DNA of 64,000 bases from Candidatus Protochlamydia amoebophila UWE25 (GTDB taxonomy: Bacteria; Chlamydiota; Chlamydiia; Chlamydiales; Parachlamydiaceae): assembly GCF_000011565.2 (NCBI RefSeq), contig NC_005861.2, positions 1,054,001 through 1,118,000 of the forward strand, written 5' to 3'. Of this stretch, positions 1 through 64,000 are shown piece after piece. Numbering within the stretch: the stretch's first letter is position 1; every line of letters starts with the position of its first letter. A model generated the notes under the pieces. It made no database searches. It saw only the letters and a list, made by a program, of their open reading frames with translations, and was not told the origin of the DNA. The translations under genes were made by a program, and so were the position numbers.

Positions 1-339
1 AAGAAGAACATATTTTCCTTCTGCAAGGAGGCGGGCTGCAGGAAGCTCTCTTTCGCCGCGTGTCTTAGTTTCATAATGCTGCTCTTGCAATGTTGAAATT
101 AATTCTTTGAAGCTTTTAGAAACAGTATCTACAAAAGCAAATTCGATTGGGCTTTCATCATAAGAAGGCAACTGTTTTTTACCTACGATGATGAGCCTAT
201 AATGAGGACTTTGCTTTCCTTTTAGGATGAAATAAAGCCTCTGAATATCATCTGGGCGATGAGCTTTTTTTGTTTGGACACGCGAACGATAAAAGAAGTA
301 AATATCCCCTTGCTCGAGTATGGATAAGTTTTGTTTCAT
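1..339 (-). CDS. conserved hypothetical protein, 3' end outside window
   Basis: The frame is open from an ATG at 339 to the left edge (113 codons seen). A strong ribosome site (GGAGGAG) lies directly upstream at 343-349. The N-terminus reads MKQNLSILEQGDIYFFYRSR, followed by a stretch containing YRLIIVGKKQLP and later ETKTRGERELPAARLLAEG. This pattern resembles a small soluble conserved hypothetical family known from diverse bacteria. I know of no established function and assign none. No signal peptide or membrane segment is visible. It is divergent from the IS3 remnant that follows. Confidence 0.7.
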   Translation of the reverse strand, partial: MKQNLSILEQGDIYFFYRSRVQTKKAHRPDDIQRLYFILKGKQSPHYRLIIVGKKQLPSYDESPIEFAFVDTVSKSFKELISTLQEQHYETKTRGERELPAARLLAEGKYVLL

Positions 340-416
340 AACTCTCCTCCTTCTTTATTGTCTCTTAAGATTTTATCATTTTCTCTTTTATTATTGTATT
401 AAAGCACGCAATCTAT

Positions 417-647
417 ATGAATCGAGGAAAAGTTTGCTATGGAAACGCGGTCATGGAAAGTTTTTTCGACCTTAAAAAGAGAACTTAACTTATGAGAGGG
501 AAAAAAGAATTTGAAGATTTAAAACAGGCGCAACAGGAGTGTTTTAATACGTAGAAGACGTATTATAATCGAGAAAAACTGCATTCAATGTTAGGATAAA
601 AGAGTCCCTTTGAGTACGAGGAAGAAATGAAAACGCTAGTGAAATAG
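417..647 (+). pseudogene. IS3-family transposase remnant (C-terminal part)
   Basis: One reading frame from 417 to the stop at 645-647 gives the C-terminal end of an IS3-type integrase-core transposase: YGNAVMESFFDLKKR, then YYNREKLHSMLG and SPFEYEEEMK. These correspond to the family's usual CYDNA-MESFF, YN-RR-HS-LGY-SP-EYE motifs. Three in-frame stops interrupt it and the N-terminal half is absent, so it cannot be functional. Just after the stop the sequence tgtctacaattttcaggcgg (648-667) has the look of an IS3 terminal repeat. The matching left end is not visible. Confidence 0.75.
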
Positions 648-738
648 TGTCTACAATTTTCAGGCGGTTCAAAGGCTTTATATGAGTCGGATGAAGGCTT
701 CTGCTAATAGACAAGTAAAAATACTTCAAGAGGTGTTT

Positions 739-2052
739 ATGATAGATCAAACAGAGCTTATCAATCAAATCAGAGAAGAAGCGATTGTTTTTGATGAGAT
801 ATCCACAGCACCTCTCTCTGATTTCTTAAATCGAGTCGGGGATGCTCGTGTGGTGCTCTTAGGAGAAGCAACTCATGGCACCTCAGAGTTTTATCAGATG
901 CGTGCTCAGCTCACCCAAGCGCTGATCGCACAGCGTGGGTTTAATATAGTTGCGATTGAAGCCGATTGGCCGGATGCGGCGCTTGTGAATCGCTATGTGG
1001 GTCATGTGTCTGGAGGTGTTCCCGAGCACAAAGCTTTTAATCGCTTTCCACAGTGGATGTGGAGAAACCAGGAATTCCATGATTTTGTCGAGTGGCTTCG
1101 AAAGTATAATAGCAACATTCCTTCTAAAAGCAACTATGTAGGACTGTATGGTCTTGATCTGTATAGTTTGTACCAATCGATCGATAATGTAATTCGCTAT
1201 CTGGATCTTAACCATCCTCACCTAGCTGAGCTTGCCCGGCAAAGTTATAACTGTCTTATGGTATGGCAAGGGTCTCCTTCGGATTATGGTTTGGCTGTTC
1301 TACAAGGAGAAAATAAAGATTGTAGAGAGGAAGCTCTTTCTGTCCTTAGAAAGCTATTAGAAGTGCAAGTGGCTAAAGGTTTGTTTTCTGAGGATGAAGA
1401 AGTGTTAGATGCAATTCAAAATGCACTTTTAGTTGTTAATGCTGAAAAATATTACCGCATAATGTGGGGTTCTTCAACCTCCTCTTGGAATCTACGTGAT
1501 GGACATATGTTCGAGACTCTAAATCTTTTATTATCTGTTAAAGGTGAGGGAGCTAAAGCTATTGTGTGGGAACATAATTCTCATGTGGGCAATGCAAAAG
1601 CAACGGAGATGCAAGCGCGTGGAGAAATTAATGTTGGACAGCTTTGCAAAGAGCACTATGGGGATGCAGCCTACCTTGTGGGGTTTGGAACACATGAAGG
1701 AACGGTCGCTGCAGCCGCGTCATGGGGCGGTCCGATGAAGATTAAAAAAGTCTTGAATTCTCATAAAGAAAGCTATGAGCGACTCTTCCATGAGACAGGA
1801 GTAGGGAAATTTTTCCTACCTCTTCTTTCACCGTATCAAAAAAAAGTCAGACAAGGCTTAATGATGCCAATGTTAGAAAGAGCCATTGGGGTCATCTACC
1901 GGCCTGACACTGAACGTTTTAGTCATTATTTTCATGCCATTTTACCAGAGCAATTTGATGAATATATTTGGTTTGATCAGACGCGGGCGATTACTCCACT
2001 GTCTCTAACAGCGCCTCAAGGGATGCCAGATACCTATCCGTTTGGACTTTAA
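739..2052 (+). CDS. erythromycin esterase family protein
   Basis: The protein has about 437 residues. Near the N-terminus it carries LLGEATHGTSEFYQMRA and then IEADWPDAALVNRYV, and further on WEHNSHVGNA. These Glu/His motifs are the hallmark of the erythromycin-esterase-like superfamily (EreA/EreB fold). True Ere enzymes open macrolide rings, but most relatives have unknown substrates, so resistance should not be assumed. I chose the ATG at 739 because AAGAGG sits just before it; an in-frame ATG at 682 would add 19 residues overlapping the IS3 terminal repeat. A broken tandem copy follows 21 bases later. No signal peptide is seen. Confidence 0.85.
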   Translation: MIDQTELINQIREEAIVFDEISTAPLSDFLNRVGDARVVLLGEATHGTSEFYQMRAQLTQALIAQRGFNIVAIEADWPDAALVNRYVGHVSGGVPEHKAFNRFPQWMWRNQEFHDFVEWLRKYNSNIPSKSNYVGLYGLDLYSLYQSIDNVIRYLDLNHPHLAELARQSYNCLMVWQGSPSDYGLAVLQGENKDCREEALSVLRKLLEVQVAKGLFSEDEEVLDAIQNALLVVNAEKYYRIMWGSSTSSWNLRDGHMFETLNLLLSVKGEGAKAIVWEHNSHVGNAKATEMQARGEINVGQLCKEHYGDAAYLVGFGTHEGTVAAAASWGGPMKIKKVLNSHKESYERLFHETGVGKFFLPLLSPYQKKVRQGLMMPMLERAIGVIYRPDTERFSHYFHAILPEQFDEYIWFDQTRAITPLSLTAPQGMPDTYPFGL

Positions 2053-2073
2053 TGAAAACCACTAGGAGGGTTT

Positions 2074-3425
2074 ATGGGAAAATTCGACTTAGGCTCAGCA
2101 GAGATCCGACATAAATTTAATTCTTCTCATGAAAGGGCAGAGGTAGTTCAACACTTGCTAAGGTAGCGGATCCTTTTAATCACATTGAGAACGCATCTTT
2201 AGATGGATTGCTTGCACGGATTGGAAATACTCATCTTGTCCTGCTTGGCGAGTCAACGCATGGGACATCAGAGTTTTATCAAATGCGCAGCCGAATCACA
2301 CAAGAACTGATTGTAAAGAAGGGATTCCAACAGTGTTGTCCTTGAGGCTGATTGACCTGATGTAGAGCTTGTCAATCGATTTGCACGTCATTTACCGCGG
2401 GGCTTGATCGAGAAAAAAGCCTTTAGACGGTTTCCAAGATGGATGTGGAAAAACGAGTAATTTCATGCTTTTATCTTATGGCTTAGGCAGTATCACGCAA
2501 AGCAAAGCCCTTCTTCCCCTGTGAATCTCTATGGATTGGAACTTTATAATTTGTATCAATCGATCGAACATATCCTGGCCTACTTAGATCAGAAAAATCC
2601 TCCACTAGCTCAGATTGCACGCCAGCAATACAAATGTCTTCTTACTTGGCGAAAATACCCCGCTCATTATGTTTGGGCAGCTTTGTTGGGCCAAACGAAA
2701 GAGTGCGAAGAGGAAGCGGTCTCCATGTTAATCCAGTTGTTGGAGAACTATGCAGCAAATGAGCGACCTAATGAAGAAGAATTTTTACCTATTTTTCAAA
2801 ATGCCCTGTCGATTACCAACGCAGAGGAGATTATCGGAGTCTTTATCAATCAAGGATGGCTTCTTGGAATCTTAGGGATCGGCATTAGGGATCGGCATAT
2901 GTTTGAAACCTTAGAAACTCTGATGAGTCTTCAAGATGCAAAAGTTGTTATTTGGGTGCATAATTCTCATGTGGGAAATACAGCTGCAACAGATTTTTAC
3001 GAAAGAGGTCAATTCAATTTAGGGCAACTGTGCAAAGAAAAATATGGAGAGAAAGCCTATTTGATTGGATTTGGAATGCATAAGGGAATCGTTGCTGCCG
3101 CCTCTTCTTGGGGAGGAGAAATGCAAATTAAAGAAGTCAAAGACTCTCATCCCCAGAGTATCGAGCGTTTATTCCATGATACTCAAGTCCCTTCATTCTT
3201 TCTGCCTCTGCAAGAAAGACCAAAGAGGCTCTAATGATTCGTCTCCTGCATCGCGCCATTGGTGTTATTTACCAACCTGCAAATGAATTGAAAAATCATT
3301 ACTTATATTCAGTTTTGCCCTATCAATTTGATGAGTATATTTGGTTGGATCATACCTATGCTGTGACGCCCCTTTCACCCAAACCTTTATCCGAGGCGGC
3401 AGATACCTATCCTTTTGGTATTTGA
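2074..3425 (+). pseudogene. erythromycin esterase family protein, decayed tandem copy
   Basis: This is a second copy of the preceding gene with the same motif order: LLGESTHGTSEFYQMR near 2250, WVHNSHVGN near 2955, and a terminal DTYPFGI matching DTYPFGL of the intact copy. A good ribosome site (AGGAGG) and ATG at 2074 remain. The frame is broken by an early stop near 2164, a shift near 2335, a TGA where the intact copy has Trp (EADW), a TAA near 2458, and a further shift near 3234. Open stretches survive at 2521-3234 and 3234-3425. It looks like a tandem duplication in which one copy has been lost by mutation. Confidence 0.9.
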
Positions 3426-3440
3426 CTCTCTTTGATGGAT

Positions 3441-3464
3441 GAATCCGGCCTATAAGCTGGATTC
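3441..3464. terminator. hairpin between convergent genes
   Basis: GAATCCGGC and GCTGGATTC form a 9-base inverted repeat (one mismatch) around a short CTATAA loop. It sits between the convergent ends of the esterase pseudogene (3425) and the coiled-coil gene (3470). There is no clear T-run on either side, so termination is only a positional inference. Confidence 0.4.
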
Positions 3465-3469
3465 ACCAA

Positions 3470-4064
3470 TCAGAAGAGCGCTATCACACGAAACCATCTG
3501 AGAGAATTTATTTGATCAATAATAGGATCGCTGGCTTGAGCATCAATGTTTCTAACCGGGGTCTCTCTGTACATCTCTAAACTATCTTGTAAGTCTCGCA
3601 GTTCATTCTCCTCATCTATTTTTAAACCTGTTTTATCTTTTAAGGATAAGGATCTCTGTCGCTGTTCTAAAATTTTATTTGTCAGCTCGTCGATCCGATC
3701 TTGACAGCGGCTGAGTACTTCTTCTGCGATTTCTTCGTAAGATTCGTTTGCAATCTCTAGTTTAGGTTTAAGATGCTTTAAAGTTTTCTCGGCTTCTTCT
3801 TTAAAAGCATTAAATTGTTGAAGCTGTTCTTTGGAAGAGAGTTTTTTTTACCTCTTTCATTTCTTCTAAATGTTTTTCTAATTGCTGCATTTGAAAAGAG
3901 ATCCTTGCTTTCACCTTATCGAGTTGAGAAAGAAAATCAATTTGAAAAAATAAATCTTTTTCTAACTCTTCTTCTTTGATATTTTGGAGAGGCGTTGAGA
4001 AATGATCCCATTCACTTAGTATATTATTGAGAATGGACTGAGCTTCTTCTAGCTTTGACGCCAT
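3470..4064 (-). pseudogene. coiled-coil protein, frameshifted at an A8 tract
   Basis: Reading from the ATG at 4064, the product starts MASKLEEAQSILNNILSEWD and stays helical and charged up to MKEVKK. At the run of eight A (minus strand, about 3842-3849) the frame leads to a stop within 15 codons. One frame over, the coding character resumes at once: SSKEQLQQFNAFKEEAEKTL, later EVLSRCQDRIDELTNKILEQ, ending in RWFRVIALF at 3470. The restored product would have about 197 residues, mostly Glu/Lys/Leu-rich coiled coil. An AGGAGG ribosome site precedes the start. It is either a recent frameshift or a gene expressed by slippage on the A8 tract. I do not recognise the family. Confidence 0.7.
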
Positions 4065-4118
4065 AGATCCTCCTTCTAAATTTTAATCCCCCTTTTTTTG
4101 GTAAAAAGAGAACTTCTT

Positions 4119-4181
4119 TTAGCTGCTCTTCACTCGGCTAAACTCTTTTTCCACAGTTGGATTGCGTGTAGTCTTTATCAT
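4119..4181 (-). CDS. possible 20-residue ORF
   Basis: A short frame, MIKTTRNPTVEKEFSRVKSS, starts at 4181 and is preceded by a good ribosome site (GGAGGT at about 4184-4190). It lies between the DUF2267 gene and the coiled-coil gene, all on the minus strand. Nothing but the ribosome site argues for it. It may be the stump of a lost gene. Confidence 0.2.
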   Translation of the reverse strand: MIKTTRNPTVEKEFSRVKSS

Positions 4182-4302
4182 ATAACCTCCACTTTAAGAG
4201 AAAACATGCTTGTATTTTTTAACCCGGTTCCCAATCTATAGAACCTTTTTTCTTAATGAGATTTTAATTTTTCTGCTCTATCCAGAGAGATCAATTCTTC
4301 CC

Positions 4303-4734
4303 TCATGGAGAAAAAAATGAAGTAATGGGACCTGGCAGCACCTTTTTAAGGTGATCGATTTCTCCTTCGGTTAAATGATTTTCCATGACTATGAAAACAT
4401 TTTTTGTGAGTTGGGCTATCTCTGAAAAGAGCAGATCATTGCCTAAATAATTCGCAACAAGTGAGAGAAAATCCTCAAGCCGATGAACTTTGATAGGAGT
4501 ATGTGCTGGGACCCAGCCTTCATAATAAATTCCACGAATTAGCATAGGAAGCTGAGCTCCCAATTTTGCTACGACTTCGATGGGGAGCCGATCTCTTAAA
4601 GCATGAAGAACTGCTCTTAAAGCTATATAAGAGAGATGTTGGTCACTCCATCCCATATGCTCAGACAGCTCTTTTAACCAAAAATTAGTTTTTTGAACTG
4701 TTGTTTCAATAACCTTTACTTCTGTGCGTTGCAT
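4303..4734 (-). CDS. DUF2267 domain protein
   Basis: The product has 143 residues, of which nearly all form one helical domain: an N-terminal segment with ELSEHMGW, then ALRAVLHALRDRLPIEVVAK, LGAQLPMLIRGIYYEGW, and a C-terminal segment ending in the GEIDHLKKVLPGP pattern. This order is typical of DUF2267 proteins, small soluble proteins of unknown function. A GGAGGT ribosome site is directly upstream of the start. It diverges from pcm; the shared gap carries an 11-base direct repeat (4772-4802). Confidence 0.85.
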   Translation of the reverse strand: MQRTEVKVIETTVQKTNFWLKELSEHMGWSDQHLSYIALRAVLHALRDRLPIEVVAKLGAQLPMLIRGIYYEGWVPAHTPIKVHRLEDFLSLVANYLGNDLLFSEIAQLTKNVFIVMENHLTEGEIDHLKKVLPGPITSFFSP

Positions 4735-4771
4735 ATTTTACCTCCTTCTTGAGAATTTTTTCTTTTTATTA

Positions 4772-4802
4772 AGTTCAATAATAGTTCAATAATAGTTCAA
4801 TT
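4772..4802. repeat. 11-base direct repeat, about 2.8 copies
   Basis: The unit AGTTCAATAAT occurs at 4772 and 4783, with a partial third copy at 4794. The 11-base period is about one helical turn. It lies between the divergent DUF2267 gene and pcm, where a regulator could bind, but replication slippage explains it equally well. Confidence 0.6.
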
Positions 4803-4843
4803 CGGTTAAAATAGGATTAAAAAATCTTTGCCTGGAGAATTAA

Positions 4844-5506
4844 ATGGATTCCTATCAAGAGATAAGAAAGCAAATGGTGGAGAAACAAATAGCCGCGAGA
4901 GGAATACAAGATCCTCGAGTATTAGAGGCAATGGGAAAAGTGCCGCGCGAGAGGTTTGTGAGTGAGCACATTGCTCCACTCGCGTATGAAGACCGACCTT
5001 TATCCATTGATGAGGGGCAAACGATTTCACAGCCTTTCATTGTTGCAGTCATGGCTCAGCAGGCCCAAATAACTCCCCAGGATAAGGTGTTAGAGATTGG
5101 TACCGGCTCAGGCTATTCTGCTGCCATTCTAAGTCAACTGGCCTCTCATGTCTATTCTATGGAGCGGTATCCAAAGCTTGCAGAGCTGGCAAAAAAACGG
5201 CTGCAAGAGTTTGGCTATAATAATGTGACAGTATCAGTTGGGGATGGAAGTCTAGGATGGGAAGAGTTTGCTCCTTATGAGGTTATTATTGTGACGGCAG
5301 GCGGGCCTCAAATTCCTCCTTCTCTTTTGAAACAGCTAGCCATAAGCGGCCGTTTGGTGATTCCTGTGGGACCTAGTTTGGAGAGCCAGCAATTAATGCG
5401 TGTTATGCGAGAGGATGCTGATCATTATCGCTACGAGAACTTAGGATCTGTACAATTTGTACCGCTCGTTGGAAAAGAAGGGTGGCAAACTACAAGCTCG
5501 TCATAA
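4844..5506 (+). CDS. pcm: protein-L-isoaspartate O-methyltransferase
   Basis: The product (220 residues, normal length) methylates isoaspartyl residues in aged proteins with S-adenosylmethionine, starting their repair in the cytosol. Visible signatures are the N-terminal VPRERFV, then AYEDRPLSI and the substrate-side GQTISQPFIV. The SAM-binding motif is VLEIGTGSGYSAAIL (about residues 79-93). Near the end LVIPVG and the FVPLVG-EGW tail match the family. It is divergent from the DUF2267 gene. The decayed endonuclease V gene follows directly, its start lying 24 bases after the pcm stop. Confidence 0.95.
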   Translation: MDSYQEIRKQMVEKQIAARGIQDPRVLEAMGKVPRERFVSEHIAPLAYEDRPLSIDEGQTISQPFIVAVMAQQAQITPQDKVLEIGTGSGYSAAILSQLASHVYSMERYPKLAELAKKRLQEFGYNNVTVSVGDGSLGWEEFAPYEVIIVTAGGPQIPPSLLKQLAISGRLVIPVGPSLESQQLMRVMREDADHYRYENLGSVQFVPLVGKEGWQTTSSS

Positions 5507-5529
5507 ACCTATGCATAAAACAACTCGAC

Positions 5530-5985
5530 ATGGCTTTTCCCTCATTTACAGAGGAAGCAAAAAAAATACAGAAGGTCATGGCCGAAAAGGTGGTTGTAGA
5601 AGATCCTTTTCAGGAGCCTCAGTGGATCGGTGGTATGGATGTCAGTAATAACCTCTATGATCCTAGCCAACTCATTTATGCAACAATTGTCGTGCTTAAA
5701 TTCCCCGAGTTTCAGTTAGTGGAGTAGGAGGGAGTTATAGAAGAGCAGACTCCTCCTTATATCCTAGGTTTATTAGGGTTTCGAGAAGCGCCCTCTCTTG
5801 TTCATGCATTTGAGCGCCTGCAAAGGCGACCTGATGTTCTGAATACGAAAGTGAGACCACTTCCATCGGGTGCTTTAGCATGGGAAACTTGTAAGACAGC
5901 AACAAAGGCAAAGTGTATGATGATAGCGCAAGCTATTGAAGCGAATCCTTACAGAAAGATCGACTGGCTCCAGATAAATTTGTGA
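5530..5985 (+). pseudogene. endonuclease V remnant
   Basis: From the ATG at 5530 the frame gives an endonuclease V N-terminus: GGMDVSNNLYD (family: the first catalytic Asp in GVDVSY), then an ATIVVLKFPEFQLVE strand. A TAG at 5725 replaces what should be a sense codon, after which the same frame continues with PPYILGLLGFREAPSLVHAF and RRPDVL. The next family block, with the second catalytic Asp (DG-GIAHPRR), is missing. The rest to the TGA at 5983 is not recognisable. Both the internal stop and the missing block argue for loss of inosine-directed DNA repair activity here. Confidence 0.75.
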
Positions 5986-6446
5986 CAGATAGAACAAGAT
6001 TGTGCAAAGAATACAGGCACCTATCGTGAAGGCTCTTAAGAAGAATGCATTTCAATAGGTCAAAAATCTACAAAGGCTTTTGACCAAATCCTTTTCCACC
6101 AGACTGCTAGAAGCAGTCAGACGGGTAACCACAAACAGCGGACATAAAATGCCTGGTAGTAGAGAGAAAAATTTTTCCCTTTTCTTGAGGTCTTACTATA
6201 TCTTCAACTGGAAGGCGAACGTTATAACCCTTGGATCGTAATGGATTAGGGCGGTTGGACGCTTTCCGACGTCGTTACATCTTCTCTAGATTTTTCTAAA
6301 ATTAGGGCATGGAAGATAGCAAGTTTAAAGCTCCCATGCCGTCAAAGAAGATTTCTGCTGAATCATCAGCATTAACGAATCCCTGTCGTCTTGGAGCTTT
6401 TTTGATCTGCTTCTTCAAATAGACAGACGTAATCATTCGGAGTTTT
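5986..6446. other. decayed non-coding stretch
   Basis: No intact gene is visible. Short out-of-frame pieces (for example LAPDKFVTDRTRLCKEY near 5962-6010) suggest the end of a broken gene. GC appears higher than in the neighbouring intergenic gaps, as expected for former coding sequence. It separates the endonuclease V remnant from the SpoVG/recombinase chimera. Confidence 0.5.
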
Positions 6447-6905
6447 ATGAGCATAACCAAAGTGGAACTTCTTCCCATCAGGCCACAGAAAGGCTTGATA
6501 GCATTTGCATGTGTGGAGATTGATCACAAGTTCTATGTTAGCTCCATTGGTGTCCATAAAAGACGCGATGGCGCTGGTTATAGAATCACCTATCCCACTC
6601 GGAAAGTTGGAGAACAAAATTTAACTATTTTCCATCCAACCCAAGCATCACTCAGCAAAGAAATTGAGAGAGTCATTGACAAGGTTAGAGATTATAAAGC
6701 TCGCCAAGCTGAAATCGTTGAGCAGATGGCACGCCATGAGAAAGCAAATCAAAACTTTTATATCACTGCCAACATGGTAATGAACCTGACCGCTCGTGCT
6801 AGGGAGATTTTCGAAAGTTCTGAAGTCGATGAAAAACGCCAACTTTTGAATTTTGTGTTTCAGAACTTAAAATTAGACGGTAAAAATCTATCTAGATACT
6901 TGTGA
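6447..6905 (+). CDS. SpoVG-like domain joined to serine-recombinase tail (chimeric ORF)
   Basis: The 152-residue frame has two unlike parts. Residues 1 to about 75 (ITKVELLPIRP, FYVSSIGVHKR, YRITYPTRK, IFHPTQASLSKEIE) match the layout of SpoVG-type nucleic-acid-binding proteins. From about residue 80 the sequence becomes a helical tail with YITANMVMNLTARAREIFES and EKRQLLNFVFQNLKLDGKNL, which is the characteristic C-terminal end of large serine recombinases. The recombinase catalytic and DNA-binding domains are absent. The ORF probably arose by a deletion joining two genes. Whether it is expressed is unknown; I see no strong ribosome site. It ends 43 bases from the tRNA-Tyr gene. Confidence 0.6.
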   Translation: MSITKVELLPIRPQKGLIAFACVEIDHKFYVSSIGVHKRRDGAGYRITYPTRKVGEQNLTIFHPTQASLSKEIERVIDKVRDYKARQAEIVEQMARHEKANQNFYITANMVMNLTARAREIFESSEVDEKRQLLNFVFQNLKLDGKNLSRYL

Positions 6906-6948
6906 ACTATTTACTACCTTAGTGGGCTATAAGAAATGCCAGAAAGGA

Positions 6949-7030
6949 TGGGGGCGGTTGGACTCGAACCAACGGAGACCGAAGTCGAGGGATTTACAGT
7001 CCCTTGCAATTGCCACTATGCGACACCCCC
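6949..7030 (-). tRNA. tRNA-Tyr (GTA)
   Basis: The minus strand folds as a class II tRNA. The 7-bp acceptor stem pairs GGGGGTG (5' end at 7030) with CGCCCCC (6950-6956), with discriminator A. The anticodon loop is CTGTAAA with anticodon GTA at 6995-6997, a variable arm contains CGACTTCG, and the T loop is GGTTCGAGTCC. CCA is not encoded. It lies 13 bases upstream of nothing but the decayed island on its 3' side and is preceded by tRNA-Thr, so the two are probably co-transcribed. Confidence 0.95.
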
Positions 7031-7043
7031 AATAATGAGAAAA

Positions 7044-7116
7044 TGCTGGCAGTAGGAATTGAACCCACAACCGTCCGATTACAAGTCGGGTGCTCTACCA
7101 ATTGAGCTATGCCAGC
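7044..7116 (-). tRNA. tRNA-Thr (TGT)
   Basis: The minus strand folds as a 73-base tRNA. Acceptor arms GCTGGCA and TGCCAGC pair, the D arm contains AGCTCAATTGGTAGAGC, and the anticodon loop CTTGTAA carries TGT at 7081-7083. The T loop is GGTTCAATTCC and the discriminator is A. It lies 13 bases upstream of tRNA-Tyr. Confidence 0.95.
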
Positions 7117-7182
7117 GAACGAAGGGATATTTATAGCAAAAACAGTTTTTTATCGACAATGTTTTTTTAATGAAAAAGTAAA

Positions 7183-7212
7183 ATCGACCTCAAAAAGATT
7201 TTTGAAGCCGAT
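7183..7212 (-). terminator. terminator of the SEC-C gene
   Basis: The arms ATCG/CGAT and TCAAAAA/TTTTTGA form a hairpin with a small internal loop, seven bases beyond the SEC-C stop. On the minus strand it is followed by TTTTACTTTTTC, as expected for an intrinsic terminator. Confidence 0.6.
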
Positions 7213-7218
7213 GTATAG

Positions 7219-7551
7219 TTAACTTGTAGGGGAATTCGAATCAGATTTTTTGATCAAATATTGGTCGAAATTCGAAGGAATAGGGGGTTTTTCTTCGTTA
7301 TGTATGGCATTACCAAAAGAGCGTTCCATTAATGTTGAATAATCTATAGCTGCTTTTTGCTGCTCTTGTGGTTGCTCTACACTTTTTTGTGTTCCACCGC
7401 TGCTGAGAATTTTAGCAGTAAATTTACGTTTTCCTAATGAAGTGACTTGAGTACGGTTTTTTTGTTGTTCTTTTTGCATACAACAGTTTTTATATTTTTT
7501 GCCTAATCCACACGGACAGGGATCATTTCTTCCAGCTTTCTCTGATGACAT
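7219..7551 (-). CDS. SEC-C motif protein
   Basis: The product has 110 residues from the ATG at 7551, chosen because AGAGGA precedes it; a start 16 codons upstream is possible. The N-terminus [18 protein letters not shown] is a complete SEC-C zinc-binding motif (C-x-C-x8-C-C), the same module that ends many SecA proteins. The rest is polar, Gln/Lys/Ser-rich and probably disordered. The motif binds zinc and often mediates contacts with SecB or ribosomes; the partner here is unknown. It is a separate small protein, not a SecA tail, since no SecA precedes it. Confidence 0.85.
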
Positions 7552-7717
7552 ATATCCTCTTTTTTCGAAGCCTAAATTATACATAAGAGAATTAAACAAT
7601 TATGTATAATAGTATAAAATTTGCTTTCACATTTTTTTATTAAATCATGATTGTAAACTTTACGTTATCTAATAAACTAAGTATAATTTAATCATATTTT
7701 TTAAAACAATTACAAAA

Positions 7718-8467
7718 ATGACTATTATGACTGTTCCAATTGCTCAATCCCCTTGGACCTCTTTAGGAAAAAAATTAGAAAGTACTTTTCGAAAGGCTTT
7801 ATTTGACTATGAGATGCTCAAAGATGTTTCTAAAATAGCTGTCGCATTAAGTGGGGGAAAAGACAGTTTAACACTTCTTTATTTATTAAAAGCTATTTCT
7901 GGAAGAGGATTTCCAAATTTAGAAATTCATGCAATTCACGTATCTGGAGAATTTTCATGTGGGGCTGGAGTCAATGAAGATTATTTACGAGCAATATGTC
8001 AAGAAATCGGAGTTCAATTAACGACCCGAATTTCAACTCAAAAATTAGAAAAATTGGAATGCTACAGTTGTTCGAGAGAACGGCGACGGCTTTTATTTGA
8101 AGCTGCCAAAAGTTTGGGGATTACGACGATTGCTTTTGGTCATCATCGTGATGACCATACACAGACTGTTCTGATGAATTTATTGCATAAAGCTGAATTT
8201 GCTGGTAATCTTCCAAAAATTCACATGCAAGAATATGGTGTGACAATTATTCGACCGTTGATTTACATAGCAGAGAAAAATATTCGAACTTTTGCACAAC
8301 AGCAAGGTTTTGCAAGAATTATGTGTCGTTGTCCCGTCGGGCAAAATTCGATGCGTAAACAAGTAGACCAATTATTAATCGAAATCGAAACTCTTTTTCC
8401 TCATGCTCGTGAAAATATTGCTAAAGCTGGTCTAATTTACGGTTCTCAAAAAGCCGCGACACCTTGA
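7718..8467 (+). CDS. TtcA-like PP-loop ATPase
   Basis: The 249-residue product carries the PP-loop SGGKDS near residue 47, which binds and adenylates with ATP. It also has a CYSCSRERR motif mid-protein, FGHHRDDHTQT, and CRCPVGQ late in the chain. This combination (PP-loop, C-x2-C and a later Cys) is that of the TtcA group, iron-sulfur enzymes that thiolate cytidine 32 in tRNA. The family usually has about 250-310 residues. No clear ribosome site is visible; ATG at 7727 is an alternative start. It heads a same-strand cluster with an AAA+ ATPase and a TraB-like gene, which is an unusual setting, so a role other than tRNA thiolation is possible. Confidence 0.85.
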   Translation: MTIMTVPIAQSPWTSLGKKLESTFRKALFDYEMLKDVSKIAVALSGGKDSLTLLYLLKAISGRGFPNLEIHAIHVSGEFSCGAGVNEDYLRAICQEIGVQLTTRISTQKLEKLECYSCSRERRRLLFEAAKSLGITTIAFGHHRDDHTQTVLMNLLHKAEFAGNLPKIHMQEYGVTIIRPLIYIAEKNIRTFAQQQGFARIMCRCPVGQNSMRKQVDQLLIEIETLFPHARENIAKAGLIYGSQKAATP

Positions 8468-8520
8468 GAATTACAAGATCAAATTTTTTATCATTTACCT
8501 AATTAATTATAGGATTAAAA

Positions 8521-9375
8521 ATGGCATATTCTCTTCCAAGCGAGCATGAAAGCAGCGTACAAATTCAAGGAGTTGAAATCTTTTTAGGATTTCCTGATGA
8601 ATTTAAGTTTGAATGGATTGGTCAAAGAGATGTTATGGAACAGTTACTTGCTGCTTGGTTAGTGATTGATAAAAATGATATTCCACTTAATCCCCGTTTG
8701 ATTGGTAAACCAGGGGTTGGTAAAACAACTTTGGCATATGCTGCAGCAAAAAAAATCAACAGGCCTGTTTATATTTTCCAATGTACAATGGACACCCGCC
8801 CAGAAGATTTATTAATTACTCCTGTTGTTGATCAAGGTGGGGGGATAAGATATGTAGCTTCGGCTCTTGTAACAGCCATGATTCGAGGAGGTGTCTGTAT
8901 TCTAGACGAGGCGAATCGAATGAGTGAAAAGTCATGGGCTTCTTTAGCCCCTCTTTTAGATACACGTCGCTATATCGAGTCCATAGTTGCCGGTTTAAAG
9001 GTTTCAGCTCATCCAGAATTTCGTATTTGCGTGACAATGAACGATGATGCTTCAACATTTGAAATTCCAGAATATATCCATAGCCGCCTTCAACCACAAA
9101 TCTATCTCGATTTTCCTGAAGCAGAAGAAGAACGCCGGATACTTCGAGAAAATCTTCCCTTCGTTGATGAATACATCATGGAATACGTGGTCAATTTCCT
9201 ACAAAAAGCTCATACAAGCCGTGAAAATTATACGATCCGAGACGGAATTAACATTGCTCGTTATGCTGCTAAACGAATTAAAAGCTTAAATGGTAATAGT
9301 GGGAATATTGAAAATTTATTGCGTGAGGCTATTTTAATGACTCTGGGAGATGAAGCTTTAATATACGTGCTTTAG
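8521..9375 (+). CDS. MoxR-like AAA+ ATPase
   Basis: The 284-residue product has Walker A GKPGVGKT (residues 62-69), Walker B CILDEANR (126-133), and a sensor region VTMNDD near 177. It also has the arginine-bearing IHSRLQP characteristic of MoxR/CbbQ/NorQ-type (AAA_5) ATPases. These chaperone-like rings remodel or activate partner proteins, often with a von Willebrand A protein; no such partner is encoded nearby. It is 53 bases after the TtcA-like gene and 7 bases before the TraB-like gene, so the three are probably one transcript. A GGATT just upstream of the ATG may serve as a weak ribosome site. Confidence 0.85.
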   Translation: MAYSLPSEHESSVQIQGVEIFLGFPDEFKFEWIGQRDVMEQLLAAWLVIDKNDIPLNPRLIGKPGVGKTTLAYAAAKKINRPVYIFQCTMDTRPEDLLITPVVDQGGGIRYVASALVTAMIRGGVCILDEANRMSEKSWASLAPLLDTRRYIESIVAGLKVSAHPEFRICVTMNDDASTFEIPEYIHSRLQPQIYLDFPEAEEERRILRENLPFVDEYIMEYVVNFLQKAHTSRENYTIRDGINIARYAAKRIKSLNGNSGNIENLLREAILMTLGDEALIYVL

Positions 9376-9382
9376 AGGTCTT

Positions 9383-11209
9383 ATGCTCACAAACGATTTA
9401 TTTTATCTTCAAAAAGGGCATATTTACGCTGTTCCTATTATTCATTATAATATGGAAATGGCTACGCAAGTTAAATGGGCTTTTGATACGCTTAAACCCG
9501 ATTGCGTCGCTGTTGAATTACCTGAGACAATGCAAGTTAAAATGTTACACGCAGCTTCTCGATTACCAGACATTAGCGTTGTCTTAACCTATAACCAAGA
9601 TCATGACCCTGTTTATTTTATGGCAGAGCCATGCGACCCAATTTTTGAAGCGCTGCGAAGCTCAATGGAGCATCAAGTTCCCGCCTATTGTATCGATTTA
9701 GACGTTGATCACTACCCTGATATTCACGAACAAGTTCCCGATCCGTATGCAATTCAACGAATAGGTTTAAAAGCTTACTATAATCTTTATGAGCAAGCAA
9801 AAAAAGAAAATCGACAGCCATTTAATCATTTAGATCAGGAAAGAGAAATCTATATGGCTCGTCGTTTAAAAGAACTATCTCTTAGATATGATCGTATTTT
9901 GTTTGTAGGGGGAATGGCGCATCTTTCTCAAGTGTTGAAATTAGTGGATAATCGTTCTTTCCCGGAAGTTTATCATGCAGATCGAGGCATTATTGAACTT
10001 TGTACGCTTACGCCGGAATCTGCAAGAGACATCTTATTTGAATGGGGGTATCTTTCTTATAAATATGAAACCATGAGAGAAAACTTTCTCGATGGAGAAT
10101 TCGTTGATCGGCAAAAAGTTATTTTGCAGCTTTATAAAGAGGCCTCTGAAAAATATGTGGAAAGCACAGGTAATTTTTTTGCTGGTTATCACTTACGCAA
10201 TATTATGAAGTTTGTGCGTAACTATGCATTAGTCGGAGGGCAGTTAATGCCTGATCTTTATAAAATTTTATCTTCTGCTAAAGGGTGTGTTGACAATAAC
10301 TATGCTTATGAAGTTTGGGAGTTAGCAACTTTTTATCCTTTTCTTAAAAATATTGATAATCTTCCTGAATTAGATCTTTCTATTGAAGATGTTTGGGGTT
10401 ATAGCAAACAAATTCGTTTTTATCTCAAAGAGAAAGGGCGAAAAAATTCTATTCCAAAAGTTCGTAAAGATCGGTCCTCTTTTCGTTTTACCCCACCGAA
10501 TCCTTTTAGTATTTGTTCATATCCTCCAGAAGATATTGCTATTGAAAAATTTGGTGATTTTTTGAAAAAGAAAGGTTGCCAAATTTTAGCTGAAGAAGGG
10601 GCTCGCACGATTCCTTTTTCTTCTAGTATTGAAGATGGAATAGATACCAAAGAAACAATTCGTCATTGGCATGAAAGAAAATTATTTGTGAAAACAAAGG
10701 GAAAACCTCCAGCGGGAGTGGGCTCAATTTGTTTGATTTTTGATGAAGATAAGGCTGAAGAGGGTAAACCTTATCAAGAAAAATATCCTTGGCGAACGAC
10801 ATGGATTGGAGAACATCAACAAGAGTCGGACATGTCTTTTTATGCAACCTCTCTTTCTCATCATGTTGTAGGGCCCGGAATAAGTCGCTGTGAGTATGGA
10901 GGATTTATGATGTCCTATCCTCCAAGAAGAATGCGCAATATTTGGTTTGACCCAGATTATTTTGATTGCCGTTTCAAATCGGAAGTTCTTTTGATGGCTG
11001 CAATAGATTACGCGGTTAAGCCTATTATCGTCTATGTGGCGAGTACGCCACCTAGAAGCCAATTAAAAAGTTTTGCGCGTCGATTTGGTAAAAAAATTGT
11101 TTATATTCCGATCGGACAGCTTTCTCCAATCACACTTAATAAATTAAGAGCTTTTCATGTCCTTGACGGACATGACAAAAGAGAAATAGCGGATGAATAT
11201 ATTTATTAA
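9383..11209 (+). CDS. TraB/PrgY-like domain protein with unknown C-terminal half
   Basis: The product has 608 residues. The first about 210 show TraB/PrgY/TIKI-superfamily hallmarks in order: GHIY (12-15) with H21, VAVELPE (Glu 45), EREIYMARRL (about 153-162) and GGMAH (176-180). In this superfamily the GxxH motifs and Glu are thought to form a metal-dependent peptidase-like site. The middle is helical. The C-terminal half, with YGGFMMSYPPRRM near residue 510, then IIVYVAS and KKIVYIPIGQL, is unfamiliar to me. It follows the AAA+ gene by 7 bases and ends 4 bases from the convergent coiled-coil gene. No signal peptide is seen, so it is probably cytosolic. Confidence 0.65.
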   Translation: MLTNDLFYLQKGHIYAVPIIHYNMEMATQVKWAFDTLKPDCVAVELPETMQVKMLHAASRLPDISVVLTYNQDHDPVYFMAEPCDPIFEALRSSMEHQVPAYCIDLDVDHYPDIHEQVPDPYAIQRIGLKAYYNLYEQAKKENRQPFNHLDQEREIYMARRLKELSLRYDRILFVGGMAHLSQVLKLVDNRSFPEVYHADRGIIELCTLTPESARDILFEWGYLSYKYETMRENFLDGEFVDRQKVILQLYKEASEKYVESTGNFFAGYHLRNIMKFVRNYALVGGQLMPDLYKILSSAKGCVDNNYAYEVWELATFYPFLKNIDNLPELDLSIEDVWGYSKQIRFYLKEKGRKNSIPKVRKDRSSFRFTPPNPFSICSYPPEDIAIEKFGDFLKKKGCQILAEEGARTIPFSSSIEDGIDTKETIRHWHERKLFVKTKGKPPAGVGSICLIFDEDKAEEGKPYQEKYPWRTTWIGEHQQESDMSFYATSLSHHVVGPGISRCEYGGFMMSYPPRRMRNIWFDPDYFDCRFKSEVLLMAAIDYAVKPIIVYVASTPPRSQLKSFARRFGKKIVYIPIGQLSPITLNKLRAFHVLDGHDKREIADEYIY

Positions 11210-11213
11210 TAAC

Positions 11214-12227
11214 TCATTCATTTCTTTTTAAAACTTCTGAAAGCGTTGCTTCAATAGTTGCGAATAGTGTTTCTAAGCGATCTCTCGTAGAAAAGGGTAA
11301 TTTTAAAGAGTCGAATTGTTCTAAATGATCTCTAAGCCCTTCTAAACGAACTTCAGTAAAATAAAATTCTTTTTCATCATGTTTATCAAGCTTGGGTAAT
11401 AGTTCATGTATATGCTTGAGTTCTTGGGCGACAAAATGCATCTCATTTTCAATTTCTTTTAAATCTTCAGAACCAATTTCAGCTTCTGGTAAAACGACTT
11501 CTTTTACAACGGAGTCAATTTTCATTAACAATTGGTCGAAACAATTTTCTCTTTGAGAATCAAGTTTTTCAATCCATTCAGAAGCTTGTTGCATTGACTC
11601 TGCATTTTTCACATGTGTTTTCAGTTCAACGAGATGCTTAAGAGGTTCTTCAATTGCTTTAGCAAGTCGATTTTCTAAGTTTATTAGATCGGGGTCTTCT
11701 TCTTCCATTTTTGATAAATATTGAATTTGATACTCTTTAATGAGTTTTAAGTCTTTATCAATCAAATGTTCAGTTCGATCGGAAACGAGTTTTAAAATTT
11801 TTTTATTAAGTTCTTTATGATCGCTCCACTGGTGGTAAAGGTTTAACCAAGAATTGGCATGTTTATCCCAGTCGATTGTGTCAATTTTTCTTAAATTAAG
11901 AAGAGTTTCATCTAGTTCACTTTTTAATAACTGAGCTTGTTTAATAAATTCGTCTAATACATCGCTAGCAAGTGGTGCTAGCCAATTATCAAAACGAGTT
12001 AAAATCGTTTGTTTCTGTTCATTAAAATGCATGATACAGGCTTTTGTGCGTTCAGTTAAATTTTGAAGATGATCTAGTAAAATGCGATCACTTTCCAGGG
12101 CTTGCTTAATAAGAAAAGGAGTAGACTGAATTTGTCTTGATAATTGTTCAATATTAAATGTTGAGTTTAATAGTGGTTGTTTACTTTCATTTGTATCGGG
12201 ATTGGGTTCTGCTATAAATTCAGACAT
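11214..12227 (-). CDS. coiled-coil protein of unknown function
   Basis: The 337-residue product is acidic and almost wholly helical, rich in Leu, Glu, Lys and Asp. Segments such as NLTERTKACIMHFNEQKQ and LIDKDLKLIKEYQIQYLSK fit long coiled coils. No membrane segment, signal peptide or catalytic motif is visible and I do not recognise a family. Its end lies 4 bases from the end of the TraB-like gene on the other strand. It could be a structural or effector partner of that cluster or simply a neighbour. Confidence 0.75.
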   Translation of the reverse strand: MSEFIAEPNPDTNESKQPLLNSTFNIEQLSRQIQSTPFLIKQALESDRILLDHLQNLTERTKACIMHFNEQKQTILTRFDNWLAPLASDVLDEFIKQAQLLKSELDETLLNLRKIDTIDWDKHANSWLNLYHQWSDHKELNKKILKLVSDRTEHLIDKDLKLIKEYQIQYLSKMEEEDPDLINLENRLAKAIEEPLKHLVELKTHVKNAESMQQASEWIEKLDSQRENCFDQLLMKIDSVVKEVVLPEAEIGSEDLKEIENEMHFVAQELKHIHELLPKLDKHDEKEFYFTEVRLEGLRDHLEQFDSLKLPFSTRDRLETLFATIEATLSEVLKRNE

Positions 12228-12434
12228 AAAACCTCATCATTGACCGAAGGGAAAATAAACCAAATTTTGATAAGTTAATTCTTTCTTTTGCAAGAAATAA
12301 GTAAAAAATAAATTTTTTTAATTAATTTTATTTTAACTATACTTATATTTTAAATGATTTAAATTATTTGTTGTATAAAATAAATTTTATTGTTTTTCTT
12401 AATAATTACACATTTTATAATGGAAAAAATAAAA

Positions 12435-13220
12435 ATGAGCTCAAAGCCTTTAATTTTAGTAACTAATGATGATGGAGTTCATGCTAAAGGGATTCGCCAT
12501 TTATGGCAATCGATTCAAGATCTTGCTGATCTCATTATCGTTGCTCCTCAACAAGAACAGTCAGCTGTTAGTTTATCTATTACAGTGAGACGTCCGCTAC
12601 ATATTGAAAAAGTAGATTGGTTAAATGCCCAAGCTGATGTTTGGTCTGTGAATGGAACGCCTGCTGACTGCGTTAAATTAGCTTTAAATGTTGTCTTACC
12701 AAAGAGACCACAATTAATTGTGTCAGGTATCAATCGAGGGACGAATGCTGGACGAAATATTTTTTATAGTGGGACTGTTGCAGCTATTATGGAAGGAGTT
12801 ATGCAGGGAATCCCTGGAATTGCTTTTTCTTACGGCGATTATTTTAATCCCTCTTATCATTTGATAGAATCTTTTATTCCGGGCATCGTCAACTATGCTT
12901 TGCAAAATGCTATGCAAGAAGGAACTTTTTTAAATGTTAATTTCCCTAAAACTGAACATGGCCCTATTAAAGGCATTCGTTTAACGACGCAAGGAAAAGA
13001 ATATTGGGCTGAAAATCCAGAAAAACGCCAACATCCTGCCGAACAAAATAGCTATTACTGGTTGGGTTCAAAATTGGCTGAGTATGATGAGCGTGAAGAT
13101 AGCGATATTTTTTTACTAAGAAAAGGGTTTGCTACGGTGGTTCCTTTGCATATTGGAGATTTGACAAACCATTCCCACCTTTTAAAAGAAAAACTGGCTT
13201 TTGAAACCTTTGTGAATTGA
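12435..13220 (+). CDS. surE: 5'/3'-nucleotidase SurE
   Basis: SurE removes phosphate from nucleoside monophosphates and needs a divalent metal. The N-terminus ILVTNDDGVHAKGI holds the metal-binding Asp pair, and the later VNGTPADCV, VSGINRGTNAG and YSGTVAAIMEG complete the family signature. The length (about 261 residues) is normal. The ATG at 12435 gives the usual short N-terminus; an in-frame ATG at 12420 (adding MEKIK) is equally possible, and no strong ribosome site decides. It stands alone, upstream of aconitase on the same strand. Confidence 0.95.
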   Translation: MSSKPLILVTNDDGVHAKGIRHLWQSIQDLADLIIVAPQQEQSAVSLSITVRRPLHIEKVDWLNAQADVWSVNGTPADCVKLALNVVLPKRPQLIVSGINRGTNAGRNIFYSGTVAAIMEGVMQGIPGIAFSYGDYFNPSYHLIESFIPGIVNYALQNAMQEGTFLNVNFPKTEHGPIKGIRLTTQGKEYWAENPEKRQHPAEQNSYYWLGSKLAEYDEREDSDIFLLRKGFATVVPLHIGDLTNHSHLLKEKLAFETFVN

Positions 13221-13350
13221 TTTAAAATTCTTAAAATAAAATGATTAAATATTTTTTTTACATTTTTTGAACGAAGAATGGGTTTCTATTTCCTTCGAAA
13301 AATAAAAAAAGAATACAATAAAATTTTTATTTGATTTACGAGGACAAGAG

Positions 13351-16197
13351 ATGTCTATTAAAATTAATCCTTTTAATACTCTTCAGAAACTGAGCTCAAA
13401 CCATTATTATTATTCTTTGCCTAAACTTGAGGAACATATTTCGGTTTCTATTCGAAGGCTTCCTATATCTATTCGAATCATGCTGGAATCTATGCTGCGT
13501 CATTGTGATGGGCATCTCGTCAAAGAAGAAGATGTTTTAAGAGTGGTAAATTGGAATAGCCGGATGACACCTGAAGGAGAAATTCCATTTATTGTATCTA
13601 GAGTTATTTTACAAGATTTTACTGGCGTACCTCTTTTGGTCGATTTAGCGGCCATGAGGGATGCTGTAGCTAAACTCGGATTAGACGCGAAGATCATAGA
13701 GCCCGAAGTTCCTGTGGATTTAGTTGTAGATCATTCAGTGCAAGTGGATCGTGCAGGGACTAATGATGCATTTTTATTCAATCTAAAAATTGAGTTCGAA
13801 AGAAATCGAGAAAGGTATTCTTTTTTGAAATGGGGACAAAAAGCTTATAAAACTTTTCAAGTGATTCCTCCCGGCATTGGAATTGTTCATCAAGTTAATT
13901 TAGAACATATCGCTGAGGTTGTGGTTCATAAAAAAATGGAGGGAATTCATTGGCTTTACCCAGACACTTTAGTGGGAACAGACTCTCACACAACAATGAT
14001 TAATGGATTGGGAGTTGTTGGGTGGGGAGTAGGAGGAATTGAAGCTGAAGCGGCCATGTTAGGTCAGCCTATATTTATTCAAATGCCAGAAGTTATTGGA
14101 GTTCATTTGTCCGGTGGGTTGAAAGATGGAGTTACAGCCACAGATCTAACTTTGTACATTACAGAACTTTTAAGAAACGAGAAAGTGGTTGGAAAATTTG
14201 TCGAGTTTTTCGGTGAAGGAGCGGCTAGTTTAACAGTTGCTGATCGAGCAACAATCGGAAATATGGCTCCTGAATATGGTGCAACAATGGGATTTTTCGC
14301 TGTCGATGACCAGACCCTAGAGTATTTACGTATGACGGGTCGAGATGAGCAACACGTACAATTAGTTAAAGAATATTTAACTTCGCAGCAAATATTTGGA
14401 ATTCCGAGAAAAGGGGATATCGATTTTACAAAAATTTTAGAATTAGATTTAACACAAATTCAACCGTGTGTATCAGGACCAAAAAGACCTCAAGATCGGA
14501 TTGATTTATCAAACGTTAAAGCAAAGTTTGACCAATTACTAAAAATTCCGATTGCAAATGGAGGTTATGGAAAAGCAGAAGAAAAGCCTCATATTAAAGT
14601 GCATTCGGGTGGCGTATTTTTCTTAGATCATCGGCACGAATGGGGAGGAACATCTGTTTTTGGTCGCATGACTAAGGAGCAGCCTTGGAGTGAGTTTGAA
14701 ATGCTCGCTAATAGACCATTAACACCTCCTGTCGTCAATCCGGGTTATGCCAATCATATTGATGAAGAAATCATTTTAACGCATGGTTCGATTGTTATTG
14801 CTGCTATTACAAGTTGTACCAATACGAGTAATCCAAATGTGATGTTAGCAGCAGGGCTTTTGGCAAAAAAAGCTGTTGAAAAAGGATTAAAAGTCAATCC
14901 GATGATTAAAACTAGTTTGGCTCCAGGTTCGAGAATTGTCACGGATTATTTAGCTAAATCAAATTTACAGCAGTATTTAGATCAATTAGGATTTCAACTG
15001 GTGGCTTATGGTTGCACAACCTGTATTGGAAATAGTGGGCCATTGGATGAAAAAATTGAAAAAGCAATTAAACATTTTGATTTGATCACGGTAAGTGTTT
15101 TAAGTGGTAACCGAAACTTTGAGGCACGCATTCACGGCTCAGTTAAAGCAAATTTTCTCATGTCTCCGCCTTTAGTAGTGGCCTATGCTCTTGCTGGGCG
15201 GATTGATATCGATTTAGCGAATGAACCCATTGGATATGATCAAAATGGCCAACCTGTTTACTTAAAAGATCTTTGGCCTTCTGAAAATGAAATTAAAAAA
15301 ACTATTCGACAGGCTATTGAACCGGACATGTTTAAGCTTCGTTATTCAAGTATTTCGCAAGACAATCCAGTTTGGGATAAAATTATCACAAAAGAAGGAT
15401 CGCAGTATAACTGGGAAAGTGAAAGCACATACATTAGACAGCCTCCCTACTTTGAAAATTTTTCTCTGGAATTGCCCAATTTGAAAAAACTACAGGACAT
15501 GCGCCCGCTTGCTTTATTTGGAGATTCTGTTACAACAGATCATATTTCTCCAGCAGGTAGTTTTAAACCTGATTCTCCGGCTGGAAAATATTTAATGTCT
15601 TTGGGTATTTCTGAAAAAGAATTTAATAGCTATGGCAGTAGACGAGGAAATCATGAAGTGATGATGCGAGGGACATTCGCGAATGTTCGATTACGTAATA
15701 GAATGGTGGATGATAGAGAAGGGGGCTTGACGACTTTAATGCCGGATGGTATGGAATTGCCCATTTTTGATGCTTGTCAAGCTTACGCAGATAGAGAAGT
15801 TCCTTTGATCATTTTTGCAGGTAAAGATTATGGGATGGGAAGTTCTCGCGATTGGGCAGCGAAAGGCACAGCCCTACTTGGCGTTCGCGTTGTTGTTGCT
15901 CGAAGTTTTGAACGTATTCACAGAAGTAATCTCATCGGAATGGGAATTTTACCTCTAGAGTTTTTACCTGAGCAAAGTTGGGAAAGCCTAGGAATTATAG
16001 GAGAAGAGTTGTTTTCTATTAAAGGATTTGAGGAAGCATTAAAGCCCAATCAAGAATTGATTTTAGAAATTAAGAGCGAAGATAAAATCCAGCTCGTTAA
16101 TCTCCGAGCTAGATTGGAAACGACTATTGAAGTTGAATATTATAGACATGGAGGAATACTCCCTTATGTACTGCGCTATATTTTAAATCAACGATAA
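13351..16197 (+). CDS. acnA: aconitate hydratase (AcnA type)
   Basis: The 948-residue enzyme interconverts citrate and isocitrate in the TCA cycle using a 4Fe-4S cluster. Visible are VGTDSHTTMINGLGV, the first cluster cysteine in AITSCTNTSNP, the pair in YGCTTCIGNSGP, and the C-terminal swivel domain with GDSVTTDHISPAG, YGSRRGNHEVMMRG and GMGSSRDWAAKG. The length fits the AcnA/IRP1 class. The usual Chlamydia pathogens lack aconitase, so its presence supports an environmental chlamydia with a fuller TCA cycle. A GAGGA ribosome site lies upstream of the ATG. Confidence 0.97.
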   Translation: MSIKINPFNTLQKLSSNHYYYSLPKLEEHISVSIRRLPISIRIMLESMLRHCDGHLVKEEDVLRVVNWNSRMTPEGEIPFIVSRVILQDFTGVPLLVDLAAMRDAVAKLGLDAKIIEPEVPVDLVVDHSVQVDRAGTNDAFLFNLKIEFERNRERYSFLKWGQKAYKTFQVIPPGIGIVHQVNLEHIAEVVVHKKMEGIHWLYPDTLVGTDSHTTMINGLGVVGWGVGGIEAEAAMLGQPIFIQMPEVIGVHLSGGLKDGVTATDLTLYITELLRNEKVVGKFVEFFGEGAASLTVADRATIGNMAPEYGATMGFFAVDDQTLEYLRMTGRDEQHVQLVKEYLTSQQIFGIPRKGDIDFTKILELDLTQIQPCVSGPKRPQDRIDLSNVKAKFDQLLKIPIANGGYGKAEEKPHIKVHSGGVFFLDHRHEWGGTSVFGRMTKEQPWSEFEMLANRPLTPPVVNPGYANHIDEEIILTHGSIVIAAITSCTNTSNPNVMLAAGLLAKKAVEKGLKVNPMIKTSLAPGSRIVTDYLAKSNLQQYLDQLGFQLVAYGCTTCIGNSGPLDEKIEKAIKHFDLITVSVLSGNRNFEARIHGSVKANFLMSPPLVVAYALAGRIDIDLANEPIGYDQNGQPVYLKDLWPSENEIKKTIRQAIEPDMFKLRYSSISQDNPVWDKIITKEGSQYNWESESTYIRQPPYFENFSLELPNLKKLQDMRPLALFGDSVTTDHISPAGSFKPDSPAGKYLMSLGISEKEFNSYGSRRGNHEVMMRGTFANVRLRNRMVDDREGGLTTLMPDGMELPIFDACQAYADREVPLIIFAGKDYGMGSSRDWAAKGTALLGVRVVVARSFERIHRSNLIGMGILPLEFLPEQSWESLGIIGEELFSIKGFEEALKPNQELILEIKSEDKIQLVNLRARLETTIEVEYYRHGGILPYVLRYILNQR

Positions 16198-16223
16198 GAC
16201 ATTCGTTATGAAACTTATTTTTT

Positions 16224-16409
16224 TTATTTGTTTAACAATTGTATTTCTTCTTTTAGTTGTTGCATTTGTTGTTCGAGCTTATCAAGTCTTTCCTGCGTTG
16301 CTTGAAATTGAGATTCTTTTTCAGCAGCTTGCTGATAGGAAATAATGAAATAAACTAAAAAACTGATAAAAAAAGTTAAAAAAATCTTAAATGGTGTGAT
16401 TTGTTTCAT
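16224..16409 (-). CDS. small membrane protein with coiled-coil tail
   Basis: The 61-residue product begins MKQITPFKIFL, has one membrane helix (about residues 8-25), then an amphipathic coiled coil QERLDKLEQQMQQLKEEIQL. Its ATG overlaps the stop of the upstream yhhQ-like gene as ATGA (16406-16409), which points to translational coupling. Single-helix plus coiled-coil layouts occur in FtsB/FtsL-like and small transporter-associated proteins, but no family can be named. An interaction with the YhhQ-type transporter is inferred only from the coupling. Confidence 0.75.
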   Translation of the reverse strand: MKQITPFKIFLTFFISFLVYFIISYQQAAEKESQFQATQERLDKLEQQMQQLKEEIQLLNK

Positions 16410-17104
16410 GATGTGTCCTTAATGAGATATTCTTTTTTATTTCTTTTTAAATTTTCTCCCTGCCAAACTGTTTTGAAAAGATAAACAATAAAATAAAAAA
16501 CAGGTGTTGTCGAAAAATTAAAAAAAGTTTTATAAGCAAATGAAAAGAAAATAATTGGTAAAATATAGGATATTGGCATGCCTAGACCCCAATAAAAATA
16601 AAGCATATCAATGACAATTGAGTCAAGCAACTGAGAAATGCAAGCCGCTCCATTACTGCGTAGCCAAAGAAAACGAGAACCTGTGAATTTTTTTATTAAA
16701 GCATAAACTTGAATTCCGATAATTTGAGCGATTAGGTAGGCTGTTAAAGAAGAAAAAATTCTCAGACCACTTAATCCAAGGATTTCTTTAAAAGCTCCTT
16801 GGTCATTTCCAATAGAAGTGGGTAATAAAAGCACTACTTCGATTAAGCCAAAACTTAGAATATTTATTCCCAATCCAGTATAAATCATCTCTTTTGCTTT
16901 TTTAGCGCCAAGCAGCTCTGTAATCAAATCGCTCAATAGAAAAGTCAAAGGATAGGTCAATAATCCTGCCGGGATATTTAACTGAAAGAGAGGCAGAAAA
17001 ACCATTTTTGCGGAAAGAATATTGGATAATACAGTGACCAAGCAAAAAACGGCACAAATGGGGGAATAGTAGTCAAAAGAAGTGAGGGGGCTTTGATAGC
17101 GCAT
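16406..17104 (-). CDS. queuosine precursor transporter, YhhQ/VUT family
   Basis: The 232-residue inner-membrane protein has about six hydrophobic helices and the family's early VTVLSNILSAKMV and PLTFLLSDLITELLG motifs, followed by SNGAACISQLLDSIVIDMLY. YhhQ (QPTR) proteins import 7-deazaguanine precursors of the tRNA base queuosine; this is well supported in E. coli. Chlamydiae have salvage versions. The stop overlaps the next small gene by four bases. The start ATG at 17104 leaves a short cytosolic N-terminus. Confidence 0.85.
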   Translation of the reverse strand: MRYQSPLTSFDYYSPICAVFCLVTVLSNILSAKMVFLPLFQLNIPAGLLTYPLTFLLSDLITELLGAKKAKEMIYTGLGINILSFGLIEVVLLLPTSIGNDQGAFKEILGLSGLRIFSSLTAYLIAQIIGIQVYALIKKFTGSRFLWLRSNGAACISQLLDSIVIDMLYFYWGLGMPISYILPIIFFSFAYKTFFNFSTTPVFYFIVYLFKTVWQGENLKRNKKEYLIKDTS

Positions 17105-17191
17105 TAAACTTTTAGTTCGTTGATTATTTATTCATTCATCTTAAAAGTTTAGACTTTTTAAGTCATTTAAAGAAATTAGGGGGGAACAGAG

Positions 17192-17420
17192 TCAACTTTT
17201 GTGAACAAAAACGAATTGCTTGAGTAATAAGCGATCTAATGGAGTAATTTGCCTTTGACTTTTGTTGGCAAGTAAAACTATCCCAATGCCTTCTTTCAGT
17301 TTAAAGCCAATATAAGTGGGAAAAACCAGGCCCCTTTAATTTTTATCAATGGTTAAACCACCTGGGCTAACATAGCGTTGTAAACCCAATCCCATCACCA
17401 AATGAACATTAACTTTAAAA
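17192..17420 (-). pseudogene. class C beta-lactamase-like remnant
   Basis: One minus-strand frame gives VMGLGLQRY, then PGGLTIDKN followed by an in-frame stop, then FPTYIGFKLKEGIGIVLLANKSQ and a stop at 17192. This matches the C-terminal end of AmpC-type serine beta-lactamases and related hydrolases, whose KTG motif is followed by GF--Y--F-P---GIV-LANK. The KTG itself is destroyed by the stop and the N-terminal catalytic domain is missing, so it is inactive. It lies upstream of the YhhQ gene, next to an IS982-type remnant that may have caused the loss. Confidence 0.55.
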
Positions 17421-17424
17421 AAAG

Positions 17425-17610
17425 ATTAATAAGAAAATTGTATAGTTCTAATCTTTTATGAAAGATCAAATACTTCTTCTTTGTCATCATCTTTATTATC
17501 TTTTCCATGGCTATGCTTGGCCATGTATTCAGGGAACATCAGTTCCTCATCTGAAGCATTTTTTCCTATGTTTTGCTTTACCTAAGAACACTAAGGGATC
17601 TGTGAAGGGA
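17425..17610. other. gap with a short acidic ORF fragment
   Basis: No intact gene is visible. On the minus strand, 17458 to about 17560 encodes a fragment NASDEELMFPEYMAKHSHGK followed by an Asp/Glu/Lys-rich tail ending EEVFDLS and a stop. It looks like the acidic C-terminus of a lost protein; no start is available. The rest is featureless. Confidence 0.35.
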
Positions 17611-18178
17611 TTTTATTGATAGACTCTACAGGATTAACGGTTTGCCCGCGTCAAACGTGCCTCTTCCCATCGTGTCTTTAAAGAGCCACGCTAAGAGGGG
17701 AAAAACAACCGTCGGCTGGTGCTTTGGGTTTAAGCTCCATCTCGTGATTAATCATCATGCAGAAATTGTCGCATTTAAGTTGACAACTGGCAATATTGAT
17801 GATCGCAAACCCGTTCCAGAAATGGTAGAAGGGATGAAAGGAAAAGCATTCGCAGATAGAGGAGATATTTCAGAAAAACTGACTCATACTCTCATGCAAA
17901 AGGGAATTCATCTTTTCACAAAAGTAAAGAAGAAGATGAAAAATAAATTGATCCCGTTAGTGGATAAACTCATGCTAAAAAAGAGGGCTATGATTGAAAG
18001 TGTGAATCATCTGTTGAAAAGTAGCCGTTAGATAAAACATCATCGGCGCCGAAGTCGATGGAAGTTTCTTAGCAATCTAATGGCAGGTCTTGCTAGTTAT
18101 TGTTTGAATCCATCCAAGCCTCGACTGTTCTTTTCAAATACAGAAATCGAAGCTGTTAAGCTCCTAGAATATTTTTGA
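17611..18178 (+). pseudogene. IS982-family transposase remnant
   Basis: The translation gives IDSTGLTVC, then (after a shift near 17640) RGKTTVGWCFGFKLHLVINH, KLTTGNIDDRKPVPEM, GKAFADRGDISEKL and KKRAMIESVNHLLKS. An in-frame TAG follows at 18030, and the same frame continues with HHRRRSRWKFLSNLMAGLASY to a TGA at 18176. These are the DDE-transposase blocks of IS982-type elements. The N-terminal part is missing and no terminal repeats are evident, so the element is dead. Confidence 0.8.
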
Positions 18179-18423
18179 GGGTTTCTTACGTTAAACTGGC
18201 GTTGAATTAGCTAAGATTTTTTCAGATTAGGTCCTGCTTATTTTTCATTAACCGTAAAAACGGTTTCATAAAATGCTTATTTGTTTTCACGTTTTCACGC
18301 AGAGTGAGATACAAAAATAAGAATCGTTAAAGAAAGAAATGAAATTAAACACCTTCTGTTATCTTTTTTTATCTTGAAATTAGGCGTTTATCCCAGGCAT
18401 AGATTTGAATACCTGATTAACTA

Positions 18424-18452
18424 TTGACAAGGGTGAAATTCGAGATTATGGT
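18424..18452 (+). promoter_or_regulatory. sigma-70-type promoter candidate
   Basis: TTGACA (18424-18429) is a perfect -35 hexamer, followed 17 bases later by TATGGT (18447-18452) as a -10. It lies 51 bases upstream of the 2OG-oxygenase-like gene. Strength in chlamydiae cannot be judged from sequence. Confidence 0.45.
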
Positions 18453-18502
18453 CAAAATTACGAGATTTTAGAAGACAGCTTAAATTTCACCGAGGAAAAC
18501 AA

Positions 18503-19462
18503 ATGGATGATAATAAAGAGCAGATTCAACTTCTTCACAAATTAGAAACTCCTCAATTAAGAAAAGAAAACGCTTCTATTATCAGTTATCATTATCAAAC
18601 AGAAAAAACCAATCCAACGGTTTTTCATTTTGTATCCATTGATTTCAAATCTCCTCCCATTCGATTAAAACAAAGTCTAATCAGTCATGAATTAATTAAT
18701 GAAAAAGATATCTATCTGATTGATCGCTATTTTACCGAGGAGGAAGGGGAAAGTTTACGAAATTTTTCAAAGCAAGCACATTTTAAGACGAAGATTTTTG
18801 CCGATCAAAATAGTCGATCAAAAGGGGAGACACCTGATCGTGCGATGGATCCGGAAGAAAAATGGAATTTCTTTTTAAATCCTGGACCTGCCATTCAAGA
18901 ACTTTTTAAATTGTTAAATTGGTTGGCGGATCGTTTACATGCCGATATTTCTACCCTCCCTTGGGAAATGTATGAGGCAGACCTCTGCGTACCAGCTGTA
19001 GCTAGTAATCGAGTTGAAAGTAAAACGTTAGAAAGTATGGAGATGGGGAAACATCAAGATTATGATACAGAGCAAGGCATTGCTTTTGGAATACCCATTT
19101 TGTATTCAGAGACTCCTAAATTTCATTTTAATATTTTTTTCAATGGATCCGAAGGCAAGCCTTGGTTAGTTTCGGCTATGCTTTATTCCACATCGGAGGC
19201 TTTTGCTTCAGAATACGGTTTAGGGACAGTTTTTTTTGATAAAAATGATAAACAATCATTTTGTGCTGATGCTAAGCATATGCGTTTAGTCATTTTTGAG
19301 GGAGATATTGTTCATGCGATTGAACAATCTAAACTTCCTGCTCATGAAAATATTTGGAGAGTTTCTTATGTCTTTAAACTATTGATTAATCCAAAAGACA
19401 AAAATCGCTCGATGAAACAGGCTTTTTCTGAATTGATGAATGCAGCCAGTCAGCAGAAATAA
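18503..19462 (+). CDS. 2OG-Fe(II) oxygenase-like protein
   Basis: The 319-residue product has an N-terminal segment without recognisable features. After it comes a layout that fits the double-stranded beta-helix dioxygenases: HQD (H184-x-D186) as iron ligands, a strand ending FNIFF, then SAMLYSTSEA and GLGTVFFD. The distal His 271 is in GDIVHAIEQS and Arg 286 in WRVSYVF, which would bind the 2-oxoglutarate carboxylate. Such enzymes hydroxylate proteins, nucleic acids or small molecules; the substrate here is unknown. It has its own promoter candidate and converges on the outer-membrane protein gene. Confidence 0.55.
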   Translation: MDDNKEQIQLLHKLETPQLRKENASIISYHYQTEKTNPTVFHFVSIDFKSPPIRLKQSLISHELINEKDIYLIDRYFTEEEGESLRNFSKQAHFKTKIFADQNSRSKGETPDRAMDPEEKWNFFLNPGPAIQELFKLLNWLADRLHADISTLPWEMYEADLCVPAVASNRVESKTLESMEMGKHQDYDTEQGIAFGIPILYSETPKFHFNIFFNGSEGKPWLVSAMLYSTSEAFASEYGLGTVFFDKNDKQSFCADAKHMRLVIFEGDIVHAIEQSKLPAHENIWRVSYVFKLLINPKDKNRSMKQAFSELMNAASQQK

Positions 19463-19476
19463 GTTGGATTGATTAT

Positions 19477-20367
19477 TTAAATCCCAAATCCAATATCTAT
19501 TGTTGCAGCAAAAGATCGCCATGCTGTGTGATGAGATTTTTCATTCAAAACACTTTCATTGGGAGATTTTAGCTTCTCTTGCGCAACCTTCCATTCCTGA
19601 AGTTTCAAACCAAGTCCGATATACCAACATAAATTAAAGTGCCATGTTGCATCGATATAAAAAACTTGTCCGTGCGTGTGCTTTGACCAACCTTTACGAG
19701 CTAATTGATCTTTTAACGCTTGTAAGCCGTGTATATTTTTTTTAGATTGCCAGTTCCCCCAATGATATTCATAACCTAGGTCGATAGAAAATTCATCCAA
19801 AAAACCTTTTAGGTTAATCCCGGCCCAAGGTCCTTCCCAATGATTGGAATAGCCTAAATTTGCAGTTTTTGACACATCATTAATTCTTGCTTTTATATGT
19901 GATGTCTTAAAGTGCTGTTCATGATAAGACCATCCAAGCATAGGTCTTAAAGTGATTAAACGGTAAAAAGGAATCAAGTTAAATTGATATCCTACTCCCA
20001 ATATAGCATCCTTAGTCATTCCTTTGAGTTTGCTAGATTCGAAACGAGCATGTTGTTGGGAATAGAGATGTTGGATTTCTTTCCATCCTCCTGATCCTGC
20101 CCAAGCATAATCGGCATCTAAATGGACGAATAAACTCAGTAGACAAAGATTAGCTTTGAAACCGACTTGATAAAGAGAGATAGATCGTAGTTTAAGTTGA
20201 TCATTTGAAAACGAGGGCTCGTATGCTTTCAAGAATTTACGCTGCGTATTCAGAGAATCGGACCGATAACCGTTAGTGAGCTTTAAATCAAAACTTAATA
20301 GTTCAGACCATGCTGAAGAGAAAAATAAAAGAGAAAAAATAAAAAAAACGCAACAAACTTTTTTCAT
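19477..20367 (-). CDS. outer-membrane beta-barrel protein
   Basis: The 296-residue product starts with a typical signal peptide (MKKVCCVFFIFSLLFFSSAWS, with cleavage expected near residue 21). The rest alternates hydrophobic and polar residues and is rich in Tyr, Trp and Gly, for example YRLITLRPMLGWSYHEQ, SIDLGYEYHWGNW and YIGLGLKLQEW, as in transmembrane beta strands. The chain ends on a strand-like AATIDIGFGI. It is probably a porin or surface protein of the outer membrane. I cannot link it to a named chlamydial OMP family. Confidence 0.7.
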   Translation of the reverse strand: MKKVCCVFFIFSLLFFSSAWSELLSFDLKLTNGYRSDSLNTQRKFLKAYEPSFSNDQLKLRSISLYQVGFKANLCLLSLFVHLDADYAWAGSGGWKEIQHLYSQQHARFESSKLKGMTKDAILGVGYQFNLIPFYRLITLRPMLGWSYHEQHFKTSHIKARINDVSKTANLGYSNHWEGPWAGINLKGFLDEFSIDLGYEYHWGNWQSKKNIHGLQALKDQLARKGWSKHTHGQVFYIDATWHFNLCWYIGLGLKLQEWKVAQEKLKSPNESVLNEKSHHTAWRSFAATIDIGFGI

Positions 20368-20739
20368 AAGATAATATCTTTTTTAGAAATTGCCAACATT
20401 ATATTAAAGTTGATGATATGGAGCAAGAAAGAGTATTGAAAATAAAAAAAATTCAAAAGCCTACTCCTTAAAAAACACATTATTTTTAATGTTAAAAATG
20501 TAATGATGAACGAGAAAAAACGTAATTAAAAGTTTAGCGATTCATTTTATTTAATGATCTATTCTTAAAAAGATTATGAATTTCTAATTGGAGAGGTGTT
20601 TTTAGCTAACAGCTACGAGTGTTGCTAAAGTATTGCCTAATTAGAAAAATCGAGTTATGCTTAGAAGTTTTTATTAGGCTTTTAATCATGCGAAAAAGTT
20701 TATAAATTAAAATAATCGTTAGCTTGAAAAGAGGTATTG
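20368..20739. other. AT-rich gap, divergent promoter region
   Basis: This gap separates the divergent outer-membrane protein and potA genes. It is AT-rich with no open frame of note. TAGCTAACA and TGTTGCTA (20609-20631) form an imperfect inverted repeat. Promoters for both genes must lie here but no clear hexamer pair stands out. Confidence 0.4.
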
Positions 20740-21861
20740 ATGGTAGAAGGCATCGTTTTTGAACATGTTTCAAAAAAATTTGCAGATAGTATAGCCCTGA
20801 ATGATGTGTCATTTGCTATTAATAAAGGAGAGTTTTTTTCTCTTCTAGGCCCTAGTGGATGTGGAAAAACAACACTATTAAGGATTTTGGCAGGATTTGA
20901 AAAACCTGATCAAGGAAGGATTTTACTTGACGGGCAAGACATCACTAAACTCCCTGCGAATAAACGACCTATCAACACCGTTTTTCAAAACTATGCTTTA
21001 TTTCCTCATTTAACGATTTGGGAAAATATCGCTTTTGGCCTTCGCATCGCTCAGCGTTCTGAAACAGAAATCAAACGAGAAGTCGAGCAGATGCTGGGTT
21101 TAATTCAGATGAAAGAACACGGACATAAAAAGCCTGATCAAATTAGCGGGGGGCAAAAGCAACGTGTAGCTATTGCAAGAGCTTTAGTCAACCATCCTCG
21201 CATTTTATTACTAGATGAACCCTTAGCGGCATTGGATTTAAAATTACGCCAAAAAATGCTCTTAGATTTAGATCGTATTCATGATGAAGTGGGAATCACA
21301 TTTATTTTTGTTACTCATGATCAAAGCGAGGCTATGGCTGTTAGTGATCGCATTGCTGTTTTACATAAAGGGAGTTTAGAGCAAATTGGAAATCCTATAG
21401 AAATTTATGAAATGCCCAAAAGTAGTTTTGTGGCAGATTTTATTGGTGACACCAATTTTTTTGATGGTTGGGTAAAAGAGACGGCTCAAAAGGAATACAG
21501 TCTTGTTGATGTAGAAGGATTTCCTCAAATTTATTGTTTTAATGATAAACAACTATCGAAAGGAGATGCTGTTCATCTTAGTGTAAGGCCAGAAAAAATT
21601 CATATCTCTCGCGAACAAATTCAGGCCCATCCTCTCCAAAATGTTTTTCAGGGGATTGTCGATGATGTCATTTACAAAGGGGATCATACTCATTTTGGTA
21701 TTCAAGTCGGAGATCGAAAAATTTCTGTCAATCAACAACACAGTCGTTTCCTTCTCGATGAAGCCCCCATTAAATGGAAAGATGTAGTGTGGATTTGGTG
21801 GCATTCAGATGATGGATTTATCTTGGAGCGATGCCAAAAGCTCGAGAATAACAATGAATAG
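20740..21861 (+). CDS. potA: spermidine/putrescine ABC transporter, ATP-binding protein
   Basis: The 373-residue ATPase drives polyamine import. Visible are Walker A GPSGCGKTT (about residues 37-45), Q-loop FQNYALFPHLT, signature ISGGQKQRVAIARAL, Walker B ILLLDEPLAALD, and the switch His in FVTHDQSEAMAVSDRI. The C-terminal TOBE-type domain includes LSVRPEKIHI. I used ATG 20740, preceded by AAGAGG; a TTG one codon earlier is less likely. It overlaps potB by 8 bases in a four-gene operon. Confidence 0.95.
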   Translation: MVEGIVFEHVSKKFADSIALNDVSFAINKGEFFSLLGPSGCGKTTLLRILAGFEKPDQGRILLDGQDITKLPANKRPINTVFQNYALFPHLTIWENIAFGLRIAQRSETEIKREVEQMLGLIQMKEHGHKKPDQISGGQKQRVAIARALVNHPRILLLDEPLAALDLKLRQKMLLDLDRIHDEVGITFIFVTHDQSEAMAVSDRIAVLHKGSLEQIGNPIEIYEMPKSSFVADFIGDTNFFDGWVKETAQKEYSLVDVEGFPQIYCFNDKQLSKGDAVHLSVRPEKIHISREQIQAHPLQNVFQGIVDDVIYKGDHTHFGIQVGDRKISVNQQHSRFLLDEAPIKWKDVVWIWWHSDDGFILERCQKLENNNE

Positions 21862-22723
21862 CAAAACTAAAAATGAGTGGGTTTTAACCCTACCTTCTTT
21901 TATTTGGCTCTTAGTATTTTTTTTGATACCAACCTGTATCATTTATGCTTATGCTTTAAAGCCAAATAATATTTATGGAGGAGTTGGCGAGGGGTGGTCT
22001 TTAGAAGCAATTAAAGATTTAATCAATCCTAATTATTACGTTTTACTATTCCGAACGATTTTTTTGGGAATAGCGACGACGCTATTTTGTTTGCTTTTAG
22101 CGTTGCCAGTTGGCTACCAGATGACATTGATTTCAAAACGAGCTAGACGTTTGCTCATGCTCATGTTAGTTCTTCCTTTTTGGAGTAGTTTTCTCATTCG
22201 GATTTTTGCTTGGAAAATGCTTTTACATCCCGAAGGGTATATTAAAAATTTTCTTGTTTCTATTCACCTGATAGATGCTGATACATCTCTCCTTTATAAT
22301 CTAGGTTCAGTCATTTTAGTTATGGTTTACACTTATTTACCTTTTGCCGTTTTTCCTATTTATGCAGCAGCTTCCAAATTCAATTTTCAGCTATTTGAAG
22401 CTGCTATGGATTTAGGAGCCACAAAAAACCAAGCATTTTTTAAAGTGTTTATTCCTGGAATAGCTAAAGGAATTTTAACAGGAACAATGATGGTTTTCAT
22501 TTCTGCCGTTGGTGCATATGTAATTCCGGATCTTGTAGGAGGATTTAGCAGTGAAATGATTGGGAATAAAATCGCTCAAAGAGTCTTTGTTGATCGTCAT
22601 TTACCCCAAGCAAGCGCTCTTTCTGCTCTTTTGTCTTTAGTTATCTTTTTACCACTTTTAGCCTATGTTTTTATTTCTACTCGGCAAAAAAAAATTGAAG
22701 TAGAAGTGAGGAACAGAGAATGA
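21854..22723 (+). CDS. potB: spermidine/putrescine ABC transporter, permease
   Basis: The 289-residue inner-membrane permease has about six helices, starting with WVLTLPSFIWLLVFFLIP. The EAA loop is seen in FEAAMDLGATKNQAFFKVFIPG, where it contacts the ATPase. The start ATG 21854 lies inside the end of potA (8-base overlap), consistent with coupled translation. It ends in a 4-base ATGA overlap with potC. Confidence 0.93.
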   Translation: MNSKTKNEWVLTLPSFIWLLVFFLIPTCIIYAYALKPNNIYGGVGEGWSLEAIKDLINPNYYVLLFRTIFLGIATTLFCLLLALPVGYQMTLISKRARRLLMLMLVLPFWSSFLIRIFAWKMLLHPEGYIKNFLVSIHLIDADTSLLYNLGSVILVMVYTYLPFAVFPIYAAASKFNFQLFEAAMDLGATKNQAFFKVFIPGIAKGILTGTMMVFISAVGAYVIPDLVGGFSSEMIGNKIAQRVFVDRHLPQASALSALLSLVIFLPLLAYVFISTRQKKIEVEVRNRE

Positions 22724-23487
22724 AAAAAAGTCCATTAAGTTTTTGGATCACAGTTTTTGTTCTCATTTTTTTATACGTTCCCATTCTCGTCTTAATCATT
22801 AATTCTTTTAATGATTCACGATTTGGTGGACAATGGGTTGGTTTTACTTATAAATGGTATGATCGGCTTTGGAATGAGCATAAAATGTGGTATGCTTTGC
22901 GTAATTCTTTAATCGTAGGTGTGTCTGCGACAATTGTGTCGACTTTTTTAGGAACGTGTGCAGCTTTTGCTTTACACCTTTATAAATCCAAATTACAAAA
23001 TTTTCATTACGGACTCATTTATACCCCGCTACTTATTCCTGATATTCTAACAGGAATTAGTCTTCTTCTATTTTTTGTCACTGTAAATGTAAAATTGGGC
23101 CTTTTTACGGTCTTTATTGCACACACCACATTTTGCATGAGTTATGTTACAATGGTTATGCTTTCAAAACTGCAGAATTTTGATTTTACTTTGATAGAAG
23201 CCGCACAAGATTTAGGAGCAAATACCTGGACCTTAATCAAAAAGATTTTACTTCCTTTATTAGCACCAGGATTAATGACTGGAGCTCTTTTAGCTTTTAT
23301 TCTTTCTATTGACGATTTTGTCATTACTTTTTTTGTTGCGGGGCAAGGGGTTTTGACGTTGCCTGTTTATGTTTACAATATGATTAAGTTTGGATCGACA
23401 CCTATAGTGAATGCGCTTTCTGTTCTGATTTTGGGCGTGACATTTGTATTTATATTTTTTACACAACGTTTATCTAAAGAGGATTGA
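22720..23487 (+). CDS. potC: spermidine/putrescine ABC transporter, permease
   Basis: The 255-residue second permease begins with a helix LSFWITVFVLIFLYVPILVL. It carries the EAA-loop sequence EAAQDLGANTWTLIKKILLP, and then a helix-rich end with LAFILSIDDFVITFFVAG, typical of PotC. It overlaps potB by four bases (ATGA). With PotB it forms the membrane channel of the importer. Confidence 0.93.
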   Translation: MKKSPLSFWITVFVLIFLYVPILVLIINSFNDSRFGGQWVGFTYKWYDRLWNEHKMWYALRNSLIVGVSATIVSTFLGTCAAFALHLYKSKLQNFHYGLIYTPLLIPDILTGISLLLFFVTVNVKLGLFTVFIAHTTFCMSYVTMVMLSKLQNFDFTLIEAAQDLGANTWTLIKKILLPLLAPGLMTGALLAFILSIDDFVITFFVAGQGVLTLPVYVYNMIKFGSTPIVNALSVLILGVTFVFIFFTQRLSKED

Positions 23488-23489
23488 GC

Positions 23490-24527
23490 ATGAAAAAATA
23501 CTTTCTCTTATTACTTTCCCTGTTCGCTAGCCTTAGTATTTTTACGGCATGCCAAAATACGCTTGTTCCAGAGCTGCACATCATGATTTGGAGTGATTAC
23601 ATCAAACCTGAAATCATAGAAAAATTTCAGGAAAGTCACCATTGTCGTGTTATTATTGATACCTTTGATTCTAATGAATCGATGTATGCTAAGGTAAAGT
23701 TAGGAGCCGGTGGTTATGATATCATTTTTCCAAGCAACTATTTCATGCAAATCATGAATCAACAAAATATGCTCGAGCCTTTAAATAAAGAATTAATTCC
23801 CAATCTTAAAAATTTAGATCCTGCGTATACTAACAAAGTCGATCGCTCATTGCTCAATTTAGGTGTTCCTTATATGGTTTCCAGTGCTGGAATCGTTTAT
23901 CGTCAAGATAAAGTTGAAAATTTAGAAGTTTCTTGGGGGGTATTTGGCAAATCGAATTATAAAGGTCGCATGACGATGCTTAACGACGTGCGGGAGACTT
24001 TAGGCGCTGCCTTGAAATTTTTAGGCTATAGTGCCAATACAACTCAATTGCAACAAATCGATCAAGCAGCGCAAGTGCTCATCGATTGGAAAACTAATTT
24101 AGCCAAATTTGAAAGCGAACAATATAAAGCGGGGATTTCTAGTGCTGAGTATCTCATTGTCAATGGTTATAATGGGGATGCATTGCAAGTTATGAAAGAA
24201 AACAAAAATGTGAATTTTTTCTATCCAAAAGAAGGCATTAGTTTTTCTATGGATTTTATGGTGATTCCTAAAGAAGCTATTCAAAAAGAATTGGCTCATG
24301 CATTTATTAATTTCCTTTTAGATGGTAAAGTAGCTGCTGAAAACATCGAGCATTCTCTCTTTTTAAGTCCAAATCTAGCTGCTTATGAGTATTTATCCAG
24401 TGAATTAAAAAATAATACTGTTCTATTTATGCCGAAAGAGGTTTTAGATAAAGCTGAGTTGATTAAATATCTGGGTGAAAAGGGTATTCTTTACAACAAA
24501 GCTTGGGATAAAGTAAAGGCGAGTTAA
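23490..24527 (+). CDS. potD: spermidine/putrescine-binding lipoprotein
   Basis: The 345-residue substrate-binding protein has a lipoprotein signal (LLSLFASLSIFTAC, lipobox FTAC), so it is anchored in the periplasm. The mature part has MIWSDYIKPEIIEKFQ, YDIIFPSNYFM, and a late KAWDKVKA, in line with PotD/PotF proteins. ATG 23490 follows the potC stop by two bases. Which polyamine it prefers cannot be told. Amoeba cytosol is rich in polyamines, so import from the host is the likely role. Confidence 0.93.
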   Translation: MKKYFLLLLSLFASLSIFTACQNTLVPELHIMIWSDYIKPEIIEKFQESHHCRVIIDTFDSNESMYAKVKLGAGGYDIIFPSNYFMQIMNQQNMLEPLNKELIPNLKNLDPAYTNKVDRSLLNLGVPYMVSSAGIVYRQDKVENLEVSWGVFGKSNYKGRMTMLNDVRETLGAALKFLGYSANTTQLQQIDQAAQVLIDWKTNLAKFESEQYKAGISSAEYLIVNGYNGDALQVMKENKNVNFFYPKEGISFSMDFMVIPKEAIQKELAHAFINFLLDGKVAAENIEHSLFLSPNLAAYEYLSSELKNNTVLFMPKEVLDKAELIKYLGEKGILYNKAWDKVKAS

Positions 24528-24537
24528 TGCTCGCTTT
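24516..24537 (+). terminator. hairpin at the end of potABCD
   Basis: AAGGCGAG and CTCGCTTT pair (8 bp with one G-T) around a 6-base loop that includes the potD stop codon. There is no long T-run after it, so the hairpin may terminate weakly or protect the 3' end. Confidence 0.45.
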
Positions 24538-24586
24538 CAAAATCTTTATTGACAGCTGATTCTTACCTGTCGTCAAAAGGTTGTTG

Positions 24587-24769
24587 TTAGCTCAAGAAAG
24601 TTAACGTTGCGATATAAGCTGGGCTCCAAATGATCTTGTCATTGATTTTGAATTGAGAATAATAAGCAGCTATAGCCTGTTCATCCTCACTTGCTATTTT
24701 ATTTATTCTATCTTGCTCATAAAACTTGCTTAATTGCTCATAAATAGACCGAACAGTTTGCGCGTCAAT
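24587..24769 (-). pseudogene. ORF remnant without start codon
   Basis: One minus-strand frame of about 60 codons encodes TVRSIYEQLSKFYEQDRI, then KIASEDEQAIAAYYSQ and WSPAYIATLTFLS before the stop at 24587. It has coding-like, helical composition but a TGA directly upstream and no ATG. It is probably the C-terminal end of a lost protein. The family is not recognised. Confidence 0.35.
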
Positions 24770-24909
24770 TCATCCTACTTAACGAATAATGTATTTAAAT
24801 TTGAGGCCATTATATTTGTGGATGAAAAGTATTAATAAAAATTCAAAAGACTAAAAAAATAATATCCTTTGAAGTCTAGCTGATGTTAAATCCCACCGGC
24901 TAAAGTTTT

Positions 24910-25089
24910 TTATTTTACTGTCGATCCTTTAGGATGGCATTTATTGCATCTAAATAGACAATCAGAATCTTGCGCATTAGAACTCGGAAATTGGTTTTTT
25001 AAAAGATTTAAGAAATCATTTGTCATGCATTCGGTTGCATTCACACAAAAGGATCCGGTTAAAAGTAAAAAAAACATTAAATTTTTCAT
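24910..25089 (-). CDS. small secreted Cys-rich protein with CXXCH
   Basis: The 59-residue product has a clear signal peptide (MKNLMFFLLLTGSFCVNA, cleavage expected after about residue 18). The mature part is about 40 residues with four cysteines: C21, then C44, C48 and C51 in CLFRCNKCHPKG. CNKCH has the form of a c-type cytochrome haem site (CXXCH), but disulfide or zinc use is just as possible in so small a protein. A similar small secreted protein follows upstream on the same strand (25426-25626). No family is recognised. Confidence 0.55.
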   Translation of the reverse strand: MKNLMFFLLLTGSFCVNATECMTNDFLNLLKNQFPSSNAQDSDCLFRCNKCHPKGSTVK

Positions 25090-25425
25090 TATTTTTTCTT
25101 AGTTTGTAACTAATTACTTCGAAATTTAAACAAAAGCAATGTCTGCTCAATTGAGTTATTGTCACTAGCTGGCTAGAGCTTTTCTCAAAGCGATAACTCA
25201 CGAATTATTTATGTACAAGCCTTTTTGGAAATGGGTATGTAATTCATAAGTTTTAACGAAAAATGTTAAAACCAGAAAAAATTAAAGAAAAATTAAAAAG
25301 TTTATTTTGGATTATAAAGGTTAATTTTAAATCTGAACCACACATTTAATAGAATGAATATGGTATAAATTGACCAATTGATAAGTCGTTTTTTTGGTGA
25401 TCAGCTATTGCTTAATTTAAATAGG
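25090..25425. other. gap with a strong inverted repeat
   Basis: No gene is evident. TGAGTTATTG (25152-25161) and CGATAACTCA (25191-25200) form a 10-bp stem with one wobble around 29 bases that can themselves fold. It lies in the leader of the CXXCH protein gene or downstream of the next minus-strand gene, and could be a terminator or a small RNA element. The rest is AT-rich. Confidence 0.4.
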
Positions 25426-25626
25426 TTAGGCTGTCGACTTTTTATAAGGAGGATTAGGGTTTTGTTGAATCTGTTTTTCAGTTAGGGCTTCATAAGTTTC
25501 TTCTTCATCATTCTCGTCTTCTTCTTCCACGACTCTGCTTAATGTGTATAGACGTTGATAGTCACATGAATAAGCAATGCACTCTGTAAAGAGAGTTAGA
25601 AACATAAAGAAAAGTTTTCCCTTCAT
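25426..25626 (-). CDS. small secreted acidic protein
   Basis: The 66-residue product starts MKGKLFFMFLTLFTECIAYS, a signal peptide with cleavage likely near residue 19. The mature part has one Cys, then a strongly acidic stretch VVEEEDENDEEETYEAL, and ends in a basic PPYKKSTA. It should reach the periplasm or beyond. The family is not recognised. It is divergent from mgtE, whose leader is the intervening 135 bases. Confidence 0.55.
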   Translation of the reverse strand: MKGKLFFMFLTLFTECIAYSCDYQRLYTLSRVVEEEDENDEEETYEALTEKQIQQNPNPPYKKSTA

Positions 25627-25761
25627 TTAGATCCCTTTGGTTATTGAGACCAACACTATACACAGAATAAACTTTTTTTACAACAAAAAATTGTTTTTTT
25701 ATAAAATTTATTTAGAAACTGTTTTTTTAAGTTTTAAAAAAAATGATGTGAGACAAAAAAT

Positions 25762-27126
25762 ATGCAAGACTTGATGAATGAATTGATTCGCTCAGGAAAT
25801 ACAAAACGTCTCAGAAAGGCTTTAAAAGCCTTAACAGGGTATGAAATTGCCGAATTTTTGAATAATCAGCCTCAAAAATTTCAATTACGTATGTTCAAAG
25901 AGCTTCCTGAAAATTTAACATTCGAATGTTTTGATTATCTTTCTCAGGAAACACAGAACTTTCTTTTACATGCATTGCCTTCCTATCAAGCAGCCAAGCT
26001 TCTCAAATCTTTTGCACCTGATGACCGAACAGCTTTTCTAGAAGTTTTACCTAAAGAAACAGTAGATGAATTTGTCAAATTATTGCCTATTAGCGAGCGC
26101 TTGCTCACTTTAAAATTGTTAGGTTATCCAGAAAAGAGTATTGGGCGCTTAATGACAACGGATTATTTAGCTGTTTTACCGCATTGGACAATTGAAAAAG
26201 TTTTAGATCATATTAAAGAATATGGGCATGACAGTGAAACAATCGATTATATTTATGTGATTGATTACAAAGGTAGATTAATTGATGACATTAAGTTAAG
26301 AGATCTTCTTTTTATATCGCGGAATAAGCGAGTGGAAAGTATTTTAAATGGAAATGTGATTGCTCTTTCAGTTAAAGAAGATGAAGAAAGAGCTATTAAT
26401 GTGTTCCGTATGCATGATCGCTCAGCTTTACCTGTCATTGACAATGAAGGAGTCTTATTAGGAATTGTGACAATTGATGACATTCTTCGTTTATCAGATG
26501 AAGAGGCAACCGAAGATATTCAAAAAATTGGGGGAATGGAAGCCTTAGACAAACCTTATATGCAAGCACCTTTTCTAGAATTAATTAAAAAAAGAGCTGG
26601 CTGGTTGGTCATTCTATTTTTAGGTGAAATGATGACTGCAACAGCGCTGGGGTATTTCGAGAAAGAAATTGCTCAAGCAGTTGTTTTAGCTTTATTTTTA
26701 CCTTTAGTGATTTCCAGCGGAGGAAATGCCGGTTCGCAAGCTGCGACATTAATTATTCGTGCGATGGCACTTGAAGAAGTTAAACTTAAAGATTGGTGGA
26801 AAATAGTTAAGCGAGAATGTGCTTCAGGAGTTGTTTTGGGGTTAATTCTAGGGTTAATTGGATTTTTAAGAGTCATTATTTGGAGTCAGTTTTCAAATAT
26901 CTATGGAGATCATTGGTTTTTAATTGCTCTTACTATTTACTTTTCTTTAATCGGAGTGATCTTATGGGGAACTTTTTCTGGAGCTGTGCTTCCTTTAGTC
27001 TTGCGCTATTTTCGTTTTGATCCAGCCACCTCTTCAGCTCCTTTTATTGCAACAATGGTCGATGTTGTGGGGCTAATCATTTATTTTATGGTTGCTATCT
27101 TTCTGTTGAAAGGAACGCTTTTATAG
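25762..27126 (+). CDS. mgtE: magnesium transporter MgtE
   Basis: The 454-residue protein shows the full MgtE layout. An N-terminal superhelical domain occupies about residues 1-130. Two CBS domains follow (about 132-250, with GRLMTTDYLAVLPHWTIEKV, then ALPVIDNEGVLLGIVTIDDI). A C-terminal five-helix channel domain contains LPLVISSGGNAGSQAATLIIR and a late PFIATMVDVVGLIIYF. MgtE is a Mg2+ channel gated by Mg2+ binding to its cytosolic domains. No Mg2+ riboswitch is visible in the short leader. Confidence 0.95.
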   Translation: MQDLMNELIRSGNTKRLRKALKALTGYEIAEFLNNQPQKFQLRMFKELPENLTFECFDYLSQETQNFLLHALPSYQAAKLLKSFAPDDRTAFLEVLPKETVDEFVKLLPISERLLTLKLLGYPEKSIGRLMTTDYLAVLPHWTIEKVLDHIKEYGHDSETIDYIYVIDYKGRLIDDIKLRDLLFISRNKRVESILNGNVIALSVKEDEERAINVFRMHDRSALPVIDNEGVLLGIVTIDDILRLSDEEATEDIQKIGGMEALDKPYMQAPFLELIKKRAGWLVILFLGEMMTATALGYFEKEIAQAVVLALFLPLVISSGGNAGSQAATLIIRAMALEEVKLKDWWKIVKRECASGVVLGLILGLIGFLRVIIWSQFSNIYGDHWFLIALTIYFSLIGVILWGTFSGAVLPLVLRYFRFDPATSSAPFIATMVDVVGLIIYFMVAIFLLKGTLL

Positions 27127-27392
27127 CCAATGCGTAATAATTAATTATCTCTGCCAAAACTTTTTATTCAGGCTAAGGAGTATTTGGCGTAACTGTCTCA
27201 TGATTTTTAAATTCTTTAAGTTATTTTAAAGGTTTAATTAGCAAATTTTCCGTATTTTAAACAAATAAAATTAATTCATTTTATTAAAAGACTTATCTTC
27301 AAATAATTTTTCTTTGTGTAATGAAACTTTTTTGCTAAAATATTCGATCTCTTGTCAAGAATAGGCAAAAAATCATTAATTAAGGATTTTTT

Positions 27393-28784
27393 ATGGCTGT
27401 CAGTGTGTTTAATTTATTTTCGATTGGTATTGGCCCTTCGAGTTCGCACACAGTTGGACCCATGCGCGCAGCGCGACAGTTTGTGGTCAATTTACAGTTA
27501 AACGATATGTTAGTGGATGTCCACAGAATAAAAATGGAGCTTTATGGCTCATTGGCTTTAACAGGAAAAGGACACTCCACAGATATTGCTGTTTTGCTTG
27601 GCGTAGAAGGAAATGCTCCGGAAGGAATCGACCCAAGAGATGTAGAGCCACGCATTAAATGGATTCGGGAAAATTGCAAAATCTCTTTACTTAATTCTCG
27701 ATTGATTGAGTTTCAAGAAGAAGTTGATTTAATTTTCCATTCTGATAAACAGCTTCCTTTTCATCCCAATGGAATGCGATTTACAGCCTTTAATACCTGC
27801 CATCGAGAAATATCTCAAGAAGTTTTTTATTCAGTAGGCGGTGGCTTTATTGTCGATCATCATGCAGCCATGAAAGATGAAACAATTTGTCAAAATGATC
27901 ATCATTTACCTTATCCTTTTAAAACGGCGGATGAATTATTACTTCTTTGTAAAAAACATAATTTTTCAATTGCTGAATTGATGTGGGAAAACGAAAAATC
28001 TTGGCGTACAGAAGAAGAAATTGAAATAGGACTTCTCAATATTTGGAATGTCATGCAGACTTGTGTAAAGCATGGCTGCGAAAAAGAAGGGGTATTACCT
28101 GGGGGCCTAAATGTTAAAAGACGCGCAGCAAGTATCTATCGATATTTACAAGAACAAGAATTAAAACCTTTAGAAAAGCGAGATCGTGCTGAAGTTATAG
28201 ATTGGGTCAGTCTGTGGGCATTGGCTGTCAATGAAGAAAATGCAGCAGGAGGGCGTGTTGTCACAGCTCCAACGAACGGAGCAGCCGGAGTCATTCCCGC
28301 TGTGCTTCATTACTATGAAAAATTTATAAAAAATTCAAATTCTAAAGGAATTATCACTTTTTTATTAGTTGCTGGAGCAATTGGAATTTTATACAAAGAA
28401 GGAGCTTCGATTTCAGCGGCAGAAATGGGGTGTATGGGAGAAGTTGGGGTTGCGTGTTCAATGGCAGCAGCTGGCCTTGCAGCCGCTCTTGGTGCAAGCA
28501 ATGAACAAATTGAAAATGCAGCAGAAATCGGAATGGAACATAATTTGGGATTAACCTGTGATCCCATTAAAGGTTTAGTGCAAATTCCTTGTATTGAAAG
28601 AAATACAATGGGGGCTACTAAAGCGATTAATGCAGAAAGATTAGCTAGACTACATGGAGATGGTACGCACCGAGTAACTTTAGATCAAGTAATCGCCACA
28701 ATGAAACAAACTGGCCATGATATGATGTCTATTTATAAAGAAACATCTCAAGGTGGGCTGGCTGTTAATGTACCAGAATGTTAG
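27393..28784 (+). CDS. sdaA: L-serine dehydratase, single-chain
   Basis: The 463-residue iron-sulfur enzyme deaminates L-serine to pyruvate. The N-terminal beta domain starts [20 protein letters not shown] and the alpha domain holds [34 protein letters not shown] and [19 protein letters not shown]. These contain the cluster cysteines and match SdaA/SdaB. The length is normal. It would let the bacterium use host serine as carbon and energy source. It is not tightly linked to its neighbours. Confidence 0.95.
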
Positions 28785-28879
28785 GCTAAAGAAATAACTG
28801 CAAAAATAAAGCTGTTTAAAAATCTAGTTGTTTTAGTCTTGTCATTGCCTTTTAATTTTTTCAATATTTTTAGGATTCC

Positions 28880-29671
28880 ATGCAAAAAGTTGAAGAACGA
28901 GAAGCCATTACCCTTACTAATCAAGGTGAAAAAATTTTCGCTATTTTACACCGCCCTCTCAAAACTACTCCGGTTCCCGCTGTTGTCATCTGTTCTGGAT
29001 TTGGAGGCACCAAAAATGGTAAATTTCGAATTTTTGTTAATTTGGGTAAAGAATTAGCGAGGCAAGGAATTGCTGTTCTTCGATTCGACTATCGAGGCGC
29101 TGGGGATAGTGAAGGGGAGTTTGAAGATCTCACTTTAGAAAGTAAACTAAGTGATACTTTAGCCTGTTTAAATTTTTTATCCAAAGATCCTCAAATTGAT
29201 CTTAACCGTATAGGAATACTTGGGCGCTCTTTAGGTGGGGCAATTGCTGTTTTAGCTGCTTGCGAATATCCTTCTATTAAAAGCTTGGCACTCTGGGCTC
29301 CTGTTTTCACGAGCGGACCATGGAAAAAATTATGGGACTTAATTCAATCTAATCCTTCTCTTTTAGCTACAAATGAAATTCTAAAACATCTGCCTTCACT
29401 TACTCCCAATAAAGAGTTCTTAAAACAGTTTTTTGAGCTGAATATTGAGCAAAAACTAACACATATTAAGAATGTTCCTATTTTACATATTCATGGCGAA
29501 AAAGATCTTATTGTAAAGATTGAACATGCAAAAGCTTATAAAAATGCTCGAGAATCCATTGAAAATACTAAATTTATCTTGCTCCCGCAGTCTGATCATG
29601 ATTTTTCGGATAAAAGTGAGCGAGAAAAGGCACTTCAGGAAACCTGTACTTGGTTTAAAGAAACTTTGTAA
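28880..29671 (+). CDS. alpha/beta hydrolase
   Basis: The 263-residue product has an alpha/beta-hydrolase fold: an early strand VPAVVICSGFGGTKNG, VLRFDYRGAGDSEG, the nucleophile elbow GRSLGG, the acid in HIHGEKDLIVK, and the catalytic His in QSDHDFSD. It resembles acyl esterase/dienelactone-hydrolase-like proteins; the substrate is unknown. In Chlamydia a hydrolase of this kind lies next to the PPi phosphofructokinase gene, and here it ends 3-28 bases before that gene, so the linkage is conserved. Confidence 0.85.
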   Translation: MQKVEEREAITLTNQGEKIFAILHRPLKTTPVPAVVICSGFGGTKNGKFRIFVNLGKELARQGIAVLRFDYRGAGDSEGEFEDLTLESKLSDTLACLNFLSKDPQIDLNRIGILGRSLGGAIAVLAACEYPSIKSLALWAPVFTSGPWKKLWDLIQSNPSLLATNEILKHLPSLTPNKEFLKQFFELNIEQKLTHIKNVPILHIHGEKDLIVKIEHAKAYKNARESIENTKFILLPQSDHDFSDKSEREKALQETCTWFKETL

Positions 29672-29698
29672 AATATGATCATGAGCATTGAGGTAGCA

Positions 29699-31336
29699 AT
29701 GATTTCTTTTAGCCCGTTGCAAATTCACCGTTTAAAGTATCAACCTCAGCTTCCCCTCCTTTTGCAAGATTTAAGTGTAATTGCAGCAAATTTTGAAAAA
29801 TCAATTTGTCTCTCTGATTCTGCCTTGCAAGAGCAGTTTCCACAAACATTTCAGCAACCTATTATTACTTTTCGCCGCGGCAACAAAAAAGAAGCCACAC
29901 CTTTAAAAGTAGGTGTCGTGTTATCTGGAGGTCAGGCTCCAGGAGGACATAATGTGATTGCCGGTTTATTTGATGCCTTAAAGCAAATCCATCCAGAAAG
30001 CATATTACTGGGTTTCCTTGACGGTCCTTTAGGAATATTGAAGAACACCTCTATCGAATTAACAAAAATGGTGATCGATTCCTATCGCAATCAAGGAGGA
30101 TTCGATATGATCGGATCTGGGAGAACAAAAATCGAAACTCCCGCTCAATTAGAAGCAGCCATGTTAACTGTTCAAACTTTAGCGCTGGATGGATTAGTCA
30201 TTATTGGAGGAGACGATTCTAACACCAATGCAGCTATTTTAGCAGAATATTTTAAACAAGTTGGCGTAAAAACTTCTGTTATTGGAGTTCCAAAAACAAT
30301 TGACGGGGACCTTAAAAATGAATTTATAGACATTTCATTTGGATTTGATACTGCTAGTAAAATATATGCGGAATGTATTGGAAATATTTTGAAAGATGCT
30401 TTATCAGCAAAAAAATATTATCATTTTATTAAATTGATGGGCCGCTCTGCTTCTCATCTTGCTCTCGAGTGCGCTTTATTGACACACCCTAATTTAGTTT
30501 TTATTAGTGAAGAAGTTGCAGAAAAGAAACAAACTCTTCAAGAAATTGTTGGGCAAATCACTACCATGATTTGTAAAAGAGCTGAAAAAAATCTTCACTA
30601 CGGAGTGATTTTAATACCGGAAGGTTTAATAGAATCTATCTCTGAAATTGGAGCGTTGATTCAGAAGCTCAATGAATTACTTTTTTCTCACTCAGAAAAA
30701 ATAGAAGGATTATTAATAACGGAAGAAAAAGATAATTATATTATTTCTCAGCTTACTTCAAACGAAGCAAAAACATTTTTAGCCCTCCCAAAAGAGGTAC
30801 GCGATCAACTTTTGTTAGAAAGAGACTCACATGGAAATGTACAGGTATCGAAAATAGAAACGGAACGTTTATTAATAAAGTTAGTAGAAAAAGAGCTAAA
30901 ACGACTTAAGCAAGAAGGCATTTATAAAGGAACATTTAGCCCTCAACCTCAATTTTGTGGTTATGAAGGACGGTCTGGATTACCAAGCAACTTTGATTGT
31001 CAATATTGCTATGCTCTCGGATTTGTAGCTACTTTGTTGGTTCAATCCGGTGTTACGGGTTATATGAGTTGTCTAAAAAAATTATCAGAGCCTATTGAGA
31101 GATGGAGCCCTATGGGAGTGCCAATTTATCGAATGCTTCAGATAGAAAAAAGACAAGGTAAACAAAAATCTGTGATTCGAAAATTTCTTGTCGATTTGCA
31201 AGGACCGTTTTTTAAACAGTATGCCTCAGTAAGAGACCAATGGCAAATTACTGATGACTATCGTTCGCCCGGCCCCATTCAGTTTGAAGGACCTAAAAAT
31301 CTGACTGAGGTGAAGCCTCTTTCACTTTTGCTTTAA
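29699..31336 (+). CDS. PPi-dependent 6-phosphofructokinase
   Basis: The 545-residue enzyme phosphorylates fructose 6-phosphate, probably with pyrophosphate. Seen are VGVVLSGGQAPGGHNVIAGL, GGDDSNTNAAIL, and VPKTIDGDLKN, where TIDGD carries the catalytic Asp. GGDDS (instead of GGDGS) and the long chain (about 550) mark the PFP long type found in plants, spirochaetes and chlamydiae. I prefer ATG 29699, preceded by GAGG at a good distance, over ATGs at 29675 and 29684. The overlap-like spacing with the hydrolase gene suggests co-transcription. Confidence 0.93.
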   Translation: MISFSPLQIHRLKYQPQLPLLLQDLSVIAANFEKSICLSDSALQEQFPQTFQQPIITFRRGNKKEATPLKVGVVLSGGQAPGGHNVIAGLFDALKQIHPESILLGFLDGPLGILKNTSIELTKMVIDSYRNQGGFDMIGSGRTKIETPAQLEAAMLTVQTLALDGLVIIGGDDSNTNAAILAEYFKQVGVKTSVIGVPKTIDGDLKNEFIDISFGFDTASKIYAECIGNILKDALSAKKYYHFIKLMGRSASHLALECALLTHPNLVFISEEVAEKKQTLQEIVGQITTMICKRAEKNLHYGVILIPEGLIESISEIGALIQKLNELLFSHSEKIEGLLITEEKDNYIISQLTSNEAKTFLALPKEVRDQLLLERDSHGNVQVSKIETERLLIKLVEKELKRLKQEGIYKGTFSPQPQFCGYEGRSGLPSNFDCQYCYALGFVATLLVQSGVTGYMSCLKKLSEPIERWSPMGVPIYRMLQIEKRQGKQKSVIRKFLVDLQGPFFKQYASVRDQWQITDDYRSPGPIQFEGPKNLTEVKPLSLLL

Positions 31337-31438
31337 AAAAGTTTGGCAAAGAATTTTTAGAGCGCTATATAGAAATTAAATAAGTTTTGAAAGAAGTTTA
31401 ACAAATTTGAACGGCATCTTTAGTTTTTTTGAGGCAAT

Positions 31439-32041
31439 ATGTATAAAAATGTGATCATGTCTATTTTTGCAATTTTGATGGTGGGAGTGATTTTTTTAGC
31501 TGCAAATATGAAAGATGCTTATAAAGTGCTTCCGGGGCCAACACAAAGCGAAAAAATTGTTCCTCCTTATGCAGAATGGAGAGAATTTACTTCTGAATCA
31601 GGAGATTTTAAAGTTTTATTTCCTTCTATGCCTCAATATGCTAAAGAAGCTGTAAATGTTCCTAATACAGATGTTAAACGTCGTTATGCGATGTATGCAG
31701 CTGAAAAAATTAATGGGACCGTTTTCATGATCAGTGTCATCACTTATCCCCAAGACTTCAATACAACCAATAAAAATGCAATTGTTCGATCAGTTATTGA
31801 TGAGTTAATTGCTAGTGATCCAGCTAACCATCTTTTAGAGCAAAGAGACGCCATTTTCCAAGAGCAGTCAGCTATTGATTTTCATCTTGTCAATAAAGAA
31901 TTTGATATTGAAGGAAAGTCTTTTATGATAGATAAAACTGTTTATGTGTTAACTTACGTTGCTAGAAATAGAGATTATGATATAGCTGATTACAAACATT
32001 TTATTGAATCTTTTCGTCTCTTGTCTAAAATACCGTCTTAA
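31439..32041 (+). CDS. hypothetical membrane-anchored protein
   Basis: The 200-residue product has one N-terminal membrane helix (IMSIFAILMVGVIFLAANM), then a soluble domain beginning WREFTSESGDFKVLFPSMPQ. Such FTS--G-F-VLFP-MP sequences occur in a loose group of exported proteins of unknown function. Later parts (ISVITYPQDF, HFIESFRLL) fit a small alpha/beta domain. It probably sits in the inner membrane with the domain outside. A TTGAGG-like ribosome site precedes the start. No function is assigned. Confidence 0.7.
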   Translation: MYKNVIMSIFAILMVGVIFLAANMKDAYKVLPGPTQSEKIVPPYAEWREFTSESGDFKVLFPSMPQYAKEAVNVPNTDVKRRYAMYAAEKINGTVFMISVITYPQDFNTTNKNAIVRSVIDELIASDPANHLLEQRDAIFQEQSAIDFHLVNKEFDIEGKSFMIDKTVYVLTYVARNRDYDIADYKHFIESFRLLSKIPS

Positions 32042-32187
32042 CATTGTAATAAAGAATTAACATTCTCTTATTTACAGGCGAAAGTTGATTCAAAAATGCT
32101 GTAAAAAATAACAATTGAAAACTTAACCCTGAGATAAGTATTCTAGCAGTTAAGTAATTTTTATTGATTTTAATTGCATTGAATCTT

Positions 32188-34983
32188 ATGGCACAAAAGC
32201 CCTCTTTTCATTCTTGTCAATTATGTGTCTCTTTAATTGATCTTACCTGCGATGCGTTTATCTATCAAATTCAACAACTTCCTTCGCAAGTGGACTTAAT
32301 TGAAATTCGATTAGATAAGCTGTTAAAAATTGATTTTGCAGAATTAGATAGATTAAAAGAGATAGCTCATCGTCCTTTAATTTGGACACTTCGAAAAAAA
32401 TCACAAGGAGGAAATTTTTTAGGAAATATTCAAAAACAGTTTTTAATCTTTAAAGAGTTAGCTAAAAGACAGCCTGACTTTGTCGATATAGAAGCGGATA
32501 TTCCTTTAGAATGGCTTCAAGAGCTTCAAAAAATTTCTCCTCAGACACAGTGGATTATTTCTTGGCACGAAGTGAAGGAGACACCTCATCTAAAAACCTG
32601 CTTAGATCAATTATATGCCTTGCCTGGAAATTATTATAAATTAGCTTGCTATACCCATTCTATCATTGATTCTCTCAAACTTCTTGAAATGGCTCAGCAA
32701 GAAAATAAACATTCGAGGCGCCTGTGTACAATCGGCCTCGGAATGAAGGGGCAGTGTACGCGAATTTTAGCTCCAGTAACGGGTCAACCATTTACATTTG
32801 CTTCTTTAAAAGAAGGCTTAGAATCTGCCCCTGGACAGATTTCATTTCAAACGCTTTTTCAAACTTATCGCTTTAAAAAACTTAGCCAGCAAACGGAAAT
32901 TTTTGGTTTAATTGGACATCCAATCGATAAAAGTTTGAGTCATTTGACCCATAATGCTGTTTTAGATCATTTAAATCAGAATGCTGTTTATATTAAATTT
33001 GATGTCGAAGAGACAGAATTGGAATTGTTTTTTCAGCATATCCAACGTTTTTCTGTTCGTGGATTTAGCGTGACAATGCCTCATAAAGAACGAGTAAAAA
33101 AAATTCTTGCTTTGAATATGGATGATGAGAGTCATTTAGCTTGTAACACTCTTTTGTTCAGCTCTTCAATAATTAACGGAACTAATACAGATGGAATCGG
33201 AGCTTTAAAAGCACTAAAAGTCGAAGACTTAAAAGATAAGAAATTGATTTTACTTGGAGCAGGAGGAACCTCCCAGGCAATTGCTTATGAAGCAAAAAAA
33301 AGAGGAGCGGAAGTTACGATTTTAAATCGCACAGTTTTACGTGCTAAAGATGTTGCTGAAAAGATTCAGGTAAAGTGGGGAGGCTTTGAACAACTTAAAG
33401 AGGCTAAAAAAAATGAATGTGATATTCTAATTCAGACGACTTCTGTGGGGATGTCACCTCATGTGGATGCACTAGTTGTTTCGGCTGACTGGATTCCCCA
33501 ACAAATTACTGCTTTAGACGTGATTTCACACCCTTTCGAGACTCTTTTTTTGCAAAAAGCGCGTTTAAAAGGTTGCGAAATTCATCACGGGATCGAACTT
33601 TTTATCCATCAAGCTGCCTTTCAATTTGGTTTTTGGTTTAATAAACAGTTCGATCAAAAACTTATTGAACAAACAATACGAGAGGCACTTCCAATGCCAT
33701 TTAATCAAAAAAAAGTTGCTGTTCAAAAAAGCGCTTTAGCGGGAGAAATTTCTTTACCTCCCTCAAAGTCTCATTCAATTAGAGCTATTTTATTAGGGGC
33801 AATGACTCAAGGCATTTCACGTGTTAAAAATTTATTAGATTCTCCCGATGTGGAACATGCTAAGTTGGCGGCTATAGCATTAGGAGCTAAAATTGAACAG
33901 GTTCAAGATGAGTATTTAATTTCAGGTGTTGCTGGCCAACCTAAAACCCCTTCAGGGATAATTGATGTTGGAAATTCAGGTCAAGTTCTAAGATTTGCGG
34001 GGGCATTTGCAGCCTTAAATCATGGATATACTGTCATCACGGGCGATCATTCAATTTGTTCTAACCGTCCAGCACAACCACTTTTAGATGGGCTAAGATG
34101 TTTGGGAGCTTTTGCCAAATCAACAAGAGAGAATGGGTACGCCCCTTTAATTATCAAAGGACCTATTTATGAAGGAACAGCAGAATTAGAAGGACAGGAT
34201 TCGCAACCCGTCTCCGCTCTATTGATGGCATCAGCATTTATTCATGGCACAACAGAAATTTTCGTTAAATATCCAGGTGAAAAACCTTGGATTGACCTCA
34301 CTCTTCACTGGTTGAACCGTCTAGGAGTTTCTTATATTAATCAAAACTATGAATACTTTAAGATTGAAGGCATTCAACAAAGACCTCATTTTGAGGTAAA
34401 TATTCCAGGCGATTTGAGTGCTGCCGCCTTTCCTGTAGCAGCAGCTATTTTAACTCAATCAAAAATCACTTTGTATAACGTTGATATGAGTGATGTACAA
34501 GGAGATAAACAAGTAATCCATGTTCTCCAAGAAATGGGAGCTGATATTCAAATTGATCAGGCAAGTCACACGTTAACAGTTTTACCAGGGGCTTTATTGA
34601 AGGGAACAACTATCGACGTCAACCCCTTTATTGATGCTGTTCCTATTTTAGCTGTTCTTGCTTGTTTTGCAAAAGGGGAGACCCATTTAATCAATGCAGC
34701 AATTGCTCGACAAAAAGAAAGTAATCGATTGAGCTGTATCACTATTGAGTTAAAAAAAATGGGGGCGCAAATTATGGAAACAGATGATGGGTTACTGATT
34801 CGTAACTCTAACTTGCGAGGGGCTATTGTTGAGAGTTATGATGATCATCGTCTAGCAATGGCTTTAATCGTAGCTGGGCTGGCTAGCGAGGGCATTACTG
34901 AAGTGAAAGGGATTGATTGCATCAAAAAGAGTTTTCCCAACTTTATTCAAGATTTAAAAAAACTTGGGGCTCGGTTTACATGA
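32188..34983 (+). CDS. aroDEA: AroD-AroE-AroA triple fusion (3-dehydroquinate dehydratase / shikimate dehydrogenase / EPSP synthase)
   Basis: The 931-residue frame joins three shikimate enzymes. Residues about 10-215 are type I dehydroquinate dehydratase (LIEIRLDKL, ISWHEV, Lys in YYKLACYT). Residues about 228-490 are shikimate dehydrogenase (IGHPIDKSLSHLTHN, VTMPHKE, NADP loop LLGAGGTSQAIAYEA). Residues about 505-925 are EPSP synthase (LPPSKSHSIRAILLGA, GNSGQVLRFAG, RQKESNRL, DDHRLAMAL). All key motifs are present. Chlamydia fuses aroD and aroE only, with aroA separate. ATG 32188 is used; a TTG eight codons earlier is unlikely. It overlaps aroK by four bases. Confidence 0.93.
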   Translation: MAQKPSFHSCQLCVSLIDLTCDAFIYQIQQLPSQVDLIEIRLDKLLKIDFAELDRLKEIAHRPLIWTLRKKSQGGNFLGNIQKQFLIFKELAKRQPDFVDIEADIPLEWLQELQKISPQTQWIISWHEVKETPHLKTCLDQLYALPGNYYKLACYTHSIIDSLKLLEMAQQENKHSRRLCTIGLGMKGQCTRILAPVTGQPFTFASLKEGLESAPGQISFQTLFQTYRFKKLSQQTEIFGLIGHPIDKSLSHLTHNAVLDHLNQNAVYIKFDVEETELELFFQHIQRFSVRGFSVTMPHKERVKKILALNMDDESHLACNTLLFSSSIINGTNTDGIGALKALKVEDLKDKKLILLGAGGTSQAIAYEAKKRGAEVTILNRTVLRAKDVAEKIQVKWGGFEQLKEAKKNECDILIQTTSVGMSPHVDALVVSADWIPQQITALDVISHPFETLFLQKARLKGCEIHHGIELFIHQAAFQFGFWFNKQFDQKLIEQTIREALPMPFNQKKVAVQKSALAGEISLPPSKSHSIRAILLGAMTQGISRVKNLLDSPDVEHAKLAAIALGAKIEQVQDEYLISGVAGQPKTPSGIIDVGNSGQVLRFAGAFAALNHGYTVITGDHSICSNRPAQPLLDGLRCLGAFAKSTRENGYAPLIIKGPIYEGTAELEGQDSQPVSALLMASAFIHGTTEIFVKYPGEKPWIDLTLHWLNRLGVSYINQNYEYFKIEGIQQRPHFEVNIPGDLSAAAFPVAAAILTQSKITLYNVDMSDVQGDKQVIHVLQEMGADIQIDQASHTLTVLPGALLKGTTIDVNPFIDAVPILAVLACFAKGETHLINAAIARQKESNRLSCITIELKKMGAQIMETDDGLLIRNSNLRGAIVESYDDHRLAMALIVAGLASEGITEVKGIDCIKKSFPNFIQDLKKLGARFT

Positions 34984-35528
34984 TTTCTAAAAGAAGCGTT
35001 GCTTTGATTGGTCTACCTTTGTGTGGGAAAACAACATGGGGGCAATGGCTGGCTAAAAAATTTGAGTATGCCTTTATTGATACAGACTGGCTAATTCAAC
35101 AAAAACATCCTACGTTAACATGTCGAGAAATTTTTCAATTATTTGGGCAGTCCTATTTCCGTTCTTTAGAAAGGGATGTCATTGATGACTTAAAGCCAAC
35201 TAAACAGGTGATTATTGCAACCGGAGGTGGGGTGATTTATAATGATCAAAATCGAAATGCGCTAAAAAAATATTGTCGGTTAATTTATTTGAAACTTTCT
35301 TTTTCAAACTGGAAAGAGCGTATTTTCAGTCAAACTGAGTTACCAGCCTATATTTCTCAAGAACAATCTTCGGATGTATCTTTGAAAAAACTCTATGCAA
35401 GCAGAACGTTAATTTATGAAAATTGGGCAGACCAAACTATCGATATGAACGGATCTATGAACAACGATTTTTCTGTTCATCTACTCATGAGCCTTCAATT
35501 TGTTAAAGAGGAAAATAATGGCATCTAA
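34980..35528 (+). CDS. aroK: shikimate kinase
   Basis: The 182-residue kinase has the P-loop GLPLCGKTTWG (about residues 11-21), the shikimate-binding DTD in AFIDTDWLI, FRSLERDVI, and the GGG motif in IATGGGVI. It phosphorylates shikimate with ATP, one step before the AroA domain of the upstream protein. The ATG overlaps the fusion gene's TGA (ATGA), and its end overlaps aroC by 11 bases, so translation of the three is probably coupled. Confidence 0.92.
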   Translation: MISKRSVALIGLPLCGKTTWGQWLAKKFEYAFIDTDWLIQQKHPTLTCREIFQLFGQSYFRSLERDVIDDLKPTKQVIIATGGGVIYNDQNRNALKKYCRLIYLKLSFSNWKERIFSQTELPAYISQEQSSDVSLKKLYASRTLIYENWADQTIDMNGSMNNDFSVHLLMSLQFVKEENNGI

Positions 35529-36621
35529 CAGTTTTGGTCATTTATTTAAAATGACGACTTGGGGGGAATCTCATGGAAAAGCGATGGGCGTTGTGATTGA
35601 TGGCTGTCCCTCTGGAATTTTTCTAACTGAGCAGGACATCAATCAAGAGCTATATTGGAGGAAACCTGGCCGCAATGAACTAACTTCACCAAGGCTAGAA
35701 GAAGATCAAGTAGAAATCTTATCGGGTTTATTTAATGGACAAACAACTGGAGCCCCTATCTCTTTGATCATTTGGAATAAAGATGTAAATTCCAGCGCTT
35801 ATGAAGGAATGCATACCCTTTTTCGTCCAGGCCATGCAAATTATACCTATTCAAATAAATACGGGATTTTTGATTATCGAGGAGGTGGCCGAGCGTCAGC
35901 AAGAGAGACTGTTTGCCGTGTCGCTGCTGGAGCCATTGCAAAGAAAATATTATCAGACGTTGGAATTTCAGTGGTTGCTTATCTCTATTCCATAGGAGAA
36001 ATAGAGGGAAAAATTGAATTATCAGACCATGTAAATAACGTGCCTTTATTGCAACAAACCATTCGCAATAGTTCCCTTTTTTCTCCCTCACCAGCTGCTG
36101 AAAAAATGAAAGGCGTTTTAGAAGAAGCCAGAAAAGAGGGGGATTCTGTGGGAGGGATTGTTGAAGCAATGGCTTTTAATGTTCCTTGTGGATGGGGTGA
36201 CCCTGTTTACGAAAAATTAGAGGCAAATTTGGCAAAAGCTATGCTGTCTATTCCAGCTTCTAAAGGATTTGAGATAGGAGAGGGATTCAAGGCTTCTCAG
36301 ATGAGAGGAACTGAACATAATGATTTATTTGGAATCCAAAATGATCAAATTTCTTTTGTAACTAACCATGCTGGAGGAACTTTGGGGGGAATTTCAACAG
36401 GGGAGCCTATTATCATTAAAGTCCCTTTTAAGCCAACTTCAAGCATAAATAAGGTGCAGACTTCTTTGAATGAGAAAGGTGAAATTTGTGATTATCGTTT
36501 ACCCACTGGATCTCGTCACGATCCTTGCGTTGCCATTCGCGCTGTTCCTGTTGTTGAGGCTATGATGGCATTAGTATTAGTTGATGCTTTTTTGATGAGC
36601 AAATTTTGTCAGCTGAATTGA
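35518..36621 (+). CDS. aroC: chorismate synthase
   Basis: The 367-residue enzyme makes chorismate from EPSP using reduced FMN. Family motifs are GHLFKMTTWGESHGKAMGVVIDG at the start (within the first 30 residues), RPGHANYTY, DYRGGGRASARET (FMN site), and late GSRHDPCVAIRAVPVVEAM. ATG 35518 gives the usual N-terminus MASNSFGHLF and has AGAGG upstream. aroB is not in this cluster, unlike the typical chlamydial arrangement. Confidence 0.95.
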   Translation: MASNSFGHLFKMTTWGESHGKAMGVVIDGCPSGIFLTEQDINQELYWRKPGRNELTSPRLEEDQVEILSGLFNGQTTGAPISLIIWNKDVNSSAYEGMHTLFRPGHANYTYSNKYGIFDYRGGGRASARETVCRVAAGAIAKKILSDVGISVVAYLYSIGEIEGKIELSDHVNNVPLLQQTIRNSSLFSPSPAAEKMKGVLEEARKEGDSVGGIVEAMAFNVPCGWGDPVYEKLEANLAKAMLSIPASKGFEIGEGFKASQMRGTEHNDLFGIQNDQISFVTNHAGGTLGGISTGEPIIIKVPFKPTSSINKVQTSLNEKGEICDYRLPTGSRHDPCVAIRAVPVVEAMMALVLVDAFLMSKFCQLN

Positions 36622-36918
36622 AATTTTGAGCAATAGATGTTCTTTATTTTATCTATTTTTAATTAAATAGATAGATATTTTAAAACTTTTATTGTAAAAA
36701 CTTATAAAGTTAAATCAATTTATACTATTTATTTTATTAATTGATTTAAGTTGATGCATTGCTTACCCCTAATTTATTTACCCATGCCTTTTTATGCCTC
36801 TGTTTGTTTTAAACGCCTCGAAATAACAAAACCTACTTGGCCGTCTTAAAATCAACGATTCTGTTAGAAAAAACGACTGGGAAAATAACAAAATTTTTTA
36901 GTCATTCGCGGAATTCTT

Positions 36919-37674
36919 ATGAAAAAAAATCCTTCTTTGTATTTTATTTTATTTTTAAGCTTATTTTGCTGTGGACAAATGATTTCGGCAGCTACATTAC
37001 ATACAATTTTAGTGGCTGACACGATTCATGACATCAATTCCATTACGGTCCCAGATTTGGCAAGGTGGCAAAAAGAACTGCAGATGATTGCTCAATCTAC
37101 GCATATGATTTTAAAAGAGATAACTTTTGAAGGGAAACGTTTCCGCAAACAACTCATTGTTGATTATTTAAAAAATTTTTCCGTTAATCATGACGACGCC
37201 GTAGTGTTCATTTTCTCTGGACATGGTTATCGAACGCGAGACAAAAAATCACCTTGGCCTTTTTTAATATTTGAGCTTGATAAGCATGGAATGGATTTAA
37301 AATGGATTGACGAAATTATTCGGTCTAAAAAACCCCGTTTTTCTTTAGTTTTAGGGGATTGTTGCAACAATTACATTGAAAAAGGCTTTTTAGGTGAGAA
37401 TAAAAATATCTTTGTCAATTTACGTTTAGTAGAAACAGATCCTTCTGGTTACAACCAGTTATTTTGCCGAGCAAAAGGGCATATTATTGTTTGTAGCTGC
37501 AGTCCAGGAAATTTCTCTTACGGATCTCCTTTTGGAGGATTATATTCACAGTGTTTTCTCGTTAGCTTAAACAGAGAAATATCTCAAAAATTTCCTAGTT
37601 GGAAAAAAGTTTTAGAAAGAGCCAATGGTTACATTCAACAAGTGCAAATACCTGTTTGTGAAATCAACCATTGA
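36919..37674 (+). CDS. secreted caspase-like (clan CD) protein
   Basis: The 251-residue product has a signal peptide (LYFILFLSLFCCGQMISAA, cleavage near residue 25). It then has a caspase/metacaspase-like core: strand DDAVVFIFSGHGYR with His 102, and strand FSLVLGDCCNN with Cys 148, the positions of the His-Cys dyad in peptidase C14. The distance of about 46 residues between them is as in the family. A later segment VCSCSPGNFSYGSPFGG may shape the substrate pocket. It would act outside the cytosol, possibly on host proteins. It precedes a second secreted protein by 51 bases. Confidence 0.7.
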   Translation: MKKNPSLYFILFLSLFCCGQMISAATLHTILVADTIHDINSITVPDLARWQKELQMIAQSTHMILKEITFEGKRFRKQLIVDYLKNFSVNHDDAVVFIFSGHGYRTRDKKSPWPFLIFELDKHGMDLKWIDEIIRSKKPRFSLVLGDCCNNYIEKGFLGENKNIFVNLRLVETDPSGYNQLFCRAKGHIIVCSCSPGNFSYGSPFGGLYSQCFLVSLNREISQKFPSWKKVLERANGYIQQVQIPVCEINH

Positions 37675-37680
37675 TAACAA

Positions 37681-37720
37681 TTTCTTGATAAATTAAATTT
37701 TTATTTTTCTTATCAAGGAG
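37681..37720 (+). promoter_or_regulatory. hairpin covering the ribosome site of the next gene
   Basis: TTTCTTGATAA (37681-37691) pairs base for base with TTATCAAGGAG (37710-37720): 11 bp including two T-G pairs, around 18 AT-rich bases. The 3' arm contains the whole AAGGAG ribosome site of the gene starting at 37726. It could control translation, for example by temperature, or act as a transcript end for the caspase-like gene. Confidence 0.4.
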
Positions 37721-37725
37721 TACTT

Positions 37726-38427
37726 ATGCGAAATACCACAAACTTTTTTTACAAAATTTGCTTTTTTGCCCTACTGTTTTCTGCAACTGCGATTGCTCAA
37801 ACACAAACGATAACAGGATCGAATCGCCTCGAACCTTTAAACCCCATTCCCATAACACCTACTGTTAATCCCACTCTTTCTTCTTTAAAACCCGTTGCTT
37901 CACCTCCAGCTTTAGTTCCTCAGCAAGCCACTTATTTACATCCTGGTATTCTCGTGTTTAGAAATAATACGTGGGAGGGTGGAGATCATCTTCTGAATGT
38001 GTCTAGCAATATCGGTGTTTATGTTTCTATTATCAAACCTGAATCAGATCCTTTAGCTATCTCGGAGGAAAGTTTAAAAAATATCGTTGATCAAATCTTT
38101 AAAAAATTTAACATTAATCCTGTGACTTTAGCTGCTCCCGGGCATCCCCCTTTACCAGCTTTTCAAATTCAAATATTAGCTTATCCGATAGATAAAGGTT
38201 ATGTTGTGACGTGTGAGGGAAGATTATTTGAATCAGTAAGTTTACAACGGTTTGTTTTAGATCCTGCCATGGCATTTCAAGCTATTACTTGGGAAAAGAA
38301 AGGATTGCATGTTGGTCCGACGGATAAAATCATAGAGCAAATCCAAACAAATGTGGCTGAAATTGCTCAGTCATTTGGAGAGAGGTTTGATGCTTTTGAG
38401 CGACGTAAAAAAGATTTGACTCGCTAA
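37726..38427 (+). CDS. secreted protein of unknown function
   Basis: The 233-residue product has a signal peptide (ICFFALLFSATAIAQ, cleavage near residue 24), then a Pro/Thr-rich linker (about residues 35-70) and a folded domain with ILVFRNNTWEGGDHLL, LPAFQIQILAYPIDKGYVV and a charged C-terminus FGERFDAFERRKKDL. No family is recognised. The position 51 bases after the caspase-like gene suggests they are expressed together, but its ribosome site is within a hairpin, so its translation may be separately controlled. Confidence 0.7.
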   Translation: MRNTTNFFYKICFFALLFSATAIAQTQTITGSNRLEPLNPIPITPTVNPTLSSLKPVASPPALVPQQATYLHPGILVFRNNTWEGGDHLLNVSSNIGVYVSIIKPESDPLAISEESLKNIVDQIFKKFNINPVTLAAPGHPPLPAFQIQILAYPIDKGYVVTCEGRLFESVSLQRFVLDPAMAFQAITWEKKGLHVGPTDKIIEQIQTNVAEIAQSFGERFDAFERRKKDLTR

Positions 38428-38542
38428 GTTTATTTCTCATATGAATAAAATTATAATTTTATTTAATTAAATATTGCAAATTAAACTTATATTTAAATAT
38501 AATTTGTAATTAAATAATTATAAAAAATAAATGAGGTAATTA

Positions 38543-38929
38543 ATGTTTAACCGTCTTCCTTCTGATTTTCCTGAAAGCTTGTTAAAAAGTGGTGTGATTA
38601 CTTTTGCCATTGATGCACTTATTTATGGCAATGCCGAGCAAGCACTAGCTGTTAGTGGCACTGCAGTTGTTGCAACGTTAATTAGTGCACTAACCACTCC
38701 CTTATTTCGCAAAATGTTTGCTGCTGAGCAACATGCAACTGTGACTTGGTACCATTCAGCGGTTCAAATTGCGACAAGCATTGCTTTGAGCCAGGTATTA
38801 ATTAATACTTTTTCTCATTATCGAGTCAATCTATTATCAGGCGCTATTTTAGCCATTGGAATAAGCTTAGCTGTAGATGGTTTCAAAAATCGCAACCTAA
38901 ACCATAATATTTCTGTGATCATGGTTTAA
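38543..38929 (+). CDS. small membrane protein of unknown function
   Basis: The 128-residue product is hydrophobic, with about three to four helices (GVITFAIDALIYG, AVSGTAVVATLISALTTPLF, AVQIATSIALSQVLINTF, LLSGAILAIGISLAVDGF). The short ends are polar. A GAGGTAATT ribosome region precedes the ATG. The bilobed hydrophobic character recalls chlamydial inclusion-membrane proteins, but no secretion signal can be judged by eye. No function is assigned. Confidence 0.6.
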   Translation: MFNRLPSDFPESLLKSGVITFAIDALIYGNAEQALAVSGTAVVATLISALTTPLFRKMFAAEQHATVTWYHSAVQIATSIALSQVLINTFSHYRVNLLSGAILAIGISLAVDGFKNRNLNHNISVIMV

Positions 38930-38941
38930 TGAAAGGGGGCG

Positions 38942-39193
38942 ATGCTTATTGCATTGGCTCCCTCAAAACTTATGGAGACTAGTTTGAATCTATTGTCTCA
39001 TCTTAATGTAAAAATTTCAGCTCCTGCTTCCTATTCGAACTTATAATCGTCAATTGTCCAAGACCTTGTTAAAAAAGCCCCTTTGAAAGTGCTTTCGAAA
39101 TCACTCCCTTATCGCCAAATGACTTCCCAAAAATCCCTTTTGGTAAAGTTTCGGCAATGGAAGACATTAGCAACACTTACAGAGTTAAGCTGA
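38942..39193 (+). pseudogene. short ORF with one in-frame stop
   Basis: From an ATG at 38942 with a strong upstream purine run (AAAGGGGG), one frame reads MLIALAPSKLMETSLNLLSH to a TAA after 34 codons. It then continues without another stop through DLVKKAPLKVLSKSLPYRQM and KFRQWKTLATLTELS to a TGA at 39191. It may be a small gene lost by one nonsense mutation. The family is not recognised. The remaining bases to the next gene hold nothing visible. Confidence 0.3.
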
Positions 39194-39288
39194 AAAGCCA
39201 AAATTCAGATTACTATTGCAATGATTTTTAGCTATATGTAATTTTGTTAAAATATTTATAAATTAAAAAATTTATTTCACTCATTTGG

Positions 39289-41259
39289 ATGGTCATTTTG
39301 AATATTCCTACTCTAAGTTATAGTTATCTTGTCAATACAATGACCACTTCTGACTATCAATCTCAAGAAATTAGCGATCTTTCTAGAGATGAAGATATCC
39401 CCTTAGGCAATTCTTTGGCAAATATAGAAGAAACTAGTGCACCAACGATTCAAGTTCACGATTTTTCCTCTTCATCTGAAGAACTTCAACTAAGCTTTCA
39501 AGAGGGAACTTCTCTGACTATTTCTCATTCTCAGTTAGCTATGTTAAGGGAAAAATCCCTTTATTTTAAAACTCTTTGGTCAGGAAATTTTCAAGAAACC
39601 CTTCAACATCCTCTGGCTTTGACACAAAAGGAGTTTACGCATCTGCTTAATTGTGTCATGGATGCTAATTTTAAAGTTCCTTTGGAAGAGATCACTTCTT
39701 CCATTCAACTAGCCGATTATTATGAACTAACAGAAGTGGTGAAAAATTTAGAAGAACAGCTGATTGAGGGATACCGAACACAGGAATTTGAACCATTTAG
39801 TTCCACTGAAGAGAGTTTAGTCGCATTAAAAGAACTTTTAAATTTTGCACATCGCTATCAATTAAGTACATTGAAGAACTATTTAGAATTGACCGTTGTG
39901 AGCGCCTTATTAAATCAGACCTCTCAACTGACGGAGTTTGAAAAAATTATAAAGCACTTCTTAAATGAGATAGAAGCATTTAATTTTTCAGACAATGCTT
40001 ATTTAACAGATGCCCATCTTTTAGCATTAAAAGATTGTAAAAATTTAAAAGTACTCCATTTAGAGAAATGTCAGGTTATTACGGACGATGGTTTGGCGCA
40101 TTTGACACCCTTAACGGCTTTGCAGCATTTAGAATTAAGCGATTGCAGGAAACTCACCGATGCAGGATTAGCTCATTTGACACCCTTAACGGCTTTGCAG
40201 CATCTAAATCTAAGCTTTTGCGATAAACTCACCGATGCAGGATTAGCTCATTTGACACCCTTAACGGCTTTGCAGCATCTAAATCTAAGCAGGTGCTATT
40301 ATAAACTCACCGATGCAGGATTAGCTCATTTGACACCCTTAACGGCTTTGCAGCATCTAAATCTAAGCTTTTGCGATAAACTCACCGATGCAGGATTAGT
40401 CCATTTGAAACTCTTAACGGGTTTGCAGCATCTAGATCTAAGAGAATTCTGGGAACTTACCGGTGCAGGATTAGCGCATTTAACAACTTTAACCGCTTTG
40501 CAGCATCTAGATCTGAGTGGATGCGATAAGCTCACTGACGTAGGATTAGCCCATTTAACACCCTTAACGACTTTGCAGCATCTAGATCTGAAAAGGTGTC
40601 GTAATCTCACGAACGCTGGATTAGTCCATTTGAAACTCTTAACGGGTTTGCAGCATCTAAATTTGAGCGAATGCTATCATCTCACCGATGCAGGATTAGC
40701 CCATTTGACACCCTTAACCGCTTTGCAGCATCTAGATCTAAGCCAATGCAGTAAACTCACTGACGATGGATTAGCCCATTTAACACCCTTGACGGCTTTG
40801 CAGCATCTAGATCTAAGCCAATGCAGTAAACTCACTGACGATGGATTAGCCCATTTAACACCCTTGACGGCTTTGCAGCATTTAGTTCTGGCTAGGTGCC
40901 GTAATCTCACGGACGCTGGATTAGCGCATTTGACACCCTTAGAGACTTTACAACATTTAAATTTGAGTGGAGGCTATAAGCTCACGGGTGCTGGATTAGC
41001 GCATTTGAGGCCCTTAGTGGCTTTACAGCATTTAGATTTGAGCTATTGTAATGGGCTCACGGACGCTGGATTAGCGCATTTGACACCCTTAGTGGCTTTA
41101 CAGCATTTAGATTTGAGCTATTGTGATGGGCTCACGGACGCTGGATTAACGCATTTGAGGCCCTTAGTGGCTTTACAGCATTTAGATTTGAGCTATTGTG
41201 ATGGGCTCACGGACGCTGGATTAGCGCATTTTAAATTCTTAGCAGCTATAATACACTAA
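39289..41259 (+). CDS. BTB-LRR protein, candidate host-directed effector
   Basis: The 656-residue product has no signal peptide. Residues about 45-165 resemble a BTB/POZ domain (FQEGTSLTISHSQLAMLREK, SLYFKTLWSGNFQET, EEITSSIQLADYYELTEVV), and a helical linker (BACK-like) follows. From about residue 240 to the end there are 16 leucine-rich repeats of 25 residues with the pattern LTPLTALQHLNLS-C-KLTDAGLAH. BTB proteins recruit substrates to cullin-3 ubiquitin ligases in eukaryotes, and amoeba-associated chlamydiae carry expanded BTB/F-box families thought to be secreted. A role in host ubiquitination is therefore inferred. ATG 39289 is used; ATG 39337 is possible. Confidence 0.85.
   Translation: MVILNIPTLSYSYLVNTMTTSDYQSQEISDLSRDEDIPLGNSLANIEETSAPTIQVHDFSSSSEELQLSFQEGTSLTISHSQLAMLREKSLYFKTLWSGNFQETLQHPLALTQKEFTHLLNCVMDANFKVPLEEITSSIQLADYYELTEVVKNLEEQLIEGYRTQEFEPFSSTEESLVALKELLNFAHRYQLSTLKNYLELTVVSALLNQTSQLTEFEKIIKHFLNEIEAFNFSDNAYLTDAHLLALKDCKNLKVLHLEKCQVITDDGLAHLTPLTALQHLELSDCRKLTDAGLAHLTPLTALQHLNLSFCDKLTDAGLAHLTPLTALQHLNLSRCYYKLTDAGLAHLTPLTALQHLNLSFCDKLTDAGLVHLKLLTGLQHLDLREFWELTGAGLAHLTTLTALQHLDLSGCDKLTDVGLAHLTPLTTLQHLDLKRCRNLTNAGLVHLKLLTGLQHLNLSECYHLTDAGLAHLTPLTALQHLDLSQCSKLTDDGLAHLTPLTALQHLDLSQCSKLTDDGLAHLTPLTALQHLVLARCRNLTDAGLAHLTPLETLQHLNLSGGYKLTGAGLAHLRPLVALQHLDLSYCNGLTDAGLAHLTPLVALQHLDLSYCDGLTDAGLTHLRPLVALQHLDLSYCDGLTDAGLAHFKFLAAIIH
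40090..41240 (+). repeat. 75-base tandem repeats encoding the LRRs
   Basis: About 15-16 units of 75 bases (one of 78) repeat in tandem, each built around gcatttgacacccttaacgg and ctttgcagcatctagat. Units at about 40721-40795 and 40796-40870 are almost identical at the DNA level, and so are those near 41035-41234. Low divergence between neighbouring units shows recent expansion or gene conversion. Confidence 0.9.
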
Positions 41260-41591
41260 GAAACTTTTTAAGCTTTACCGGGAAATGAACTAAAAGTTAA
41301 AAAAAAGCAGCTCGAAGGCGAGGATTTGGGAAAAGGCTTGCGCAGATAAAAGCTTCACAAGTTAACGAAGTTTAGAGCTTGGATTTTATGTCGGATCCGC
41401 TTGCAAATAGAAAGAAAAGCGGTTATGGGTTGGTTTTTTTATTTTTTCTGATGTCTCTCCATTGCCATAACTAGATTGAAAACTCCTAAGAGGATTCATA
41501 TGAACATTTTTGTTTTTATATTATTTTATTATAAAAAATGGTAATTTTATATAAATTTTCCTGTTATTAATTAAATACCATTTATTAGTTA
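41260..41591. other. gap between convergent genes
   Basis: No gene is visible. CCGCTT (41397-41402) and AAGCGG (41417-41422) can pair, followed by TTGGTTTTTTTATTTTTT, a plausible terminator for the BTB-LRR gene. AAATGGTA (41536-41543) and TACCATTT (41576-41583) form an inverted repeat just beyond ribH that could end the rib operon. Confidence 0.4.
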
Positions 41592-42110
41592 TTATTTACA
41601 AACAGAAGTATTATTGGCAGTCGAAGAATGGGGATGATTTCTAAGCAAAGAGAGTTGATCAGTCAAGTCTATCATCTCTATGGCTGTTTGAACGGCTTCC
41701 CGCCCTTTATTTCCCATTTTCACTCCTGAGCGTTCCATGGCTTGTTCCACCGTATCCGTTGTTAAGATTCCAAATACAACCGGAAGATTAATTTCTAAAG
41801 AAACATTCAGAATTCCTGCAGCAGATTGGCTAGCAACATAGTCAAAATGGGGGGTGGTCCCACGAATAATAGCTCCCAAACAAATAATGGCATCAAATTC
41901 TCCTGAAAGGGCCATTTGTTTTGCAATTAAAGGAATTTCAAAAGCACCAGGTACCCAAGCAACAGGAAGGTTTTGTGTTGATATTCCATATCTTTCTAAT
42001 TCATCTAAGGACCCCTCAAGAAGATTTTTGGTTATGGTTTCGTTAAAACGAGAAATAACAATTCCAATACGAGCTTTTGAAATATTTAATTTACCCTTAT
42101 ATTCTTTCAT
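41592..42110 (-). CDS. ribH: 6,7-dimethyl-8-ribityllumazine synthase
   Basis: The 172-residue enzyme condenses the RibB product with the pyrimidine intermediate to form lumazine. Seen are RIGIVISRFNETITKNLLEG, the VPGAFEIPL motif, ICLGAIIRGTTPHFDYV with the catalytic His, and FGILTTDTVEQAMERSG. The length is normal, with a slightly long polar tail. It is last in the mutM-ribE-ribBA-ribH operon, 30 bases after ribBA. Confidence 0.95.
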   Translation of the reverse strand: MKEYKGKLNISKARIGIVISRFNETITKNLLEGSLDELERYGISTQNLPVAWVPGAFEIPLIAKQMALSGEFDAIICLGAIIRGTTPHFDYVASQSAAGILNVSLEINLPVVFGILTTDTVEQAMERSGVKMGNKGREAVQTAIEMIDLTDQLSLLRNHPHSSTANNTSVCK

Positions 42111-42140
42111 CTAATGATTCCTGTTTATTTAAAGAAAAAG

Positions 42141-43379
42141 TTACGTCGAATGATGAATTTCTAATTTATCTTCACTTAAGTCAATCAAATGACCGAGTTT
42201 GTCTTTTTTAGTTTGTAAATAATGTTTATTCTCTTTTGTTACACAAACAGGTAAAGGCACCCTTTCAGTAATTTCTAAATCATACCCTGCTAGCCCATTA
42301 TATTTAGCTAAATTATTTGTCATTAATCGGATTGTCGATAATCCTAAATCAACTAAAATTTGGGCTCCTATTCCATATTCGCGAGAATCAATTGGAAAAC
42401 CTAGTTCAAGGTTAGCTTCTAATGTGTCTTTCCCTTGATCTTGAAGATTGTAAGCTTTTAATTTATGACCAATTCCAATTCCTCTTCCTTCATGCCCTCG
42501 TAAATAAATAATCACTCCTCGTCCTTCTTGCTCTATTTTTTCCATGGCAAGTTTTAGCTGGGAGCCACAATCGCATCGTTTAGAACCAAAAACATCGCCA
42601 GTTAAGCATTCCGAATGCATTCTTACAAGAATGTTTTTTTGATTTTTTATTTCGCCTTTCACTAATGCAATATGTTGAATTCCATCTAATTGTGATTCAT
42701 AAACATAAGCGTTAAAATCTCCAAATGGAGTAGGAATAGGGGATTGTGAAAAACAGCTCACTAATTTTTCATGCCTTCTTCTAAAACGAATAAGCTCTGC
42801 AATCGTAATAATGGGAATTTGATGAAGGTCGGAAAATTTCTCCAATTCTGGTAAACGCATCATGGAACCATCTTCATTGATAAGTTCTGCAAGGATACCT
42901 GCCGGATAAAGTTTGGCTAAGTTTGTCAGATCAACAGCAGCTTCTGTGTGACCTGCCCTTTTTAGAACGCCCCCTTCTTTGTAACGAAGAGGGAAGATAT
43001 GTCCCGGGCGGCCTAAATCTTCTGGTTTTGTATGAGGGTGAATGAGAGATAAAATTGTTTTAGTTCTATCTTCAGCCGAAACTCCAGTTGTTACACCTTG
43101 ATGCAAATAATCAACAGAGACTGTAAAAGCTGTTTGTTTACGATCTGTATTATCTGTAACCATTGGAGGGAGTTTTAATTCATCTAGACGTTGTCCTTTC
43201 ATGGCTAAGCAGATAATGCCTGTAGTATGCCTGATCATAAATCCCAATGAACTTGGATGTGCTTTTTCTGCAGCTAAAATCAAATCTCCTTCATTTTCTC
43301 TATTTTCATCGTCAACAACAATAACAAATTTTCCTTCTTTTAAGGCTAAAAGCGCATCTTCTAATCGATAGGTTTTCAT
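42141..43379 (-). CDS. ribBA: 3,4-dihydroxy-2-butanone-4-phosphate synthase / GTP cyclohydrolase II
   Basis: The 412-residue bifunctional enzyme provides both precursors of riboflavin. The N-terminal half (RibB) has VVDDENRENEGDLILAAE and a late GRPGHIFPLR with HTEAAVDL. The C-terminal half (RibA) has RMHSECLTGDVFGSKRCDCG (zinc cysteines), YLRGHEGRGIG and MTNNLAKYNGL. Both active sites look complete. It begins 7 bases after ribE. Confidence 0.96.
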   Translation of the reverse strand: MKTYRLEDALLALKEGKFVIVVDDENRENEGDLILAAEKAHPSSLGFMIRHTTGIICLAMKGQRLDELKLPPMVTDNTDRKQTAFTVSVDYLHQGVTTGVSAEDRTKTILSLIHPHTKPEDLGRPGHIFPLRYKEGGVLKRAGHTEAAVDLTNLAKLYPAGILAELINEDGSMMRLPELEKFSDLHQIPIITIAELIRFRRRHEKLVSCFSQSPIPTPFGDFNAYVYESQLDGIQHIALVKGEIKNQKNILVRMHSECLTGDVFGSKRCDCGSQLKLAMEKIEQEGRGVIIYLRGHEGRGIGIGHKLKAYNLQDQGKDTLEANLELGFPIDSREYGIGAQILVDLGLSTIRLMTNNLAKYNGLAGYDLEITERVPLPVCVTKENKHYLQTKKDKLGHLIDLSEDKLEIHHST

Positions 43380-43386
43380 GAATTCA

Positions 43387-43992
43387 TTATCCTTGGTTGT
43401 GATAGGGAGTCATCAATTTTTCAATATATTTAGCCATTAAATCTACTTCTACATTAACTAAATCACCTTTTCCTTTTCTTCCCAATATTGTGCATTGACC
43501 AGTATGTGGAATCATAGCAAAGGAAAAATGGCTTGCGCCAATTTCAGCAATAGTTAAGCTAACACCGTCTATAGTAATAGAGCCTTTGTGAACAACATAG
43601 CGCAAGAGAGGAGGAGAAATTTTGATTGTTACCCAGTAAGCCCCCCCTTCTAAGGTTGAATAGGAAATAATGCGTCCTATATCGTCAATATGGCCTTGTA
43701 CAAGATGGCCTCCTAAGCGGTCGCTATATTTAATGGCTCTTTCGAGGTTTACAAAATCCCCTATCGATAAGTGATGAAAATAAGTTCGTTGCAGGGTTTC
43801 CGCGACTAAATCACAAGAAAATGATTGTTTGAAATATTCTACAACAGTTAGACAACAGCCACTAACGTTAATTGAGTCTCCAATTTTAATATCTTCTAAA
43901 ATTTTTGATGCTTCAATCTGAAAACGAATTCCATCACCCCGTTTTTCAATCTTTGTGAGACATCCCACTTCCTCTACTAACCCAGTAAACAT
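43387..43992 (-). CDS. ribE: riboflavin synthase, alpha chain
   Basis: The 201-residue enzyme dismutates lumazine to riboflavin. It has the conserved start MFTGLVEEVG, then GDSINVSGCCLTV and HLVQGHIDDIG of the first barrel, and the equivalent KGSITIDGVSLTIAEIG of the second barrel. It begins 20 bases after mutM and ends 7 bases before ribBA. No FMN riboswitch is visible upstream of the operon. Confidence 0.95.
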   Translation of the reverse strand: MFTGLVEEVGCLTKIEKRGDGIRFQIEASKILEDIKIGDSINVSGCCLTVVEYFKQSFSCDLVAETLQRTYFHHLSIGDFVNLERAIKYSDRLGGHLVQGHIDDIGRIISYSTLEGGAYWVTIKISPPLLRYVVHKGSITIDGVSLTIAEIGASHFSFAMIPHTGQCTILGRKGKGDLVNVEVDLMAKYIEKLMTPYHNQG

Positions 43993-44012
43993 AAATTCCT
44001 TTTAAGCTTGTA

Positions 44013-44843
44013 TCATTTTTTTTGGCAGATGGGGCAAATGTGTGTACTTCGCTGCGCGACAATTAGCTTTTCAATTAAATGACCACATCGAGGACAAGGA
44101 TGTCCAGTTTTTCGAAAGACATTTAAAAGAGTTTGGTGTTCTCCTTTTGAACCATCTAAGCGATAATAGTGTGTTCGCCCAGGTCCAAGCGTTGTTCCTC
44201 TTGCTTGGATCCCTTTTTCAAGGACATATTTAATGCTATGATAAAGAATCTTTAGGTGTTTTAGATTTATTTGATTGGCGGGAATCAAAGGATGTAGTTT
44301 TGCTTCCCACAGAGCTTCATCCACATAAATATTACCAAGACCTACAATGAAACTTTGGTCTAGTAGTAAGCTTTTTAATAAAGTTTTTCGATTTTTCATC
44401 ATATCTTCAAATAGTTCGAATGTAAAAGAGGAAAGTAAAGGTTCGGGACCTAAGTGTCCTATAATTTCCTCTACATCAGAAACTAAATACCAACGACCAA
44501 ATTTGCGTGTATCATGAAAACGAAGCTGATCGCCATTTTCAAAATTAAATTGTATTCGAACGTAAGGAGAGGCTGGGGTTTGGCTTGTAACAAATTGAAA
44601 CCGGCCTGTCATTCTTAAATGAACAATGAGGAACATCTGATTGGAAAGTTGAAAAATGATGTATTTACCCCTTCTGTCAACATTTTGGATAGATTGACCT
44701 TGGACTTGCTGACAGAAAATTTCAGGTGTAGGTACTGCAAGCGTTTTAGGCCAAAAAATTTCTGTAGAAATAATTTTTTTACCAATAAGCCTACTTTGTT
44801 TCAAATCTTGGACAATGGTATGGACTTCGGGGAGTTCAGGCAT
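44013..44843 (-). CDS. mutM: formamidopyrimidine-DNA glycosylase
   Basis: The 276-residue base-excision repair enzyme removes 8-oxoguanine. The mature N-terminus PELPEVHTI carries the catalytic Pro and Glu, followed by RRGKYI (Lys), HLRMTGRF, GLGNIYVDEALW and a C-terminal zinc finger CPRCG-x16-CPICQ. It heads the minus-strand riboflavin operon and diverges from the RRM gene. Linkage of a repair gene to riboflavin genes is probably only transcriptional convenience. Confidence 0.96.
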   Translation of the reverse strand: MPELPEVHTIVQDLKQSRLIGKKIISTEIFWPKTLAVPTPEIFCQQVQGQSIQNVDRRGKYIIFQLSNQMFLIVHLRMTGRFQFVTSQTPASPYVRIQFNFENGDQLRFHDTRKFGRWYLVSDVEEIIGHLGPEPLLSSFTFELFEDMMKNRKTLLKSLLLDQSFIVGLGNIYVDEALWEAKLHPLIPANQINLKHLKILYHSIKYVLEKGIQARGTTLGPGRTHYYRLDGSKGEHQTLLNVFRKTGHPCPRCGHLIEKLIVAQRSTHICPICQKK

Positions 44844-45110
44844 AGTTAATTCATTTTAGTTACAATCATTTTTAATTATTGATTAGCTGCAAAATAGAAT
44901 TTAATTACAAAGGAAATTTTGCCCAATTTTAGGGATTTAGGGAATCTTTTATGAATTGTATCATTTTAAGAAAAAGACTTCTTTCAAAATTCGATTTTTT
45001 TAATATTTTAAATATTATGTGAATCTTTTGACATTATTCTAGACTAAAAAGAAAAAAATGATACAATTTAATCAGTACATGAGTTGAGGTAGTTCAGTCA
45101 ATTATCACAT
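44844..45110. other. AT-rich divergent gap
   Basis: This stretch between mutM and the structured leader of the RRM gene is AT-rich and holds no gene. TTGACA at about 45028-45033 with TAAAAAG/TACAAT further on may be part of the promoter for the RRM transcript (TACAAT at 45062-45067 is a good -10, but the spacing of about 28 to TTGACA is too long, so another -35 would be needed). Confidence 0.3.
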
Positions 45111-45357
45111 ACCCTTTACGCATACGGTTTGTATAGCGCAAAGAGGTTCACAGTATACTTTTTGAGCCCTATTAGAATTGATAGCGATGTCGCATCTTTC
45201 CCAATGGATCTATTAAGCTCAGTATAAGATAACTTGTTTCCCCCTTGCTTATACTTCTGCAGTAAAGGCTTTTTTGCCAAGGCAAAAAGGCATGTCCTTG
45301 TTCAGAGTCGAGGGGAGCTGAATAAGCACAAGTTAGACCCCTTGTTAACTAAATCCT
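45111..45357 (+). ncRNA. structured leader of the RRM gene
   Basis: This stretch is less AT-rich than its surroundings, has no ORF and contains several stems in series. CGCATAC (45119-45125) pairs with GTAT-A-GCG (45131-45138). AGTATAAG (45221-45228) pairs exactly with CTTATACT (45248-45255). GGCTTTTTTGCC (45267-45278) pairs with GGCAAAAAGGC (45281-45291). GAGGGG (45310) and CCCCTT (45339) can close a last one. It ends 13 bases before the RRM start. It may be an untranslated leader that regulates the gene or an independent small RNA. Confidence 0.4.
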
Positions 45358-45369
45358 ATGGAGAATTAT

Positions 45370-45708
45370 ATGAAGAAAATATTTGTTGGTAACCTTTCTT
45401 GGAAAACATCGGAAGAGCAGCTTAAAGCTCATTTCGAAGCTTTCGGTAAAGTTGTTAGCGCCAAGATCGTTACTGATCAAATGACAGGCAAATCTAAAGG
45501 CTTCGGCTTTGTAGAAATGGAAAGTGCAAACGATGCAGAAAATGCTATTCGCGAATTAAATGGCAAGCCTTTAGTTGATCGTAGTTTGCGTGTAAGCTTA
45601 GCGCAAGAAAGAGATCGTAGCGAAAGAAGAGAGCCACGTTCTTTCGGTGGTGGAGATAGAGACAGATCATCTTTCGGCGGCGACAGACGTTCTAATTACC
45701 GTTCGTAA
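45370..45708 (+). CDS. RRM RNA-binding protein, Gly/Arg-rich tail
   Basis: The 112-residue product is one RRM domain (residues 1-80) with RNP2 KIFVGNLSW and RNP1 KGFGFVEM, followed by an Arg/Gly/Ser-rich tail (SFGGGDRDRSSFGGDRRS). It resembles the cold-induced Rbp proteins of cyanobacteria and plant GRPs, and binds single-stranded RNA. ATG 45370 is preceded by GGAGA at the right distance; ATG 45358 has no ribosome site. The codon choice is richer in G and C than its neighbours, suggesting high expression. A long structured leader lies upstream and a strong terminator follows. Confidence 0.9.
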   Translation: MKKIFVGNLSWKTSEEQLKAHFEAFGKVVSAKIVTDQMTGKSKGFGFVEMESANDAENAIRELNGKPLVDRSLRVSLAQERDRSERREPRSFGGGDRDRSSFGGDRRSNYRS

Positions 45709-45744
45709 TTCAACATCTCTGACTAATCAACTCATATAGATTAG

Positions 45745-45777
45745 AAAAGGCAAAAGTTTATTACTTTTGCCTTTTTT
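45745..45777 (+). terminator. strong intrinsic terminator
   Basis: AAAAGGCAAAAG (45745-45756) and CTTTTGCCTTTT (45764-45775) form a perfect 12-bp stem with a 7-base loop, ending in a run of T. It lies 37 bases after the RRM stop. The A/T-flanked form allows use from both strands. Confidence 0.9.
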
Positions 45778-45931
45778 ATTGAGCTAAACTTAAATTGATT
45801 TCAATAGAATGCTTATTCTATTACATAAGAAAAAGACAAGAAGATTTTGTTTTTAAGGAAAATCAATACTTAATTTTAATAGATTCTAAAAAAATTAGAT
45901 GCTTAGATACAAATTAGTCTGGCACGGTTTT

Positions 45932-48900
45932 TTATTTTATGAATTTATCTAAAAAGTTAGAAACTCCTTTTTCCACTTCTTTTATAAGGCCTTTAGGATT
46001 CAAATCAAAGAATTTTTTGTTTTCATCGTCAGACAAATTCTCATTGTTATTTGTTTTTGCTTCGTTAAAATCTTTTTCCCAAGGGAAAGGAATAGTGGTG
46101 GGAGCAGGTGGTGTCGCATCGAGAAGATTAGACATGGCAGCGTCTAATACGTTTCCAAGCAATTTAGCTTTTGGATCCCCATTCAACTGTGCAACTAAAG
46201 CGCTGATCCTACCTGCCGCTCGCTTTTTATCAATTTCAACACTTCCTTTTCTTCCTTTTATAGGAATTTGTAATAAATAATTATCTTCTAATCCAGGAAT
46301 GTTGAAAGCAAACTTTAAGGCTTGCGCACTTAATCCTAGTACTAAGTTCATTTTCTGTTGCGTTAAATCAATTTCTCCCCAGCTTGCTAGGTGATATTGG
46401 TTGCCAACTAGAAAATCTAATCTTTTTAAATTTAAAATTCCTTTATTTAATTTAAAATAAAGAGGAGTAAACCAAATGGTAAAGGGATTTTCCAAAATAG
46501 GTCGAATTAAATCTAAAGTGTTTTTTAATTCACCTTCGTTGCGAAAACTAACTTTCCCTAGCTCCACAGATCCTTTTTCAATAGAAATTTTATTCAAATC
46601 AAAGGGAAATAGAGGACAAGCAAAACCTGTAGGAGCAATCTGCAAATTAATGGGATGTTGGGCTTTAATAGCAGAGCTTAGTAAAGGCATACTGTCTTCT
46701 AAAAGTGTTTGACTAAGCAGAGGAGTCATTTGTATTTCCCAATTAAATGACTCTAATAAAGTGAGGGTCCCCTGATTCAATAGTCCATTCAATTTTACAT
46801 GTCCGTTTGTTCCCTCAAGTTCAAGTTGAAGAGGGCCTGTTAAGTGTTTGAGATCACACAGAATCTTTGCGTCAATATGTTCCCCAACAAGGGCATTTAA
46901 ACGCTGATACTGCTTATCATTTAGGAATAACAAGGTTTGAATCCATAATGAAGGAAGTTTTCGAGCTTTGAGCTGAGATTGAATGTTAACTTCCTGCCAA
47001 TTTTTTAACGTTCCTTCTGAAGTAAATAATTGGCTAATTTTTCCATCTATTGCGAAAGAAGAATCGGAAGAAGTAGAAGTTAAATTAATATCAATGCTTT
47101 CAATGAGATCTCGACTTTTAACTTGTCCTTGGACGGAAAAAGGGAGAAGTGTAGGGTGTTCTTTCCACTTAATAGGTGTTGTAGTGAATTCAAAATCAAT
47201 CATTCCTTTTTTTAAATTTTCTGAGGTATAGCAAGGAAAAGGAATTAATAAATGGCTAAGGTTTCCTTTAAGTGTGACAGGACCCGACAAAGTTAAGGAG
47301 GTCATTTTGTCAGAAGAAAAAATAGTTTGGAGATGTTGGTAAGCTTCCGGTGTTATTGTCCAGCGTATTTCTCCTGAAGGATTAGCTGATTCATATAAAG
47401 TAATAAATTTATCAATTCTCAAGCGTGCTTTTGCATGCAATTTATCACTATCAAAGAAGAGATCCCAATAAGTCGGTATTTGGCGATCCGGAGCAATGAG
47501 TGTCTTTAAATCTATATCCAACTGAGGCCCAATTAGTGGAGTTAAATCCCTGAGATTGAGCAGAGCACTGAAAAATTTGGTGGATAGGCATCTAATATCC
47601 GTTGTAATATCTGTTGAAGAATGATTTAAATCAATTTCAAAGTTGGGGGACAACCAGTTATTAACAATAATTTTTGCATCGATTTGACTGTTTTTTTGTT
47701 TTTGACCCTCAGTATATGCTAATCCCTCTAAATCAAACTGAGCAATATTTTTCATCGCCTGCAAAGAATAATCAACTTGCAACTGCTCAAGTGTTAATAA
47801 TGTTCCCTGTTTTTTTTCTTCTGTCTCAATCCGATCGATGCTAAGTTTACCGTTTAACAATAGGCTACTTAGATTCTTTGATTCAAGATTGACTTGAGTT
47901 GGTTCTGCAGTTAATTGAATAAAAGAAGGTTTTTTAAGTTTCGGTAAACCAAGCTGAAAAGCTGCACTTAGTTCTTGAGAAGCCTCCGGCACTAACAAAT
48001 AATTAATCTGTAAGGGTTTTGTTAAAGCAAGCACCTCATTCATTAGGCTTCCTTCAATTTCAGCCTTAAAGTTTGAATTTTGCATTTGAAGTAATAAAAA
48101 TGGAAAATTAAGATGATTATGGCTTTCCATTTGTGCAAGAGTATATAGATTAAATTGCACAGGTCTGTTTAAAAGGGGAGAGTAAAACCCATCGTTTTTT
48201 AAAAAAGAAAGTTGCGATGATAAGTGAGTTTGAAATGTAGAGAAATTATCGCCATCTATTTTTAATTGAATGTCTTTTAATTGTACGGTTCCTAAATCAG
48301 TAAGATAAGAAAGTTGGATCAGTTTTATCGTTGATTCTAATTGTAAGCGGCTATTTGTTTGACCATTTAATGGAATATGCAATTTGTTAATTGTAATTAA
48401 AACTGGGCAGGGTTGATCTAGAGCAAATTGTTCTGAAGAAAACATTGATTTCAAACAATCTGAAGGAAAAATCCAACTTAAATTTAAAGGCGAGATTAGC
48501 TTAATCTCCTTTCCAATTTTAAATTGGGCTTGATTAAGAACAATTTGCGGGGTTTGTATAGATAAAGATAAAGAAAATTCACCTTCATTTTTTGCTTTAA
48601 TTGAAAATTGAAGGTCGGCAAAGGAACCTGCTTGTTTGATTAATTCTGGGTGGTCTTCTAAAAAAGGAACTAATTTTAAAGGAAAATTAGAAATCTTTAA
48701 GGAAGATTCCATTTCTTTTTTTAGTTCAGTTTGTAAATCCTGCCAATTTTCTGGTTTAACGACTACCGTTTCAAAACGGAGATCGAATTTTTCTTGTTCG
48801 AGTTGTCCTTGACCAATTAATTGTAAATTAGCCGTTGGGGCACAAAGGGTGGATTCTAGAGCTGTTTTTAAAGAAAAAACTTTAATTTCTCCGATTGAAG

Positions 48901-49978
48901 GCAATTCTAAAAAAATGGTGGGAATTTCTGCTTGGGTTTTAAAAGCTATTTGGCATGGATCGATCATGCTATTGGAATCAAAAAAAGTAAGGGGGAGATG
49001 AAAATCATAAACTAATAGCTTTAGTTGCGATGATTCAAGGAGTTGAAAATAATGAGGTGTAAAAAGGTTGATAGATTCGGGTCTTAGATTGAGAGTGAAT
49101 CGACCAGGTTCTCGAAGGCTGAAGACTCCTTTAGAAATTTTTCCTTTGACATCTCCTTGCATTTGAGGTGATAAAGCATTCAAATGAAATGCTAGTCCTT
49201 CAGAGCTCGGTTCTTTATTAATTTGTAAATTGAGACGATCTCCAAATAAAGAATAAAAAACTGTATTTAAGCCGGGCATTTTTAATGCTATAAAGCGATC
49301 TAATAACTCAACGGGGAAATTAACAATTTTTGCATATATATGAGCATCTTTGCTTCCATCTATAGTTAAATAATTTTGAGCATTAATAGATAAATTTTCC
49401 CAGTTACTGGCTTTGAGTCCAGGTAATGTGATGTCAATTTCAAAATTTCCTGAAAGATTTTCTTGTTTAGTATTACCTTTCAGATGAGCAGCTAAAGGTT
49501 TTCCTTTAGAGAAAAAAGAAATTGTTCCATTCACATCAGAAAGTAAGATTGTGGTTGGTGGCAAAGGTGCATATTCTACATGGCGGTCATAACCAAATGC
49601 TCTTTGAAGATTACTATCTCCCTTATTATCAGTGACAATTGCCACATTTAATTCTTGTAAATGGGTTTCTCCTAAATCTGTACTTCCAAGTAAAAATTGC
49701 CAGAAAGCAGCATCGGTAGAAAATTTTTCAATTCCGATAACAGAGCGACCTTCTGGATCTTTAAGCAATATTCCTTCAATAATTTGCCCTTTTCCCCACC
49801 GCAAATTTAAAGAATTTATTTCAATTTGGCCAGGAATCGAACGATTGATCCAAGTAACAACCTGTTTTTTACCCCATTCAGAACTTATAATGGAAGGCAA
49901 AGTGATTAATCCAATTCCGAGAAGAATGCAAAAAAACAATAATAGATACGATAAACGGTATGAAAAAAAAGAGCGCAT
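45932..49978 (-). CDS. giant AsmA/TamB-like envelope protein
   Basis: The 1348-residue product has one N-terminal membrane helix (LSYLLLFFCILLGIGLITLP). An AsmA-type start follows: WINRSIPGQIEINSLNLRWG, then GILLKDPEG. The rest is a very long beta-rich region with many hydrophobic-alternating strands. Near the end IDLTQQKMNLVLGLSAQAL with GSVEIDKK matches AsmA-family C-terminal repeats. Such proteins bridge the inner and outer membranes and are thought to carry phospholipids. The protein would be periplasmic. Its ends show no interruption. Sequence similarity is weak, so the family call is at fold level. Confidence 0.65.
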   Translation of the reverse strand: MRSFFSYRLSYLLLFFCILLGIGLITLPSIISSEWGKKQVVTWINRSIPGQIEINSLNLRWGKGQIIEGILLKDPEGRSVIGIEKFSTDAAFWQFLLGSTDLGETHLQELNVAIVTDNKGDSNLQRAFGYDRHVEYAPLPPTTILLSDVNGTISFFSKGKPLAAHLKGNTKQENLSGNFEIDITLPGLKASNWENLSINAQNYLTIDGSKDAHIYAKIVNFPVELLDRFIALKMPGLNTVFYSLFGDRLNLQINKEPSSEGLAFHLNALSPQMQGDVKGKISKGVFSLREPGRFTLNLRPESINLFTPHYFQLLESSQLKLLVYDFHLPLTFFDSNSMIDPCQIAFKTQAEIPTIFLELPSIGEIKVFSLKTALESTLCAPTANLQLIGQGQLEQEKFDLRFETVVVKPENWQDLQTELKKEMESSLKISNFPLKLVPFLEDHPELIKQAGSFADLQFSIKAKNEGEFSLSLSIQTPQIVLNQAQFKIGKEIKLISPLNLSWIFPSDCLKSMFSSEQFALDQPCPVLITINKLHIPLNGQTNSRLQLESTIKLIQLSYLTDLGTVQLKDIQLKIDGDNFSTFQTHLSSQLSFLKNDGFYSPLLNRPVQFNLYTLAQMESHNHLNFPFLLLQMQNSNFKAEIEGSLMNEVLALTKPLQINYLLVPEASQELSAAFQLGLPKLKKPSFIQLTAEPTQVNLESKNLSSLLLNGKLSIDRIETEEKKQGTLLTLEQLQVDYSLQAMKNIAQFDLEGLAYTEGQKQKNSQIDAKIIVNNWLSPNFEIDLNHSSTDITTDIRCLSTKFFSALLNLRDLTPLIGPQLDIDLKTLIAPDRQIPTYWDLFFDSDKLHAKARLRIDKFITLYESANPSGEIRWTITPEAYQHLQTIFSSDKMTSLTLSGPVTLKGNLSHLLIPFPCYTSENLKKGMIDFEFTTTPIKWKEHPTLLPFSVQGQVKSRDLIESIDINLTSTSSDSSFAIDGKISQLFTSEGTLKNWQEVNIQSQLKARKLPSLWIQTLLFLNDKQYQRLNALVGEHIDAKILCDLKHLTGPLQLELEGTNGHVKLNGLLNQGTLTLLESFNWEIQMTPLLSQTLLEDSMPLLSSAIKAQHPINLQIAPTGFACPLFPFDLNKISIEKGSVELGKVSFRNEGELKNTLDLIRPILENPFTIWFTPLYFKLNKGILNLKRLDFLVGNQYHLASWGEIDLTQQKMNLVLGLSAQALKFAFNIPGLEDNYLLQIPIKGRKGSVEIDKKRAAGRISALVAQLNGDPKAKLLGNVLDAAMSNLLDATPPAPTTIPFPWEKDFNEAKTNNNENLSDDENKKFFDLNPKGLIKEVEKGVSNFLDKFIK

Positions 49979-50471
49979 GAACTGTAGCCTTATAAAGTTT
50001 TACCTTTTATTATACAGGTAAATTTAAAAAATGGACTTTGGCTAAGTTGCTATTCTTTACCGTCTTTGAAATATATTCTAACGTTCGTGTATGTACAGAT
50101 GAAATGCTTAACAACTCCAAATCTAGATTGTCAGCTTAGCCAAAATTTTAGTTTTCGAATCCACTTATGTATAAAAACAATTTTCCTCTTTGAGAGAAGC
50201 TATAAGATAATTTACAAAATCTTAAATGTCAATCGATGTTAAGATTTGATTAACTATTTATTTGGTTTTGATTAAATGGGGCTAAATTCGTAGCAATGTG
50301 AGATTTTAATTGTGAGAAAAAAATCTTAAATAAGATAAATTAATAATACTTAAGTATAAAAATGAAGTAATTTAATAAAAATTAAAAGAAATTTAGTTAT
50401 TCTTAGAATTAAAAGCTTGCTAATGGAATTAAGTTTAATAAATTTTTAATTTATTTTTTATCCTATATGGT
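49979..50471. other. AT-rich gap with two inverted repeats
   Basis: No gene is seen. TTTGGCTAAG (50037-50046) and CTTAGCCAAA (50135-50144) form a perfect 10-bp inverted repeat enclosing 88 bases. AAATCTTAA and TTAAGATTT (about 50217-50249) form a second 9-bp stem. The first could be the ends of a small mobile remnant or a small RNA fold. The region also holds the promoter of the AsmA-like gene. Confidence 0.45.
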
Positions 50472-52085
50472 TTAATCTGTTTCCCAGCATTTAGGATTAT
50501 AAAATTGGGTATTCCATCCTCCTCCTAAAGCTTTGATCAAACGAATTGTTGAAATATATCGCTCACCTAGTACAATAACAGTATTTTGTTCTGTTTCCAG
50601 AAGAGTGCGTTCAGCATCCACAACGTCTAAATAATTAATAAGACCTCTTTCGTAGCGCATTTGAGATAATTTAAGGGTTTCTTTTGCAGCTTTCACACCA
50701 GCTTCTAATGCTTCTGCTTGTAAGGCTTTTTGACGGAGATTAACTAATGAATCTTCTACATCTTGAAAAGCAATTAATACATTTTCTTGATAATTAGCTA
50801 GAGTCTCTCGAAAACGAGATTTTGTGAAAGCTAAGTTGGCGCAATTTCTTCCTCCATCGAAAACAGTTTGTATTAGATTCAAACCAATTTCCCAAAGCCG
50901 AGCTTTCCAAGAAATTAAAGAATGAACAAACGGGCTTTCAAGTCCAAAACCCGCATTTAAATTCATTGTGGGAAAAAAAGAAGCATAAGCAATTCCAATT
51001 TCCGCGTAAGAAGCTGCAAGATTTCTTTCAGCTTCCGCAATGTCTGGTCTTCTGTAAAGAAGTTCAGAAGGGAGCCCCGTTGGGATGGAAGGTGGAAGAG
51101 CATTAATGGGGTTAAATTTGATAGAAAAAACAGTGGCGGGGGTTCCGGTTAAAGTTGCAATAATATTTTCTTGTAAACTTCGAAGACGTTGGATGTTGGC
51201 AAGATCTGAGCGAGCTCTTGCAAGCTCTACTTTAGCTCGACTGACATCAGAATAAACAATTAAACCAGCATTAAAGCGTGCTTGATTAATATCAAAAGCT
51301 TTTTGTCTTGCTTCAATTGTTCTTTGTAAAATTGCTTGTTGAGAATCTAAATCACGCAATTGGAAGTAGTTTGAAGCAATATCAGCTGTTAACGTTAGTA
51401 AAATGCTTAAATAAGCTTGAGTAGATGCTTGAGATCGAAAAATAGCTGATTCATAGGTGTTGGTTAGCTTAGACCATAAATCTAATTCGTAGTTAAAATC
51501 AAAGGATAAAAAATATTGAGATTGAATACCTCGAACAGTCTGAGGTAAATTGCTGAACATTGCATCTGGTGGATTGTTTTGTTGGGAAGAAGGAATCGCT
51601 TTTCCAAGGGCGTTTTTTTGTAACATTCCAGATCGTGCATAAGAAGGAGAAAAATTGACAGTAGGAAACAGAGACGCTCGATCAATACGAGCAATTGCCC
51701 GAGATTGTATCACCCGTTCGAATGCTGCCCCAAGAGTATGATTTAATTCCAAAGCCTGCTCTTCTAACTTATTCAAAATAGGATCATCAAAAATTTCCCA
51801 CCAGTAATCTAAATCTTTTTTTGATTGTTCGAAACGTTGCTCTTGCTCTTGATTAAAACTTGATGTTTCTTTCTTTGCTAAATTGGAAGGGCCTTCATTA
51901 ACGGAATCCTTTTCCCATTTTTCAGGGGTGCTTATCTTACTTGCATTTTTCCAGACCTGAGGAGTCGTTATAAGAGGGGCTTGATATGGGGCAATTAATC
52001 GGCAACTTTGAAAGCTTACACAAATCAACAGCAGAATTAAAAAACGATTTAAAGTGGGAAAAATAAAAAATTTGATAACTTGCAT
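50472..52085 (-). CDS. RND efflux outer-membrane lipoprotein (OprM/NodT family)
   Basis: The 537-residue TolC-like protein begins with a lipoprotein signal (FLILLLICVSFQSC, lipobox SFQSC) and then the family's YQAPLITTPQVW. Two repeats of long helices carry ALELNHTLGAAFERV and LLYRRPDIAEAERNLAASYAEIG, the latter highly typical of NodT/OprM. QTVFDGGRN and ERTLLETEQNTVIVLGERY follow. It forms the outer-membrane duct of an efflux pump, but no RND pump or adaptor gene is adjacent in this window. An insertion of about 40 polar residues near the N-terminus (about 55-95) is unusual. Confidence 0.9.
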   Translation of the reverse strand: MQVIKFFIFPTLNRFLILLLICVSFQSCRLIAPYQAPLITTPQVWKNASKISTPEKWEKDSVNEGPSNLAKKETSSFNQEQEQRFEQSKKDLDYWWEIFDDPILNKLEEQALELNHTLGAAFERVIQSRAIARIDRASLFPTVNFSPSYARSGMLQKNALGKAIPSSQQNNPPDAMFSNLPQTVRGIQSQYFLSFDFNYELDLWSKLTNTYESAIFRSQASTQAYLSILLTLTADIASNYFQLRDLDSQQAILQRTIEARQKAFDINQARFNAGLIVYSDVSRAKVELARARSDLANIQRLRSLQENIIATLTGTPATVFSIKFNPINALPPSIPTGLPSELLYRRPDIAEAERNLAASYAEIGIAYASFFPTMNLNAGFGLESPFVHSLISWKARLWEIGLNLIQTVFDGGRNCANLAFTKSRFRETLANYQENVLIAFQDVEDSLVNLRQKALQAEALEAGVKAAKETLKLSQMRYERGLINYLDVVDAERTLLETEQNTVIVLGERYISTIRLIKALGGGWNTQFYNPKCWETD

Positions 52086-52260
52086 GTTAACTTACGTTTC
52101 GAGTTCGTTTATAGATTTGTTTTGGTTACTAAAATTACGTTTTGGAAATGGTTAGGTAAGCAACCAATTAATGAAATTAACATATAAAGGAAATATAGTT
52201 TTGTAAAAAGTTTATTTCGCGGAAAAACAAAATTTAGGTTTAAAAACATCTAAAAAAAGT

Positions 52261-53682
52261 TTATCGATGACAAACTTCGATGACACATTTTTTTTCAGCA
52301 AGTTCATCGATTAACGCTGATAAACTTTCGCGATTGTCTTTGTCTAAATTAGCATCCCATTCGTCAAGCAAAAGAACATCTACATCAACCTTGTCAATAA
52401 TTTCTAAGAGTCTACTTCGCAAAGACTCGCCTGTAGAATATTTATTTGTCTCAGAAATGAAGCTTAGCTGGTTTTGTGTCGGGAGAAAAAAAGCTCGGTC
52501 GCAAAGTGCATTTTTTACAAGCATAAGGACTGTTGACTTTCCTGCTCCATTTTCACCTCTTAATGTAATTCGACCAGATTGTTGAGTGAAAGTTAACAAA
52601 TCTAAGTGGGAACTTAAGGTTGGAGGGACTGATAAAGACACATGGTCAGTTTTAGGTAAATTAGAAGCATCTAATTGAATTTTTGACCATTTGATTTTTT
52701 TCTCCATCATTTGTTGAGCATCAGTAGCGGGTTGAATGGTTTTATAAATTGATAGTAGCTTACTCCGATGCATTGTCCAGCGGAAAATTAAGCTAAGGGT
52801 TTGATAAGTATAAGATAAGATATTAAAAAGGATAGGGAGAGTGACTAAAAATGCTGTTAAATTAGCTACGCTATGACGATTTGTGTAAACATGGTAAACA
52901 ACAACGATAAGTGAAGGAATGCAGGTCAGTAAAGAGATAACAATTGCTAAAACTTGATCAAATCGCTCTAAATCTACGTTCTTTTGCAAACATCGATTTA
53001 AACGTTGGGTCGTTCTATCTTCCCACAATTTAAAATTATACCGGTTGCCTAATAATACATTATCCCACGCAGCCAATAAAGATTGATAAAGATCTATCCG
53101 GGCTGTTAAAGCTTTTTTCGTTAAACGCCTTTGCAAGCGTCGTTTAGCTTTCATCACAACCAAAACTGTTAAAACACTAATAGCATACGCTAGTCCAAAC
53201 AAAGGCTCGACGACAATTGACAGAGCAAAGATGTTAAAAAACACACTAATCACATAGGCATACAAATCATAAACATAATCGATTAGAGTTTGTAAAGCGT
53301 TGGGAGCTTCTGCAGTTAGAATAGAAAGTTTTTCTTCTCTTATTCCTTTATTATTCCATTCACCAATTTGATTGCGATTAGACGAGACAAATGCATTGAT
53401 GAAAGAGCGTTGAGCTTCCTGGCGCCAAGAAATTTTTATAATGCTCGCCATACAACCGGGAATATAGGGAAATACTAAGGAAGTAAGATAGATAAATAAA
53501 TAAGAAAAAAAAGCTTCTCCCGCTGTAATTTTTTTAACAATTATTACTAGCCAAATTGTTGATGAAGCTTCGATAAGTTGTTGAAAAGTGAGGAGGGCAA
53601 AGCATCCAAATGCCCAGCGATTTGTTAAAAGGATCCAAAATTGCTTAAGTGTCTTCGGAGTAGAGGAGGAGGTATTAAACAT
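52261..53682 (-). CDS. ABC exporter-like protein with shortened ATPase domain
   Basis: The 473-residue product has about six membrane helices (residues about 15-310) laid out as an ABC exporter half-transporter. Its ATPase part is brief: Walker A GENGAGKS at about 376-383, a signature-like YSTGESLRSR at about 415-424, Walker B DVLLLDEWDANLD at about 435-447, and a final switch His in EVCHR. Only about 32 residues separate Walker A from the signature, against roughly 95 usually, so the helical subdomain is mostly missing. The substrate is unknown. It could be a family of compact transporters rather than a decayed gene, because the frame is intact. Confidence 0.75.
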   Translation of the reverse strand: MFNTSSSTPKTLKQFWILLTNRWAFGCFALLTFQQLIEASSTIWLVIIVKKITAGEAFFSYLFIYLTSLVFPYIPGCMASIIKISWRQEAQRSFINAFVSSNRNQIGEWNNKGIREEKLSILTAEAPNALQTLIDYVYDLYAYVISVFFNIFALSIVVEPLFGLAYAISVLTVLVVMKAKRRLQRRLTKKALTARIDLYQSLLAAWDNVLLGNRYNFKLWEDRTTQRLNRCLQKNVDLERFDQVLAIVISLLTCIPSLIVVVYHVYTNRHSVANLTAFLVTLPILFNILSYTYQTLSLIFRWTMHRSKLLSIYKTIQPATDAQQMMEKKIKWSKIQLDASNLPKTDHVSLSVPPTLSSHLDLLTFTQQSGRITLRGENGAGKSTVLMLVKNALCDRAFFLPTQNQLSFISETNKYSTGESLRSRLLEIIDKVDVDVLLLDEWDANLDKDNRESLSALIDELAEKKCVIEVCHR

Positions 53683-54459
53683 AAAATGTTTTGCTAAGCC
53701 GCTATTTAAATGTGTTTTTATTTAGAATCTTTCAAAAAAAATTATATAGAAAAATTAAAATAATACTTATATATTTATGCCTGTTATTATCATTTCTTCC
53801 TCTATTAAGTTCTATAAAATATTTAGCTATAATGCTTCTACCACAAAATTTTATAAAGTTATGGGCTTATTGAAAATAAATGACAACAACACTTTATCAT
53901 TCATTCAACTTATCGACAAGTTATGATTTAAAATTTTAATTCCTTAACTATCAAATACTTATGACTATCTTTTTTGAAACATAATAATTTCATTTTTAAA
54001 TTTTTATATTAATAGTTTTGCCTACTTCTGCCCCTCTTTATGCCTTTATATTTCTTTAAAAATTAGATAATTAAATATATAATTTATTAGTAAATGTTTT
54101 TATCAATTTTTTTTGTTGAATTCTTTGTATGTAAAATATTATTTATTAATTAAAGTTTAATATTTTATTTAAATTTTAAATAATATTAACATGGGAATAA
54201 ATATAAAAATATATTTATTTTAATAAATTTGTAAGATTATAAAATTAGTTAATAAAATTAATTGATTATAACTTTATTGATAATGAGAATTTACAAAAAA
54301 TATTAAGATTAATATGTTTTTTCGAGCACATCAACTTTATTTGTGTGATCTTTCAGAAAAATTTAAAATCAACTTCATATTATGTAGTACAAATTGAAAA
54401 CTTATTCATAACCGTAAATTAGTAAAATTAAAAGTTTAATCTATACATCAAGATTGGAT
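53683..54459. other. very AT-rich gap of about 780 bases
   Basis: No convincing gene is seen. A hydrophobic 60-codon frame at 53691-53873 lacks a ribosome site and is made of the Ile/Leu/Lys/Phe codons that random AT-rich DNA gives, so I do not call it. The upstream promoter of the ABC gene must lie at the left end. The rest is the longest featureless run in the window. Confidence 0.6.
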
Positions 54460-55773
54460 TTAATTCATATCAGCCTTTTGAGAAACATAGGTATAAAGTG
54501 ATTGGTTATCAGAAGCGTTTTCTATAGATTCATCAATCAATTTTAAAAAATTATTAATCCTATCCATTTGAGGGGAAGGGCGTACTGAGGCCATTAACCT
54601 TTCACTCTTGTCTATGGCATCGCAAACTTTTTTCGTTGTAATACTTTCCACTGCTCGCGCCGGTTGATAACCAATTGTTTTATCATGAAAAGAGATTGCA
54701 GATAAAATGCGATCGCTCTGTAAAGCCTCCAAAACAAGTTGTAGGTGATTAAGTGACATGCCTAATTCATGGGATAAAGCTCGATCAGTTAAAGGCATTT
54801 CATTTTTTACAAAAGCTTCAACACATCGATAAGTAATGAGTAAAGCAATAGCTTTATTAGAAAGGGGAGTGAGACGCCTTGCAGGAAGAAATAAATCATT
54901 TTCAATTTCAAAGGCCATTTCAGCGCCAGCTAGCAAAATATTCCAGCTAAATTGGAGCCAAATTAAAAATAGGGGTAAAGCTGCAAAGCTTCCGTAGATA
55001 GCTCCATAGCTAGCAACCCCAATTTGGAATTTAATGTAAATCCATTGCCAAATTTGAAAAGCTGTTCCTGCGACAATACCTGCAATCAAAGCGGATCTTA
55101 AATAAACTTTTGTATTAGGCATGAATAAATAGACAAAAGTAAAGAGGAGCCAGCCCAAAAAATAGGGGAAAAGCTTTAAAAGATAAAAAAGAAACGGACT
55201 AAGTGCTTCTACGATAATATTATTATGTGCTGTTTGAGTGATTTGTGTATTGATAAAAACATTTATACTACTTGAAGTGACGAGAAAAAGAGGAGCCACA
55301 AGCATGGCTGCTAAGTAATCGCTAATTTTTCGGCTATAGGGACGTGTGTGCCTGGTTTTCCAAATGGCGTTCAGAGCCATTTCAATATTATTCAAAAGCC
55401 CAAAAACTGTCCAAAGTAAGGTTAAAGTTCCAATCCCTGCTATGACACCGCCTTGAACAGTTTTTAACCATGTATAAGCAAATTCGATCACTTTTTCGAC
55501 AAGCTCTTTTTGTTCAAGAAATTGTTGGTTAAGCTCTGATTCTAAAGCTTTTTCAAATCCAAATCCTTTAGCAATTCCAAATAAAACCGCCAAAACAGGA
55601 ACAACTGATAATAAAGTATAAAATGTCAAAGCAGAAGCTTTAGCATAACAATCATCATCAATAAATCCTTTACAGGTATTAACTAAAACGCGAAAACACC
55701 TTTTAAAAAAAGAAGGAGAAATAAATTTTTCAGGAGAAGGACTTGAATGTATGTGCTGTTGACTATCAGTCAT
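54460..55773 (-). CDS. YihY/BrkB-family membrane protein
   Basis: The 437-residue product has about six membrane helices in the first 280 residues and the family marks CYAKASALTFYTLLSVVPVLAV, the long loop before GVIAGIGTLTLLWTVFGLL, and AALPLFLIWLQFSWNILLAGAE. A C-terminal cytosolic winged-helix-like part (PLTDRALSHELGMSLNHLQL) follows, as in several relatives. YihY/BrkB proteins (once called RNase BN) have unknown molecular roles; virulence links come from Bordetella BrkB. The GC content is like its neighbours. Confidence 0.88.
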   Translation of the reverse strand: MTDSQQHIHSSPSPEKFISPSFFKRCFRVLVNTCKGFIDDDCYAKASALTFYTLLSVVPVLAVLFGIAKGFGFEKALESELNQQFLEQKELVEKVIEFAYTWLKTVQGGVIAGIGTLTLLWTVFGLLNNIEMALNAIWKTRHTRPYSRKISDYLAAMLVAPLFLVTSSSINVFINTQITQTAHNNIIVEALSPFLFYLLKLFPYFLGWLLFTFVYLFMPNTKVYLRSALIAGIVAGTAFQIWQWIYIKFQIGVASYGAIYGSFAALPLFLIWLQFSWNILLAGAEMAFEIENDLFLPARRLTPLSNKAIALLITYRCVEAFVKNEMPLTDRALSHELGMSLNHLQLVLEALQSDRILSAISFHDKTIGYQPARAVESITTKKVCDAIDKSERLMASVRPSPQMDRINNFLKLIDESIENASDNQSLYTYVSQKADMN

Positions 55774-55855
55774 AAATTTTTTAATATTAAAATTAGGATT
55801 CTAACATTACATGCAATAAGGACTTTGTCAATAAACTTTTCGAAGATTCCCTTAA

Positions 55856-55893
55856 TATTAAGCGAATAGAAATAAACTTCTATTCGCTTAATA
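55856..55893 (-). terminator. strong hairpin after the Ser/Thr-rich effector-like gene
   Basis: TTAAGCGAATAGAA (55858-55871) pairs exactly with TTCTATTCGCTTAA (55878-55891), extended by two A-T pairs, around a 6-base loop. It begins 7 bases past the stop of the 801-residue gene. There is no long T-run on the minus strand, so the hairpin may stabilise the 3' end rather than terminate by itself. Confidence 0.65.
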
Positions 55894-55899
55894 AACAGC

Positions 55900-58305
55900 T
55901 TATATGGAAAAAGATGCTTTAAGTCGTTTAAATTGCTTAGGGTAGTCGAGTAATACATCAATTAAAATATCATGTGACACTATGTAGGAATGAGTTGGAC
56001 AAAATAATGAAGCGATAATCATTCCTCCTGTTAGCATTGCATTAGCCGTATTGCGCTGAACGTCAGGATTATAAACGTCTTTTTTTAATTTCTCTTCCTC
56101 TTCTGGCAACCAAACTTGTTGCAACGTTCCATAAAGCAAAGAAAGAAGATCTATGACAAAGGCACGCTTTGTCAAATCTGAAATTTCTACCACTTTATTA
56201 ATGAACGCATCTTTAGATATTGCATCTCTAAGGTCACTAAAAATGGCCGTAATGTGTTTAAATTGACTGTCCTCATCATTTGGTCCTGATATTCGCATCA
56301 AAATTCTTTTAAGAATGGCATAAGATTCAAAAATAGTAAAAGAGGATGGATCAACGTCTTGATAAAAAAATTCGTCTAATTTATCTAGGGTGTTAGATGG
56401 ATTATTTTGTCGCATTAGACGTTGGCTTGGGCCCTCAGATCTTCCTTCTGGAACACCTTGCGAAGGGTAAAGTCTAGACAACATTGAGGAGATTAAACGA
56501 TGTAATTGAAAGTTAAGAGTATCGCTACTTGCAAATTTTTGAATTGTTTTATCGATCATACGATTTTCTAAATCTTGACATAACTTTGGAATAATCAATC
56601 TAGAATCATCTATGTGATTTTTGATAATATTTAAATTTTCATACAAGTTCTTAAGTTGATCATAAGAGCATTGATCCAATACAGATTTGCTAAAATTACT
56701 AGATTGAATTAATTCCAGGAATTTTCCTTTTATAACTGTTATATCAGTTGGTTTTTCCAATTTTTTAAATTCTAAAACTCGTTTCGAAATTTTTCCATAA
56801 TCTTTCGTTTGAATAGCGGTAGATTTAACTTTTAACTGAAAGCGTTGTGTAGGATCAATTTTTAATGATGTTAGCCAACGCAATGACCAGTTGATAGAAT
56901 TTTGAATTTCTATGACTTTATCTTCTTCGGTTTTTAATACGGTCTTTAATTCAGTTCCTTTTTCTGGGCTTGAAGGGGGTCTTTTTGTTTTAGATTTTAT
57001 TTTATCTTTTTGAGGGGTAGAAAAAATAGGAGTTTCAATGAGTGTCTTGGTAGCAGTACTAGCGGAAGGTAAATTTGAATCCCAAAAAGAGCTTGGCAAA
57101 TCAAAAAAATCTGAACTTATAGGCTTAAGATTGACAGGTGAAGTGGTGGAAGGGGTAGAAGCAGTCACTTGAGAAGAAACTTCCGTTACCTGTTTAGAAG
57201 TTTGGTCACTGGATGAAGTCGTCTTGATCGGCCTAATTTGTTTTATAGCAGGCTCTTCTGTAGCTTGATGTAAAGGAAATTTTGGGTTCAAATTAGCATT
57301 TGGTAAACATGTCTCTGTTACAGTAGCAGGTTCCTTCAGTGCCTCTAGAGTTGAAGGGATAGAATTTGTTTCTGTTTGGAAATTATCAACTAAATTTTCG
57401 ACTCTCATACCTTCTTTTTCAGCTATCAAAGAAGGTGTTTCTTCAAGATAATTTCGAGGAGCCGTTGGAGAAACCGGTTGGTCTTCAGCTAAATTAAAAG
57501 AACTCTGATAAAAATCATTAGATTGGGTAACTTTTGCTTTCAAATCTACATATGCATTTGTTTCTAATACAGTTACTTGTTGATGTAGAGTTGTTACAGA
57601 TGTAATATTGGGTAATTCAACTGTAATATTGGGTAATTCAATGCTTTTTGAGTTAGGTTGATTTGCTCGAGCTGGCGTTGCAGTAGGCAAAACTTGTGGT
57701 ATTTCTATTGAAATAGCATTTATTGAATGAGGAGTAGAATTTTTAGCTGATAATCCTTCTGTGGCTGGATTAACTGTTGGCATCGTAAGTTTTTGCATAT
57801 CAGTAGAATCAGGTGAAGTAACAGCGATTGAACCTTGCCTTATTGAGTTACGTGGAATTTGTTTTTCAGATCTTGTGGGCGTAATATTAGATCCTGTGGG
57901 GGTAATAAAGGATGAAGATGAAGATCTAGGAATACAGATTGGTGAAGAAAGAGAAGCTGAATTGCTTGACGGTACAATTCGATTATCAGAGATTAATCCA
58001 GTATAAACGTGATATTGATAACATGCTTTGGGATTTCTTTGCATATAATAAGGGCCGAATAAAATATTAAAAGCCAACAATCCTGCTTTCCCTAAAAGAC
58101 GATAAAAAGGTTCCGGATTTCTTTTAAATCCTTCATTTTGTACTGATTTAAAAAGAATATTTCCTATTACACAAATACATCCAGCAGCTTCGAAAATGGG
58201 AATTGCAAGCATTTTTAAATTTGCTTTAGCTAAATTCCCATTAGCAATATCGTTTTGAATTTGGTTCATCAACCTTTCTAAAGGAATTAATCCATGAATT
58301 TTCAT
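55900..58305 (-). CDS. Ser/Thr/Pro-rich candidate effector
   Basis: The 801-residue product has three parts. Residues 1-110 are helical with hydrophobic stretches (MLAIPIFEAAGCICVIGNIL, AGLLAFNILFGPYYMQRNP). Residues about 115-450 are low-complexity, rich in Ser, Thr, Pro and Asn, and probably disordered. Residues about 470-801 form a helical domain. Within it, IPKLCQDLENR (about 571-581), LLSLLYGTLQQV (about 720-731) and NAMLTGGMIIASLFCPT (about 755-771) follow the order of conserved helices in RhoGAP domains, without a clear arginine finger; this likeness is weak. No classical signal peptide is seen; type III secretion is possible. The incomplete protein at the right edge has a similar overall layout. 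Confidence 0.65.
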   Translation of the reverse strand: MKIHGLIPLERLMNQIQNDIANGNLAKANLKMLAIPIFEAAGCICVIGNILFKSVQNEGFKRNPEPFYRLLGKAGLLAFNILFGPYYMQRNPKACYQYHVYTGLISDNRIVPSSNSASLSSPICIPRSSSSSFITPTGSNITPTRSEKQIPRNSIRQGSIAVTSPDSTDMQKLTMPTVNPATEGLSAKNSTPHSINAISIEIPQVLPTATPARANQPNSKSIELPNITVELPNITSVTTLHQQVTVLETNAYVDLKAKVTQSNDFYQSSFNLAEDQPVSPTAPRNYLEETPSLIAEKEGMRVENLVDNFQTETNSIPSTLEALKEPATVTETCLPNANLNPKFPLHQATEEPAIKQIRPIKTTSSSDQTSKQVTEVSSQVTASTPSTTSPVNLKPISSDFFDLPSSFWDSNLPSASTATKTLIETPIFSTPQKDKIKSKTKRPPSSPEKGTELKTVLKTEEDKVIEIQNSINWSLRWLTSLKIDPTQRFQLKVKSTAIQTKDYGKISKRVLEFKKLEKPTDITVIKGKFLELIQSSNFSKSVLDQCSYDQLKNLYENLNIIKNHIDDSRLIIPKLCQDLENRMIDKTIQKFASSDTLNFQLHRLISSMLSRLYPSQGVPEGRSEGPSQRLMRQNNPSNTLDKLDEFFYQDVDPSSFTIFESYAILKRILMRISGPNDEDSQFKHITAIFSDLRDAISKDAFINKVVEISDLTKRAFVIDLLSLLYGTLQQVWLPEEEEKLKKDVYNPDVQRNTANAMLTGGMIIASLFCPTHSYIVSHDILIDVLLDYPKQFKRLKASFSI

Positions 58306-58575
58306 TTTTGGCCCCTTGTATAATAAATAAAATAAAAAATTATAAAAACTTTTTTTTAAAAGTCAACGCAAAGATTATTTAATAAGGATAATTTAATTGT
58401 TGTTAATATTAAATATAAAGTTCTTTAGAACAATTTTCAACGTCTGATAACATATGTTATGTTTCTTTTATAGGGAGTTAATTTATTTGATCTCCAGATG
58501 CGTTAAAAAAAATAAAAGGCTATGATTAGGAAATAAATTTAAATTAACGAAATCGACCTCGAAAGGAGTTTTTTT

Positions 58576-59181
58576 ATGGCTACAGCACTTTTAATTTTAT
58601 TGGGAATCGTCATTGTAGTTTTTTTATGGGGTATGGGAGTTTACAATACTCTTGTTCGTTTACGTAATCAAGTCAACAATGCATGGGGCCAGATTGATGT
58701 TCAACTACAACGTCGCTATGATTTAATTCCCAATTTAGTGGAAGCTGTTAAAGGATATATGAGTTATGAAAAAAACACATTAGAAGCTGTAATTAGTGCG
58801 CGCAATCAAGCTCAAGCTGCACGCGGCCAAATTACCCAAAGTGGCGGTCCCACTGAGAGTTCTGCCAGTGCTGTTAAAAAATTAGTTACAGCTGATGCAG
58901 CGGTTAGAGGCGCTGTTACAAATATTATGGCTCTTGCAGAAAATTATCCGCAACTAAAAGCTAGTGAGAATATGCAACAGCTTCAAGAAGAATTAAGCTC
59001 AACAGAAAATAAAGTTGCCTTTGCTCGTCAAGCCTACAATGATAATGTCATGCTTTATAATACAGCTCAGCAAGAATTCCCCGCAGTATTATTTGTTACA
59101 ATATTTGGGCATCATTCAGTGGAATTATTTCAAATTGATGATCAAAAAGCTAAACTAGCTCCAAAAATATCTTTTGATTAA
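58576..59181 (+). CDS. lemA: LemA family protein
   Basis: The 201-residue protein has an N-terminal membrane helix (LLILLGIVIVVFLWGMGVYN) and then the LemA helical domain: VNNAWGQIDVQLQRRYDLIPNLVEAVKG, a stretch with ASENMQQLQEELSSTENKVAFAR, and YNDNVMLYNTA. LemA proteins have no settled function but very often sit next to M48 peptidases, as here. A strong AAAGGAG ribosome site precedes the ATG. The htpX-like gene follows 33 bases later. Confidence 0.93.
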   Translation: MATALLILLGIVIVVFLWGMGVYNTLVRLRNQVNNAWGQIDVQLQRRYDLIPNLVEAVKGYMSYEKNTLEAVISARNQAQAARGQITQSGGPTESSASAVKKLVTADAAVRGAVTNIMALAENYPQLKASENMQQLQEELSSTENKVAFARQAYNDNVMLYNTAQQEFPAVLFVTIFGHHSVELFQIDDQKAKLAPKISFD

Positions 59182-59214
59182 GTAACTTATTTTAAAAAAT
59201 AGAAGGATTCAGTG

Positions 59215-60192
59215 ATGGCCATGAACTTTTGGGAAGCTCAGCGTGAAGCAAAGACAAAAACAACTCTTTATTTAGTGATCTTCTTTATTCTTACTCTTAT
59301 CTCAGCAACACTTGCAGAAATATTGATGAGAGGCTTTGCACAAGATGGCTACCATACTGATTTTCCTTATATAGGCTTAGGATTTTTAAGTGTTATTTTT
59401 TGTGTGGCCGGATTCAATTATATGAATTATTTGCAAAATGGAGGTAGTTACGTAGCAGAGTCTTTAGGTGCGAGACTTGTCGACCCTAATACGCGCGATG
59501 GTAAAGAAAGGCAATTATTGAATATCGTGGAAGAAATTGCTTTGGCCACTTCTTTACCTATTCCTCCTGTGTACATTTTAGAAGCTCAAGAAATCAATGC
59601 TTTTGCGGCAGGAACTTCGTACGATAATGCAGCTATAACTGTCACACAAGGATGTTTATTAGCTTTGAATCGAGATGAATTGCAAGGAGTTTTAGCTCAC
59701 GAATTCGGGCATATATATAATCGAGATATGCTGATTGGAATGCGTGTTGCGGCTATGATTATGGGATTCTTTATTGTCTCTTATATTGGACTTAGAATGT
59801 TACAAACCGCCCCTTATGCAAGAAGAGATGATAAGGAAGAACGTAAAAGTGGTAATCCTGTTGCAGCGATAGGTATGATTTTCACGTTAGTGGGAGCATT
59901 CATGTGGTTTTTTGGCTCTATTCTTCAAGCCATGGTGAGTCGCCAAAGGGAGTATTTAGCGGATGCAAGTTCTGTCCAATATACACGCAATCCTGCAGGG
60001 ATCTCTAGTGCTTTAAAGAAGATCCAAAACTATAAACTTTCTGATATGCCAAAAAGTGGAAAACCTTTTGCTCATTTATACTTTAATGAGCATACCTCTT
60101 TTTGGCAGCGTTTATTCGCGAGTCATCCTCCAATTGAAGATCGTATTGCAGCGATTGAAGGTCATAAATATGTGGATCTTAATCAAAAATGA
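59215..60192 (+). CDS. htpX: HtpX-type M48 zinc metalloprotease
   Basis: The 325-residue inner-membrane protease has two N-terminal membrane helices, the zinc site HEFGH (residues 162-166) with the later Glu in REYLADASSVQ, and two further helices between them. SHPPIEDRIAAIEG near the end is also typical. M48 proteases of this class clear damaged membrane proteins. ATG 59215 is preceded by AGAAGGA; a second ATG lies two codons later. It forms a pair with lemA, a linkage seen across bacteria. An IS5-family element inserted 92 bases after its stop. Confidence 0.93.
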   Translation: MAMNFWEAQREAKTKTTLYLVIFFILTLISATLAEILMRGFAQDGYHTDFPYIGLGFLSVIFCVAGFNYMNYLQNGGSYVAESLGARLVDPNTRDGKERQLLNIVEEIALATSLPIPPVYILEAQEINAFAAGTSYDNAAITVTQGCLLALNRDELQGVLAHEFGHIYNRDMLIGMRVAAMIMGFFIVSYIGLRMLQTAPYARRDDKEERKSGNPVAAIGMIFTLVGAFMWFFGSILQAMVSRQREYLADASSVQYTRNPAGISSALKKIQNYKLSDMPKSGKPFAHLYFNEHTSFWQRLFASHPPIEDRIAAIEGHKYVDLNQK

Positions 60193-60284
60193 TATTGCAT
60201 TGCCCTCCCCTGCACTTAATGAAAAATTTCACAAAATTTTACTAAAGCACCTAAACTATCAAAGGAAAAAATTAAAATGTCTAG

Positions 60285-61126
60285 ATAGTGTAGTCACGAG
60301 ACTTCTGCCCATATAGCAATACATCTAATATGGACTGCAGCCAAGAATGAGGCTGTGTTCTTTGCATAACGGGTCGCTATTCCTCTCCAGCGCTTCAAAT
60401 GTAAAAATGCATTTTCCACCAAATGCCTTAACTTATAGAGATCTTTATCGTATTCTCGACCAGTTATGCGATTCTTTCGTGGAGGAATCACTACTTGCAT
60501 TCCCTGACTTATAGCTTGCTCAACGATTGCGTCGCTATCATATCCTTTGTCTGCCAGTAACCACTCAGCTGTAAGACCAGCGATCAAATTGCTTGCTTGA
60601 GTACAATCTGCTGTTGTGCCTTCTGTAATAATGACCCTGATCGGCAGACCATGCGCATCCACGGCAAGATGCAATTTTGTATTGAGCCCCCTTTTGTACG
60701 ACTCATGCTCTGATTACCACCTTTAGCTCCCGCTGCATGAGGATGCACTTTACAATGCGAAGCATCTATCACAAGCCATTCATAATCTGGATCGTCAATC
60801 AGCACCTCAAGCAACCTTTCCCAGACTCTCTGATTGCGCCATCGGATAAATCGCCGATGAGTATTGCTCCAACAACCGTAATCTGGAGGCAAATCCCTCC
60901 ATGGAGCTCCCGTTCTTAATATCCAAAATACTGCATTGATAAAAGTCCTATTATCTCTTGCTATACCACCCCAAGTCCCTCTTCTTCCTGGCAAATGAGG
61001 TCCCAGTAAATTCCAAACTCTGTCGGATATATCATGTCTTCTGTGCGCTTCCATAAGATGCTCCATTGATGAGCTTAGAAGAGTAGCACATTTAAGCATT
61101 TATTTCATTTCTCGTGACTACACTAT
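60285..61126 (-). mobile_element. complete IS5-family insertion sequence
   Basis: An 842-base element is bounded by perfect 17-base inverted repeats, ATAGTGTAGTCACGAGA at 60285-60301 and its complement at 61110-61126. It is flanked by CTAG on both sides (60281-60284 and 61127-61130), a target duplication common for the IS427-like group of IS5. It encodes one transposase in two overlapping frames. With intact ends, target duplication and reading frames, it looks recent and may be active. Confidence 0.93.
60294..61099 (-). CDS. IS5-family transposase, two frames joined by -1 frameshift
   Basis: The first frame (from 61099; the best start is ATG 61054, MEAHRRHDISD, with GGAG upstream) carries the N-terminal domain (HDISDRVWNLLGPHLPGRRG, GAPWRDLPPDYG) and the first catalytic Asp in VIDASHCKVH. 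The second frame, ending at 60294, has HLAVDAHGLPIRVIITEG, the second Asp in LLADKGYDSDAIV and the Glu in HLVENAFLHLKRWRGIATRY. A slippery AAAAGGGGG near 60690 lets ribosomes shift -1 to give the full DDE enzyme of about 255 residues. The stop lies in the terminal repeat. Confidence 0.9.
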
Positions 61127-61130
61127 CTAG

Positions 61131-61300
61131 GGTTTGCATTCTCATTTAGGTATTGTCGGCAAAGTTAATATAAGAGCGATTTGGCTTTAATAAGCAAATG
61201 AACGAGATGATTACGTGTCAAAAGAGCTGTTCGGCTAAAAATTTTTTACTATGCTTAAACTTTTGTTCATAATTTGTTTACCTTCCTTTATTTTGTAAAA
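61131..61300. other. gap after the insertion sequence
   Basis: No gene is seen between the element and the palindrome at 61301. Some of this sequence would originally have been downstream of htpX. It is AT-rich and featureless. Confidence 0.4.
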
Positions 61301-61323
61301 AATGAGAATAATTTATTCTCATT
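61301..61323. promoter_or_regulatory. perfect 11-1-11 palindrome, operator candidate
   Basis: AATGAGAATAA and TTATTCTCATT flank a single central T: a perfect 23-base dyad. The core TGAGAATAATTTATTCTCA is built like binding sites of Fur-family regulators. It lies about 210 bases upstream of the glycosyltransferase gene. TTTTTT follows at 61326, so a terminator hairpin is an alternative. Confidence 0.4.
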
Positions 61324-61535
61324 AATTTTTTCTGAGAAAAAATGTAGAGTTTCGAATAAGCACAGAATAAAATTCTGAAAAGTATTTTTAAATCTTTTAC
61401 TGTCATTCATGGTAACCACTATCGCCATTATCATGATTATGAAATTTTTCTGCTAAAACATAGAAAATTTTTTGATAATTTGAAATTTAATGATATAAAT
61501 TGGATCTTAATTTTAAAGATTTTCAGGATTTTGAA
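61324..61535. other. leader of the glycosyltransferase gene
   Basis: This AT-rich stretch holds no ORF. It must contain the promoter of the following gene if that gene is transcribed alone. No clear hexamer pair is visible. Confidence 0.35.
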
Positions 61536-62474
61536 ATGGATAACCCTAAAATTGACATTTTGCTAGCTACTTATCAAGGCTCTAGATATATTGACGAGCA
61601 AATTAGTTCGATTATAGAACAAACTTATCAAAATTTTCATTTGTGGATAAGAGATGACAATTCTTCCGATCAAACAGGGCAATTATTAAATCAATGGGCA
61701 CTAGCCTACCCTCAAAAAATTACTTTGATTTTGAGCGATAAAAATTTAGGAATTACTCAAAATTTTTCATGCCTTTTAGATTATGCGCAGGCCCCTTACA
61801 TTTGCCTTGCTGATCAAGACGACAAATGGCTTCCGCATAAATTAGAATGGAGTCTAAAAAAGATGCAAGAATTAGAAAAAAAGCACGGGCATGCGACTCC
61901 CCTACTTATTCATTCAGACTTAGTTGTTGCATCAAAAGATTTGTCTATTATCCATCCCTCATTTTGGAAGTATACACGTTTAAATCCTCATTTGACGAGC
62001 CTGAATCGTCTTTTAATTCAAAATAACGTGACAGGATGCACTTCAATGATAAATCGATCTTTAGTTGAACTCGCAAAACCCATTCCTGAAAATGTCGCAA
62101 TGCACGATTGGTGGCTAGCTTTAGTAGCCTCTTGTTTTGGAGTAATCGGAAATATTAAGCAACCTACGTTACTGTACCGGCAGCATGTTTCAAACGATAC
62201 TGGAGCTAAACAAAACAGTATTTTAAACTATTTTACTCAAAATTCTAAGGAAAAAAATAAAAAGGTAGATGCAGCACTTCTCTCCTATCATCACGCAGAA
62301 ATGATATTAGAGCGGTATAAACTATTACTGAACGAGAAGAATAGAAACATATTGCAGTCTTACGCAAAATTAAGGACATTACCGTATGTCAAGCAAAAAC
62401 TTCAAACTTTAAAATATCAATTTTATAAACAAGGGTTTCTGCGATTTTTGAAAACATTCCTTTGTCAATATTGA
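61536..62474 (+). CDS. family 2 glycosyltransferase
   Basis: The 312-residue product has a GT-A fold start: IDILLATYQGSRYIDEQISS, IRDDNSSDQTG (UDP-sugar site), then ADQDDKWLPHKLE with the DxD-type Asp residues, and later MHDWWLALVASCFG. This closely follows rhamnosyl/glycosyl transferases acting on surface polysaccharides. No membrane anchor is seen. ATG 61536 is preceded by AGGA at a good distance; an upstream TTG at 61500 is less likely. A palindrome lies in its leader. The acceptor is unknown, perhaps lipopolysaccharide or an exported glycan. Confidence 0.88.
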   Translation: MDNPKIDILLATYQGSRYIDEQISSIIEQTYQNFHLWIRDDNSSDQTGQLLNQWALAYPQKITLILSDKNLGITQNFSCLLDYAQAPYICLADQDDKWLPHKLEWSLKKMQELEKKHGHATPLLIHSDLVVASKDLSIIHPSFWKYTRLNPHLTSLNRLLIQNNVTGCTSMINRSLVELAKPIPENVAMHDWWLALVASCFGVIGNIKQPTLLYRQHVSNDTGAKQNSILNYFTQNSKEKNKKVDAALLSYHHAEMILERYKLLLNEKNRNILQSYAKLRTLPYVKQKLQTLKYQFYKQGFLRFLKTFLCQY

Positions 62475-62506
62475 TAATTTTATAGAGAAATAAAATTTAA
62501 ACTTGC

Positions 62507-62540
62507 CTATAGGCGATATTAATTAAAACATGGCCTATAG
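62507..62540. terminator. hairpin between convergent genes
   Basis: CTATAGGC (62507-62514) and GCCTATAG (62533-62540) pair around 18 AT-rich bases, between the convergent glycosyltransferase and effector-like genes. AATAAAAT follows on the plus strand. It is a plausible shared transcript end, without a classic T-run. Confidence 0.4.
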
Positions 62541-62549
62541 AATAAAATG

Positions 62550-64000
62550 TTATCGAAGATCTTTAATTTCATTTACAACTAGAATAATTAAACCAATTTC
62601 ATTTTTCATAGCAACACTTTCCAATATAGATTCAGAATTGGCCCCTATTATTTTTTTAACTAAAGCTTCGTGTCGTTTAGTAAAATCTTGATAATTTATA
62701 AGTTTTATTATATTTCTGGACATCTCATTGTTATGTTTAGCAATGTTGAAATTTACAGTAGCTAATTTCCTACCAACTAAAACTGGGCAGTTGTAAGTAC
62801 CATCTTTGAATCTTAATTGATTTAACGTTTCAATTTTAAGTTTTTCCAGCTTGCAATTTTTACTTGGCGTGACTGGTTTTTTAGTTGCTCCTGCCGGAGT
62901 TATACCTTTTGTTTTTGTAGGACTTCTTGTTGTGATTATAGCAGAGGCGGATTTTCTTAGTTTTGCAGCAGCTTCACGTTTTCTATCATTTAAACTTTCC
63001 AGTTCTTGAAAATAAGATACAAGAGTTTCAATTTTATTATCCTCTTCATCTGAGCTTTCCAGATAATCTTTCCATAGGACATCTTTTTTCAAGGTTTGCA
63101 CCAATTCACAATCATCATATTCTTTTAATTTAAACGTCGATATATCTAAAACCATAGAAATTTGCTCTTTCAATCTTCTTGGCACATGGGGATTAGTATC
63201 ATTAAGTAGTAATAAATGGGGATTTAAAATATTTGCTGGATTTGGTTTAGTAAATGGGGGTCTTGCAGCATTTATTCTTGAAGGGCTTAAGGGAGGTGTT
63301 GTTGAAAATTTTGTTTTTCCTTTTTTACCATTCTTTTTTATAGCTACTTTAAGTGATTCTATGAGTGAAATTTGAACAGGTGGAGTTTGCTTAGGAGAAC
63401 GTTTATTAATGCTAATGCCATCAATGGGAGTTGACTTTGAAAGTTTATTTGCTGTCGCTTGCAGAGTCGATACGGAAATCTGAGAAGAAGAAAAAAGAGA
63501 AGGAAGAGGAGGAGGCGGTGGTGGTCCAACTACAGGTGGTGCGGGTGGAATAAATGGAGTGCTGCTCTGAGATGTTGAAACAGTAGGTTGCGATTTCACA
63601 GAAGCTCTGAATGGCGTTGTTCCTGAACTGGAAGCTTGTGCTTGCGAATTTACTGCAGGCTTTTCAGTAACCAGATTAGGTGGCATAAAACCAGGAGTTG
63701 AATCTAATTTATTCTTTTTTACGGTTGTTGTTTCAGGCCAATATTCCTTATACGAAGAGTGTCGAGATAGCCTTGAAAATGGCTGAGCTGATTTTTCATT
63801 TTTAGGGAGCCTTTGACTCATGAATTGTTTAGCACGCTCAGGATTTAATAAACAAACAAATGGAAGCAAAATTCCAGTCACGACACATTCAACGACTCTT
63901 ATCAAGTGAATTAAAGCAGAGGATAATTCTAAATCTGTTGGTGCGGCTTTATCCGGAAAAAACAAGCTAGCTGTAATATTATAGGGAGAAATGACTATTC
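62550..64000 (-). CDS. Ser/Pro-rich candidate effector with polyproline, 5' end outside window
   Basis: The frame is open to the right edge, so the true start is probably beyond it; within the window the only early start is a TTG at 63965. The visible N-terminus has a hydrophobic segment (LIRVVECVVTGILLPFVCLL) followed by NPERAKQFM. Then come about 150 Ser/Thr/Pro-rich residues with PPAPPVVGPPPPPPLPSLF (coded near 63500-63556). A more ordered helical C-terminal part ends KNEIGLIILVVNEIKDLR. Polyproline runs of this type bind EVH1, SH3 or profilin domains in eukaryotes. The layout is like that of the 801-residue protein at 55900-58305. Confidence 0.65.
   Translation of the reverse strand, partial: IVISPYNITASLFFPDKAAPTDLELSSALIHLIRVVECVVTGILLPFVCLLNPERAKQFMSQRLPKNEKSAQPFSRLSRHSSYKEYWPETTTVKKNKLDSTPGFMPPNLVTEKPAVNSQAQASSSGTTPFRASVKSQPTVSTSQSSTPFIPPAPPVVGPPPPPPLPSLFSSSQISVSTLQATANKLSKSTPIDGISINKRSPKQTPPVQISLIESLKVAIKKNGKKGKTKFSTTPPLSPSRINAARPPFTKPNPANILNPHLLLLNDTNPHVPRRLKEQISMVLDISTFKLKEYDDCELVQTLKKDVLWKDYLESSDEEDNKIETLVSYFQELESLNDRKREAAAKLRKSASAIITTRSPTKTKGITPAGATKKPVTPSKNCKLEKLKIETLNQLRFKDGTYNCPVLVGRKLATVNFNIAKHNNEMSRNIIKLINYQDFTKRHEALVKKIIGANSESILESVAMKNEIGLIILVVNEIKDLR

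What the first reader, a model, noticed from the sequence alone, without database searches (positions are those of the whole stretch)
36919..37674. Secreted caspase-like protein
A signal peptide is followed by the two landmark strands of clan CD cysteine peptidases, SGHG (His 102) and GDCCN (Cys 148), at the proper spacing. An exported caspase-like enzyme in an amoeba symbiont could act on host cell-death or signalling proteins, or serve in competition. Next to it are a second exported protein and a BTB-LRR gene.
Basis: partly seen in the sequence, partly recalled or inferred. Interest (0 to 1): 0.55.

Follow-up and report, generated by a model that had tools for sequence, protein, structure and literature searches.

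The report
Exported caspase-like peptidase of a chlamydia
This chlamydial gene makes an exported caspase-like protein-cutting enzyme whose relatives, in several kinds of bacteria, are often encoded right behind a small partner protein that has no name yet, so it is probably not an invention of amoeba symbionts.

Summary
The ORF at 36919-37674 is a real, probably active, exported caspase-fold (clan CD, C14) peptidase. Pfam PF00656 scores 38.3 bits against a cut-off of 21.4. AlphaFold2 gives pLDDT 93.4; the model matches caspase-9, caspase-8 and MALT1 at Z about 19. His102 is conserved in 62 of 70 relatives.

Relatives occur in 33 of 232 Chlamydiota genomes and in spirochaetes, Rhodospirillales, Parabeggiatoa and Bacteroidetes, so the family is not specific to amoeba symbionts.

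In many relatives the gene directly follows one for a small, often lipoprotein-like protein of no named family. Searching with the partner alone, 4 of 4 new strong hits lie beside this peptidase; 0 of 6 weak ones do. The window's lineage lacks that partner. Its exported neighbour is conserved independently, and the BTB-LRR neighbour is not conserved beside it.

Pocket residues (Asp46, Asp147) suggest cutting after Arg/Lys, as metacaspases and MALT1 do. A host-directed role is possible but unproven.

The parts
36919..37674 (+). Exported C14/caspase-fold peptidase, 251 aa
   Evidence: ORF; Pfam PF00656 38.3 bits; AlphaFold2 pLDDT 93.4; PDB matches; conservation
36919..36993 (+). Signal-peptide-like N-terminus (aa 1-25), likely cut just before the first strand (from about T26); no room for a prodomain between it and the fold
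   Evidence: Sequence; strand E26-33 in the model; 61 of 66 full-length chlamydial members have an uncharged hydrophobic stretch in the 32 aa before this strand, against 125 of 447 other ORFs in the same loci on their N-terminal 36 aa. A stricter rule gave 40 of 66 chlamydial members and 14 of 17 non-chlamydial ones, against 11 of 42 window ORFs. No SignalP was available
37054..37056 (+). Asp46, which I align with the helix-1 acidic S1 residue (MALT1 Asp365, TbMCA2 Asp95; inferred from motif, not from superposition)
   Evidence: 47 Asp and 7 Asn among the 62 rows with both His and Cys; at least 90% in A2; roles of the MALT1 and TbMCA2 residues in PMC4357240 (passages)
37222..37224 (+). Catalytic His102 (SGHG)
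   Evidence: 62 of 70; invariant in A1 and A2
37357..37359 (+). Asp147, two residues before the catalytic Cys; aligned with the Asp of MALT1 'LLDMC' (HMMER alignment)
   Evidence: 58 of 62 rows with an intact dyad
37363..37365 (+). Catalytic Cys149 (DCCN; Cys148 is the variable residue before it)
   Evidence: 64 of 71; invariant in A1 and A2; aligned with the Cys of MALT1 'LLDMC'
37726..38427 (+). Second exported protein (233 aa). Follows the peptidase gene in the five orthologous genomes but is conserved independently of it

Best explanation
It is an exported cysteine peptidase of the caspase fold (C14, closer in active site to metacaspases/MALT1 than to Asp-cutting caspases). Sec exports it, and signal peptidase removes the leader right at the first strand of the fold. 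His102 and Cys149 then cleave substrate proteins, most likely after Arg or Lys, outside the cytoplasm (periplasm, outer membrane or beyond). It belongs to a bacterial family of which one widespread, perhaps ancestral, form is a two-gene unit: a small, often lipoprotein-like partner made just before the peptidase, which I infer holds, restrains or activates the enzyme in the envelope. The window's lineage has a solo version. Shown here by computation: export-type N-terminus (simple rule), predicted fold, conserved dyad, family spread, partner linkage in relatives and no partner match in this genome. Inferred: activity, P1 preference, place of action, partner role, which form is ancestral.
For: Pfam and fold. 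Dyad. Of 69 near-complete rows, 61 keep both His and Cys, 7 have lost both (in one the His column is a gap) and 1 has lost only His; the 7 form one clade in the tree, so this is about one event, not seven. Export-type N-terminus: 61 of 66 against 125 of 447 control ORFs. Spread outside Chlamydiota. Partner: 13 places in 12 of 232 Chlamydiota genomes. Of these, 11 lie directly upstream of a peptidase gene, 1 directly downstream (L085), and the 13th is followed by the start of one at a contig end. Also in 13 of 17 non-chlamydial loci L090-L114. In 23 of 28 rows (three pairs of rows are the same locus from two collections) the gap from partner stop to peptidase start is -8 to +16 bases. Test by partner alone: 4 of 4 new strong hits. 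Pocket: Asp46 and Asp147 with PMC4357240 passages.
Against: No activity is known. The third acidic pocket residue of MALT1 (Glu500) has no counterpart: the column I place there holds Gly 24, Cys 15, Ala 10 or others among 62 rows, so the Arg/Lys preference is only partly supported. The window's own group lacks the partner (no match in G000), so partner-based inference applies to relatives, not directly to this gene. Of 66 chlamydial members without the Tyr change, 23 have no co-directional gene within 120 bases upstream and 8 have some other gene there. 6 of 6 weak partner hits in the spirochaete search lie in a different locus type without the peptidase. The partner is absent beside L097, L102, L111, L113 and the seven Bacteroidota loci L115-L121. 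Only 18 of 28 partner rows pass a relaxed lipobox pattern and 6 of 28 a strict one.
Confidence: 0.62

Rival explanations
1. Host-directed effector (not exclusive of the main reading): exported by Sec and then across the outer membrane (as described for chlamydial CPAF, recalled), it cleaves amoeba proteins, e.g. cell-death or trafficking factors.
For: Lineage of intracellular bacteria; multi-copy sets in some Chlamydiota (11 matches each in G035 and G038), as for effector families; patchy presence (33 of 232 genomes); within the genus 2 of 4 genomes (G000, G099) carry the orthologue (G101 is an 88% complete draft); two secretin-like matches in the genome.
Against: Same family in lineages that are not chlamydial; both matches to the type II secretin model lie below its cut-off; no match in 199 of 232 Chlamydiota genomes.
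Confidence: 0.3
2. Envelope quality-control or self-directed peptidase: processes the bacterium's own exported proteins or acts in envelope stress, kept in check by the small partner where present.
For: A lipoprotein-type Cys is near-invariant in the 16-row partner set A4 and the partner is co-encoded in three phyla, so partner and enzyme would meet in the envelope; the weak partner relatives lie in a conserved locus of exported-looking proteins.
Against: Members without a partner are common (23 none and 8 other gene of 66); the orthologue is missing in half of the genus as sampled; large multi-copy sets are unusual for housekeeping.
Confidence: 0.4
3. Antagonism or defence factor: the peptidase is a toxin-like component and the small partner its immunity or inhibitor protein.
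For: Tight two-gene unit with overlapping or abutting stop and start; caspase-like domains occur as toxins and releasing peptidases in polymorphic toxins (PMC3482391, passages seen); different upstream partner types, including pseudo-peptidases.
Against: Only a weak hit to the PADLOC caspase model (E 0.016); no second domain in the window protein; members without the putative immunity protein are common.
Confidence: 0.2
4. Inactive scaffold (pseudo-peptidase).
For: Pseudo-members exist in the family (7 rows with Tyr in place of Cys) and pseudo-orthocaspases are known (PMC6426788, passages seen).
Against: The window protein keeps His102, Cys149 and the other residues invariant among the aligned members.
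Confidence: 0.05

Closest known systems
Metacaspases / orthocaspases (Pfam PF00656, C14B type)
   Same: Fold, His-Cys dyad, DxC motif with an acidic residue before the Cys, helix-1 Asp
   Different: Export-type leader; DxCN instead of the metacaspase DSCH motif (recalled); only weak sequence matches to solved metacaspases (best E 3.4e-5, over one 39-residue stretch); often paired with an unnamed small partner
MALT1 paracaspase
   Same: Among the best structure matches (Z 19.5, rmsd 2.7, 182 residues, 3uo8_B); Asp365 and Asp462 counterparts present by alignment
   Different: No counterpart of Glu500 at the column aligned by me; about 11% identity; none of MALT1's other domains; export-type leader
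Animal caspases (C14A)
   Same: Fold (caspase-9 3v3k_C Z 19.6, rmsd 3.1, 191 residues)
   Different: Asp instead of the caspase pocket Gln near the Cys; Gly202, not Arg, at the aligned L5 position; no large prodomain
Prokaryotic caspase homologues with N-terminal helix (PMC3501461, passages and one section seen)
   Same: Survey of 671 proteins notes 46 with a single N-terminal helix that may be a signal peptide; operons are common
   Different: Main text has no 'chlamydia'; the section read on operons does not describe this small partner
EACC1-associated caspases (NCBIfam NF047832)
   Same: Weak match, 18 bits
   Different: Far below the 140-bit cut-off

Membership tests
Peptidase C14 (Pfam PF00656) | Score over the curated cut-off | tested here: met
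   38.3 against 21.4 bits
Peptidase C14 (Pfam PF00656) | Caspase fold | tested here: met
   Model pLDDT 93.4; Z about 19 to caspases and MALT1
Peptidase C14 (Pfam PF00656) | Conserved His then Cys dyad | tested here: met
   His102 62 of 70, Cys149 64 of 71
Peptidase C14 (Pfam PF00656) | Cysteine peptidase activity | not testable with these tools
   Needs purified protein
Metacaspase/orthocaspase type (C14B) | Acidic S1 pocket (helix-1 Asp and Asp of DxC) | tested here: met
   Asp46 and Asp147 by sequence alignment with roles from PMC4357240; Asp46 placed by motif only; no structure-based residue map was available
Metacaspase/orthocaspase type (C14B) | Cleaves after Arg/Lys | not testable with these tools
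   No assay
Caspase proper (C14A) | Basic S1 pocket (Arg, Gln, Arg; caspase-7 Arg87, Gln184, Arg233 in PMC4357240) | tested here: not met
   Asp147 at the Gln position and Gly202 at the second Arg position by alignment; first Arg position not mapped
EACC1-associated caspase (NF047832) | Score over the cut-off of 140 bits | tested here: not met
   18 bits
PADLOC caspase defence model PDLC02987 | Clear profile match | tested here: inconclusive
   E 0.016, 12.5 bits, residues 65-151; the library gives no cut-off
Host-delivered chlamydial protease (CPAF-like use) | Found in the host cytosol in infection | not testable with these tools
   Needs infected-cell fractionation

The most novel reading that the evidence does not exclude
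The exported caspase-like peptidase is the enzyme half of an undescribed, cross-phylum envelope system in which a small, often lipoprotein-like partner, translated just before it, controls it. Chlamydiota have kept the enzyme, swapped the partner (for an unrelated exported-looking protein in one lineage, for a pseudo-caspase in another, as c-FLIP pairs with caspase-8), or, as in the window, dropped it, and in some lineages multiplied the enzyme for use at the host interface.
Probability: 0.35. Interest if true: 0.7.

Novelty: new variant of a known kind. Interest (0 to 1): 0.5.

Why it matters
Prokaryotic caspase homologues are numerous, but their partners, substrates and place of action are mostly unknown. 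This family has an export-type leader and, in three phyla, comes with a tightly linked partner of no named family. That gives a small, expressible pair on which inhibition, activation and substrate choice can be tested directly. In Chlamydiota it adds a patchy, sometimes multi-copy peptidase family that I did not find in the chlamydial genome papers I checked (0 occurrences of 'caspase' in the main texts of PMC4209131, PMC9816063 and PMC8242063).

Tried and rejected
Rejected: Cys148 as nucleophile (variable column). Rejected: the exported neighbour 37726-38427 as a dedicated partner. It is found in 46 of 232 Chlamydiota genomes at E up to 0.01, 6 of these only at E 0.001 to 0.006. In the nine loci fetched around it from genomes without the orthologue no peptidase is found (L134-L142, hmmsearch); in seven of the nine (L135-L140, L142) it directly follows the homologue of the 31439-32041 gene. 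Rejected: the BTB-LRR gene as part of a unit (one 30% match among the 55 loci).

Led nowhere: single-sequence PDB search (best E 2.4, coagulation factor X, chance). The first genome-contig scan, with the single protein, found nothing; the second, allowed one used an alignment. Pfam and NCBIfam give no name to the partner (only scattered weak hits). The partner model (pLDDT 84.4) best matches a putative lipoprotein of unknown role, 4r7r (Z 9.2, rmsd 3.4, 112 residues), which tells no function. Among the listed titles and abstract starts of my paper searches (one search listed none; some searches listed only part of what they found) I saw none on this pair; one search was for MALT1. The strict signal-peptide rule discriminated less well and was replaced by a simpler one; both are reported. 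A spirochaete-wide search with the peptidase profile, meant as the counterpart of the partner search, failed and was not repeated, so how many spirochaete peptidases lack the partner is not known.

Rows dropped: two ORFs that came in through a fused protein (before); four fragments in the dyad table. Two short places in G038 (C85, C79) were not fetched.

Full report
What is there. The ORF 36919-37674 (+, 251 aa) starts with a basic, then hydrophobic stretch ending in SAA just before the first strand of the fold. It scores 38.3 bits against Pfam Peptidase_C14 (cut-off 21.4). PF00656 matches once in the whole genome of 2,438,912 bases. A protein search of 232 Chlamydiota genomes found relatives in 33. 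Its best five places are the window itself and one copy each in G099, G091, G102 and G077 (46-58% identity). I fetched all places listed there but two short ones in G038 and read out 73 members.

Active site. In an alignment of 36 sequences from Chlamydiota, Spirochaetota, Pseudomonadota and Bacteroidota, H102, G103, R105, P114, C149, N150, G206 and W228 are invariant. In a table of 69 near-complete rows, 61 keep both dyad residues, 7 have lost both (Cys to Tyr; in one of them the His column is a gap) and 1 has lost only His. The seven form one clade (99/95, where long branches are flagged), so the Fisher value given (7e-9) overstates the independence of the losses. The window protein keeps everything.

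Fold. AlphaFold2 on the 36-row alignment gives pLDDT 93.4 and pTM 0.89. Foldseek's best matches are MALT1 and caspase-9 (E about 1e-8 to 3e-8). VIA-align gives Z 19.6 (rmsd 3.1, 191 residues) to caspase-9 3v3k_C and Z 19.5 (rmsd 2.7, 182 residues) to MALT1 3uo8_B, tied. By sequence profile only short stretches of metacaspases and part of MALT1 are seen (best E 3.4e-5 and 0.0056).

Specificity. PMC4357240 (passages seen) gives the P1 pocket of MALT1 as Asp365, Asp462 and Glu500, the proposed pocket of T. brucei metacaspase-2 as Cys92, Asp95, Ser156 and Asp211, and the pocket of caspases as Arg, Gln, Arg. HMMER aligns Asp147 and Cys149 with the Asp and Cys of MALT1 'LLDMC'. Asp46 I place at MALT1 Asp365 by motif, not by superposition. 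Asp46 is Asp in 47 and Asn in 7 of the 62 rows with both His and Cys; Asp147 in 58 of 62. The column I align with Glu500 is Gly, Cys, Ala or other. So an Arg/Lys preference is favoured, not shown.

Export. 61 of 66 full-length chlamydial members have an uncharged hydrophobic stretch in the 32 residues ahead of the first strand, against 125 of 447 other ORFs of at least 150 aa in the same loci measured on their N-terminal 36 residues (the two measures differ slightly in placement, and membrane proteins count in the control). A stricter rule gave 40 of 66 chlamydial and 14 of 17 non-chlamydial members, against 11 of 42 window ORFs. Both are crude rules, not SignalP. The genome has two matches to the type II secretin model, both below its cut-off (316.6 and 188.2 against 351.35 bits).

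Spread beyond chlamydiae. A scan of genome contigs with a 22-row alignment gave 35 loci, among them spirochaetes, Rhodospirillales, Candidatus Parabeggiatoa and Bacteroidetes. Many of the non-chlamydial proteins are longer at the C-terminus; of the eight scanned, one has a PAN and one a laminin-G-like domain there. The tree puts the window in a group of five with full support; the deeper order, including whether the chlamydial rows are one clade, is not resolved.

The partner. All-against-all comparison of neighbours showed a small protein (135-179 aa) next to the peptidase gene in 12 chlamydial loci. Its profile finds 13 places in 12 of 232 Chlamydiota genomes, none in the window's. Eleven lie directly upstream of a peptidase gene and one just downstream (L085). 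The thirteenth (G083) is near a contig end and is followed by the first residues of a peptidase gene with an in-frame stop. The same profile finds relatives in 13 of the 17 non-chlamydial loci L090-L114 (not in L097, L102, L111, L113) and none at a convincing score in the seven Bacteroidota loci L115-L121 (best E 0.0086). In 23 of 28 rows the gap from the partner's stop to the peptidase's start is -8 to +16 bases; three pairs of these rows are one locus seen in two collections (L037/L089, L040/L094, L045/L110). Of the other five, L096, L100 and L071 show larger overlaps that may come from start codons set too far upstream, L114 has a gap of 488, and in L085 the partner lies downstream. In the 14 genomes that hold 16 of these non-chlamydial loci, the 16-row partner profile gave 16 matches: one strong match in each of 12 genomes, two in the Parabeggiatoa genome, none in one, and two weak ones. 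Because those loci were fetched through the peptidase, I searched 296 genomes of the phylum of L103's genome with the partner alone. Of 20 places, 10 were known. Four new ones were strong (E 7.3e-37 or better) and all four have the peptidase directly downstream (gaps 1, 18, -4, 13). Six were weak (E 2e-7 to 4e-6), none has it in the fetched stretch, and all six sit in another conserved set of exported-looking proteins. A lipoprotein-type Cys is near-invariant in the 16-row set A4 (13 of them non-chlamydial), but over 28 rows only 18 pass a relaxed lipobox pattern and 6 a strict one, and several chlamydial partners lack it. No Pfam or NCBIfam family covers it. Its model (pLDDT 84.4) resembles a putative lipoprotein, 4r7r (Z 9.2).

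Other upstream partners. Of 66 chlamydial members without the Cys-to-Tyr change, the directly upstream co-directional gene (within 120 bases) is the small partner in 11, another family member in 8, an unrelated exported-looking protein in 7 (all in G035, and fused to a peptidase in one gene there), a pseudo-member in 4 (three with a 4-base overlap; the fourth precedes a fragment), another gene in 8, and none in 23; 5 lie at contig ends. The window and its four orthologues are among the 23.

The window's own surroundings. The exported protein 37726-38427 follows the peptidase gene in all five orthologous genomes, but it is a protein of its own, in 46 of 232 genomes at E up to 0.01. In nine fetched loci from genomes without the orthologue, no peptidase is found beside it. 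The peptidase thus appears to have come into, or been lost from, a site next to it. In the same genus only G000 and G099 have the orthologue, while the search in G100 and in the draft G101 gave only a distant paralogue.

What is known. Prokaryotic caspase homologues, some with an N-terminal helix that may be a signal peptide, were surveyed in PMC3501461 (passages and the operon section seen; no 'chlamydia' in its main text). Pseudo-orthocaspases are described in PMC6426788 (passages seen; no 'chlamydi'), and caspase-like domains in polymorphic toxins in PMC3482391 (passages seen). Three chlamydial genome papers have no 'caspase' in their main text. BTB-box families in Parachlamydiaceae are described in PMC4209131 (passages seen). 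None of the titles or abstract starts listed by my paper searches (empty) pointed to the peptidase-partner pair; the library lacks most subscription journals.

Judgement. It is a new variant of a known kind: an exported C14 peptidase family with an unnamed, tightly linked small partner in three phyla, here in a solo form.

Noticed in passing
window 32164-34983: One 939-aa ORF appears to join shikimate-pathway enzymes (dehydroquinase/shikimate dehydrogenase-like, then EPSP synthase-like; names recalled from the sequence, no family search run), next to aroL- and aroC-like genes; a similar long ORF is in G099 (936 aa, 60%).
   Followed up: no
window 39289-41259: BTB plus leucine-rich-repeat protein (656 aa; BTB 21.9 bits, many LRR hits), not conserved beside the peptidase in relatives; kind described for Parachlamydiaceae in PMC4209131 (passages).
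   Followed up: partly
window 38543-38929: 128-aa membrane-type protein, diverged in relatives' loci, with two matches each in L032 and L033.
   Followed up: no
L064:4594-6278, L067:3405-5020, L063:460-2195: A pseudo-member (His lost, Cys to Tyr) is encoded upstream of an intact member with a 4-base overlap in three loci of G034 and G038.
   Followed up: partly
L065, L066, L068, L073-L076 (G035): In one chlamydial genome an unrelated exported-looking protein (mostly 286-363 aa) sits directly upstream of a peptidase gene in seven places and is fused to a peptidase in one gene (L066:4405-6246).
   Followed up: partly
L159-L164: Distant relatives of the small partner sit in a conserved spirochaete locus between a large outer-membrane-looking protein and another exported-looking protein (my reading of the sequences), without the peptidase.
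   Followed up: partly
L040:7024-11835 (G059): Five peptidase genes and one partner gene in a row in one chlamydial genome.
   Followed up: no
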